From contig CAMDGV010000037.1 of NCBI GenBank assembly GCA_945898055.1, positions 1 to 43,019 on the forward strand: DNA of 43,019 nt, written 5' to 3'. Below the pieces are notes generated by a model. The model ran no database searches and was not told the DNA's origin. It saw only the letters and a program-made list of their open reading frames with translations. Source of the DNA: Akkermansia muciniphila (GTDB taxonomy: Bacteria; Verrucomicrobiota; Verrucomicrobiia; Limisphaerales; UBA9464). Made by a program: the position numbers and the translations under genes. Shown here one piece after another: positions 1 through 43,019 of this stretch (position 1 is the first letter of the stretch; every line of letters starts with the position of its first letter).

Positions 1-2301
1 TTGAAGGTCTGGCTTGATCTCTGGGGTTCCCAAATCATCGGCCTCTTCTTGGAGCATCTCGCTATAGCCAATGATGGCATTGAGCGGAGTGCGCAGTTCG
101 TGGGACATGTTGGCCAGGAATTGCGACTTCGCCTTGCTGGCGGCCTCCGCGGCGGCCTGCGCTACTAGGAGAGCCTCGCTCTTGGTTTTAATTTCCTCTA
201 ATTGCTGCAGAGCCAAACCGTGGCTGGCTTCGAGGATCATTCGCAACTGGCGGAAGCGATTGCCCAGGAGACAAAAACCGCTGAGCGAAAAGGAAATCAC
301 CACCGGTACTTGGATCCGCTCCCAGGCGAGATATGGGTTCTCGTTGGCTCCAACGGGCTGCCAACTCACGATCAGTTTCTGCAGCTTTAGAATCAAATTA
401 AAGAAATCACCGCTCATGGCTGCATCGTTGTTATAATACAGCGCCGTGACATCGATGTTCGGAAATCCAATACAGAGAATTAAGGTGCTGAGCCACGTGC
501 ACAGTACAAAGCAGCGTTGAACAATTGATACAGATTTATTAAAACAACTAAAGCTTAGAGCAGTCTCCACTATAATCCAAACCATAGCGGCTGTGGATAT
601 ATTCAAAAGCCAACCCGACCAACCGTTATGATCCCCTTTATTTACCGCCAAGAACACACTAAGAAAAAAAATCAGTATGCCTGCCGATGTTACAAGCACA
701 AAGCGCAGCGGTATTTTCTGATCCAGACTGGACCGAACAAAACAAAAAACGAGTGGCACTATAACCCCCAAAATGAAAATCTGCCCAGCCCCCGTACCGG
801 TTCTTTCTCCTACCACCAACCATAAGCTGACCGGTGCGCATAAAAAGCCAAACCAAAGTGCAAAGTTCATGCGCCTGTTGAAGATCCAAAGGCACCACAT
901 GACAAGACCAAGAGACGCAACAAGACCACCCAAGAAACGCGTTGAAAAGGATTTGCGCACCTGATAGAAATTTTCCAGTCGTTTCGGTACCTTTTGTTGG
1001 CGCAATATACGAGCTGGAAAGGATTTGTACCCTCCGGCCACAGCCGCATCAATTAAAGCTTCTGTCGCGTCTTCCTCCAGACCCAGGTTATTTAAAAAAC
1101 TCAAATTCCAGTGCATTTCCCTGCGTTCGCGAATGGCTTGGGTGAGTGAGGGTTTAAGAAGTTTGCGGAGGGCGTTTGTATCGGCCCGCTTTAGATAAAC
1201 ACTTTGGACTGTCAAGTTCGATGCTGTTAAATCGAGCGGATGCACTGCTGCCCAGAAGTCGTTGGATTTACCCCATGCAAATAGGCATATTTCTGTAGCA
1301 AACTGTTCAGGAAACCAAGTTAGATCATTTTTGTAAATCAGGCTGCCATTGGCATTCGTTTTAATATTTTCATATTGCCATGCTTGTCCCCATCCGTAGG
1401 CAACTCCTCGGTCGAGTTTCAAAAACCTCAAGTCAACATTAGTAAAAGAATTAATTTCAGGTGGGAAAATAAATTCCAGGTGTTGTAGCCTAAGCGTCCG
1501 TGACTCCTCAGACGTTAACCGCGATTGAGATTTCCAAGCTAAATTACCGCGAAATAAAGCCATTTTTTCATCCCCATTAGCGGTTTTAATTCGGTTGGAA
1601 TCGGAGTTTACGAGTACTATCAAATTTGACGCACCCCATTTTATTCGACCGGAAATCCCACCCTTAATATCCTTTGCTGACAGAGCTTTGTTCCAAATAC
1701 GGATTTCATCCATTTGACCACAGTAGTCTTCCTCACCTCCACCAAATGTATCTTTTCCAAAGTAATATTTACTGCCGTCACCTGAAGCGTGAAATGGTGT
1801 TGGAATTTTTTCATAAATTACTTTCTCGCCATTAATATATCCGCTAAAAAAATTACCATCAGAAACCACTGCAAGATGGATCCATCCATTATTTTCATGT
1901 CGACTAAGGAATCCATCGGCATACCCATTCCATGTCCGTGCCCCACTGGAAGCGTGGACATTAAAGTTGCCATCCCAAGCAGAGACCAAACGATCTTTCT
2001 CTGATCCAAACTCGAAGAAACGTGTATAGAAACCCAATCGTTCTGGCCTTACCCAGGCCTCCACTGTGATAGCCTTGTAACCGTCGAGACTGTGGGGCGG
2101 TAACTCTAAATAACTACCATTACCATCGAAGTGGAGCACCGAGTTGGTGGGCTCCGCTGCACCGATGGGCTGGGCGGTAAATCCCGTGACCAAGGCCAGA
2201 AGAAATCCGCAGCGTGCAACGAGGCTGAGGCCGCTCAAAAGCCATGAACGAAGGAGATCGACGAGGCTCAACCTCATCGGAAGAACGAAAGGTGTTTTCA
2301 T
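1..2301 (-). CDS. LamG-domain multi-TM sensor histidine kinase (partial, C-terminus off the left edge)
   Basis: The minus-strand frame is open from the ATG at 2301 to base 1, giving 767 residues before the window ends. Residues 1-50 hold a long basic n-region and a hydrophobic signal segment. Residues about 55-220 read as a LamG/concanavalin-like fold ([13 protein letters not shown], then IHLAVVSDG and [11 protein letters not shown]). About seven hydrophobic helices follow (roughly 470-680), then a short coiled coil and a HisKA box, [18 protein letters not shown], whose His734 is the predicted autophosphorylation site. The ATP-binding lobe lies outside the window. The gene sits 11 bases downstream of a receiver-only response regulator on the same strand, so the two probably form one two-component operon. 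The periplasmic LamG domain suggests sensing of a glycan or a surface, which is inference. Since the C-terminus is missing, a hybrid kinase with its own receiver cannot be excluded. Confidence 0.9.
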
Positions 2302-2312
2302 GGTTTGGGTGA

Positions 2313-2711
2313 CTACAGGTTCTTTGGGAGGGTGCTGGTTCCGTGGGTTGTCAGCAGGTGTTCGATCTTCCCAACTAAGCGATTGAGATCGACGGGCTTG
2401 GTGTCAAAGTCATTGGCCCCTGCATCACGGGCGGTTTTCTCGTCTTCAGCCCGGGCGTGGGCGGTGAGTGCGATGATGGGAATGGTGGCGGTCTCCGGAT
2501 CGGCCTTGAGTCGGCGAATGGCTTCCCAGCCGTCCATCACCGGAAGGCTCAGATCCATCAAGATGAGGGCCGGTCGCAACTCCATGGCCACGCTCACCCC
2601 TTGCGCGCCATCCACGGCCATTTTGATCACGTACCCCTTGCGCTCCAACCGTCGACTTAGCATGTCACGGTTCAGTTCATTATCTTCGACCAACAGAATA
2701 ATTGTGGACAT
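2313..2711 (-). CDS. Single-domain response regulator (CheY/DivK-like)
   Basis: This is a receiver domain of 132 residues with no output domain. The acidic pocket is E9-D10 in [11 protein letters not shown], the phospho-acceptor is D53 in [13 protein letters not shown], the switch threonine is T83 in IIALTAHA, and K105 lies in DTKPVD. The full set needed for phosphotransfer is therefore present. I chose the ATG at 2711 because the receiver fold begins at once there; the frame also extends upstream to 2789, adding 26 residues that resemble no domain. The stop lies 11 bases before the start of the LamG histidine kinase, so it is probably first gene of that operon and its phosphorylation partner. 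It must act through protein contacts, as in DivK-type relays. The target is unknown. Confidence 0.9.
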
Positions 2712-3718
2712 AAAAGTTGCGGAAGCAGTCGGATTATGGGGCATGTTTATGGTGTGAAGGGCGGTCCAGCAGCCCTTGGAAAGGCGCATTCAAAGCGGCT
2801 GCCGGGCATCGGAAATAGTGGCTTCGGTGCGCACCCAAGAGCCACCAAGGCATCTTGGACCACCTAACGGATCACTCGACCGTGCCCACCAACCACACCC
2901 GGCCAAACACTCCGCCGACCGCGATCCTCTCCTTTTCACCGCCACGGAAAGAGCGAACAAATAAAAATTGGAATGTGACCGATAACCCAGAAGAGGCGAT
3001 TGGGGGCTTGAAGCAAAGCATGGCTGCTCCAGTGCAGTGCCATGGTTATTCTTAGGCCTAAAAGTGTGGATCGCTGGAATGAGACACTTAATCAGTTTGG
3101 CTGATCCATACGCAACGGATTAAAACAAGTTTTTTCTGGATTCCCATTTGGTTGCGGGGAACGAAGAGATTCCGTCGAGAATCCGGCTGGTCGCCCAAGT
3201 CCTGCCCAAACTTCAGTTCGTTGCAGTGGCTGGCGGATGGGCATTCGTGGGCGTCCAAAACTCCAAAGAACTCGTTCCTTGCTGGATTGTCCAATGACAT
3301 TCCTGCCAGTACCGGCAATCGGCCCCTGTGTTTGTCGCGCGGGGGCAATTTCTTCCATCTCCAACCTCCGGCCGTTCTTTCGGGCTGTTTCTCCCGAGTA
3401 GGAACGGGCGTACTAACCGGAACAGCCGTTTCTCCTGGTTGGTCTACGGGGCAGATCATTGATGGAACGGACGACTGGCAGTCAGGAGATACCTGGTCAG
3501 TGGTCGAGGCGTCGGGTCCCGACCCATGGGCTGGGTGGACCTCAGGGCATGGACAGTCTTTCCTACCTCGATGAAAGGCCTCGATGGAAAGCCGAACACC
3601 CGGCCCAAGGCCGAAGTTTCCGGCAGACCATGGACGTTGAGGAGGGGGTTAGCCGCCGGCGCGGGTATGCGATGGCGTCACCGATCTTCCTGCCAGAGGC
3701 TGGCGTGTACGACGACGA
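2712..3718. other. Gene-poor stretch upstream of the two-component operon
   Basis: About 1 kb without a convincing gene. Short overlapping frames exist on both strands around 3090-3800, but they have no domain, no ribosome binding site and mutually overlapping frames. Given the transposase scrap that follows at 3719-3862, the stretch may be a decayed insertion sequence. The promoter of the response-regulator operon should lie just above 2711. Confidence 0.5.
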
Positions 3719-3862
3719 TTATTCTTCCCAGCCGACCAGGTAATCGCCGCCTTTGTCCAGGAAGCGGCACAGGGTGTCGGTCTTGTTGTGAAGAAGGTCG
3801 GCGGTGATCAGTGCGTTGCCCCGTTGGACTTGGGAACCGGCCAGCAGGGCGCGGCTCTCTCT
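3719..3862 (-). pseudogene. Scrap of a DDE transposase (ISAs1-like)
   Basis: The minus strand reads about 47 codons with the flavour of the central part of ISAs1-type DDE transposases: GNALITADLLHNKTDTL followed by GGDYLV. In intact members this block contains the second catalytic Asp (ITAD) and runs into a KGNQ-like segment. Here it ends at a TAA (3719-3721) immediately after GDYLVGWEE, and a stop also lies just upstream. No start codon, other catalytic blocks or terminal inverted repeats are visible. It is a small dead fragment. The family call rests on motif recognition alone. Confidence 0.4.
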
Positions 3863-3968
3863 ATTCTAAAAATATCATAGACAAGAAACCATCGAAGGTT
3901 AAATTTCACTCCGTTCCCCCCAGAAAAAATTCCGACTTGTCGTTTAAAAAATCTCAAGCTAAGTCCCA

Positions 3969-6455
3969 ATGTACCTCATCGATTCTTCCCGTCCTTTTCG
4001 ATTAAAAAATTCAGTCTTAAAGAGAGCCTTCGTGACTGCCGTCTTAGCACTGCCGTTTTCTGGTTTTGCTCAAGAACTAATTTATCAAGAAGGATTTAAC
4101 ACCGATGGATCTAAAGCAACTCCTGCCCGTTATAGCGTGGCGGGTGGAGCCGTCTGGGAACTCAGTCAGATTTTTGGAGATCCGCCGCTCGCCAGCGCTT
4201 CAGGCCAACGCGGCCCAATTTATTTCGGACACAATTTTGATGTTTCGTTCGTCGGAATTCCGAATATCCCGGCACGACGCATGATGTTCTGTTGGCGATC
4301 CAATAGTGATATCGCCACTGTGAACGAGGATCTTCTGAAGCTCTGGGATTCGAGCGTGGCTTGGTTGTTAAACAACAAACCTAACGCCACCGTCATGGTC
4401 TCTAATAATGAGGCTGCCATTGGCGGTTTAGCAGATCGTCTTCGTTCAAAAGGTTACACAGTGATCGACGATGATCCGTCGAAAACGGACACACAAATTG
4501 AAGGTGATGCCGACTTATTCATTCATGCGGGCGGTGACGGAAGTCGCTATGCTTTAATTAAGAAACCCGTTATCGCCATGAACGCGTCAGCTGACTATGA
4601 CGATTTGATTGTCGGTAGTATTGGAAGCGATGCCACCTACACGCCTGGCCAAGTGAACATTGGGGCTCCCGGTCATCCTGCGGCTGGGGGTAAGACCGGT
4701 TCATTTAGTGCATTTACCGGCTCACATAACTTTGCGGCAGCCGGACGCTTCATTCCCGAAGGCTCGACTCTATTAGCGACGGTCAATCGCACCGTTCCAC
4801 CGGCGGTTGTGCGTCTTAGTGATGTGGATGACATGATCGCTGGCACCAAGGCGCACAGCATGAGTACCGAGTCCATTACCTCTTTGGATATCCAAGATGT
4901 TGCGGTTGGAAATTGGGAGGAAAACCATCCTGTTCCGGGCGGTTACACCGGAAATTGGGGGCTTCGTATCGAAGGAAAACTGTCGGTCAGCAAACCAGGA
5001 ACCTACCGTTTCGCTCTCGGTTCCGATGACGGTGCGAGGTTCCAAATTGATAAGGACAAAAACGGATTCACCTTTGCGGATACGGTCATTGAAGATCCTG
5101 GAGCTCACGGACATACGATCGTTTACGCCAACCTAAGCTTTGCGACAGCCGGCACCTATAACTTCGAGGTACGCTCTTATAATTCGGGTGGCTCGGGTGA
5201 CCTTGAATTGTCGGTCGGAGTCCTGCCGGCTGCAGAAATTTCTGACGATGCTTTGGACTCAGGTTACTGGGAACTTTTGGGTGCCGCCGGTGGGTCTTCT
5301 GCGGTGCGACTCGAGGGTCAGGCCAAGGCGACAGCCTATATTGCCACAGGTGCAGATACAGAAACCAAAGAGCCGCTCATCGTTTTACTCAACGGCCCTA
5401 CTGATAATCCGCCGGGGGCATTTTATGGTGGAGGTGCCTTGATTGGTTTCGAGGGAACTGGATTTTTTGGTGGAGCTGGAATGAATAAGTTTCCCTATGA
5501 GAACGGGGCACCCCCGCGTTCAGTCACTCTTCGACCCATTAATGTGGCTGGTAAAAAAGATGTGCGTCTGACGATCGCCTTAGCCGGAGCCCAGATTGAT
5601 TTTGAAAATGATGATAACGATTTTCTGAACATCACCGTTCGCCCCAATGGTGCCGCAAGTGGGCCAGTCACCTTAGCTAGTTTTCATGGTGTCGAAAATG
5701 GGAGACAACCTTGGTTGGCAGATCGTATGGATGGCAGTCAGCGGCGTTTAACGAAAAACTTTGCCGATTTCATCTATAATATCCCCACTAACGCCACCGA
5801 ACTTGTCATTCAAATTGACGCCGGTTCCAGTTGGTGGAACGAACTTTTGGGATTTGATAATATTCGAATCACTTCCGGACTTGTTTCCCCAATCGCCTTC
5901 ACTGCGCCAAGTTTAATAGCCGATGATCTGGTGCTCAACTGGTCAGGGGGGACCGCCCCATTCCTTGTTCAAGGTAAATTGAGTTTGAGCGATGAGTGGA
6001 TAGACCTAAAAACAACCTCAGAGCGCAGCGCAAAAATCCCTTTAGCTGGATTTAATGGATTTTTTCGAGTGAGCGATGGCACCACTAAAACGGTGAAGCT
6101 CTTTAAGGCAAGTTTAAGCGGAGCCAATCAGCGCCCGACCCCGGTAAACACCCTTGGTACAGGCACGGGATTGCTCGCTTTAGACGGCTTGTCAGTAAGC
6201 TATATTGTCAGTTACCAGAAGCTTTCGTCGATACCGACGGGCTACCACCTTCATGGATTGGCTGCGGCAGATGTGAACGCCGGCGTTCTACTTTCTCTCA
6301 CTCCCTCCAGTTCCTTAGGGATTAGCGGAGTCCTATCCGGTAAGGCCACGGTGAGTCAGGCCAATGCGGACGGTATCGCCAGCGGTCGTTCCTATTTTAA
6401 CATTCACACGCCTGCAAATGGCGGTGGAGAGATCCGTGGTCAGGTGCTGCCATGA
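3969..6455 (+). CDS. Secreted PA14-like / CHRD-domain protein
   Basis: The product has 828 residues with an N-terminal signal peptide (basic RLKNSVLKR, then a hydrophobic core ending near GFAQ, residue 35). Residues about 100-280 are of unknown fold. Residues about 305-420 look like a PA14-type beta-barrel: an EGKLSVSKPGTYRFALGSDD strand pair, then FEVRSYNSGGSGDLELSV. A jelly-roll-like part follows (about 440-640). The last 120 residues are a CHRD domain (VKLFKASLSGANQRPTPV, YHLHG, NIHTPANGGGEIRGQV), named after chordin and common in bacterial extracellular proteins. PA14 and CHRD point to an exported or surface-bound, perhaps glycan-binding, protein; the substrate is unknown. The gene stands alone and ends at a strong terminator (6501-6547). 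The ATG at 3969 is the first one giving a complete signal peptide. Confidence 0.85.
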   Translation: MYLIDSSRPFRLKNSVLKRAFVTAVLALPFSGFAQELIYQEGFNTDGSKATPARYSVAGGAVWELSQIFGDPPLASASGQRGPIYFGHNFDVSFVGIPNIPARRMMFCWRSNSDIATVNEDLLKLWDSSVAWLLNNKPNATVMVSNNEAAIGGLADRLRSKGYTVIDDDPSKTDTQIEGDADLFIHAGGDGSRYALIKKPVIAMNASADYDDLIVGSIGSDATYTPGQVNIGAPGHPAAGGKTGSFSAFTGSHNFAAAGRFIPEGSTLLATVNRTVPPAVVRLSDVDDMIAGTKAHSMSTESITSLDIQDVAVGNWEENHPVPGGYTGNWGLRIEGKLSVSKPGTYRFALGSDDGARFQIDKDKNGFTFADTVIEDPGAHGHTIVYANLSFATAGTYNFEVRSYNSGGSGDLELSVGVLPAAEISDDALDSGYWELLGAAGGSSAVRLEGQAKATAYIATGADTETKEPLIVLLNGPTDNPPGAFYGGGALIGFEGTGFFGGAGMNKFPYENGAPPRSVTLRPINVAGKKDVRLTIALAGAQIDFENDDNDFLNITVRPNGAASGPVTLASFHGVENGRQPWLADRMDGSQRRLTKNFADFIYNIPTNATELVIQIDAGSSWWNELLGFDNIRITSGLVSPIAFTAPSLIADDLVLNWSGGTAPFLVQGKLSLSDEWIDLKTTSERSAKIPLAGFNGFFRVSDGTTKTVKLFKASLSGANQRPTPVNTLGTGTGLLALDGLSVSYIVSYQKLSSIPTGYHLHGLAAADVNAGVLLSLTPSSSLGISGVLSGKATVSQANADGIASGRSYFNIHTPANGGGEIRGQVLP

Positions 6456-6500
6456 TCAATTAATTTCTTAGTTTTTTACAGTTGAGTAACTGTGATTCAG

Positions 6501-6547
6501 GCGGGATTGGGCGATGAAACTGTGTGTCATCCTCAATCCCGCTTTTT
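6501..6547 (+). terminator. Rho-independent terminator of the CHRD gene
   Basis: GCGGGATTG at 6501-6509 pairs with CAATCCCGC at 6534-6542. The inner arms GATGA and TCATC extend the hairpin, and a run of five T follows. It lies 45 bases past the CHRD stop codon on the same strand. Confidence 0.85.
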
Positions 6548-6548
6548 G

Positions 6549-6660
6549 TTAAAGAATTCTTCGACGGATCGAACGAAGGCTCAAGATCGCACCCGCCAGC
6601 AAATGCAGGCGATCAAAACGCTCGCCAAGTGCTCGGTGGAAGCATCGGTCGGTCATTGAT
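6549..6660 (-). pseudogene. Possible scrap of an IS5-type transposase C-terminus
   Basis: The minus strand reads RCFHRALGERFDRLHLLAGA then LSLRSIRRRI and a TAA at 6549-6551. The pattern (cysteine-phenylalanine, an FDRLHLLAGAILSLR-like amphipathic helix, then a stop) resembles the last part of IS5-family transposases, where the domain ends in a hydrophobic helix after a basic stretch. There is no start and a stop lies just upstream. This is a weak call; it may be plain intergenic sequence. Confidence 0.25.
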
Positions 6661-6760
6661 CAAGTCATCGGCAGGATATCCAGACCGACGCTTGAGTCAT
6701 CGCGGATCAGCCTTCATCAATTTCTGGTGAGTGAGGCTCTGTTTCTGAATCCCCGCAGGC

Positions 6761-7240
6761 TTAGGCTACACAGAGGATTTTGTGGACACTCCGACGATCA
6801 CCGATTTCTAGCTGGGGTGATTCTCCCTGTCGATGGCCCATGAGTTGGCGTCCGAGAGGGGATTGCGGGGTGATGACCATAATTTCTAGGGCATCAACCA
6901 CGATTTCGGTACCGCCGGCTCGTGCGGCGACAAAGTAACGGGATGTTTCGCCTCGATTTTCGATTTCGACATAGGCACCGAGATCGATGGGAGCTCCGAG
7001 CTTAAAGTTTTTTGGTTCCATCGCGGCGATTTGGTGGATGGACACCTCAATCTCGGCGGCTTGCTTGGATTGACCTCGAGCGAGGTAAGAAGCTTCGAGA
7101 CCTCGAGTATCGTATTTATTCTCCGCCTTGCTTTGTTCGTGGGTCGCCTCAGCGCGCGCAATGGTGGCGGCCTTAAAATACAAGGCGAGGTCGGCGGTCA
7201 GTTTTTCGACCACTTTTTGAATGAGAGCCTGTTTGTTCAC
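6761..7240 (-). CDS. GreA/GreB-like transcription elongation factor family protein
   Basis: From the GTG at 7240 the product has 159 residues. It begins VNKQALIQKVVEKL, a long N-terminal helical hairpin rich in charged residues (ATHEQSKAENKYDTRGLEAS), which matches the Gre coiled coil that enters the RNA polymerase secondary channel. The C-terminal half has the FKBP-like Gre domain ending in ITPQSPLGRQLMGHRQGE, close to the Gre signature around TPIGKALIG. Such proteins normally stimulate transcript cleavage in backtracked polymerase; whether this one cleaves or only modulates is unknown. An ATG at 7306 would add 22 residues, but family members start near NKQALI, so I prefer GTG. The gene is divergent from the NYN-LOTUS gene, with a shared promoter region at about 7241-7353. 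Confidence 0.75.
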   Translation of the reverse strand: MNKQALIQKVVEKLTADLALYFKAATIARAEATHEQSKAENKYDTRGLEASYLARGQSKQAAEIEVSIHQIAAMEPKNFKLGAPIDLGAYVEIENRGETSRYFVAARAGGTEIVVDALEIMVITPQSPLGRQLMGHRQGESPQLEIGDRRSVHKILCVA

Positions 7241-7353
7241 GGTTTCGGCTGGAGATTGAACGCGGAAAGAGACTCCGGCGAAACCTGTAAAGCGATGTGA
7301 ATCCAATTTTCGTTCTGGGAGTTAGGCTAATGATGGGTAGATTGCTTCTTGCA

Positions 7354-8232
7354 ATGAGTACACGTGATCCCGAATCGACCATGGCTGTCTTTTTGGACTT
7401 GGAGAATATCGCACTCGGGGCTAGGGACGCCCACTTTCCGAGGTTCGATATTCAAAAAGTCCTCGAAAGACTCCTTCTCAAGGGTCATATCGTGGTTAAA
7501 AAGGCCTACTGCGATTTCGACCGGTACAAAGAATTCAAGCGCGATCTGCACGAGGCGGCTTTCGAATTGATCGAGATCCCGCACCTTCGACAGTCGGGGA
7601 AAAATTCCGCTGATATCCGCATGGTCGTCGACGCTTTGGACCTTTGTTATACCAAAGGGCATGTGGATACGTTTGTGATTTTAAGCGGCGATTCTGATTT
7701 TTCGCCTTTGGTGAGCAAACTCCGGGAGAATGCCAAGACAGTGATTGGTCTTGGGGTGAAGAATTCAAGCTCGGATCTTTTCATCAATAACTGCGATACC
7801 TTCATCTACTATGATGATTTGGTTCGGATGGCGCCGGCCCGAACACGCATGAGACCCCCGGCCCAACCCTCGCCGATGAGTCGGCCTCAATCGTCGGGTT
7901 CGTCGGGTTCGTCGGGTTCGTCGGGTTCGTCCTCAGCCGCTAATGCCTCTTCGGCCTCAGCGTCGGCAGATCCAAAGAGTGTCTCCATGGATAAGACGCT
8001 GAATCTCGTGGTGGAGACTTTGGAGGATATGGCCGATGAACGGGACGAAGACCAGTTAATCTGGGGTTCGATGATCAAGCAGGCTATCCAGCGGAGAAAT
8101 CCGGGGTTTAGTGAGCGAACACACGGTTTTAGATCGTTCAATGATCTGCTGAAAGAAGCTGAAAAACGTGGACTATTGGACTTGGAAGCGGATGCCAAGT
8201 CGGGCGGTTATATTGTGCGCCCAGCGGATTAA
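7354..8232 (+). CDS. NYN-domain / LOTUS (OST-HTH) protein, LabA/DUF88-like
   Basis: The product has 292 residues from the ATG at 7354. Residues about 8-160 form a NYN (PIN-like) nuclease domain with the acidic residues expected in the active site: VFLDLENIA, SADIRMVVDAL and ILSGDSDFSPLV. A low-complexity Ser/Gly/Ala linker (about 180-210) follows, encoded by a 9-base tandem repeat. The C-terminal 85 residues (WGSMIKQAIQRRNPGFSE, FNDLLKEAEKRGLL) match the OST-HTH/LOTUS fold, an RNA-binding winged helix. NYN-LOTUS proteins are thought to bind or cut RNA. The substrate is not deducible here. The frame extends upstream to 7297, but the chosen ATG lies closer to the domain. The neighbour is a divergent Gre-like gene; the gene converges on the porin operon at 8416. 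Confidence 0.85.
   Translation: MSTRDPESTMAVFLDLENIALGARDAHFPRFDIQKVLERLLLKGHIVVKKAYCDFDRYKEFKRDLHEAAFELIEIPHLRQSGKNSADIRMVVDALDLCYTKGHVDTFVILSGDSDFSPLVSKLRENAKTVIGLGVKNSSSDLFINNCDTFIYYDDLVRMAPARTRMRPPAQPSPMSRPQSSGSSGSSGSSGSSSAANASSASASADPKSVSMDKTLNLVVETLEDMADERDEDQLIWGSMIKQAIQRRNPGFSERTHGFRSFNDLLKEAEKRGLLDLEADAKSGGYIVRPAD
7891..7931 (+). repeat. 9-base tandem repeat encoding a Ser-Ser-Gly linker
   Basis: The unit TCGTCGGGT is repeated four times without mismatch plus a partial fifth copy, giving SSG repeats between the NYN and LOTUS domains. Because the unit is 9 bases, gain or loss of copies keeps the reading frame. Confidence 0.9.
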
Positions 8233-8415
8233 ATTCCTTTAGCCCATGAGAGGTCCGAAATGAAAGTGAAGTGGCTCCGCTCTTTAAGCTCAGGCCAAAG
8301 TTAAACTGATGAGGGCTGAGGTTAGCTGATCTGAGTTCGATCGTCAGTGGCTTTGCGGGGGAGAATTGAGACGAAGACCTCCAACTTAGGCTCAACAGGG
8401 CTACCGTGAATGGAG

Positions 8416-9729
8416 TTAAAATTTGAGGGTTATTTGAGCCGCGACTAAGTTTTCACCTTGTTGAAGAAAGCTGTCTTGGTGACTGTAACTGTACTGAAGT
8501 TTAGTCTGTAGATGCCGAGTTAAACGCCAACCGGCAGCGACATCGACCTTCCAAAGATCTCGGTCCCACGGTTCTTGCTGACCTTTGCCGTTAGCGACAT
8601 CACCGAAATACTGTTGGTTCCAGCGTAGTGCACCAAAGAATTGAGGGCTGAACGCATACTTGGCCTCGACAAAATAGGCGAGGGTATTGGCATCACCCAC
8701 CGATGGAATCTCGAACTGGGAAATAAAAACTTCTGACCAAATCTGCAAGTGGCGCCAAGCAAAGCTAGCGTCGACTGCAACAGTTGATTGAAGAAAGTCA
8801 CCGACATCTGTGCCTCGAGGCAGTGTGCTCTGGGCTATCGGTTGCATGTAGGCCCCTTGACTCAGGGAAGTGCCAAAGTTCCAAGAGGCAGACGGTCGAA
8901 TCCCAAGTCGACCGCTGACAGTGGGATTGCTCCAACCATGGTTGCTGGCATCCCAAATACTCGATCGAGAGGAAAGCGAGGCGTTCTTCACTTCAAAGGC
9001 ATAGTCAAACTGATCGATTCGTCCAAACGTACTGAGACCACTGGCATAACTTGGACCCCAAACTAGAGGACCCCACAGCGTTTTACGGTCTGCTACATCT
9101 CGTCGACTGAGCATTCCAGCGATGGAGGGTGGCGCCGATTTATCGCTCACGGCGATCACATTTTCGTAGGGCACCGGAGCCGTAATAAATGGATTTTCCC
9201 AGCTAAGATGTCGATCAACCCATCGCCCGACTACGGTGGCAAACTTGCCCGCTTGCAGATTGAACCTGCCTTCTTCCCTTGGGGTCCAACGGATCAGATA
9301 TTCGTCCAAGCGCACATCGCCTGTGCTCCGTTTAAGTCCAGGATCAAAACCTCGGTCGGCTCGGCTCTGCACAAATGCGTGCAACTGGGGGCCCAATTTC
9401 GCATCTAAAAAGAGCGAGAACCGGGGATTAAAAAAGAAAGAGTCGGTGGGATAAATTAAACCCGGCGGCAATCCATCCAAACTGTACCCTTCCAGATCGA
9501 GGCGACCACTCAGATCTAGGCGAAAGGTTCCGTCTGCTGATTGCACAAAGAGGGAATCATCCAGTCGATCGAGAACTTCTTGCGCTGCCAATGGGGTTAA
9601 GCTCGTACTTAATCCGATCGCCCAACCGAGACACCAGGTTCCACCCGCAATAATGGATCTCCATAGGCTGTAGTGTGGCAGGCGCACGGACTGGGTTGGA
9701 CCGTCTACACTTTTTTTATTGGGCATCAT
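8416..9729 (-). CDS. Outer-membrane beta-barrel protein (porin-like)
   Basis: The product has 437 residues. A signal peptide follows a 25-residue hydrophilic leader: hydrophobic core around IIAGGTWCLGWAIGL, probable cleavage near LAAQ (about residue 50). The rest is alternating amphipathic beta strands with many Trp, Tyr and Phe (for example RFSLFLDAKLGPQLHAFVQS, YLIRWTP, WRLTRHLQTKLQYSYS), and the chain ends in the outer-membrane consensus with terminal Phe (AAQITLKF). This fits a porin of the phosphate-selective or alginate-export class; no closer assignment is safe. Its ATG overlaps the cyclase stop by four bases (ATGA, 9726-9729), so it is the last gene of the cupredoxin-cyclase-barrel operon. 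It converges with the NYN-LOTUS gene. Confidence 0.8.
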   Translation of the reverse strand: MMPNKKSVDGPTQSVRLPHYSLWRSIIAGGTWCLGWAIGLSTSLTPLAAQEVLDRLDDSLFVQSADGTFRLDLSGRLDLEGYSLDGLPPGLIYPTDSFFFNPRFSLFLDAKLGPQLHAFVQSRADRGFDPGLKRSTGDVRLDEYLIRWTPREEGRFNLQAGKFATVVGRWVDRHLSWENPFITAPVPYENVIAVSDKSAPPSIAGMLSRRDVADRKTLWGPLVWGPSYASGLSTFGRIDQFDYAFEVKNASLSSRSSIWDASNHGWSNPTVSGRLGIRPSASWNFGTSLSQGAYMQPIAQSTLPRGTDVGDFLQSTVAVDASFAWRHLQIWSEVFISQFEIPSVGDANTLAYFVEAKYAFSPQFFGALRWNQQYFGDVANGKGQQEPWDRDLWKVDVAAGWRLTRHLQTKLQYSYSHQDSFLQQGENLVAAQITLKF

Positions 9730-11498
9730 AAAGTTGAAACTTCCGATCGTTTACCAGCGAGGCAATACGCTTGAATGATCTCTGAAAATCCTTTGAGTCG
9801 TAGTGGTAAGAGTGGAGTGCATTCAGACAGTTCGCCCAATCGCTCTCGGGTTATTTCATCAATCACACACTCCATCGGCCTGGCAGCCCCACACAGGCGC
9901 GATGCCAGATTCACTCGGTCGCCGAGTACGGTATAATTGAGTCGATCATTCGATCCCATGCATCCGACCACGACGGTTCCGGTGGCCACTCCAATCCCAA
10001 CGTCGATGGGATGCACAGAAGTCAGGTTCAGTTGGCGACGTTCTTCCACCATTCTCAAAGCACATCGGGCGGCGTTAGAAGCGTCATTTCCATACGATTT
10101 TGGAGCTCCAAAAATCGCCATAATTAGATCACCGACAAACTTATCAACGACCCCGTTGCATTCATAAACGACCGCCGTCAACGCGCTCATATGTTCGTTT
10201 AATAGAGCAATAACTTCCACGGGTGGCATCCCTTGGGTCAAGGCTGTGAATCCACGAATGTCACAGAATAAAACGCTGACCTCTCTTAGTTCGCCGCCTA
10301 AGACTACCTCCCCTTTCATTAGGGCCTCAGCCACCTCACGGTCCGCTACTTGGGATAGAACCGATTGGTACCGCTTACTCAGAGCGAGCCCGTCGGCCAT
10401 CTCATTAAATGAAGCCGCTAACTCGCCCACTTCATCCATCGATCGTATGGGCACTTTATAGTGAAAATTGCCTCTGCGGATTTCGTTAGTTCCGAGGACA
10501 ATTTGCTGAAGAGGAACAGTTAATCCGTGGGACAAAAGCCAAATGGGCACTAGTGCTCCAGCCATCGCAATCAAACCCAAGCAACCGATCTTCATTCGTA
10601 AATCTTTCTGCTCTACTAAGAGTCCTTGCATTGAGAACAAGCAAACTTGATAGGCCAACGGAAAAGAGTTTCCTGCAGGGATTGCCGTATAAAAAAGACG
10701 GTGAGGAACTCCATTGATGTCCACCGTTCGATAGTACGATTCCTCTGCCTTGCTCGATAGTTCGTAAGTGACTTTTTGCGCCACCGCTTCCAAAGCGGAT
10801 TTAGGTATTACTTCTGAATAAAAATTTTTATCGAGCCAAATACCACTGAGAACCCCGTTTGAGTCAATCGCCCCTTCACTTACCGCACCTCCGCTGGGCA
10901 ATCCTACAATGAGTGCCCCCACTGCCGCTTCATTCGGATCATTCACAACGGGGGTGATGTTATATTTGCGAAGGATATTGGATCCATCGCTTGAATCCGC
11001 CAAATAACCGGATTCGGAACGACCTCTCTTCTCCTCGCCCTTCTTTGCTAATAGAGCCTGAAGCCCTTGCGGCCGAAGTTGAGTTTGAGGATCCTTGCCT
11101 GAAATCCCAAACCGAGGATCTGCGGTCGGAATGAGGTGACCCTCAGCGTCCAAAAAGCGGATCAAAGGCACGTTCAGCCCTGACTCAGAACTCGACTCAA
11201 GCAACGAACGAGATTCGGTGAAGATGTTGTCATAGATAAGTTTGGGATCGCCCTCACCCAACGCGCTAATAATCCGAGGTGATCGAGTTATCTTTCCTAT
11301 TTGAATGGCAGTTGCAGTAGTTTGAATGCGCTGACGCTCTAAGAATGAAGCCGCTTGTATTTTAAATTGTCCTTCAAAAAGACGTTGGTAAACTCCCGCA
11401 ACTCGTTGCTGAACCAGCAAAATTGTGGCTCCGGTAACGCTGCCAACGACTAAGGTCATCGACAGCATCAATCGGGTTCGAAAACGCAGGGCCATCAT
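9726..11498 (-). CDS. Membrane-bound class III adenylate cyclase with extracytoplasmic sensor and HAMP domain
   Basis: The product has 590 residues. A first TM helix lies at about 10-30, an extracytoplasmic sensor of about 265 residues follows (double-Cache-like length), and a second TM helix lies at about 303-325. A HAMP linker spans 325-378 (LTVPLQQIVLGTNEIRRGNF, DEVGELAASFNEM). The cyclase domain (about 400-580) has all key residues: metal ligands D413 (LFCDIRGFTAL) and D457 (DKFVGD), adenine-selecting K453 and T523 (NYTVLGDRVN), and transition-state N530 and R534. It should therefore make cAMP from ATP in response to an external signal. It overlaps the upstream cupredoxin-like gene by four bases (ATGA) and the downstream barrel gene likewise, so the three are made together. 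The ligand is unknown; the cupredoxin neighbour makes copper or redox state a candidate. Confidence 0.9.
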   Translation of the reverse strand: MMALRFRTRLMLSMTLVVGSVTGATILLVQQRVAGVYQRLFEGQFKIQAASFLERQRIQTTATAIQIGKITRSPRIISALGEGDPKLIYDNIFTESRSLLESSSESGLNVPLIRFLDAEGHLIPTADPRFGISGKDPQTQLRPQGLQALLAKKGEEKRGRSESGYLADSSDGSNILRKYNITPVVNDPNEAAVGALIVGLPSGGAVSEGAIDSNGVLSGIWLDKNFYSEVIPKSALEAVAQKVTYELSSKAEESYYRTVDINGVPHRLFYTAIPAGNSFPLAYQVCLFSMQGLLVEQKDLRMKIGCLGLIAMAGALVPIWLLSHGLTVPLQQIVLGTNEIRRGNFHYKVPIRSMDEVGELAASFNEMADGLALSKRYQSVLSQVADREVAEALMKGEVVLGGELREVSVLFCDIRGFTALTQGMPPVEVIALLNEHMSALTAVVYECNGVVDKFVGDLIMAIFGAPKSYGNDASNAARCALRMVEERRQLNLTSVHPIDVGIGVATGTVVVGCMGSNDRLNYTVLGDRVNLASRLCGAARPMECVIDEITRERLGELSECTPLLPLRLKGFSEIIQAYCLAGKRSEVSTL

Positions 11499-12124
11499 GG
11501 CACTGGCTGAAGCTTACCCACCTGCAATGTCTCTCCATCCCGAAGGTTGACCGATTTTTCTAAGGAGGTCTTTTCGTCAATCCAAACCTTCAATTTGAAC
11601 TGGCCCGCAGGCAAACCGCTTAACTTAAAAGAACCATCGGGTCGGGTCACAACGAAGTGTGGGGTCGCTAAAACTAAAATTGCACCGCGCATGTGTTCAT
11701 GAATGTCGCAGAATAACCGAACGACGCCGATTTTATCAAAGATCATCCCTGCCGGTGCTTCATCCTTACGATAACGGCCCAGATCAAAGCGACGCACTTT
11801 AGAATAGGAAAAGACGTTATGGTAGTCGTCATCCTCATTCGGAAATTCCACTCGGGTACCCACACAAATGGGCAAAATTGAATGTTCAAATTGGAAACGC
11901 TTTTGGCTCATTTTTAGAATATGAGGGGTGTTGGTCTTAGCAAATTCGCCCTCCAGAAAAACGACAGCCACGGTGAGCGGTGCTGGCGCTACTCGAGGCA
12001 TCGCGTGATAACGAACCGCTGGAGCGGTTGATTTTGCGGTCGGCAACTCAACGGAACCCTCGATACTCGCATCCCCAAAGACGTTGCTGGTGACCCAAAG
12101 TAACCACCACCCATAGAGCCTCAT
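11495..12124 (-). CDS. Exported cupredoxin-like protein (methylamine-utilisation type)
   Basis: The product has 209 residues from the ATG at 12124, with a short signal peptide (YGWWLLWVTSNVFG). The middle is a plastocyanin-like fold with candidate type-1 copper ligands H102 (DDDYHNVFSYSK) and C139-x2-H142-x2-M145 (FCDIHEHM). The final 55 residues are a small carboxypeptidase-regulatory-like beta domain (RPDGSFKLSGLPAGQFKLKV). Proteins of this type are often annotated as methylamine utilisation protein, but no methylamine dehydrogenase genes are nearby. A TTG at 12190 would lengthen the frame by 22 residues and bury the signal peptide, so the ATG is preferred. It is the first gene of a three-gene operon; the stop overlaps the cyclase start (ATGA). 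A role as periplasmic copper or electron carrier, or as part of the cyclase sensor, is inference. Confidence 0.8.
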   Translation of the reverse strand: MRLYGWWLLWVTSNVFGDASIEGSVELPTAKSTAPAVRYHAMPRVAPAPLTVAVVFLEGEFAKTNTPHILKMSQKRFQFEHSILPICVGTRVEFPNEDDDYHNVFSYSKVRRFDLGRYRKDEAPAGMIFDKIGVVRLFCDIHEHMRGAILVLATPHFVVTRPDGSFKLSGLPAGQFKLKVWIDEKTSLEKSVNLRDGETLQVGKLQPVP

Positions 12125-12383
12125 CAGGCAAAGGATTCGAAAACTGAAGGACGTATAATTTGATTTGATGATTGTGAATAATCTACCCAAAAAATTTAGG
12201 CAACTTGGATTGTCAAAACCTCGCTTCTTTAATTCGGCTTACCCAAAATCTTTGGTTTTTTTTCAGAATTAGTAAGTTTTTCCTAGGCTCGATCCAGCCT
12301 CTTTTTGCCCAGAGACTTTACTTCAACCTCGGATTTCTCGATGATTTTGGAATTAGCCAATCAATAAGGACCGGAGCCCATTT

Positions 12384-15300
12384 GTGCTTTTGATCAATGA
12401 ATTCAAGTTTCACAGGCAAGGGATTCGTTTCTCGGTTCATCCCGCACTGTTCCCAATCGGTCAGTGCTCTCTAATTTCCATTAAAAAATCGGAGTTTCGT
12501 CAGTGTTTGACTCTTGGAATGTTCTTTTTTTTTGGATGGATTCTACTGACCAATCATTTAGTGGGTCAGTGGCCCGAATCGACCCCGCTCCCCGTGCGAA
12601 CTCCGCGCAGCGGACCGCTCTTTGAATCGATTCCAAGTGCGCATTCGGAACTCAATTTAGTACATCAACTGCCTGAGTCTATCCCAGTCACCTTGATGCA
12701 AGAACAGGGTGCCGGAGCGGGCATTTGTGCAGGTGATATCGATGGAGATGGCCTGCCAGATCTGCTGATTTCAAATTACAACAAAGGCTGCCGCCTTTAT
12801 CGCAATCTTGGGCACTGGAAATTTAGTGACATTACCGATCAAGCCGGCCTCGAGACCACCCAGCGCTGGTGTGGAGGGGTGGCCATGGTGGATATCGACA
12901 ACGATGGTGATTTAGATCTCTACATCTGCTGTCTCAACGCACCGAATTTGCTCTTTATTAATCGAGGTAATGGGAGCTTCACAGAGCAGGCAGTGGCTTA
13001 CGGACTTGCTTGGACTGGGGCCAGTGTGATGGCTGCGTTCTGTGACTATGACCGTGATGGGCAATTGGATCTTTATCTATTGACCCATCGAAACCCCTAT
13101 GGCCGCGAGGCCCAGTTACCACGGGATACTCGAGAAGCTGTCGCTCGAGGTATTTTGCTCCGCACAACTCAAGGTCGATTTGAGATTGCCCCAGCCTACC
13201 GTGAGCTTTTTGCGCTAACCGAAAAGGCGGAAGGAAGGGCTGAATTGAGCATCGTTGGAGAAGCCGACCAGCTCTTCCGGCAACTTCCCAACGGACACTT
13301 CACCAATGTCACCGAGCACGCAGGCATCCGAGGCAACGATATCGGATTGGGTGTCAGTTGGTGGGATTACGATGGGGACGGTTGGCCGGATATCTATGTC
13401 GCCAATGATCATAAAACCCCCGATCGACTCTGGAAAAACCAAAGAGACGGCACCTTCAAAGACTTTACCGCAATTGCCTTACCGCTTATTCCCTTTTCGT
13501 CGATGGGGACAGATGTCGGTGATGTCAATAATGATGGTCGGCTCGATCTAATCGCCACCGATATGGCTGGATCATCCCGAGAGCGACGGATGCAGATTGA
13601 TCAAGATCCCGAGAAGAATCGTTGGTTTCTAGAGCACTCGGTTCCTCCGCAACTTTCTCGTAATTCCCTCTTCCTCGCTACCGGCCTAGATCGAGTGCTG
13701 GAGGCAGCGCGATTGACCGGACTCGACGCGTCTGATTGGACTTGGTCGCCTAAATTTGGTGATTTTGATAACGACGGATGGGTTGATCTCTTCATCGCCA
13801 ATGGGATGTCGAGGGATTTTTTAAACGGCGATTTACTCGCAAAAATGGCTCAACCGAGGCAACTCGGGTGGCGACATCAATCCCTGCTGAAGGAGACAAA
13901 TCTAGCCTTTCGCAACCGGGGTGAACTGCACTTTGTCAGAAGCGAAGTCGAGTGGGGGTTGAATCAATTGACCGCCAGTTTTGGAACCGCGGTGGCCGAC
14001 TTTGATCAGGATGGAAATCTGGATTTAGCGGTGATGAATTTGGGTGGGTCTGTTGCTTTGTATCGTAATCGAGAAGCGGCAAATCATCGGATGACTCTGC
14101 GGCTCAAGGGAACTCGGAGTAATCGTTGGGGAATCGGGGCCGTGGCAACGGTAGAGACGCAGCAAGGCTTACTGACCCGGACCATTAGTCTGACGAGCGG
14201 ATTTATGTCGGCAAATGAACCCCTCCTCCATTTCGGACTTTCATCCAATAGCAGTGTGCGATGTCTCACTGTCGAGTGGCCGAGTGGGGGCCGACAGCAG
14301 TACAAAAACCTACCCGCAGACCGCGCGTATACACTCACTGAACCAGAAACTCGGTCGACGCCATCACCGGTAATTGCTCAGACAAATACTTGGCTAATTC
14401 CCTCCAAAAGCCTCGAGGGCTTTGGTCATTCAGCGGGCGTCGATGCTGATGCTAATCGACACGCTTCTTTGCCGTGGAGATTTTCGCAAAGGGGACCGGT
14501 TATGGCTGTCGGCGACCTCAATGGCGATGGGTTCGATGATTTTTATCTGGGTGGTTCGAAGGGCGAATCAGGGATTTTAGGGGTTCGACAACTCGACGGT
14601 TCTTTTCGACGCATTCGTTTACCCGCCTTTGAGGCTGATCGCGGTCCCGTGGACTCAGGCGCGCTTTTTTTCGATGCAGACGGCGATGGTGACTTGGATT
14701 TATATGTTGTGGCGGGAGGCGTGGACTCTCCGGTTGGGAGCCCTTTCGCCAAAGATCGACTCTATCTTAATGACGGTCAGGGAGGATTCAATCGCGCCTC
14801 ATCGAATACCCTGCTGGGTGAGGCCCAAGAAGGAAACGTGGTCTGTGCTGGAGATTTTGATCGAGACGGCGATCTTGATCTTTTTATTGGTGGCGGATCG
14901 GTTCCGGAAAATTATCCACTGGCCCGCCGGAGTCGACTGCTTCGCAATGAGCAAGGTCGGTTTAGGGATATCACTGATCAGCTCATTCCCGAGTTAAACC
15001 GAGTAGGTGTCGTCACCGGTGCGGTGTGGTCTGATGCCAACGGCGACGGGAGATTGGACCTCGTGATTACCTGCGAATGGGGGAAGGTAAGTTTGTTTTT
15101 GAACGACGCTGACCACTTCGAAAATGCAACCGCATCTTCCGGATTTGGGGCGCGCCCGGGTCTTTGGCAATGCGTTCTAGGCTGTGATGTCGATGGGGAT
15201 GGCGACATAGATTATATCACCGGCAACTTCGGCTTGAACTCTAACTATCGAGGCACAGTCCAAGACCCGCTTTTTCTGTATCGAGGTGATTTGGAAGGGA

Positions 15301-16157
15301 CAGGTCAAACTAACCTACTGCTCGTCCAGTCGGAGGCTGGCGTTCTTTATCCTCAGTCGAGTCGACGCAGTTTGCTCGCATTATTTCCTTCATTGGGTGA
15401 AAAGTATCCGACATTTGAATCTTTGGCTAAAGCTTCGATGAATCAACTTTTTGAAGTTGAGCACTTAAACCGGGCTGAAAAGTTTCAGATCAATACGCTC
15501 GAATCCGGAGTGTGGATCAACGATGGCAAGGCCCACTTTCGCTTCGTGGCCTTACCGGTCGAAGCTCAACTGGCCCCTTCTTTTGGAATGGCCACGGTGG
15601 ATCTGGGTGGCGAGGGATATTTTGACCTTTTTTTAGCACAGAATTTTCGTGCCAAAAGCCAATTAGGTCCTTTGGACGGCGGGGTCGGCTTGATGTTACG
15701 CGGCCTAGGAACTGGTGAGTTTAAGGCCATTGCACCGACGGAAAGTGGATGGATAATTCGGGGCGACGGACGGAGCGTGGGTGGGTGCGATTTGAATCAG
15801 GACAGCTTACCGGATCTCATCGTCGGGAGCGACGGGAGCGACTGGTCAAGCTTTCAGAATCAGGCCCCAAAAAGGGTGGGTCAAAGCCTCGCTGCTTTTG
15901 AAATCCGTTTGCGAGGTCGAAGCGGGAATCCCTTCGGTATCGGCAGTTCGGTTTCGATTCAGTATCGGGACGGTTCGCAGCGCACTGCCGAGGTTTATGC
16001 CGGAGGAAATCGATGTGCTTCAGCGGGGGCCAGCCTGTACTTTCCCTACCGTATAGACTGTCCACCCATCCAGGTGAAAGTTCGCTGGCCCGACGGTAAA
16101 CGCACTGCGACCGCTCTAAAAATCCTCAAACCGATTCAGATTCTTGCTCAAGATTAA
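12384..16157 (+). CDS. Giant double FG-GAP/VCBS and ASPIC-UnbV protein (CRTAC1-like)
   Basis: The product has 1257 residues and contains two copies of one architecture. Residues about 95-600 carry FG-GAP/VCBS repeats with calcium-binding DxDxDG loops (GDIDGDGLPDLLISNYN, VDIDNDGDLDLY, WDYDGDGWPDIYVAND, GDFDNDGWVDLFIANG, ADFDQDGNLDLAVMN), then an ASPIC/UnbV segment (GIGAVATVET to LTVEWPSGG). Residues about 680-1250 repeat this with GDLNGDGFDDFYLGG, GDFDRDGDLDLFIGGG, CDVDGDGDIDYITGNFG and a second UnbV-like end (GIGSSVSIQYRDG, VRWPDGKR). FG-GAP repeats build integrin-like beta-propellers, so an extracellular binding or adhesion role is likely. A hydrophobic export segment sits at residues 44-62. 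The GTG at 12384 has GGAG seven bases upstream; an ATG at 12519 starts just before the hydrophobic core and is the alternative. Confidence 0.85.
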   Translation: MLLINEFKFHRQGIRFSVHPALFPIGQCSLISIKKSEFRQCLTLGMFFFFGWILLTNHLVGQWPESTPLPVRTPRSGPLFESIPSAHSELNLVHQLPESIPVTLMQEQGAGAGICAGDIDGDGLPDLLISNYNKGCRLYRNLGHWKFSDITDQAGLETTQRWCGGVAMVDIDNDGDLDLYICCLNAPNLLFINRGNGSFTEQAVAYGLAWTGASVMAAFCDYDRDGQLDLYLLTHRNPYGREAQLPRDTREAVARGILLRTTQGRFEIAPAYRELFALTEKAEGRAELSIVGEADQLFRQLPNGHFTNVTEHAGIRGNDIGLGVSWWDYDGDGWPDIYVANDHKTPDRLWKNQRDGTFKDFTAIALPLIPFSSMGTDVGDVNNDGRLDLIATDMAGSSRERRMQIDQDPEKNRWFLEHSVPPQLSRNSLFLATGLDRVLEAARLTGLDASDWTWSPKFGDFDNDGWVDLFIANGMSRDFLNGDLLAKMAQPRQLGWRHQSLLKETNLAFRNRGELHFVRSEVEWGLNQLTASFGTAVADFDQDGNLDLAVMNLGGSVALYRNREAANHRMTLRLKGTRSNRWGIGAVATVETQQGLLTRTISLTSGFMSANEPLLHFGLSSNSSVRCLTVEWPSGGRQQYKNLPADRAYTLTEPETRSTPSPVIAQTNTWLIPSKSLEGFGHSAGVDADANRHASLPWRFSQRGPVMAVGDLNGDGFDDFYLGGSKGESGILGVRQLDGSFRRIRLPAFEADRGPVDSGALFFDADGDGDLDLYVVAGGVDSPVGSPFAKDRLYLNDGQGGFNRASSNTLLGEAQEGNVVCAGDFDRDGDLDLFIGGGSVPENYPLARRSRLLRNEQGRFRDITDQLIPELNRVGVVTGAVWSDANGDGRLDLVITCEWGKVSLFLNDADHFENATASSGFGARPGLWQCVLGCDVDGDGDIDYITGNFGLNSNYRGTVQDPLFLYRGDLEGTGQTNLLLVQSEAGVLYPQSSRRSLLALFPSLGEKYPTFESLAKASMNQLFEVEHLNRAEKFQINTLESGVWINDGKAHFRFVALPVEAQLAPSFGMATVDLGGEGYFDLFLAQNFRAKSQLGPLDGGVGLMLRGLGTGEFKAIAPTESGWIIRGDGRSVGGCDLNQDSLPDLIVGSDGSDWSSFQNQAPKRVGQSLAAFEIRLRGRSGNPFGIGSSVSIQYRDGSQRTAEVYAGGNRCASAGASLYFPYRIDCPPIQVKVRWPDGKRTATALKILKPIQILAQD

Positions 16158-16457
16158 GCCGAGTCTCCGTGCGGACCAACCAAATCACTCATGCAAAACA
16201 CCTACTGCTGACCCGTCTTTCAATCCCTTTTCTGGATCTTTTTTGAGGTACTTCGACGTTTTCGGTGGGTGATCAGAGGGTTGGCAATCTGCGCTTCCCA
16301 GCTACGAACTAGAGCGGGGGCCTCGGGTATTTATCGGGAGTAATCGGGTGAACTATGGGGCAGACTCAGAACTCCTGACTTGGATGGAATTGCAATGAAC
16401 CGCTCTCGAGCAATCCCATAGCTCTCTTGATTTTTGGAAATCTTGGGATGCTATGCG
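16158..16457. other. Intergenic stretch between convergent genes
   Basis: About 300 bases between the convergent FG-GAP and MFS genes. I see no gene, no clear terminator hairpin and no repeat. Confidence 0.5.
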
Positions 16458-17768
16458 TCAATTCGAGGCGGTGCGTCGTTTGACCTCTGCATCCGGATGA
16501 ATGCCGAACCAGCAGAAGGCACCGAGTAAACAGATCGCCCCGCCCAAGCTGATACCCCAACTCCAGCCCAAGATGCCGCCAACCCAAGGCGTCACTACTG
16601 GCGCGAGGAGGCCTCCCACATTCCCTCCGGTGTTGCAGATGGCCGCCGCCGTGCCGCCCTTGGATCGCCCGATGTCCACAGCCGTGGCCCAAATGGGTCC
16701 CTCGCTCGCTCCAAGCGCAGTATGGGCTAGGGCAAACCAGACTACGATCCAGACCGGATCTCGGCAGATCACCCCTAGACCTAGCAGAATTGCGCTGGCT
16801 GCCATCCCGCCCCCGGCAACGAGCGATCGTCCGCGCCTTACACCTAATTTCGAACTCCAATGAGCCGAGATCCATCCCCCTAGCGGCATGCCGATCGCTA
16901 AAGCAACCTGAAGGAATCCCGCGTAATATTTGCTGGTGGCGCCACCCAGATTGAGAACTTTATCGAAGTAATACTGCATCCAATACACAAACAGGTATTG
17001 GAAGTAACCCACGGCAGAGTAGCTTAGGGTCACCAGCAGGAGACTGCGGTTGCAGATCAGGTCTCGCCAGCCGATCTCGTCTCCTAAGTTCTTCGTTACC
17101 GAGACTACACCCGACTCAATCCAGGCTCGCTCCGTAGCGTTTACCTGAAGATGAGAGCTAGGCGTGTCCGTAGAGTTTAGAGACCAGATAATCGTAATTG
17201 TTGCCGTGACCCCTGCGCAAATTACGAAGCCTGTGGGCCAACCTACGCGAGCGATGAGTGCGCCAAATCCAGGATAACTCGCCGCCACCCCCGCGATCGC
17301 GGCAGCGGTAACGATGCCATTGGCCCAACTGCGCTGCCCAGCAGGGAACCAGTGAGCCACCGCCCTCGCTCCGGCAGGGTGCAAGGGGCTACTGATGCAG
17401 CCCATTGCTCCTCGGGCGAGAATCAGGCCTATCCAGAGAGAGCCTCCTGCAAGGCCGATCCATCCCAAGATGCCGGTTAAGGCCGCGAACACCGCTGAGC
17501 CGAACCCCACCAGCATGAGCGCTCGCCTTGGACCGAACCGATCGATAAAGACTCCCCCTGGAATCATGCAGATCGAATACACGAGCAAAAATGAGGAGTA
17601 CACGCCCCCCATCTGCACCGGATTGATACCGTAGCGCTGCATGATCTGGTCTGTGCCAGCCACCGACATACTCGATCGATTTAGATGGCTGATGAAGCAC
17701 AGAGCCATGACCATAATAATCATCCGCCACCGAACGTGAGTCATGGGATTTTCGGGGAGGGGCTTCAT
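16458..17768 (-). CDS. MFS transporter, anion:cation symporter (sugar-acid) type
   Basis: The product has 436 residues from the ATG at 17768, with about twelve hydrophobic helices. The start of helix 1 (ALCFISHLNRSSMSVAGTDQ) and the loop-2 signature (GVFIDRFGPRRALMLVG) are typical of the MFS, and the arrangement, with a long helix 1 loop and GISPVQMGG-like spacing (YGINPVQMGGVYSSFLLVYS), resembles the ACS family that imports hexuronates, glucarate or galactonate. It is divergent from an enolase-superfamily acid-sugar-type enzyme starting at 17957, so together they probably form a sugar-acid uptake and breakdown unit. The frame is open up to 17951, but the additional 61 residues are hydrophilic and would overlap the promoter region of the divergent gene, so I chose the internal ATG. 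The substrate is inferred from family and context only. Confidence 0.8.
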   Translation of the reverse strand: MKPLPENPMTHVRWRMIIMVMALCFISHLNRSSMSVAGTDQIMQRYGINPVQMGGVYSSFLLVYSICMIPGGVFIDRFGPRRALMLVGFGSAVFAALTGILGWIGLAGGSLWIGLILARGAMGCISSPLHPAGARAVAHWFPAGQRSWANGIVTAAAIAGVAASYPGFGALIARVGWPTGFVICAGVTATITIIWSLNSTDTPSSHLQVNATERAWIESGVVSVTKNLGDEIGWRDLICNRSLLLVTLSYSAVGYFQYLFVYWMQYYFDKVLNLGGATSKYYAGFLQVALAIGMPLGGWISAHWSSKLGVRRGRSLVAGGGMAASAILLGLGVICRDPVWIVVWFALAHTALGASEGPIWATAVDIGRSKGGTAAAICNTGGNVGGLLAPVVTPWVGGILGWSWGISLGGAICLLGAFCWFGIHPDAEVKRRTASN

Positions 17769-17956
17769 TTTTATTGGGGAAAACTTTACTGGGGAGATCT
17801 TGGAAGAACATCGCCTCATCGGCCTCGGAGCGTCAAGGATCGCGAGGTGCTTGCGGGACGGAATTCCTATTAGGAATTTGTCTTTCGCTCGCGGAGAGAT
17901 CCACGGAGACTCCGGCTTCTCCATAGGGTAACTCGATTGAAAACAGATCAAATATC

Positions 17957-19174
17957 ATGAAGATTGAAGCGGTCGATTTCTACTACTTGTCCATCCCGCA
18001 GGTGTTGGATGTAGGCGACGGAAGCCAGGACGCGTTGCTGGTTCGCGTGCGTGCGGGAGATTATGAGGGATGGGGGGAGTGCGAAGCCTCGCCGCTGGTC
18101 TCAATGGCGAGTTGGAACTGCCCGATGTCTCACAGCGCATGCAAGCCGGTGAGCGCCTCCGTGCTGGGGCAGAAACTTGATGACGTCGATGATTTGCATC
18201 GAGTGAATCGTCTGGTTCGCGCGCAGAGTCTGGACCTCCTTCAGGCCGACCACACACTTTCCGGGGTCGACATTGCTCTTTGGGATTTGTTGGCGCGTGC
18301 CAAGGGTGCCCCCGTCTTTCGCCTCTTGGGGTATCAGAAGTCATTCCCCAAGCTCGCTTACGCCTCCCAGCTTTTCGGTGACGATCCTAGCATTACTTTT
18401 CAGCGTGCTTGCGACGTGAGGAAGGCTGGCTTCCGGGCCGCTAAGTTTGGCTGGGGGCCGTATGGTCTAGGAACGTCGCAGGAGGATGCTGACCAAGTGG
18501 AAGCTGCCCGAGAAGGGCTAGGCCAAGACGGTATCCTTCTCGTGGACGTCGGAACGGTTTGGTATGAGGATGTCGCTCGCGCAGAGCAAAGGATCGCTAC
18601 CTTAAAGAAGTGCCGGGTGGGTTGGTTGGAAGAGCCCTTCGTGTCGGGCGCATTCAAAGCCTACCATCGGTTGGCTCAGTTGGCACCCGAGGTGCCCATG
18701 GCTGGGGGAGAAGGATGTCATACCGTCCATCAAGCCATCAACATGATCGACTATGCGGGCTTGGGTTACATCCAGATCGACACTGGACGGGTGGGCGGCA
18801 TCACATCGGCCAAGCAAGTGGCCGACTACGCCGATGCCAAGGGGGTGCGCTTTGTTAATCACACCTTCACCACTCACTTAGCATTGAGTGCCTCATTGCA
18901 GCCTTATGCTGGCCTAGAGAAACACGATATTTGCGAGTATCCCTTTGCCCCTTCTTCACTCGGACGCGACTTTACCACCACCAAGCTCCTGCCGGATTCC
19001 CAGGGATGGGTGAACGTGCCGAGCTTGCCCGGACTCGGGGTTGTCCCGGACACCGCCGCGTTGAAACCGTACCTTCAAGAGGTCGAAATACTTGTCGGTG
19101 GCAAGACAGTCTTCCGCAGCTCAACTTTCGATCCAATGGGTGGGTCCGCTCCCTCGACTGGAGCGTTGTTGTGA
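17957..19174 (+). CDS. Mandelate racemase / muconate lactonizing enzyme family protein (enolase superfamily)
   Basis: The product has 405 residues with the capping domain (1-125) and a TIM-barrel. Likely catalytic residues align in spacing with mandelate racemase: K163 (AAKFGWG, a K-x-G rather than K-x-K), metal ligands D197 (LVDVGTVW), E226 (WLEEPF) and E252 (GGEGC), and a D275/H302 dyad 27 residues apart as in mandelate racemase D270/H297 (IQIDTGRVGG, NHTFTTHL). The family removes an alpha proton from a carboxylate substrate, giving racemization or dehydration of sugar acids. The missing second Lys of the K-x-K motif argues for one-sided (R-type) chemistry, such as an acid-sugar dehydratase. 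It is divergent from an MFS transporter of sugar-acid type. The exact substrate cannot be read from sequence. Confidence 0.85.
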   Translation: MKIEAVDFYYLSIPQVLDVGDGSQDALLVRVRAGDYEGWGECEASPLVSMASWNCPMSHSACKPVSASVLGQKLDDVDDLHRVNRLVRAQSLDLLQADHTLSGVDIALWDLLARAKGAPVFRLLGYQKSFPKLAYASQLFGDDPSITFQRACDVRKAGFRAAKFGWGPYGLGTSQEDADQVEAAREGLGQDGILLVDVGTVWYEDVARAEQRIATLKKCRVGWLEEPFVSGAFKAYHRLAQLAPEVPMAGGEGCHTVHQAINMIDYAGLGYIQIDTGRVGGITSAKQVADYADAKGVRFVNHTFTTHLALSASLQPYAGLEKHDICEYPFAPSSLGRDFTTTKLLPDSQGWVNVPSLPGLGVVPDTAALKPYLQEVEILVGGKTVFRSSTFDPMGGSAPSTGALL

Positions 19175-19302
19175 ATGAATTGACCAAGCAGTTCTGGTGT
19201 TTTGATTGACTTACGGCGCCCACCCATTCAAAATTTCAAGTCAACTTCCACATCGTGCGCAAACGCTACCTGCATAGGGGAGCGGTGTGAAGTCAACTGA
19301 CC

Positions 19303-20106
19303 ATGCATCCAGATCGCTTATTAGGAGATCAACGCCCGGCACTTCGGGGTTTCACTCTGATCGAACTGTTGGTCGTCATCGCCATTATTGCGATTCTGGC
19401 GGGCATGTTGCTGCCCACGCTGGCCCGGGCACGGGAAAAGGCCAAGCGGATCAACTGCGTCTCCAATCTCAAACAGCAAGCGCTGGCTTTTCATCTTTAT
19501 GCGGATGATTTCCGCGACATCTTCCCGACCGCCGATCAGACGACTGCGTGGAAACTGGACGCACTTTATGTCATGAGCAAAGACCAAGGCCTGACTCTGA
19601 TCAGCTACGGCATGGCCGGCGGTGCCGTCCGCAAAAACGCGGCTGAATTCGAGGCCGACATCAAACAGAAAAAAGTCCTTCCCACCACGTGGCGGTGTCC
19701 GTCCCGAAATGACGCGCCCCGGCTCTTCGACGAAAAGGGACTGTTGCATATCGATAATTATATGATCCTGACCGGTCTTCGCGGTACGGGTTTGAACCCG
19801 GACCCACGTTTTAAAGGAACCCGTTCGCCCGCTAAATCCTCGGATCCCCTAGGTCCCATCAGCGGGGATCACACGCTGGTGTTCCCCGCCCAGAAGGCTT
19901 GGACATCCAACCATGGCAGCAAAGGCCCGGTGCCGATTCTGGGGCAGGTAGATTTTTCAAATACGCCCTCGGGTCTCAACGAAGCGTTTAGCGATGGCCA
20001 TGCGGAATGGATTTCCCAAGCTCGGGTTCCTCGGGCCGCCGCTGGAACTTTCGCGAAATCGATGTGGGTCTCCGGATGGCCTTGGGATTGGGGATGGGCA
20101 GAATAA
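19303..20106 (+). CDS. Type II pseudopilin of the H-X9-DG family
   Basis: The product has 267 residues. It begins with a short leader and the prepilin cleavage/methylation motif ([20 protein letters not shown]), followed by the signature [20 protein letters not shown]. The rest is a globular beta-rich domain with [15 protein letters not shown] and, near the end, [12 protein letters not shown], the DG element of the H-X9-DG signature. Such proteins are processed by a prepilin peptidase and are very numerous in Verrucomicrobiota and Planctomycetota; individual roles are mostly unknown. No secretion machinery genes lie nearby. It is followed after 12 bases by one copy of the 22-base dispersed motif and then by a truncated relative. 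The ATG start is supported by the leader directly ahead of the Gly cleavage site. Confidence 0.85.
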
Positions 20107-20118
20107 GGCGCTCAATCT

Positions 20119-20140
20119 ACTGACAGGAAATTGCTTTTTT
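20119..20140 (+). repeat. 22-base dispersed motif, copy 1
   Basis: This is ACTGACAGGAAATTGCTTTT plus TT, 12 bases past the pseudopilin stop. It differs at one base from the copy at 21982-22003. Confidence 0.7.
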
Positions 20141-20148
20141 CACGGGGA

Positions 20149-20478
20149 GGGGAAAAGCAGTTTACTTGGAACTACTCCGTCAAACTGGGCGACATCCCTG
20201 AACCCTCGCAGACCGTGACTTTCGGGGAAAATAAGTCCTCCTCACCCTAGGCTTACCTGGACTTCCTTCAGGGCGAGGGTGACGGTGATGACATTAACAA
20301 AGTGGAACTCGGCAGTCACGGCTCAGGTGGCTCTCGGTCGGGAAAATCCAACTTCGGCTTCGTCGATAGAAGCGTGCGATCGCTCGGGCTTGGACAATCG
20401 ATCACTCCGATCGACCTCTGGTCAGCCACGGCCGCCTCCCGAAAACTGCCTCCTGTACCTTTTAGTCAGATCAAGTAA
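20149..20478 (+). pseudogene. C-terminal remnant of an H-X9-DG pseudopilin
   Basis: The frame from about 20149 reads FTWNYSVKLGDIPEPSQTVT, then an in-frame TAG (20248-20250), then GSRSGKSNFGFVDRSVRSL and a TAA at 20476-20478. The PxPSQT element, the SHGSGG / NFGFVD block and the final LWSAT are those of the C-terminal half of this pseudopilin family. The usual DG has become DR, and the whole N-terminal half including the prepilin peptide is missing. The remnant begins right after the first dispersed 22-base motif. It is dead: no start codon, an internal stop and a damaged signature. Confidence 0.7.
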
Positions 20479-20501
20479 CGGGCAGGTTAAAGAACCAACC
20501 T

Positions 20502-21254
20502 CTACCGGGCTTTTTGCCAATCCTTGACCGTGCTCCAAGCAATCCCTTGAAGGAAAGACGCCTCCTCCGCTGAAACACCTTCCGGACAGTACGGCAGCCC
20601 GGTTGGATTTACCCCAAGGACGACTGCATAGATCACACTGGCAGCGAGGTACGTGCCGTGAATCGTCTCGTGCTCCCGGTCCGGTCCCAGCATGGCCAAG
20701 CCCGGTCGCGTTTCGAGAGAACGCCGGAAAGCCGCCCCCACCGGTGCCACGGGCAGGCTCAACTCCTTGCTAATCGCTCGGTGCGCCTGTTCGATCTGGT
20801 CCAAGCCAACCCACTTCAAGCGCTCGTAAGGCCACGCCATAAACAGCGCCGTCCGCCCTCCCGCCGCTCGGATCTCCCGGTCAAAAAGCCGGACCTGCTC
20901 AAAAAACGGCGCCACCTCATGTTCCGTCAGCTCCGGGATATCTTCCTGAAGAATCACCAAATCGTAATGGCCGTCGCGGATTTTCTCATGCACCCACTTC
21001 TCCCCCTGCAGAATCTTCAACGTCGCTCCACCTTTCGCGGCCCGATCGGTCTTTGGCGTCAGCAGCGGGTTGGCTGATTCCGCCAACTGTCTGAAATGAT
21101 TCTCCAGCCCACCGTTGTAATAAGTGAAACTGTTACCCACAAATAGGATTCGATTCGGAGCTTTCAAGACAGGGGATGATGCACTGGGAACGCGGCGACA
21201 CGCGGCGCACAAAAAGGCCATCGCCAAAATCAAGGTATGCCCTCGGTGTTTCAC
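20502..21254 (-). CDS. SGNH/GDSL-type hydrolase family protein
   Basis: From the GTG at 21254 the product has 250 residues. A hydrophobic N-terminus (HTLILAMAFLCAACRR) suggests export, possibly as a lipoprotein, though the lipobox is not canonical. The nucleophile block is RILFVGNSFTYYNGGL (GNS, block I of the SGNH family). A VILQEDIPELT segment follows in the position of block III, and the C-terminal IHGTYLAASVIYAVVLG holds the putative catalytic His in a GxYLAA context. These enzymes are esterases or carbohydrate deacetylases; the substrate is unknown. The frame is open up to 21518, but the extra 88 codons overlap the divergent acetyltransferase and resemble no domain. The start is uncertain; GGCGGA directly abuts the GTG, which is poor spacing. 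Confidence 0.7.
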   Translation of the reverse strand: MKHRGHTLILAMAFLCAACRRVPSASSPVLKAPNRILFVGNSFTYYNGGLENHFRQLAESANPLLTPKTDRAAKGGATLKILQGEKWVHEKIRDGHYDLVILQEDIPELTEHEVAPFFEQVRLFDREIRAAGGRTALFMAWPYERLKWVGLDQIEQAHRAISKELSLPVAPVGAAFRRSLETRPGLAMLGPDREHETIHGTYLAASVIYAVVLGVNPTGLPYCPEGVSAEEASFLQGIAWSTVKDWQKAR

Positions 21255-21413
21255 TCCGCCAAAATAAGCAACAAGGCATCGCTCGGTCAATGTCGCCCAG
21301 GGGGACCCAAACCCGCACCACTCAAGTTCCTCCCATTGACGCAATCGACCGTTCCTTTCTATGCTCCAAGGAGGAAACATCCTTACGAAACCCGACACGT
21401 TGCCGCGGAAGAT

Positions 21414-21977
21414 ATGATCCTCACCAAACTGGCCAGCGAGCCCTCCGAGCTGGCCGGCATCCTCGCGTTGCAGACCATGAACCTGAGAAAAAATCTCAGC
21501 GAAACTGAGGCTGCCCAACAGGGGTTTTTAATCGCCGAATATGGGCCGGACTACTTGAGCCTGATGAACCAGAGCCAACCCTCGGTCATCGCCTTGGACG
21601 GCGATCGCGTCGTGGGCTACGCCTTGGTGGCCACCCAAGCCGTTCGGGATGGACACCCCCTCTTGGCCGACCTGTTCCACCAAATTGATCAACTTCACTT
21701 CAAGGGCGAACCATTGAAGGGCGCAAATTACGTCGTCGTGGCTCAACTCTGCGTGGCCAAGGAATACCGGGGCATCGGGTTGGTCGGGCGGCTGTACGGA
21801 CACTTCAGGGACTCCCTTCAAACCCACTACCGGTACACTGTCACCGACATCGCGAAACCCAACCAACGCTCTCTCCAAGCCCACCTCAAAACCGGCTTTC
21901 AAGTGATCCACTCCATCAACTTCGAAGGCCTGGAGTGGAACGTGGTCCTCTGGGATTGGACCGCCCATGGGTCCTAA
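21414..21977 (+). CDS. GNAT family N-acetyltransferase
   Basis: From the ATG at 21414 the product has 187 residues. The GNAT acetyl-CoA signature is AQLCVAKEYRGIGLVGRLYG (R-G-x-G-x-x pyrophosphate loop) and the fold continues with PNQRSLQAHLKTGFQVIHSI, the typical late helix and strand. DGDRVVGYALVAT is strand beta 4. It should transfer an acetyl group from acetyl-CoA to an amine; the acceptor is unknown. GGAAG sits shortly upstream of the ATG. A longer frame from 21237 overlaps the divergent hydrolase and is not believed. It is divergent from the SGNH hydrolase at about 21255-21413. The second copy of the 22-base motif follows the stop after 4 bases. Confidence 0.8.
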   Translation: MILTKLASEPSELAGILALQTMNLRKNLSETEAAQQGFLIAEYGPDYLSLMNQSQPSVIALDGDRVVGYALVATQAVRDGHPLLADLFHQIDQLHFKGEPLKGANYVVVAQLCVAKEYRGIGLVGRLYGHFRDSLQTHYRYTVTDIAKPNQRSLQAHLKTGFQVIHSINFEGLEWNVVLWDWTAHGS

Positions 21978-21981
21978 AGTG

Positions 21982-22003
21982 ACTGATAGGAAATTGCTTT
22001 TTT
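21982..22003 (+). repeat. 22-base dispersed motif, copy 2
   Basis: ACTGATAGGAAATTGCTTTT plus TT, just behind the acetyltransferase stop; 21 of 22 bases match copy 1. Confidence 0.7.
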
Positions 22004-22557
22004 GAGGCGGAGTTCAACAGCACGTGACGTCGGCTCATGCCGGATTCGCTTTGGAACCGGTGGAGGCCATGATCGTTCAAGGACCGCGGTCGGATTTTTT
22101 CTCAAGAGTCATTCTCGGATGCCAGAATGACACCATGTCCACTCAATACGAGTTGTCTGCAGACAAATCCTCGATCACCGGTACTGGAAAGGCTTGGCCG
22201 ACGGACCACATTTATTCTTGGATCTGTATCAAAAGCGAATATGAGAGAACAACCATCGAACTGCAAATCGCCTCACCCTTCGACGGATTCATGACTCTAA
22301 CTAAATGATCCACGGGCCATCTTCCCCAGAGTCAATTGTTTACGCATGATGAAGAAGTTCTGCATCTCAGGAGCAGTCCTCTTGGTTTTAGGTCTGCTCC
22401 TGGCAACATTCCGTTTCCGTTCAACGCGTACTGGGATTCCCGGCTCCTTGGAATCCGAAGTCAACGCCTCCAATCTGGTCCCGACGGGAGTTAAGTTTTC
22501 CTGATTGCCATTCCAGATCAGGATACCGCACGGCATCGGCACCGTCCGCTGCCGGCT
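22004..22557. other. Gene-poor stretch with one possible very small gene
   Basis: Between the acetyltransferase and the sulfatase I see no recognisable gene. A plus-strand frame at 22135-22308 (57 codons from an internal ATG) has ordinary composition but no known domain. The only stretch with a protein-like N-terminus is listed at 22346-22504. Confidence 0.4.
22346..22504 (+). CDS. Possible 52-residue membrane peptide
   Basis: The frame starts MMKKFCISGAVLLVLGLLLA, a textbook signal or membrane anchor with basic n-region, and goes on for 32 more residues before TGA. No Shine-Dalgarno sequence is obvious and no family is recognised. It could be the surviving 5' end of a lost exported protein. 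Low confidence. Confidence 0.25.
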   Translation: MMKKFCISGAVLLVLGLLLATFRFRSTRTGIPGSLESEVNASNLVPTGVKFS

Positions 22558-24054
22558 TCATGGCCGCGGGCTCGTGGCGGCAAGGATGCGGGCAAGTTCC
22601 GACTGGAGCCTGATCACGATTTCGCCTTTGCCCGCCGCAAGATTGTTCGTTTCTCCTGGGTCCTCGTTGAGGTTGTAGAGTTGGCCGGGCGGCTCGTTCA
22701 GAGCTGGAACGATGGGGCTGCCGGGACGCATGAAGAACTCGGGTTCGCGACCTTCGATCCATTTCCACGGACCGGATCGGATCGATTTGCCGATGATGAG
22801 AGACTCCCGCACGGGCTTGTTCTCCGGTTGGGTGCCGAGCAGGATCGGCAGGAAGCTAATACTGTCATGGTCGGCCTCCGAGGGCAGTCTGGCTTGGGTC
22901 ACTTCCGCCAGCGTTGCCATCAGGTCGGTGAAACAGATGAGTTGCGCACTCGTCGAACCAGGTTTCACCTTGCCCGGCCACCGGGAGATGAACGGCATGC
23001 GATGCCCGCCTTCCCAGAGCGAGTTCTTCATGCCGCGCAGACCGCCGACAGAATCGTGCCCGGTGCGTTTCACATCTTCGGGATACCAGACGGGGCCATT
23101 GTCGGACGTAAAGATGACCAGCGTGTTGTCGGCGAGCTTGGTGTCCTTGAGCGCCTGAAGCACCCGGCCGATCATCGCATCGACCATCGTGGCGAAATCG
23201 CCATACATGCCGGCTTTGCTTCGGCCCTGAAACTCTGGCGATGGCAGCCAAGGCGTGTGTGGACCCGTGGGTGCAAAGTAGAGCATCAGGGGCTTTGCTG
23301 CAGACGACTTCGCGTGATCGCGAATGACAGCGATTGCCTCGTCGGTGAGTCTCGGGAGCACATCCTTCAACTCCAAGCCCGGCGCGATGCCCCCGCCTAG
23401 CCAGAACTCGCCCTGGATTCGTGCCAACCCTTCGGTGTGATGCTCGGCGATCTCGCTCGTTGGAGGCGTCAACGCAAGATCCCCGCGCAGATAGAAATAG
23501 GGCGGGATGTCAGTCGAGGCGCGAAAGCCAAAGAACGAATTGAAGCCCCGATCTACCGGACCGCCAGCCAGCACCTTGTCGTAGCCATTCTGCTGAAACC
23601 CGAGATGCCATTTCCCCACCATGGCCGCGCGATAGCCCTGCGATTTCAACAGCGAGGCAATCGTCACTTGGCCCGCCTCGATCAATGGCCGCTTCGCCCA
23701 CTTTGAAACGTCGGTGCGTAATGGATACCGCCCGGTCATCAGCCCGTAGCGCGACGCATGGCAGAGCGGACCCGGCGCGTGGGCATCGGTAAAGCGGATC
23801 CCTTCCCGCGCCAGACGGTCAATGTTCGGCGTGGCGATCTTCGAATGAGGATTGTAGCATCCCGGATCGCCATAGCCCATGTCATCTGCGAGGATGATGA
23901 GGACGTTCGGCTTGCTGGCGGGCTTGGCTGCTTCCGCGCCGTGTGCAGCCAGAGATGGCAGCACGAGGGCAGTGGGAACGGCGTGCACGAGCATGGCCAT
24001 CATCACGAACCTGCGCCAACCACTACGCGCCTGGTGCTTTATGTCGTTCTTCAT
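22558..24054 (-). CDS. Secreted arylsulfatase-type sulfatase
   Basis: The product has 498 residues from the ATG at 24054. A signal peptide runs to about residue 40 (RRFVMMAMLVHAVPTAL). Metal ligands D57-D58 lie in IILADDMGYGDPG. The sulfatase signature is LCHASRYGLMTGRYPLR with C98 as the residue to be oxidised to formylglycine (C-x-A-S-R variant of C-x-P-S-R). GKWHLG, TGPHTPW and IFTSDNGP supply the remaining active-site elements. It hydrolyses sulfate esters, probably of polysaccharides, outside the cytoplasm; no formylglycine-generating enzyme is in the window. Its ATG overlaps the TGA of the upstream decayed reading frame (ATGA), so it was once translationally coupled to a transporter gene now mostly deleted. 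The frame is open up to 24210, but that part has no signal peptide and is shadow. This block looks richer in GC than its surroundings. Confidence 0.9.
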   Translation of the reverse strand: MKNDIKHQARSGWRRFVMMAMLVHAVPTALVLPSLAAHGAEAAKPASKPNVLIILADDMGYGDPGCYNPHSKIATPNIDRLAREGIRFTDAHAPGPLCHASRYGLMTGRYPLRTDVSKWAKRPLIEAGQVTIASLLKSQGYRAAMVGKWHLGFQQNGYDKVLAGGPVDRGFNSFFGFRASTDIPPYFYLRGDLALTPPTSEIAEHHTEGLARIQGEFWLGGGIAPGLELKDVLPRLTDEAIAVIRDHAKSSAAKPLMLYFAPTGPHTPWLPSPEFQGRSKAGMYGDFATMVDAMIGRVLQALKDTKLADNTLVIFTSDNGPVWYPEDVKRTGHDSVGGLRGMKNSLWEGGHRMPFISRWPGKVKPGSTSAQLICFTDLMATLAEVTQARLPSEADHDSISFLPILLGTQPENKPVRESLIIGKSIRSGPWKWIEGREPEFFMRPGSPIVPALNEPPGQLYNLNEDPGETNNLAAGKGEIVIRLQSELARILAATSPRP

Positions 24055-24476
24055 TCTTGGAGATCCTGGCCCGTCGTGTTCGGAGCGAACCCTATGACGA
24101 TGAGGCCCAAGAGGTAAATCAGTCCGCAGGTCGCGCCTGCTCTTGGATCGGATCCGCCCATCGCCGCGAACAACGCGCCTGCGGCCATAACGTCCAGGGC
24201 GGTGGCCCATCTAAGCGGCGATCTGTGCGCCGGGAAACTGCCCAGCACCGCCCGGTTCAAGCCAAGAACCAGATTGCTCACCAGCTTCATCTTGGAGGCG
24301 CTGCCACAATCCCCAACATGAAGAACCCTGCTTGCGAAACACGTGAACCGGTCATCGCACTGCACCACCGCGCTGCCCATCAGGCCCAGTCCAATCAACC
24401 CGATCAGCACGCGATCCGAAGCCTCCGCCGGCGCAGCAACCGACGACGTCTGTTGACCAGAGGGTGGCAAGGCCAT
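24051..24476 (-). pseudogene. Fused remnants of a hydroxyisobutyrate dehydrogenase and an MFS transporter
   Basis: The frame of 141 codons joins pieces of two families. Near the start is a Rossmann-type IGLIGLGLMGSAV, then VLHVGDCGSASKMKLVSNLV and LGLNRAVLG, the NAD-side and catalytic-lysine helix segments of 3-hydroxyisobutyrate dehydrogenase-like proteins, with about 120 residues missing between them. From about residue 95 on (GALFAAMGGSDPRAG, CGLIYLLGLIVIGFAPNTTG) the text matches the last helix and tail of an MFS sugar transporter. The TGA overlaps the sulfatase ATG. The simplest reading is that deletions fused a dehydrogenase gene to the 3' end of an MFS gene in an operon with the sulfatase. 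It is unlikely to make a functional enzyme. Confidence 0.6.
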
Positions 24477-24753
24477 TCCTTACATTCTAATGACCGGGCC
24501 CGACTGTGAACATACTAAAACTGCCGATTCTCCTACGGAAGGTCAGTGGCACGCCGCAGAAAAAGAAAATGCCGCCGAACTTCGCGAGGTTGCCGCCCTG
24601 GCATAGAGACTCCCCGCCTTGGTCGTCCTTCGAGACAGCGTTGTGCGGACGCGGACGCCATCGGCGGCTCTGACTGTGCTGCCGGAAAGGCCCTGAGCGA
24701 CCAGCAGTTGGTTGAAGTTAGCGGAGTGTGCAAACAGGAAGTCATTGCTTCAG
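24477..24753. other. Intergenic stretch, probably decayed
   Basis: Some 280 bases between the dehydrogenase remnant and the dienelactone hydrolase. All three minus-strand frames are interrupted. One reads FNQLLVAQGLSGSTV, which could be a further decayed part of an enzyme, but I cannot assign it. Confidence 0.3.
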
Positions 24754-25674
24754 CTACGCTTGTCCAAGGTGCTGTTTGAAGAACGCCACGGTGCGTTCCC
24801 AAGCCAACTGCGCGTTTTTCTCATCGTAGCGACCGGTCGAGTCGTTGTGGAAGCCGTGGTTGCACTTCGGATACATCTGCATCGTGTAGTTCGCCTTGGC
24901 CGCCTTCAAATCGGCCTCGTACTCGGGCCAGGTGTCGTTGACCCTCTTGTCCAACTCAGCAAGCTGCACCAACAAAGGGGCCTTGATGTTTTTGCGAAGC
25001 TCCTTCGCTGCCGGCGTGCCATAGAAGGGGACGCCCGCGCTAAGAGTATCAGGGATGACGGCGGCAAGCATATTGACGATGTACCCGCCAAAACAGAATC
25101 CCACGGCGCCCAGCTTTCCGTTGCTCAGTTCGTGAGATCGAAGAAACTTCGCCGCAGCAACGAAGTCCTGCTCAATTTTGACCTTATCCATCGAACTCTG
25201 CACTGCGCGGCCATCGTCGTCGTTACCTGGGTAACCGCCTCGCGAATGCAGAGCGTCCGGCGCGAACGCAACAAAGCCCGCCTTGGCCACTCGACGGGCA
25301 ACGTCTTTGATATAGGGATTGAGCCCCCGGTTCTCATGCACCACTAGCACCACCGGAGCCTTCCCCTTCAAGGCTGTTGGAACCACGAGGTAGCCTCGCC
25401 CCTCGCCGTGGCCGTCAGGGGAGGGAAAAACCATGTAACGAGGTTTGATCTCGGGATCATTGAACGAAACCAGCTCCGCATTGGCGTAATCGGGCATCAA
25501 GGTTGCCAGAAGAACGCTCATCGTGAAACCGGTCGCAGCCAGCGTCGAGAGCCGGTTCATAAAAGTACGACGGTCGATCACGCCGTGAGCGTATTCGTCA
25601 TACCAGTCGAATGCCTCCTGCGGAATCGGATGATGGGCAGTCGTGTTGGGTTCGCTGGTGGGCATGGAGTTCAT
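24754..25674 (-). CDS. Exported dienelactone hydrolase family protein
   Basis: The product has 306 residues from the ATG at 25674. An N-terminal soluble part (HPIPQEAFDWYDEYAHGVID) is followed by a Tat-like signal, RRTFMNRLSTLAATGF, ending near DYANA (residue 66). The alpha/beta-hydrolase domain has the nucleophile C194 in GFCFGG, as in dienelactone hydrolase, D242 (LAELDKRVN) and H273 (CNHGFHND), giving the Cys-Asp-His triad. VVHENRGLNPYI supplies the oxyanion region. This architecture (ribbon of 35 residues, then RRxF) is common for dienelactone hydrolase-like proteins in many phyla; natural substrates are mostly unknown. Monocistronic as far as visible. The frame reaches 25764, but the extra residues resemble nothing and an ATG is preferred. 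Confidence 0.85.
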   Translation of the reverse strand: MNSMPTSEPNTTAHHPIPQEAFDWYDEYAHGVIDRRTFMNRLSTLAATGFTMSVLLATLMPDYANAELVSFNDPEIKPRYMVFPSPDGHGEGRGYLVVPTALKGKAPVVLVVHENRGLNPYIKDVARRVAKAGFVAFAPDALHSRGGYPGNDDDGRAVQSSMDKVKIEQDFVAAAKFLRSHELSNGKLGAVGFCFGGYIVNMLAAVIPDTLSAGVPFYGTPAAKELRKNIKAPLLVQLAELDKRVNDTWPEYEADLKAAKANYTMQMYPKCNHGFHNDSTGRYDEKNAQLAWERTVAFFKQHLGQA

Positions 25675-26074
25675 AGCGCCGTTTCTAACCGAAATTGCCG
25701 AGGACTCAAGAGCCAAAGTCTCATCGGCCGGGTGGCAATTACCATCGTGCGCTGCTCGATGCACAACGGGCCATGCGAGTCAGGGATACAACGGATACAA
25801 GGGTGAGGAATGGGATGCCTGTTAGAAGTGCTCCCTGCGGCTTATTGATAGCAGGAATTTGCTTTTTGACGCGAAGGGTAAAAGGGGGATTTAGTTTTCA
25901 AAGGCTACTTTCAACACCCTATTTTCCTTCGAAAAACTAGGTTAACCGACCGTTTTCGAAGCCTGCGTGTTCGAGAACTCGCACCCTGAAATCTCTTGGT
26001 CTACTTCTCTTTTTCAATTGATCCAAAAACGAATTCTGACCTCAACCTAAAGCCTTTAACTGCCCCTACTCCTA
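25675..26074. other. Intergenic stretch containing dispersed motif copy 3
   Basis: Four hundred bases with no gene. It contains the third, less perfect copy of the 22-base dispersed motif (25844-25868). The promoter of the pseudopilin at 26075 should lie in the AT-rich part after 25900. Confidence 0.5.
25844..25868 (+). repeat. 22-base dispersed motif, copy 3 (diverged)
   Basis: ATTGATAGCAGGAATTTGCT followed by TTTTG; matches copies 1 and 2 over TGATA, GGAA and TTGCTTTTT with a two-base insertion. Confidence 0.5.
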
Positions 26075-26866
26075 ATGACCTTTAAACAATCTCGAGCCTT
26101 CACTCTCCTTGAATTACTCGTGGTCATTGCGATTATTGCCATTTTGGCAGGGATGCTTCTACCGGCCTTGGGTCGAGCTAAAGCTAAAGCCAATGAGATT
26201 AAATGCGTCAATAATCTCAAGTAAATCGGTTTGGCCAATTTCATGTATGTCAATGACTCAGGAAAGGTTCTTCCTTACACCTTAAGCGGCGACCTCTGGA
26301 TGAAGGGACTCTCCTCTCTCTATGCCACAGTGAACTCAGTCCGGATCTGTCCTAAGGCTGTTTACAACGTCAAAAAACCGAGTGGTTCGGCGACAACGGC
26401 TTGGGTTTGGGGCAGCGAGGTCAAACTCGGAACCCGCGAACCTCGCTGGGCCGGCAGCTACGCGCTAAATGGCTGGATGTATGCCGGCGATTGGCCAGAT
26501 GGCGCAGGCCTTTTTCCTAGGGTCAAAAACGCTTTTCGCGCGGAGAACGACATTAGTAATCCGTCCTCGACTCCTGTCTTCAGCGATTCCATGTGGGTAG
26601 ATGCTTGGCCTCAAGAAAAGGATCGACCGGCTCCCAACTTGCTGGAAGGAGACGCCGGACTCAACGCTGGTCTGTCCCGCATTGTTCTCGACCGACACGG
26701 AAGCGGTTCCATGAACGTACCCCGCATCATTCCCACCGGAAGTCGACTGCCCGGATCTATTAATCTTAGCTTTGCTGACGGCCACGCTGGCCCCACGGGT
26801 AATGAACTTCTCTGGAGCCTGACCTGGCATAAAAATTGGTCCAATGGCGTGGTTCGCCCTCGCTAA
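26075..26866 (+). pseudogene. H-X9-DG pseudopilin gene stopped by a nonsense codon
   Basis: The ATG at 26075 opens a prepilin N-terminus ([40 protein letters not shown]) and after 49 codons meets a TAA at 26222-26224, where relatives have Gln (NLKQIGLA). The same frame then continues without any other stop for 213 codons: IGLANFMYVNDSGKVLPYTL, YALNGWMYAGDWPDG, and the terminal INLSFADGHAGPTGNELLW with the DG signature. All the rest is in good order, so a single CAA/CAG to TAA change is the only damage. Either a recent null mutation, a sequencing error, or a stop that is suppressed. Its 3' end overlaps the convergent membrane-protein gene by about 100 bases. Confidence 0.85.
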
Positions 26867-27326
26867 ATTTTTGCCTCGCCCCACTCAAGCTTCGAATCTG
26901 CGGGTGCATCATTCCACCTCCACTGTGCGCCGTTCGAGCGAACAACACTGAAGTGATTAAACCGAGTGCAACGACGACGCCTAGGGTTACCGTTGGAAAT
27001 GAGCGACCTCCCCGCCCAAAAACTAAGGACACGCTAGCGGCTACTCCCCAAAAAAAGACGCTCGTCGTTGCCTGATCTGCCGATTCCTCGTGCCTTTGCA
27101 TCCCCTCTTTTAGAGCCGTAAATCGAGACGGTTCAACTCCTGCTGCCTGATCTCCGGTGAATTTTATTCCAATGGCCGCTAGACCCAAAAAAACGGACCA
27201 AAGAAGTGCCACTTTTTGGATATCACGACTTTTAAAAACCCATCCCCAAATCAGTAATGCCATCAGAAAAGGCACACCGATGACAGGGAGGTGATTCAAT
27301 GCCAAATGCAGAAGCGTCCAGTTCAC
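26766..27326 (-). CDS. Small four-helix integral membrane protein (DUF2231-like)
   Basis: The product has 186 residues. It begins MNWTLLHLALNHLPVIGVPF, the N-terminal signature of a family of small membrane proteins (H-x-x-L-N-H-x-P-V-x-G), followed by helices at about 16-32, 40-58, 88-105 and 110-128. The conserved tail TAHSGGGMMHPQIR is present. Function is unknown; several His residues at helix ends suggest metal or heme contacts, which is inference. The last 35 residues (YARSGSREVHYPWGQRGRQQ) are hydrophilic, look unlike the family and overlap the 3' end of the convergent pseudopilin, so the original stop may have been lost. Confidence 0.6.
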   Translation of the reverse strand: MNWTLLHLALNHLPVIGVPFLMALLIWGWVFKSRDIQKVALLWSVFLGLAAIGIKFTGDQAAGVEPSRFTALKEGMQRHEESADQATTSVFFWGVAASVSLVFGRGGRSFPTVTLGVVVALGLITSVLFARTAHSGGGMMHPQIRSLSGARQKFSEGEPRHWTNFYARSGSREVHYPWGQRGRQQS

Positions 27327-27543
27327 TTTGGAGAGTGTTACCCCTTTTCACCTGTTTGCATCTTAGAATCGATCGGCTTTTCATCCGGCTCACCTCCACG
27401 ACATCGCAAAATAAAATGTCGTAAACTAAGACTGTCGTTGCAGAGCCACTACACAGAACGGTCGGGAGAGGATCTGTCCTCTATGACTTATCACCCCTTC
27501 ATCATCCAAGCTAGAGTGCTGAGTGTTAAATAGATATTCATAA

Positions 27544-28230
27544 TCAATTTGGCGTGCTGACGGCGGCGAGGGCCTCTTTGGCTCGCTGGATTTTACGGAG
27601 AATTTCCTCGCCTTCGGCTTTCCAGACGTAGCGCTTCGGTTCGAGATCGCGTTGCGCGAGGTAGGCCTCGATCGATTCGACCAGTTCGCCGATGCTTGCA
27701 AAGCTTCCATCACGGATGCAGTCCACCGTCAGGTCGCGGAAGAAGCACTCGACGAGATTGATCCACGAGGACGAGGTGGGGGTGAAATGCATGACGATGC
27801 GCTCTACCCCGTGTGCCTTGCGGTGGCGCGGGTTGATCCATTTGATCCAGCTCTTCACCTTCGGATGCTTGTGGGTGGAGTAGTTGTCGACGATGAGATG
27901 CAGGGTGAGGCCCGCGGGCGTCTGCTTTTCCAGATGTTTGATGAACTCCAGCCATTCTTGGTGGGTGTGGCGCTCGGCGGTCTGACGGAAAATCTGGCCG
28001 TCCAAATAACTGAGGGCGGCGAACAGGGTGACGGTGCCGTGGCGGACGTAGTCGTGAGTGCCGGTCCGCACGCGGTGCGGCCCGAGCGGCAGCGCAGGTT
28101 GGGTCCGTTCCAGCGCCTGACATTGGCTTTTTTCGTCACAGCATAACACCAGCGAGCGCTCGGGAGGATTCAGGTAGAGTCCGATCACATCCCAGAACTT
28201 GGCTGCGAAATCCTTGTCGTTGGAGACCTT
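27544..28230 (-). CDS. IS630 transposase, catalytic half (frame 2)
   Basis: About 228 codons from the shift point at 28230. The DDE triad is visible: [15 protein letters not shown] (first Asp), [19 protein letters not shown] (second Asp) and [15 protein letters not shown] (Glu). [20 protein letters not shown] continues directly from the first frame, so the two frames encode one protein of about 370 residues joined by a +1 shift. The frame also runs upstream to 28500 out of register with the family and that part is shadow. Confidence 0.85.
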
Positions 28231-28660
28231 AAAAGGTGCGCGTGACGTGCGGCTTGATGTCGTTGGCGCGCCACAGGCGCTGTACGGTGTTGGCAGAAAC
28301 GCCTTTGGCCTTGGCCATGCTGCGGGATGACCATTGGGTTCGCCCCGGCGGCGGCGTTGTCGCCTCGGTGATGATGGCGGCACGGGTTTGCGCCGAAATC
28401 GCCGGCTTTCGTCCGGAGCGTTTGGCTTCGGCAAGGCCCGCAACGCCGTGCTGCATGAACCGCTTTTCCCACTTGGCCACCACCGGTCGGTTGATGCCAA
28501 CCTGATCCGCGGTCTGCTGCTGGCTGCGGCCCTCGGCGCGGGCGAGGATGATCTTCGCCCGCCTGACGTCCCGCTGCGCCGCCTTGTTTTTTTTGATCAT
28601 GGATTGAAGTTCCTGCTGCTGGGCGGGACTGATCGATAGCGGGCGAATCGGACGGGCCAT
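28229..28660 (-). CDS. IS630 transposase, DNA-binding half (frame 1)
   Basis: This frame has 143 codons. It starts [20 protein letters not shown] and contains two helix-turn-helix units ([20 protein letters not shown] and the [17 protein letters not shown] segment) that bind the terminal repeats. It ends HVTRTF then TAA, where the shift to the catalytic frame occurs at TTT TAA (28234-28229). Confidence 0.85.
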
Positions 28661-28723
28661 GCGCGCTTTCTACACCTCCCGCTTATTTTGTATAGATATT
28701 TCTAACCCGGCAACAGGAGGTAA

Positions 28724-29454
28724 CTTGCCGCCACCTACTTTACCCACGCAGGCCTCCCTCTTTTAGCGGGGCGTGGCAGTTTCGCTGACGACGTTCAACC
28801 CGCACTCTCCGTCGAGGAAAGTGTCCGCAGACATAAACACCATCACTACGCCCTCCGACGCCTTCATCAACTTTTTGTTGCTCGAATTACTTCGGAACCG
28901 TTGTACGAACTCAAAATGGCTTGGAGTCACCAGGGTTGGGTTTGCGCAGAACACGTCGCCGCTCTCCGCGCACGGGTCGGCGAAATGCGAGAACCGCCTC
29001 TGGGTCTCGTAAAAGTTCCGCATCCAGCTCTCGAATTCATCTTCGATGAACTTCTCGCAGCTCCACTTCCTGAGCTTCTTCGCCTCTACGAAACGGTCCT
29101 CCCCGCGGTTCGAGAGGCGCAGCAGCCTCATTTTAGAGAAACTCACTTACTCGCCGATCAACCGACGCGACGCCTCATACGGTTCGCCCTGATTGACCTG
29201 GACGAGATTCTCGAATACGGGAGCAAGGCTATCGCCGCACTCGTCACACCCGAGAATCGCGCCGCAGCAACCCAGTTTCTCGAAACCCTGCACTCAGCCC
29301 TCGCCTTTGTCGGTGGGACTGACGGCACATCGCCTCAGGGAACCTCGATTCCCCCCGGCTCTTTTCCTCTAAACCTCGGCGTTACGACGGTATTCCACAG
29401 CGTGACGCTCGGTTTCCTTGGTGGAGCTTCTTTCCTTATTTCTATCCTCAGTGA
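28724..29454 (+). pseudogene. Frameshifted helical-protein gene beside the IS630
   Basis: A plus-strand frame without start codon is open from 28724 and reads GRGSFADDVQPALSVEESVR, YALRRLHQLFVARITSEPLY, ELKMAWSHQGWVCAEHVAAL, RARVGEMREPPLG, then PLADQ-like LADQPTRRLIRFALIDLDEI. This looks like an uncharacterised, mostly helical family in Planctomycetota and Verrucomicrobiota; I cannot name it. An AGGAGG at 28715-28720 followed by TTG at 28725 is in another frame, so a one-base change probably separates the start from the body. Near 29365 a second shift leads into KPRRYDGIPQRDARFPWW and a TGA at 29452-29454, the natural-looking C-terminus. Two frameshifts make it a pseudogene. The IS630 right end lies 20 bases upstream, so its promoter was probably lost to the insertion. 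Confidence 0.6.
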
Positions 29455-29572
29455 CCCGAATTTCTGTTTCTAAGTCTCAACTTCTTATCAACTCCGAAAA
29501 TATTTTTCGTAAAACTAGATGTCTCTTTTAAAAGACTTTGAAAGAAAGATCTTTTCAATAAAAATTTAGTAG

Positions 29573-29578
29573 TATAAT
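29573..29578 (+). promoter_or_regulatory. Probable -10 box of the pseudopilin gene
   Basis: A perfect TATAAT lies in an AT-rich stretch, ending eight bases before the ATG at 29587. No good -35 box is at standard spacing; TCTTTT lies 17 bases upstream. If used, transcription would begin at or next to the start codon, giving a leaderless mRNA. Confidence 0.4.
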
Positions 29579-29586
29579 TGACCTTG

Positions 29587-30489
29587 ATGATCACCTCCCG
29601 CCCGGCAAAACTATTCCCTAGCTGCAGAGGTTTTACTTTAATTGAGCTCTTGGTGGTCATTGCCATCATTGCCATCCTCGCCGGGATGCTTCTCCCCGCG
29701 CTCGGTCGGGCAAAATTGAAGGCTCAAGGAATTCAATGCCTTAACAATATGAAGCAACTACAGTTGGCATTCCACCTGTACGCCGACGATTATCGGGGTA
29801 ATTACTTCCCCAACACCTACGGTGGCGACGGTTGGATTAGAGGGAATGTGGATCAGGACGGCAACAATCCAGCAAACTGGGATGTCAACACGCTGTTAGA
29901 TCCCAAGACAGCCGTTCTGGGCCCTTATACTAAATCGCCTGGGATCTACCATTGCCCTGGCGACTGGGTCACGCTGAAGCGCGCCGGTGCAAGCTACCGG
30001 CGCATCCGCAGTGTCGCCGCCAGCCAAGCCGTCGGCAGTTGGTCAGACAATACACCGACGAAGGGGTACTGGCTGGACAGCGCTGATGTGGGTGGCACAA
30101 AGAACCCCGGGGGTAAATGGCGAGTTTTTGCTCGCGACTCGGATGTCCTGAAGTCCTCGCAAACTTGGGTGTTTATCGACGAACATCCCGCCAGTATTAA
30201 CGATGGCGGGTTCGGATTTCGGATGTCGGACACGCCAGCACAGACGGCCAGCCAAGGTTGGGTCGACTTCCCCGCCGGTTTTCACGGTGGAGCTGCCTCG
30301 CTCTCCTTCATTGATGGCCACGGTGAACTGCATAAGTGGGTCGAAAAACCTCAGGCGGGTAAAAGGGGGTTCGATGCCAAAGTGTTAGATTATTCCTTAC
30401 TGAATGACGGTAAGTTTGCAAACAACCGGGATATTTGGTGGATGAATGAGCGAACGTCAACGTACGACAACGGCACGGATCCCTTCTAA
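29587..30489 (+). CDS. Type II pseudopilin of the H-X9-DG family
   Basis: The product has 300 residues from the ATG at 29587. The leader ends in [20 protein letters not shown] with the cleavage Gly and Glu+5, followed by [20 protein letters not shown]. The globular part has [16 protein letters not shown] and closes with [20 protein letters not shown], where His, nine residues on, and DG give the signature exactly. It resembles the pseudopilin at 19303 closely at the N-terminus but little in the middle, so the loci are old paralogues. No other type II secretion genes are near. There is no visible ribosome binding site, which agrees with a leaderless transcript (see TATAAT at 29573). A TTG nine bases upstream is a less likely start. 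Confidence 0.85.
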
Positions 30490-31428
30490 CCAAGCGCTCT
30501 GAGGCGCTCTCGATGAACCGTTTTTGGAATGGAATTTCCGATCTGCCACAACTTTCGAATGAGGCCGTTGCGGTCGAGTTACTAACCTTCGGTTAATGTA
30601 ACAAACTCAGATCGAAAATTAACTCTAGTTTCTGTCTTTCCTATCGGACCTGCTCCGTTTGCGGAAAGCCAAGCCTGAGGCAGACGTTCGTAGTAGCGTC
30701 TGACCGGTTTGTCACTAATTGGGGAGTCATCGCGCCCGTGACCGCGCCCGAGCCAAAGAAAAAGTCGCCTCTGTTTTATAAACGCTTTGTTTCAATAAAA
30801 ATCTTTGTTGACGAAAGGAAAGGTCGGACGTTGTGGTGGGTAAAGCAGAGGCTTTGCTCCCAAATATCTCTTGTATTGGAGGGGAATTCCGAGGGAGCTC
30901 TCCCGATTGTGTTCACCTGGCAACCCTGGGCGAAATCGTTAATAGTCCCCTAATCCGCCGCGCTTTGCCGCGGCCCAGATAAATTTTTGTCGGAACAAGA
31001 GATCAGCAACTATGCGTTGGCGGAGGATCGAGCGGCCCCACGATCTCGGAGGTTCCAGTCCAGAGCGATCTTCTCCCTCGACGGCTTATTTTGTGCGGAG
31101 ACGCCGCAGTCCGGTATAAAATTTGTTGGGTGGATTAAAGTCTATTTTAACGATCAAAATTAAGGTACAAGTCCTGCAACTTATTCCGTTTCTGCGACCT
31201 TTCATGGTTTTGCTTGAGCGCCCGGTGCTTCTCCAATTGCATTGTTGCGCATCCATCGTTGTAAGGCCCCGTTGGCTCCTTTCGAGATTCCGAAATGCGA
31301 TCGGTTATCAGTCTCTTTGAGTGTCCCACTTGTTTCTCTTCTCAATCGGGCCGTTACCGCCCGCTTCCCTAGATTATTCTGCTTCCCTTCAACTCGACTT
31401 CTAAACCGTCGACCGGCAGCATAAAGCA
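30490..31428. other. Long non-coding stretch
   Basis: About 940 bases without a recognisable gene. The short frames present have no domains or ribosome binding sites. I see no tRNA-like or riboswitch-like pattern. It may contain old gene remains too decayed to identify, and the promoter of the LVIVD gene. Confidence 0.4.
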
Positions 31429-32022
31429 ATGTATCTCACTTTAAAGCGCAGCGTGGCGCCTAGAAGAGGGCTCCGCTGGTGGGCGGTGCTGCCGATCCTG
31501 CTGGTCGCGTGGGCGCGGTTGCAGGCAGCCACCCAAACGCTGAGTTGGATTTCGCCGGCGGAGGACAGGCCCTTGATTTGGGGCAGAGCCTATCCGCTCA
31601 TGGCCCAGACGAGCAGCGGTCTGCCGGTGACCTTCCGGGTCTTGTCCAGTCCGGCCTTCATCGTCGACGGAGCAGTCACCGCCACCAATGCGGACACCAT
31701 CACGCAGGTGGCCGAACAGGCGGGCAGTCTCCAGTTCGACCTGGTTAGCCTTACTCGTAGCCTGAATCAGACCACACTTTCGTCTATGCGCCGGGGCGGT
31801 TACGAGACCAGCGGTTCTGCCTGCGCCGTGCAGGTGGTGGGGAAGCTTACCTACGTCGCCGCTGATACTGCGGGCCTGCAGTTGATCGAGGTGAGTGATC
31901 CGGCCAAAGCCCGTGAGGATCGGAGGCTACGACAGCCTCGGGTTGGCGCGGGGGTGCGGTTGGAGGGTGGACGCGCTCAGCGCGGTCTTCCGGCGGGATG
32001 CTGCGTTCCCAATCGACATTAA
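31429..32022 (+). pseudogene. Truncated, frameshifted LVIVD-repeat protein
   Basis: It starts with a signal peptide (LRWWAVLPILLVAWARLQAA) and an Ig-like domain (LPVTFRVLSSPAFIVDGAVT), as in long secreted LVIVD proteins. One LVIVD-type repeat is intact: GGYETSGSACAVQVVGKLTY then VAADTAGLQLIEVSDPAK. The next repeat (PVRIGGYDSLGLARG) is found in the +1 frame from about 31910, and VRLEGGRA returns to the first frame at about 31955, so two small indels flank it. Normal members continue for several hundred residues of repeats; here everything ends at 32022 and a strong terminator follows at 32093. A large internal deletion plus indels has killed the gene. Confidence 0.7.
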
Positions 32023-32092
32023 AACCGATCCGACTCGGATCTCATCTTTGTGGCGGGATTTATCTAATCGGTTGAGGAGTCTAATTGACGCC

Positions 32093-32116
32093 CGAGGGAA
32101 GTCTCCCTCGTTTTTT
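32093..32116 (+). terminator. Rho-independent terminator behind the LVIVD pseudogene
   Basis: CGAGGGA (32093-32099), loop AGTC, TCCCTCG (32104-32110), then six T. A perfect seven-base GC-rich stem. The same hairpin could serve the minus strand only poorly, because the T run is on this side. Confidence 0.85.
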
Positions 32117-32150
32117 CCAATGGTCACCGGCCTTTAATTCAATGGCAGAA

Positions 32151-33284
32151 TCAACCATCCTTGGTCGAGGTGCGGCGCGTCATGACCGGACTCTTGAGTT
32201 TTTGGTAGAGTTTAAGGCCGCGCTGGGCAGTAGAGGCCCATGTGAAATGGGTCTGCACATGGGCCTGTGCTTGGGCCCCTAGAGTCGCTGCGAGTTTGGG
32301 GTTGAAGACCAGTTCGTCGATACGGCGTCTTAATATTTCACGATCGTAGGGAGGAACTAGGTATCCAGTGACGCCCTCCACGACGAGTTCAGGTAGGCTG
32401 GTGATGCGGGTGACAATCACCGGTTTACCTGCGGCCATCCCTTCGAGACAAACTAGGCCGAGCAGTTCTGGTTTGGGGCCGGCAGGAATCGAGGGCTGGA
32501 GAACTACATTGGCACCAGTGTATTGCCGTCGAAGCTCCGAATCATCGGCATCCTCAATAAAAAGGACTTTTTTGCCAACCGCAGCCAGTTTGAGTTGTTG
32601 AAAATAGACTGGGTCATAAGGTCGCCCAACAATTCTCAAGGGAGTCTGAGGGGAGATGGATTCGATGAGTTCAAGAACTCCCTTATGACGTAGCAACCTG
32701 CCGACGAAGAGTGCGTAGCCTTCAAAGCGAGGGGTAGAATTGCTGTGAAGAGCGTGATCGGCACCGCCGAAGAGGAGGGTTGACGGTTGACTGTAACCTG
32801 GCAGTTGAGTCGCCGCATAGGCGGAAAGGTGGGCTATTCCATGGGCCCAGCGATAGAGTCCCCGTTGAAACCCTTGGTAGATGAGCCGGGTCGAAAGGCA
32901 AGGAGCCCCGCCACCAACGTCGGTGAGGACGACTTTTTGGCCACGAATGAGGGCCGAGAGCATGAGTAAATCAGCGGGTGGCGTGGGGAACCACATGATG
33001 TGGAATACATCATAGTGGGCCAATTCGTTCCAAGTAGATCGGGACGGATGAAGGATCCAATTTGGGTGAATCGAATGGACGGGAAAAGTACGAACTTCGA
33101 GCGATCCATCTTGGGTGGAAGTGGTTGCGGGAAGGGTACCAAAAAAGGCTAGAGTCGTTGGGGTAAATTTCGCGAGTGCTCGAGCATATTCGAGAGCGTA
33201 ACGCTCGCCCCCACCGGTGGTCTGGTGCCCTACATAGCAGGTGGGGGGCAGGATCAGTACACGAGATTGGGATGGAGGCTTCAG
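32151..33284 (-). CDS. GT4-type glycosyltransferase with probable CTG start
   Basis: The product has 377 residues if read from the CTG at 33284. Early residues VLILPPTCYVGHQTTGGGER are the N-terminal Rossmann strand and glycine loop of GT4 enzymes. The C-terminal domain has ALFVGRLLRHKGVLELI, LRIVGRP, and the nucleotide-sugar binding motif PELLGLVCLEGMAAGKPVIV with the conserved E-x7-E pair. No ATG, GTG or TTG exists in this frame between the preceding stop and 33023, where a TTG would delete the first 87 residues including the glycine loop. The CTG overlaps the Sua5 stop codon as CTGA, exactly where ATGA coupling is usual. It probably transfers a sugar from a nucleotide donor to a glycan or lipid; the acceptor is unknown. 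Confidence 0.75.
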   Translation of the reverse strand: MKPPSQSRVLILPPTCYVGHQTTGGGERYALEYARALAKFTPTTLAFFGTLPATTSTQDGSLEVRTFPVHSIHPNWILHPSRSTWNELAHYDVFHIMWFPTPPADLLMLSALIRGQKVVLTDVGGGAPCLSTRLIYQGFQRGLYRWAHGIAHLSAYAATQLPGYSQPSTLLFGGADHALHSNSTPRFEGYALFVGRLLRHKGVLELIESISPQTPLRIVGRPYDPVYFQQLKLAAVGKKVLFIEDADDSELRRQYTGANVVLQPSIPAGPKPELLGLVCLEGMAAGKPVIVTRITSLPELVVEGVTGYLVPPYDREILRRRIDELVFNPKLAATLGAQAQAHVQTHFTWASTAQRGLKLYQKLKSPVMTRRTSTKDG

Positions 33285-34324
33285 GCGTAGTTGAGTGAAG
33301 TGGGAGACGACGAAGCCCGCGCGAGCCGATCCCTAATACCTTCCCATTCCGGTGCGGTTGGAACGGATTCAATCACAATCAGCGCGGCATTCAATTGATC
33401 GCAGGCGTGCAAATATCCGAACAAGGCGCGAGCAAAGGCTTCGGGATCGTCGGGAATAAAGGAAGTCTGTGGGAAGAGAGAGAGAGAGGGGATTCGTGTA
33501 TGAGCAAGAATATGGATACGGTCTTTGGGGAAATTGGAGTCAGCTAGTTGGTGTACTAGATCCCCGTCGCTTGTCCAATTTAGTACCCTTAACGGGGCTC
33601 TTGGCGAGTAGTGGCGAGTGAGTTGACCTGGACTCCTGAGAATTGAGGTTGTTGTCGCATGGAGAGGAGATCCTGAATCCAAGGTAAAATCTTCGAGTGC
33701 CGTCTTAATTTGATCTGCGTGAATGATGCCGGGTCGTAAGATCCGTGCTGAGGGTCCTGTGACATCGATCACCGTGCTCTCAATTCCGACTGCACAGTGT
33801 CCCCCATCGACGATGAGGGGGATTCGTTCTCCAAGGCCTAAAATTACATGTTCCGCTGAGGTGGGTGAAAGAGAATTGGAGGGGTTGGCACTGGGAGCGG
33901 CCAGTGGAAATCCGCAGGCGCGAATCACGGCCTGCATGAACGGATGCGAGGGCCAACGGATGCCTACAGTGTTGCCGCCGGCTGAGACAGTCTCTGGTAT
34001 GCGAAAGGATCGAGGGAGAACGAGGGTCATTGGTCCTGGCCAGAAACGTGAGGCAAGGCGATCGGCGAGTGGTGGCCACTCGGTGCAGCATTCTCTCGCC
34101 ATCGTCGCGCTGGCGACATGGACGATTACTGGATTGTAAGCGGGTCGCCCTTTGACCGCATAGATTGCGGCGACGGCCGAGTTGGAGAAGGCATTAGCAG
34201 CGAGGCCGTAGACCGTCTCGGTTGGAAGCCCGACCACACCGCCCGATTTAAGGATATCGACGGCACGACGGACAGCCTCTGCAAACAGGGCAGGGGAGTG
34301 AGTAGTAAGAACCTCAGCAGGCAT
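33281..34324 (-). CDS. Sua5-type L-threonylcarbamoyladenylate synthase
   Basis: The product has 347 residues, the length of the two-domain Sua5 form rather than the short TsaC/YrdC form. The YrdC domain (about 15-210) has GGVVGLPTETVYGLAANA, YAVKGRPAYNPVIVHV, PGPMTLVLP and PLAAPSANPSNSLSPTSAEH. The Sua5 domain follows after SPGQLTRHYSPRAPL, the characteristic linker that closes the active site. The enzyme makes threonylcarbamoyl-AMP from threonine, bicarbonate and ATP in the cytoplasm, the first step of the universal t6A37 tRNA modification. Its TGA overlaps the glycosyltransferase start (CTGA). The other t6A genes (tsaD, tsaB, tsaE) are not in the window. The ATG is at 34324. Confidence 0.92.
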   Translation of the reverse strand: MPAEVLTTHSPALFAEAVRRAVDILKSGGVVGLPTETVYGLAANAFSNSAVAAIYAVKGRPAYNPVIVHVASATMARECCTEWPPLADRLASRFWPGPMTLVLPRSFRIPETVSAGGNTVGIRWPSHPFMQAVIRACGFPLAAPSANPSNSLSPTSAEHVILGLGERIPLIVDGGHCAVGIESTVIDVTGPSARILRPGIIHADQIKTALEDFTLDSGSPLHATTTSILRSPGQLTRHYSPRAPLRVLNWTSDGDLVHQLADSNFPKDRIHILAHTRIPSLSLFPQTSFIPDDPEAFARALFGYLHACDQLNAALIVIESVPTAPEWEGIRDRLARASSSPTSLNYA

Positions 34325-34400
34325 CGGTTGGAGTAAGACTAGCGAAGTAAAATTTTTGGGGAAATGAGAATGCGCGCACCTTTTTAAGGCTCGATAAGTG

Positions 34401-34425
34401 AGTCGGAGAGCTAGGGGCAGGCTAG
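34401..34425 (+). repeat. AGTCCGAGAGCG-type repeat, copy A
   Basis: AGTCGGAGAGCTAGGGGCAG plus GCTAG. It shares AGTC-GAGAGC and AGG-CAGGCTAG with copies B and C, and lies just upstream of the Sua5 gene. Confidence 0.7.
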
Positions 34426-34426
34426 C

Positions 34427-34457
34427 AGTCCGAGAGCGGGAGCTAGGGACAGGCTAG
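34427..34457 (+). repeat. AGTCCGAGAGCG-type repeat, copy B
   Basis: AGTCCGAGAGCGGGAGCTAG followed by GGACAGGCTAG; directly behind copy A and directly ahead of the IS630 relic. Confidence 0.75.
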
Positions 34458-34513
34458 AGCATTTTAAATAAAACTTTAGCCAGATTCGCTTGATTGGTCG
34501 CTGCGGTGGGGGG

Positions 34514-34846
34514 AAGACGCTGTCGCTGGACCTGCGGGAGAGGATCGTGACGGGCTACAATGCGCGGCAGGGCACGAGGGAAGAGGTTGCCCGGCGCTTC
34601 GGGGTATCGGTCGGCATGATGAAGAAGCTGCAGCAGCGGCGGCGGACCAACGAACTGGGCCACCGCCACCGTTTCCGGGCGGAAGGTCATGATCTTGCCC
34701 GAGTATTGGGATGGACTCGGGGCGCTGGTCGCCGCCCAACCCGACCTGACCCTAGCCCAGATCAAGGAGAAGCTGGCGATGCCCTGCACGGTGCAGGCCG
34801 CGCACCACGCGCTCGTCGCCCTCGGGCTGACCTATAAAAAAGGGAC
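34514..34846 (+). pseudogene. IS630-type transposase remnant (HTH half)
   Basis: One frame reads KTLSLDLRERIVTGYNARQG then TREEVARRFGVSVGMMKKLQ, and a second frame from 34689 reads PEYWDGLGALVAAQPDLTLA then LAMPCTVQAAHHALVALGLT and YKK. Together these are the N-terminal HTH part of an IS630-type transposase with one frameshift near 34683. All catalytic parts are gone. It is a different lineage from the full element at 27531. The remnant is bracketed by repeat copies B and C. Confidence 0.75.
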
Positions 34847-34871
34847 AGTCCGAGAGCGAGGGACAGGCTAG
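34847..34871 (+). repeat. AGTCCGAGAGCG-type repeat, copy C
   Basis: AGTCCGAGAGCGAGGGACAG plus GCTAG; it begins just after the IS630 relic and ends 11 bases before the DUF1501 stop codon. Confidence 0.75.
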
Positions 34872-34881
34872 TAGGGATAGG

Positions 34882-36498
34882 TCAGATGATATCGGGTTCC
34901 CCAGTGACGTGGACTCCATCGGCGGCTTGTTGACCGCCAGAGAATAGATGTTCTTTGGAGTCTGAATAACCAGGAATAATCCGCTTGAGTTGTTCTGGAG
35001 TGGCTCCGAGATGGTCACGGATGAGTTTGCCCATAACCGAACGGAAGTCGGTGGCTCTTTGCAGGTAACGTCCGGAGCTTTGAAATAAAGTGCCCTTCAT
35101 TCCTGTTTGCCAAGGGACCGGATCAGTCGGGCCGCAATTGAAAACACCACTGCGAGAGACAGTCCCGAGGACATCGGCGCGGAACCCTTTAATAGCTCCA
35201 CCGGCGGCATACATAACACTGGCTTCGGCATGGTCAGTGCCATTGTCTGCATTCTCGAGCGTGGTCCGGCCAAACTCAGAGAGAGTAACCACGACCAGAT
35301 CGTCCCAACGGCATTTATCGGCGTAGGCCTTAAAATATTTACGCAAGGCATAGACTGACCATCCGACCCGACGCAAAAGATTGGCGTGTTGTCCGAAGAC
35401 ACCGCCCTGTTCGCTGTGCGTGTCCCAGCCGTCGATTTGTGTTCCGGCGACGATGGCATCGGTTTTATTTAGAACCAGAGCGGCTGACTTGAGTTGGTTA
35501 AAGAATCCGTAAGCGGATGAAGGGACGACGTAGCCTGGATTGCCAGTGCCACCCAATCCAGCACCGTTTTTCTCGTTGGTTGTGGGGAAGAGAAAGTACG
35601 GTTTTTTTCCGTCCGTTTTTTCATCATCGACAAAAGTATTGCCAGCTTCGCTGAAATCGAGCGACGCGAAGATGTCAAGCGTTCGGGCCATATTGGAGTA
35701 CTGTTGCTGAAGCATCTCGCGGTTCGCTTTGGAAGCAAAAGGCGCCGCATTAGCCGCACCGAGCGCCCGAGCCATTTTTAGATTTCCTTCGACATTATTA
35801 GGAACGCCGAGGAGATCGTAGCGGGTGGGGTCGGAGATATTGGTCATGGCAGCCCGAGAGCCACGGAGCGAAAGGGGTAAGGAGCTTTGGAAGGAAACGC
35901 CAGTGAGAGAATTAGAGGAAGAAAGACCCGACTCGTGCATAGCTCTATAAAGGAGCCCATCGCGGATATCGGAATTACGTGGAGCACCAGTTTCCCAATA
36001 GCTCTGAGAATCGAAATGAGAACGAGATTGTCGAGGATAACCGACCCGATGAATGAGGGCGACTTCCCCTGCATTGTAGGCTGGAACAAGGTATTTGAGA
36101 GAGGGATGAATGCCGGCGAAGCCATTGCCGAGTGGGATCGAGTAAGGGTAATCGAAGGAACCTCCATTGGCTCCGGCTTGAGGGAAAAGAGCTGGTCCCC
36201 GGCGGTTCCACGTTTCTGCGGGATCGACCGGGATGGCCAGACTATCGCGGATGCCGGGTCCGTAGGCTGAATCTCCGTGGGGAATGATATTATTCAGACC
36301 GTCATTGGCACCGCGCAGAAAGATAAAGAGGAGTTTTTTGACCCGACCGTTGGCATTGGGACGTCCGATGGTGCCTTCAGCGAGAGCTTTTTGCACAAAG
36401 ATAGGGACTGAACTGAGGCAACCCATGGCTGCTGTGGCGGCCATACCGGCGGAGGTTCCGAGGAAAGAACGGCGGGTCAGAATGTTGGGCGTATTCAT
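34882..36498 (-). CDS. DUF1501 family exported protein
   Basis: The product has 538 residues. A Tat signal is visible (LTRRSFLGTSAGMAATAAMG), consistent with folding before export. DUF1501 landmarks include KKLLFIFLRGANDGLNNIIP, SRSHFDSQSYWETG, GWDTHSEQGG and VVVTLSEFGRTTLENADNGT followed by DHAEASVMYAAGGAIKG. The fold is related to alkaline phosphatase/sulfatase-like enzymes with conserved Asp and His residues, but the reaction is not known. It follows the DUF1800 gene after 34 bases, the normal pairing in Verrucomicrobiota, Planctomycetota and many proteobacteria, and is the last gene of the three-gene cluster. It is probably co-transcribed with it. Confidence 0.92.
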   Translation of the reverse strand: MNTPNILTRRSFLGTSAGMAATAAMGCLSSVPIFVQKALAEGTIGRPNANGRVKKLLFIFLRGANDGLNNIIPHGDSAYGPGIRDSLAIPVDPAETWNRRGPALFPQAGANGGSFDYPYSIPLGNGFAGIHPSLKYLVPAYNAGEVALIHRVGYPRQSRSHFDSQSYWETGAPRNSDIRDGLLYRAMHESGLSSSNSLTGVSFQSSLPLSLRGSRAAMTNISDPTRYDLLGVPNNVEGNLKMARALGAANAAPFASKANREMLQQQYSNMARTLDIFASLDFSEAGNTFVDDEKTDGKKPYFLFPTTNEKNGAGLGGTGNPGYVVPSSAYGFFNQLKSAALVLNKTDAIVAGTQIDGWDTHSEQGGVFGQHANLLRRVGWSVYALRKYFKAYADKCRWDDLVVVTLSEFGRTTLENADNGTDHAEASVMYAAGGAIKGFRADVLGTVSRSGVFNCGPTDPVPWQTGMKGTLFQSSGRYLQRATDFRSVMGKLIRDHLGATPEQLKRIIPGYSDSKEHLFSGGQQAADGVHVTGEPDII

Positions 36499-36532
36499 AA
36501 GACAAGAAAGAGACGTCGGTAAGGGCTAAGGA

Positions 36533-39103
36533 TCACTGTTCTTGGAATCTGGGAAGGGACAAGAGAAGAGCTACAAGACCGCGGACACGACCGTCGTAGG
36601 TACGAGAGCCACTGGCTAATTTAGAAAAAGGAGACGGAGTTGTACCGTCATCGGCGGTGTTTAGAAATTGGAGAGCCACCTGACGAACCGCTTCGAGGTT
36701 TGCTTGGCCTTCCGTGTGAAAAAGGAGATCGAGAAGATAATCCGTTACTGCCTCAGGGGAGGCGGCATCAAGACCGAGTTTCAGAGAGAGAAGGCCTGAG
36801 GGATTGATGCGCCCTGAACCGACTGAATCAGCGGTGCCACGTACGGCAGGAGTGGTGCTTAGATTTGCGCCAGCTAAGGCGAGAGATTGAACGAAACGGA
36901 GTCGCTCTGCGAGCGTGCCGGCACTGATCCATCCGGCACCCTCCTCAGGATAGCCATCGGGTTCCGCTCGATCAAAAAGGCGCATCCGACCGGCTTTATT
37001 AAGAATTCCATCGGCTAAATTTGGTGCGTCGGTGATTGATGTATAGGTGCCATCCTCGAGGCGGGCGCGAAAGGCTCGAAGAGTTGAGGCAGCGAACTCG
37101 AGAGGGGTGCGGACCTTGGCGGCGGCGGCCAGATGCGAGCGAAACAGTTTGGAGTGCAGGATGACCCGAAGGACCTTATTTATCTGACCCTTTGGCGAGT
37201 TAGCACTGGGGATTTCCCAAGCCAACATACAGGCCTTGATCAAATCTTCCTCCGGAGAGAAGATATCATCGGTAAAGTCGTAACCGTGATGAAAATCTTC
37301 ATGGACAAGTAGGCGACAAAGTTTAACCGAGATATATTCCTGGGTGAACGGTTGATTGGCCATATGACTTAGGAGCCGGTAGCCATCCTGAATTCCATTG
37401 GTTGTGGAGCCATTGGTGAGTTGCAGGCCATAAGGAAGGCCGGCCCAAGGGGGGCCAAAACGATCTGGAACCCGTTTGGGTGAATCGGTGAGAATCGATC
37501 CGTCGGCTGCTTTGTTGTAGAAGATCCATTTGGTGCGTGGATCGTGACGCTCAGTGCGGTAGCGGAAGGACCAAGCGCCGACCAGATTAGTTGCGCGGTT
37601 ACGTTCCGTGAGATTGGTGACACCGGGGTTAATGTACTGGACTGAGCGAGAGGCAAAGGGATTGTTGACTTGGTTGGTATTGAGTAGTTCAACAGTCCAA
37701 CCGGTCCAGGCCCGAGAAATTTGGACAATATCTTCCTGATCATAGCCATTATCGACCCCAAAGGTGAAGAGTTCACAAAGTTCGCGTCCATAGTTTTCAT
37801 TAGCGATACGATTTGTCCGAGTGGTCGAATTGACATCGCCTCGGGAGTTGACCGTATCTAGGTAGATAATCATGGCTGGGCTTTCGGCGCTGACTTTTAG
37901 GAGGTCGAAAAAGGTGCAATTGGGATTGAGTAAGGCATCTCGCCAGCGGATATTTTCTTTGAATTCCAGTCGAGTAGCTTCTGAAGCGGCGATTTCCGAA
38001 GGTAACCCCCCAGAAGAATCAAGGTATTCATAACTTTTTGTGTATTGAGTAACGAAGTGGTTCTCTAAGAATTGGCGGATGATTTCCGACAACTGACGGC
38101 GTGATTGGACCGCATGAAGCAGGTGCCAAGCGCGGAGAGTGGTGAGAGTACTTCCAGCGATAGGGCCGGAGTCTAAGGCCGCGTAATAGGGGGCGGGGGA
38201 TTCGGTGTTCCCATTTATTCGGGTCGTAGCCGCGACCCCGCTGCCAGAAAGTCGAATAGTGAGGGTGCTTTTGACAGGCTGCGTAAGATACCAAAAACTT
38301 AAGGTGTAAGTTTGGCTTGTGCTCAGGGCGGGGCGGATATCTTGCACGACGGAATCACCAGCAGAAGAACCGGCGGCGGTTGAGGCTAGATGGAAGGCGA
38401 TTCCTCCAGAGTGAACGAAGTCAGTCGTTCGCGCCGACTGACTGACATTGGGAGTTAGTTGCCAATTGTTGGTGGAGAGAGATTGTTCGAAATCCCCGTT
38501 GGCAATAAGATTAGGTCCAGTGCCCGGATCTGAATTGCCGGTCACCAAGCGAAGATCGTCAAGGTACGCATCGCCGGGTCCATCAAGGTAGATGTAAAGA
38601 CGCGAGGCACTGCCATTGCCGCTGACCGTAACCTTGCGCCAAACTGGGCCGGTTATTTGGGGTAGGTCGAGAGACTCCTCAATTTTTTCAGGGGCGAGTT
38701 GTTCCTCGATATAGGCATCGATACCCATTTGCCGGACTCGAGGTAATTCATCAGGTGTTGGGCCATAAGCGATGCGATTGAGAAGGGTTCCGGCGGTAAC
38801 TTCAGCTTCAGTCAATTGAGTTGCAGCGACCTGATAAAAGGCGGTGTTGATGAAAGCGGGCAGGGAACTCATCCAGATGGATCCTGCGAGGGTACCACTC
38901 GCTTCGGTGGAGGCGCCGCCGGGGGGTAAGGGGAGGATCGGAGAGAGAAGGACTCGGTATTTTTGAGCTGACGGAGTCAAGCTGAAGCGGATTTCAGGGT
39001 GGCCATCCACAAGGCGGAAGCTCTGAATGATGGGAGCGGTGTCTTGGGCCGTGCTCAGCAGGGGGGCACCCAAGGCGGCGAGAAGAAAGAAGATTAGATT
39101 CAT
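36533..39103 (-). CDS. DUF1800 family protein with an inserted carbohydrate-binding-like domain
   Basis: The product has 856 residues with a signal peptide (NLIFFLLAALGAPLLSTAQ). The DUF1800 fold starts at about residue 107 (LLNRIAYGPTPDELPRVRQM) and breaks off near 148. Residues about 150-320 are a beta-rich jelly-roll-like insert: RLYIYLDGPGDAYLDDLRLV, LIANGDFEQSLSTNNWQLTP, YTLSFWYLTQPVKSTLTIRL. DUF1800 resumes at 322 (RAWHLLHAVQSRRQLSEIIR) and runs on through NENYGRELCELFTFGVDNGY. Standard DUF1800 proteins are about 500-600 residues, so the insert explains the extra length. Function is unknown; the pairing with DUF1501 is conserved. The gene lies 106 bases behind the gingipain-like gene. 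Confidence 0.88.
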   Translation of the reverse strand: MNLIFFLLAALGAPLLSTAQDTAPIIQSFRLVDGHPEIRFSLTPSAQKYRVLLSPILPLPPGGASTEASGTLAGSIWMSSLPAFINTAFYQVAATQLTEAEVTAGTLLNRIAYGPTPDELPRVRQMGIDAYIEEQLAPEKIEESLDLPQITGPVWRKVTVSGNGSASRLYIYLDGPGDAYLDDLRLVTGNSDPGTGPNLIANGDFEQSLSTNNWQLTPNVSQSARTTDFVHSGGIAFHLASTAAGSSAGDSVVQDIRPALSTSQTYTLSFWYLTQPVKSTLTIRLSGSGVAATTRINGNTESPAPYYAALDSGPIAGSTLTTLRAWHLLHAVQSRRQLSEIIRQFLENHFVTQYTKSYEYLDSSGGLPSEIAASEATRLEFKENIRWRDALLNPNCTFFDLLKVSAESPAMIIYLDTVNSRGDVNSTTRTNRIANENYGRELCELFTFGVDNGYDQEDIVQISRAWTGWTVELLNTNQVNNPFASRSVQYINPGVTNLTERNRATNLVGAWSFRYRTERHDPRTKWIFYNKAADGSILTDSPKRVPDRFGPPWAGLPYGLQLTNGSTTNGIQDGYRLLSHMANQPFTQEYISVKLCRLLVHEDFHHGYDFTDDIFSPEEDLIKACMLAWEIPSANSPKGQINKVLRVILHSKLFRSHLAAAAKVRTPLEFAASTLRAFRARLEDGTYTSITDAPNLADGILNKAGRMRLFDRAEPDGYPEEGAGWISAGTLAERLRFVQSLALAGANLSTTPAVRGTADSVGSGRINPSGLLSLKLGLDAASPEAVTDYLLDLLFHTEGQANLEAVRQVALQFLNTADDGTTPSPFSKLASGSRTYDGRVRGLVALLLSLPRFQEQ

Positions 39104-39209
39104 TGGGAAGGCGATGTTCTACTTAAAAGCGGCCAAGGAGCGAATAGAAGCAAGTTCAGGGCCGATCGAGAGGCTTTGTTTACTTTTAGAATTTCGTGCC
39201 GAAAAAGAT

Positions 39210-42200
39210 TTACTTGAGAGTGACGAAGACAGGAGCGGACCATTGTCGGTATCGGCCGGAGAGGTTGGTCCGAGTGCCTTCGGCTTGAATGCGGAAGACA
39301 GTTCCTTTGGGCCGATTTTCGCTGAGTCGCCAGAGTGAGGATCCTCGAGGTGGCGTCGCGATCGGACTCCAGAGGGCGGCGTCTAGTGAGTCTGCGGCGG
39401 TGATTCTATATCCGATGTCTGCATCGGGAGAGAGAGTCCAGCTGAGTTGGGTCCCCGTGACGGAGGTTTGGACCGAGAGCGAGCCGGTTGGGTGAATGGG
39501 ATCTTCGCGGAGGCAAAGATCACCGAGCAAAAAGACGAGGCGCGCGTTGACCTCACCGTGACGTTCGGCTGAATCGGTGAGGAGAGTGTGGAGTGGAGCC
39601 CCTGCGTGGACACGATCGGTGATCCATGGACGGAATCCGATGGCGCAACCGACGATCAGGGTGGAGTCAGGGGCGGCGAGGCAGGTGCGCAAGACGTCTT
39701 CGCCGTAATTACTAAACCATTGGGCTTGAAAAGAACCAAAAGAGAAAAGGAAAGCAGCCCTTGGCATATCGCCAGAGCGTTGCCAAGCGATATTGCGCGA
39801 AAAGTGACTATGGCCTGATTTGGCGGCGCCGGGTTGACCAATAACCCCAAAGTGGGAGTAATCGGTATGGAAGCCCCAGCGGACCGGTTCGCCTGCATGA
39901 AAAAGATCGGTTTGAAACTGGCTTGCTGGAAGAGGAGCAACGGACCAAAGCCGAGGGGCGATATGTCGAAGGTTGTCTTCGACGTGAGAAGTGAAGACCC
40001 CAGCATATCCCTCCGCTTGATTACGGAAAGGAAGTTGACCTCGTCGATAACGGTGAAGTTTGTCGAAATAACGTTCGAGTAAGGCGATTTCAATGCCGAC
40101 AGAATCCCGAGGTTTACTCTGTAAAGCAGCTAATTCGGAGTCGAAATTATTAAGACGAGCAAAGTCGATGCGGGAGATGGGAACTTCGATAACAGCACCT
40201 TGCCGAGGGCCTTCACGTGGAAGAAAATTCTGATCCCAACGCCCGTCGCCTGCGGTGTTGCTAAGGACGCAAAAAGCGCACTGACTTCGTTCGCAATCGG
40301 GGCAACCGGTGGTGTGATTGGTGGAATCGGTCCAACCCGGAGTTAGGTCCCCGTAAAAAAGGTCAGCAGTCCAAGCACCCAGATGGATTCCGGCCGGATC
40401 TTTGCAGTCGAGATGGCCATCTTCGGCAGCCCAACCGCTGAAAGGAATAGTCACATGCCCGATCAGTACAACGACATTGGTTCGGTCACGGTGCCCCTCG
40501 GTGTTGCGTCGGATGATATCCTTGGTTTTTAGCAAGCGTCGGTGATTTTCTGGGACTGCTAGAGCATCGTATTTTTGGCACTTCCAATCGCCATTTTCCC
40601 AGTCGATATGACGGTCTACTTCCGTTTGGAGCACTTCCCAGCCATCGGCGATGAGATCCCGTCGGTAACCGGCAAGAGCTTCAGTTATTCGAGGCGCTAT
40701 TTCGCGATCCACTAGTAGAAGGGCTCGACCTCGATCGATGGGGGGGGAGGAGTCATGAGCCACTGCAATTTCCAATGCCTGTCCTACGGAGAGAGGAACC
40801 CGGTAACGATAGGTCCGACCGAGGACCGCGCTAGTATCGAGGAAGGATCCGGAGCGTCCGTCGATGGGAAGTTTCTGCCAACGCGCTTCCGGTAAATCTA
40901 GATCGAGCCGCTCGATAGCGTAGAGGTCTTTTTGGGTGATATCTCCTTCCCATCGACGTTCGAAGAGAAGGCGGATCCCAGCCGTTTCTGAGACAGCCGA
41001 AAGAGTGTCGAAGCCACCTTCGTCGCGGGGGGATTCAGCAGCCGAAATATAATTTCGAAGAAATAAACGATCGATGCGGCCGAGGGCTGGATTACCGCCG
41101 TCAAGACGATTGCCCACTGCAAAAGCCCGTGATTGCCAAGTTGAAAGCGGGTAGTTCGGGGTGGATTTGGGCTGGAAAACGAATTCGGAGGCTTGAAAGG
41201 AGACTTGAAGTGTCCAGTTGGTGCGACCGGTGAAAGGGCGATCGCTAATCGAGGATCGAGGCAGGGGGCGTCGAATAATTTGATCGGTGTCCTCTCCGGT
41301 TCGAGTGAGGAGGAGTTGGCGACCGGTTGGATCGATAGAAATCCGTAGAGATCCGAAATCAAGGAGCACGCACTCGTGGTCTGGTGCATCATTAGTTAGG
41401 CCGTGAAACCAGTCAGGAGCATAATCTAAACGAAGAGATCCGTGATCGGGTAGGATTAAAGGGGCCACAACACCTTGATTGGTCCAGACCAGAGGATAGC
41501 GGAGAAGATGGTCGGATTGAGTAAAGGCAATTGCAGTTCGATCAAAAGAGTCGACGCGGAGAGCCGTTCCTCCAAGGAGAGGGAGGCATCCAGCTTCTGT
41601 GGCAAAGTCTGGAGAATCGAAGCCGAGCAGAGTCAAGGTTTCTGGAGTACGGGAGGCAGGGCTATTGGGATCGGTTCCGACGGTCATTTCGCGAAAATCA
41701 GAGATGCCATCTCCATCAGAATCGCCGGGTCCATCCAAGCGAGGGGGGCGTGACTTGGGTGGAACATCGAGTTTCAGTTGAGCTCGTCCCAGCAAGCGGA
41801 GGTGATTGGAAAGGCCTTCGATGACGACGTCTGGGGCCAGAGTAAGGACAGCGTTAGAAAGAGTTGTGCCTCGAGTGGTGTAATCTTTGGGCCAGTGATG
41901 GAAGCCCAAGCGGACTCGGGTGCCGAACATCAAATCGGGCATTTCGAGATCACGGATCGGGCGGCGAGCGAGGTAGAGGCTTTTGGCGAGCAGGGCGGGT
42001 AACGGTTCCGGAGCGAGTAAAGTCATTGTGCCAAGAACCGTGAGGAGTTCTGGATCAACAAGTTCATGGCAATAACCGCCCCGCAGACGGCGAGAATTAG
42101 GCGGCAGGTAGGCCGTTTCATTTGCCAATTGGAAAGTGTTAGTTAGAGCACCCGGGAGGGGTAAGTTAGAGGGGCTCTCACAGTTAATAGACCGGAATCC

Positions 42201-42914
42201 TGTGCGGTCGCCTAGGTCGATAAAGAGCGATCTAAGAATGGAGAGATCGGATTCAACAGGCCGTTGATTGAGAGTGCGGCCTCCAGCGAACGTGGCCTGC
42301 TGGACATCGACTTTGGACCTGTTTAGATCGGAGAAATGAGCCCCTGTTTGAAGGATAAGAGTATTTCTAAGGTGCACGCTACTTTGAGAGGATCGAATTC
42401 CGACCGCGCAGTGGGCGATTTGCAGATGCCACAAGGAAATTCCAGCGGAAGCATTATTTAAAGCGAGGGCGCAGCCGAGGTAGCGGATTTGTAGGTTCTC
42501 AAAACGGAGAGGGGTTATTCGATTGCTGAGGTTTACTTCCAGGGCCGTTTCGGTTTCCGGCCTCTCTGCGGGCCTTCCAGTGCTCCCCGGAATAGGATCG
42601 CCAGCCGAGTCGTCGTCGTCGGCAGTGAAAATAATCGGAGCTGTCGGGCGCGCTTCCCAATCGATTCGAGTGGAAGGGCTGATTTTGAGGCCGGCACCGG
42701 GTCGAAACTTAATGACTGTCCCCGGTTCGAAGCGGACCGAGTCGATTAGTTCGAGTTTTTTCTCCACGAGATAAGTGCGACCGGAGGAAAAAACCACATT
42801 CGTCGGGGATTGGATGGAATTAATTTGAGCGACCAGAGAGAAACCGAAGCTCAGCCAAGGCAGCACGAGTCGGAGGAAGAATTGGGAGCGAAGCGAATGC
42901 GAGAAAGGAATCAT
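39210..42914 (-). CDS. Large exported beta-helix / TSP3 / gingipain-like (C25-type) protein
   Basis: The product has 1234 residues with a signal peptide (FFLRLVLPWLSFGFSLVAQ). Residues about 35-330 look like a right-handed beta-helix (VIKFRPGAGLKISPSTRIDW). A thrombospondin type 3 calcium motif lies near 393-415 (SDGDGISDFREMTVGTDP), and a LamG-like section spans about 430-640. From about 760 to 1160 the chain resembles gingipain-like C25 peptidases found in this phylum: ALLLVDREIAP, NVVVLIGHVTIPFSGW (H820), DGHLDC, HLGAWTADLFYGDL, VPISRIDFARLNNFDSE, ending VFLLGDLCLREDP. An FN3-like tail follows. Unusually, CPDCERSQCAFC (C871, C874, C879, C882) is inserted in the catalytic-like domain. Activity is not proven. 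It is first in the cluster with DUF1800 and DUF1501. Confidence 0.75.
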   Translation of the reverse strand: MIPFSHSLRSQFFLRLVLPWLSFGFSLVAQINSIQSPTNVVFSSGRTYLVEKKLELIDSVRFEPGTVIKFRPGAGLKISPSTRIDWEARPTAPIIFTADDDDSAGDPIPGSTGRPAERPETETALEVNLSNRITPLRFENLQIRYLGCALALNNASAGISLWHLQIAHCAVGIRSSQSSVHLRNTLILQTGAHFSDLNRSKVDVQQATFAGGRTLNQRPVESDLSILRSLFIDLGDRTGFRSINCESPSNLPLPGALTNTFQLANETAYLPPNSRRLRGGYCHELVDPELLTVLGTMTLLAPEPLPALLAKSLYLARRPIRDLEMPDLMFGTRVRLGFHHWPKDYTTRGTTLSNAVLTLAPDVVIEGLSNHLRLLGRAQLKLDVPPKSRPPRLDGPGDSDGDGISDFREMTVGTDPNSPASRTPETLTLLGFDSPDFATEAGCLPLLGGTALRVDSFDRTAIAFTQSDHLLRYPLVWTNQGVVAPLILPDHGSLRLDYAPDWFHGLTNDAPDHECVLLDFGSLRISIDPTGRQLLLTRTGEDTDQIIRRPLPRSSISDRPFTGRTNWTLQVSFQASEFVFQPKSTPNYPLSTWQSRAFAVGNRLDGGNPALGRIDRLFLRNYISAAESPRDEGGFDTLSAVSETAGIRLLFERRWEGDITQKDLYAIERLDLDLPEARWQKLPIDGRSGSFLDTSAVLGRTYRYRVPLSVGQALEIAVAHDSSPPIDRGRALLLVDREIAPRITEALAGYRRDLIADGWEVLQTEVDRHIDWENGDWKCQKYDALAVPENHRRLLKTKDIIRRNTEGHRDRTNVVVLIGHVTIPFSGWAAEDGHLDCKDPAGIHLGAWTADLFYGDLTPGWTDSTNHTTGCPDCERSQCAFCVLSNTAGDGRWDQNFLPREGPRQGAVIEVPISRIDFARLNNFDSELAALQSKPRDSVGIEIALLERYFDKLHRYRRGQLPFRNQAEGYAGVFTSHVEDNLRHIAPRLWSVAPLPASQFQTDLFHAGEPVRWGFHTDYSHFGVIGQPGAAKSGHSHFSRNIAWQRSGDMPRAAFLFSFGSFQAQWFSNYGEDVLRTCLAAPDSTLIVGCAIGFRPWITDRVHAGAPLHTLLTDSAERHGEVNARLVFLLGDLCLREDPIHPTGSLSVQTSVTGTQLSWTLSPDADIGYRITAADSLDAALWSPIATPPRGSSLWRLSENRPKGTVFRIQAEGTRTNLSGRYRQWSAPVFVTLK

Positions 42915-43019
42915 TGATCTCAGTTCAACCCTCTACTTTTCGACGAACTTGGCAAGAACTAGCAGGGTTGAATAGGACGATTAACTGCTTAAAAAGAGGG
43001 AGCGGTAAGGAAGCCTTCA

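What the first reader, a model, noticed from the sequence alone, without database searches (positions are those of the whole stretch)
32151..33284. Glycosyltransferase that appears to start at CTG inside the Sua5 stop codon
The frame holding the conserved N-terminal glycine loop has no ATG, GTG or TTG from its preceding stop (near 33335) down to 33023. The family-like N-terminus begins at CTG 33284, which overlaps the Sua5 TGA as CTGA, the position where ATGA coupling is normal. Non-standard CTG starts are rare, and coupling by termination-reinitiation could make one workable.
Basis: partly seen in the sequence, partly recalled or inferred. Interest (0 to 1): 0.55.

Follow-up and report, generated by a model that had tools for sequence, protein, structure and literature searches.

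The report
Glycosyltransferase gene apparently starting at CTG
A sugar-transferring enzyme gene in an uncultured bacterium has no ordinary start codon where its examined relatives have one; the only usable codon there is a rare CTG that overlaps the stop of the gene before it, probably a weak, coupled start, though a sequence error is not excluded.

Summary
On the minus strand the GT4 glycosyltransferase frame opens after TAG 33333-33335 and has no ATG, GTG or TTG before TTG 33023. The only start-type codon of table 11 before the conserved first strand is CTG 33284, overlapping the Sua5 TGA as CTGA. In 20 of 20 family relatives a canonical start lies at the matching place: the conserved Arg/Lys is residue 6-18 there and residue 8 here. 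The stretch between CTG and TTG 33023 holds GGGERY, identical in 21 of 21, and is normally conserved. So translation should enter near 33284. How is inferred: most likely low-level re-initiation by ribosomes ending Sua5. Cautions: residues 1-7 are not conserved, so alignment cannot fix the exact codon; the C is Sua5's wobble base and common there (8 of 16 TGA-ended relatives); three silent changes (GCC to GCA/GCG/GCT) would give a canonical start. A wrong or strain-specific base, or a recently lost start, stays open: none of 18 genus mates shows the base. Rare and plausible, not a new kind of thing. Interest 0.3.

The parts
32151..33284 (-). GT4-type glycosyltransferase coding sequence if started at CTG 33284 (377 residues)
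   Evidence: open frame; PF00534, E 2.5e-26; orthologues
33282..33284 (-). candidate CTG start codon, the only table-11 start-type codon between the upstream in-frame stop and the conserved first strand
33281..33283 (-). TGA stop of Sua5, overlapping the CTG as CTGA (-4 overlap)
33281..34324 (-). Sua5 / L-threonylcarbamoyladenylate synthase, 347 aa, ATG start
   Evidence: PF01300 and PF03481; TIGR00057
33333..33335 (-). TAG that closes the glycosyltransferase frame upstream
33198..33215 (-). GGGERY motif (residues 24-29), identical in 21 of 21 aligned orthologues including this one
33021..33023 (-). TTG, first canonical start codon in the frame; would give 290 aa without residues 1-87
33249..33257 (-). 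CTG-ATC-CTG, next start-type codons (residues 10-12), inside the predicted first beta strand (residues 9-12, low-confidence part of the model)

Best explanation
The glycosyltransferase is a real gene whose translation enters at CTG 33284. Ribosomes that finish Sua5 at the overlapping TGA re-initiate with initiator tRNA on the CUG (CUGA), making a full-length enzyme at a low level tied to Sua5 translation. Shown: no canonical start, the approximate place of the N-terminus by homology, intact frame, normal conservation of residues 8-87. Inferred: that the base is right, that CUG is the codon used, that re-initiation rather than fresh initiation does it, and that output is low.
For: Only start-type codon in the place. 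In 20 of 20 family relatives a canonical start precedes the conserved strand: the conserved Arg/Lys is residue 6-18 (residue 7 in 10 of 20), here residue 8. In 5 of 6 further order-level loci (L227-L231) an ATG lies 22 or 24 codons before GGGER; CTG is 23 before it; the sixth (L232) has no exact GGGER and was not placed. GGGERY lies upstream of TTG 33023 and is identical in 21 of 21. Residues 8-87 are as conserved, relative to the rest, as in pairs of relatives (mean residual -0.015, sd 0.068) and differ from the 60% relative mostly at silent sites (pS 0.81, pN 0.33). NTGA overlaps near coding onsets occur in this genome (ATGA 8, GTGA 2, CTGA 2 in the sample), and in the two relatives checked, L039 and L044, the same gene starts at GTGA over the stop of an upstream UDG-superfamily gene. 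No Shine-Dalgarno excess before starts in this genome (26 of 143 against 26 of 143 in a control stretch; starts picked by script), so the lack of one here says nothing against the site. Literature passages: re-initiation at stop/start overlaps, and from non-AUG codons with matching mutant initiator tRNAs, in E. coli (PMC2268962).
Against: CUG is a very poor start: 0.024% of bacterial start codons and 0.86% of AUG output (PMC11497404 passage citing Hecht et al. 2017); it was not enriched in a mycobacterial selection (PMC4633059 passage). Residues 1-7 are not conserved (0-2 of 5-7 identical to any relative), so homology cannot fix the exact codon, and the coding signal shows no step there. GCC to GCA, GCG or GCT would be silent in Sua5 and give ATG, GTG or TTG, so selection for expression could easily have removed the C. 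CTGA at Sua5 stops is common in relatives without this gene; in the four read further the CTG frame soon closes and the next gene starts about 200 nt on. Single draft assembly, no reads seen.
Confidence: 0.55

Rival explanations
1. The base at 33284 is wrong in the assembly or is a minor strain variant; the real gene starts at ATG, GTG or TTG at the same spot with an ordinary NTGA overlap.
For: One draft assembly (136 contigs; no 16S found), no reads seen; 20 of 20 family relatives have a canonical start there; every alternative base is silent in Sua5 (sequence).
Against: A consensus error at one named base is rare a priori (general knowledge, nothing measured here). The frame and Sua5 are otherwise clean.
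Confidence: 0.2
2. The start was lost recently (or when the gene came to lie behind Sua5) and the gene is silent or decaying.
For: Of 18 genus mates only G008 has an orthologue (several of these assemblies are incomplete, 67-97%). A decayed copy of its 3' end with 4 in-frame stops lies on contig C50, so the gene seems dispensable in the lineage. The C is Sua5's wobble base.
Against: The frame is open over 393 codons and residues 8-87 show no excess of change; loss would have to be recent.
Confidence: 0.13
3. Translation starts at another non-canonical codon just downstream (CTG 33257, ATC 33254 or CTG 33251).
For: They are start-type codons in frame and keep the GGGERY motif.
Against: They fall after the Arg/Lys that each of the 20 relatives has inside the protein, in the predicted first strand, residues 9-12 (model confidence there only about 50), and do not touch the Sua5 stop.
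Confidence: 0.06
4. A frameshift (or stop suppression with a shift) near the end of Sua5 makes a Sua5-glycosyltransferase fusion.
For: The glycosyltransferase frame is open from 33332 and is the -1 frame of Sua5, so a shift in 33332-33281 would join them. A frameshifted fusion beside re-initiation was reported at a stop/start overlap in M. tuberculosis (PMC11260477 passages).
Against: No XXXYYYZ slippery heptamer in 33281-33340. Sua5 was not found near the gene in the 20 relatives (held flanks).
Confidence: 0.03
5. The protein starts at TTG 33023 (290 aa), the first canonical codon.
For: First canonical start in the frame.
Against: Removes residues 1-87: the invariant GGGERY and the predicted elements E9-12, H25-38, E43-49, E55-59, E62-71, E78-80 (mean pLDDT 63.7, about 50 over the first 30 residues). 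None of the 20 relatives needs a start there.
Confidence: 0.03

Closest known systems
-4 nt stop/start overlaps (ATGA, GTGA) with translational coupling by termination-reinitiation
   Same: Same four-base geometry and gene order; the mechanism is the one proposed here.
   Different: First base C instead of A or G. PMC10666635 names ATGA and GTGA for the -4 overlap; 'CTG' does not occur in its main text (term search and passages). No coupling shown here.
Rare CTG start codons of bacteria (genetic code table 11)
   Same: CTG as the only start-type codon at the homologous N-terminus.
   Different: No protein evidence. CUG is about 0.024% of bacterial starts (PMC11497404 passage).
GT4 glycosyltransferases (Pfam Glycos_transf_1)
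   Same: Profile match over the C-terminal domain and orthologues with the same N-terminal motif.
   Different: Start codon only. Substrate unknown; no NCBIfam curated cut-off reached among the 24 families listed.
UDG-glycosyltransferase pair of a related genus (L039, L044)
   Same: Same glycosyltransferase starting over the upstream gene's TGA in a -4 overlap.
   Different: GTGA, and the upstream gene is of the uracil-DNA glycosylase superfamily (PF03167), not Sua5.

Membership tests
GT4 glycosyltransferase (PF00534) | Profile match above the curated cut-off | tested here: met
   92.7 bits against cut-off 26.4
GT4 glycosyltransferase (PF00534) | N-terminal Rossmann half with glycine loop present in the translated product | tested here: inconclusive
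   Present only if translation enters at or near 33284: GGGERY at residues 24-29; strand 9-12 and helix 25-38 in a model whose first 30 residues have low confidence
-4 stop/start overlap pair | NTGA shared by upstream stop and downstream start, downstream gene in the right frame | tested here: met
   CTGA 33281-33284
-4 stop/start overlap pair | Canonical start codon in the overlap | tested here: not met
   CTG
-4 stop/start overlap pair | Downstream translation depends on upstream translation | not testable with these tools
   needs a reporter
CTG-initiated gene | No canonical start at the homologous N-terminus | tested here: met
CTG-initiated gene | Codon kept as CTG in related strains | tested here: inconclusive
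   Nearest relative G002 (91-94% nt) ends inside Sua5 at window 33756; G008 (60% aa) has no Sua5 there and starts at TTG or an upstream ATG
CTG-initiated gene | N-terminal peptide or initiating-ribosome footprint at CTG | not testable with these tools
   no expression data
Sua5 (YrdC plus Sua5 domain) | Both domains full length and normal end | tested here: met
   C-terminal tail within the range of relatives

The most novel reading that the evidence does not exclude
A naturally kept CUGA junction in which a start almost unusable for fresh initiation is fed only by terminating ribosomes, so that the enzyme is made at a small fixed fraction of Sua5, in a genome whose sampled starts show no Shine-Dalgarno signal; the wobble C is kept because a canonical start would make too much.
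Probability: 0.12. Interest if true: 0.5.

Novelty: new member of a known kind. Interest (0 to 1): 0.3.

Why it matters
A gene caller that accepts only ATG, GTG and TTG would begin this enzyme at TTG 33023 and lose its conserved N-terminal loop. If the CTG is real and used, it is a clean natural test of whether post-termination ribosomes relax start-codon choice: one base, silent in the upstream gene, separates CUG from AUG, GUG and UUG.

Tried and rejected
Idea that the genome uses CTG starts widely: in a sample of 441,019 bases (20 stretches of 19.9 kb plus the window, about 10% of 4.63 Mb) the other genes called (217 in all) gave lower scores for coding signal before the first canonical start, the only higher one in the cruder run being a poly-alanine frame. 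Of 12 NTGA overlaps near a coding onset 8 were ATG, 2 GTG and 2 CTG; the other CTG (L212) is followed at once by ATG. The caller was my own simple script and the overlaps are not proven starts, so this is a rough survey.

Idea that Sua5 had grown an extra tail by a junction with this gene: rejected, tails of similar length occur in relatives.

Idea that the 60% relative G008 has TTG over a stop in a homologous operon: rejected, no Sua5 is there, the TGA lies in a frame that by eye shows no gene, and an in-frame ATG lies upstream.

Hope that a close relative would show the base: G002 (94% nt over window 34847-36116, 91% over 33756-34421) ends inside Sua5 and showed no orthologue elsewhere. Metagenomes were not scanned (cap 0, not tried).

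Paper searches: none of the listed titles and abstract beginnings reports a bacterial CTGA re-initiation start; only the listed part of each result was seen (for example 20 of 1,643), in an open-licence library. An alternative CUG in Caulobacter dnaA gave a toeprint in vitro but was not used in vivo (PMC8443254 passages).

Full report
What is there. The window is the whole contig C37 of a 4.63-Mb, 136-contig draft genome in which no 16S gene was found; the three nearest named records are Verrucomicrobia MAGs. On the minus strand Sua5 (33281-34324, 347 aa, both Pfam domains complete) is followed by a GT4-type glycosyltransferase (PF00534, 92.7 bits). The glycosyltransferase frame opens after TAG 33333-33335 and runs without a stop to 32151. 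There is no ATG, GTG or TTG until TTG 33023. Of the start-type codons in table 11 only CTG 33284 lies between the TAG and the conserved first strand, and it shares its TG with the Sua5 TGA as CTGA.

Where the N-terminus belongs. Among 49 other genomes of the family, 20 hold an orthologue of 37-60% identity (L004, L033-L051), two of them cut at the C-terminal side by contig ends. For each I took the canonical start just upstream of the conserved RVLIL-like strand: ATG 10, GTG 8, TTG 1 and one that is TTG or a more upstream ATG. Counted from these starts, the Arg/Lys that aligns with Arg 8 is residue 6 to 18, residue 7 in 10 of 20. An order-level search (293 genomes, E up to 1e-40) added six loci; in five (L227-L231) an ATG lies 22 or 24 codons before GGGER, against 23 for the CTG here; the sixth (L232, 34% identity) has no exact GGGER and was not placed. 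GGGERY, residues 24-29, is identical in 21 of 21 sequences and lies upstream of TTG 33023. Residues 1-7, by contrast, are not conserved (0-2 of 5-7 identical to any relative), so the alignment gives the place, not the codon.

Has this N-terminus been translated? Identity over residues 8-87 is what the rest of the protein predicts (mean residual -0.015 over 18 pairs; standard deviation 0.068 over 153 pairs of relatives; the two cut sequences left out). Against the closest orthologue 0.81 of silent and 0.33 of replacement sites differ over residues 8-87, and 0.80 and 0.26 over 88-363. Silent sites are near saturation, so this shows past constraint, not current use. A model made from four sequences (mean pLDDT 63.7, about 50 over the first 30 residues) places strand 9-12, helix 25-38 and four further strands before residue 88. 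A product from TTG 33023 would lack them. A simple coding model shows no step at 33284.

How surprising is CTGA? Less than it looks. The C is the wobble base of Sua5's last codon (GCC, Ala). Of 29 Sua5 relatives, 28 could be read (L063 was mis-extended by my script; the same gene has C before TGA): 16 end in TGA, and C comes before it in 8. In four genus relatives whose downstream DNA I read, all with CTGA, the CTG frame soon closes and the next gene starts about 200 nt on. Sua5 was not found within the held flanks (about 0.2-1.5 kb) of the glycosyltransferase in any of the 20 relatives. In this genome's sample C comes before TGA in 33 of 94 genes. So the overlap by itself may be coincidence; the argument rests on the absence of any other start at the right place. 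It also cuts the other way: changing that C to A, G or T is silent in Sua5 and would give ATG, GTG or TTG, so a gene under strong selection for expression could easily have gained a better start.

Is it one of many? In 441 kb sampled (217 genes called by a simple Markov script) this gene ranks first for coding signal ahead of the first canonical start, by a modest margin (6.0 against 4.4), and second of 178 under a plainer codon model, behind a poly-alanine frame. Of 12 NTGA overlaps near coding onsets 8 were ATGA, 2 GTGA and 2 CTGA, the other CTGA having an ATG as its next codon. So nothing points to general use of CTG. Script-picked ATG starts in this sample show no Shine-Dalgarno excess (26 of 143 against 26 of 143 in a control stretch), in line with a report that lists some Verrucomicrobia among SD-scarce organisms (PMC10783764 passages). 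A site without such a sequence is therefore not odd here.

Mechanism. The best reading is re-initiation: the ribosome ends Sua5 at UGA, beside the CUG, and initiator tRNA pairs there before the ribosome leaves. Re-initiation at overlapping codons is established, and non-AUG re-initiation has been driven in E. coli with mutant initiator tRNAs (PMC2268962 passages). Initiation at CUG is poor (0.86% of AUG; 0.024% of bacterial starts; PMC11497404 passage citing Hecht 2017; that paper itself was not held). Output is thus expected to be low. An arrangement in relatives fits coupling: in L039 and L044, the two checked, the same glycosyltransferase starts at GTGA over the stop of a gene of the uracil-DNA glycosylase superfamily.

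What stays open. Only reads can tell whether the base is right. The nearest relative, G002, ends inside Sua5. The gene is patchy (an orthologue in 1 of 18 genus mates, several of them incomplete), and a decayed piece of a second copy, with four in-frame stops and an 81% match over 476 bp, lies on contig C50, so recent loss of the start in a dispensable gene is possible. No slippery heptamer supports a fusion.

Verdict. Observation confirmed; place of the N-terminus well supported; use of CTG plausible, about 0.55; ordinary in kind.

Noticed in passing
G000:C50:2096-2567 (L002, L175); matches window 32059-32529: A decayed second copy of the 3' end of this glycosyltransferase plus about 90 bp downstream (81% over 476 bp, 4 in-frame stops). 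A short frame next to it (L175 2634-2975) looks, from memory only, like an IS66 accessory gene.
   Followed up: partly
window 34422-34846: About 0.4 kb upstream of Sua5 is absent from the 91-94% identical relative G002 (contig C61); it holds a short frame with a transposase-like helix-turn-helix (recalled likeness, not tested), so it looks like an insertion.
   Followed up: partly
20 stretches L207-L226 plus window: No Shine-Dalgarno excess before script-picked ATG starts (26 of 143 against 26 of 143), with C-rich -2/-1 and A-rich +4 positions.
   Followed up: partly
L033, L034, L040, L043 upstream of the glycosyltransferase start: In these relatives the start codon sits just behind a GC-rich stretch and a run of T that looks like a terminator, so the gene may be leaderless or sit behind an attenuator. 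Not tested.
   Followed up: no
window 31972-32026; G000:C12:7400-7454; G000:C23:9243-9300: A 55-60 bp stretch just downstream of the glycosyltransferase recurs at 81-89% identity on two other contigs.
   Followed up: no
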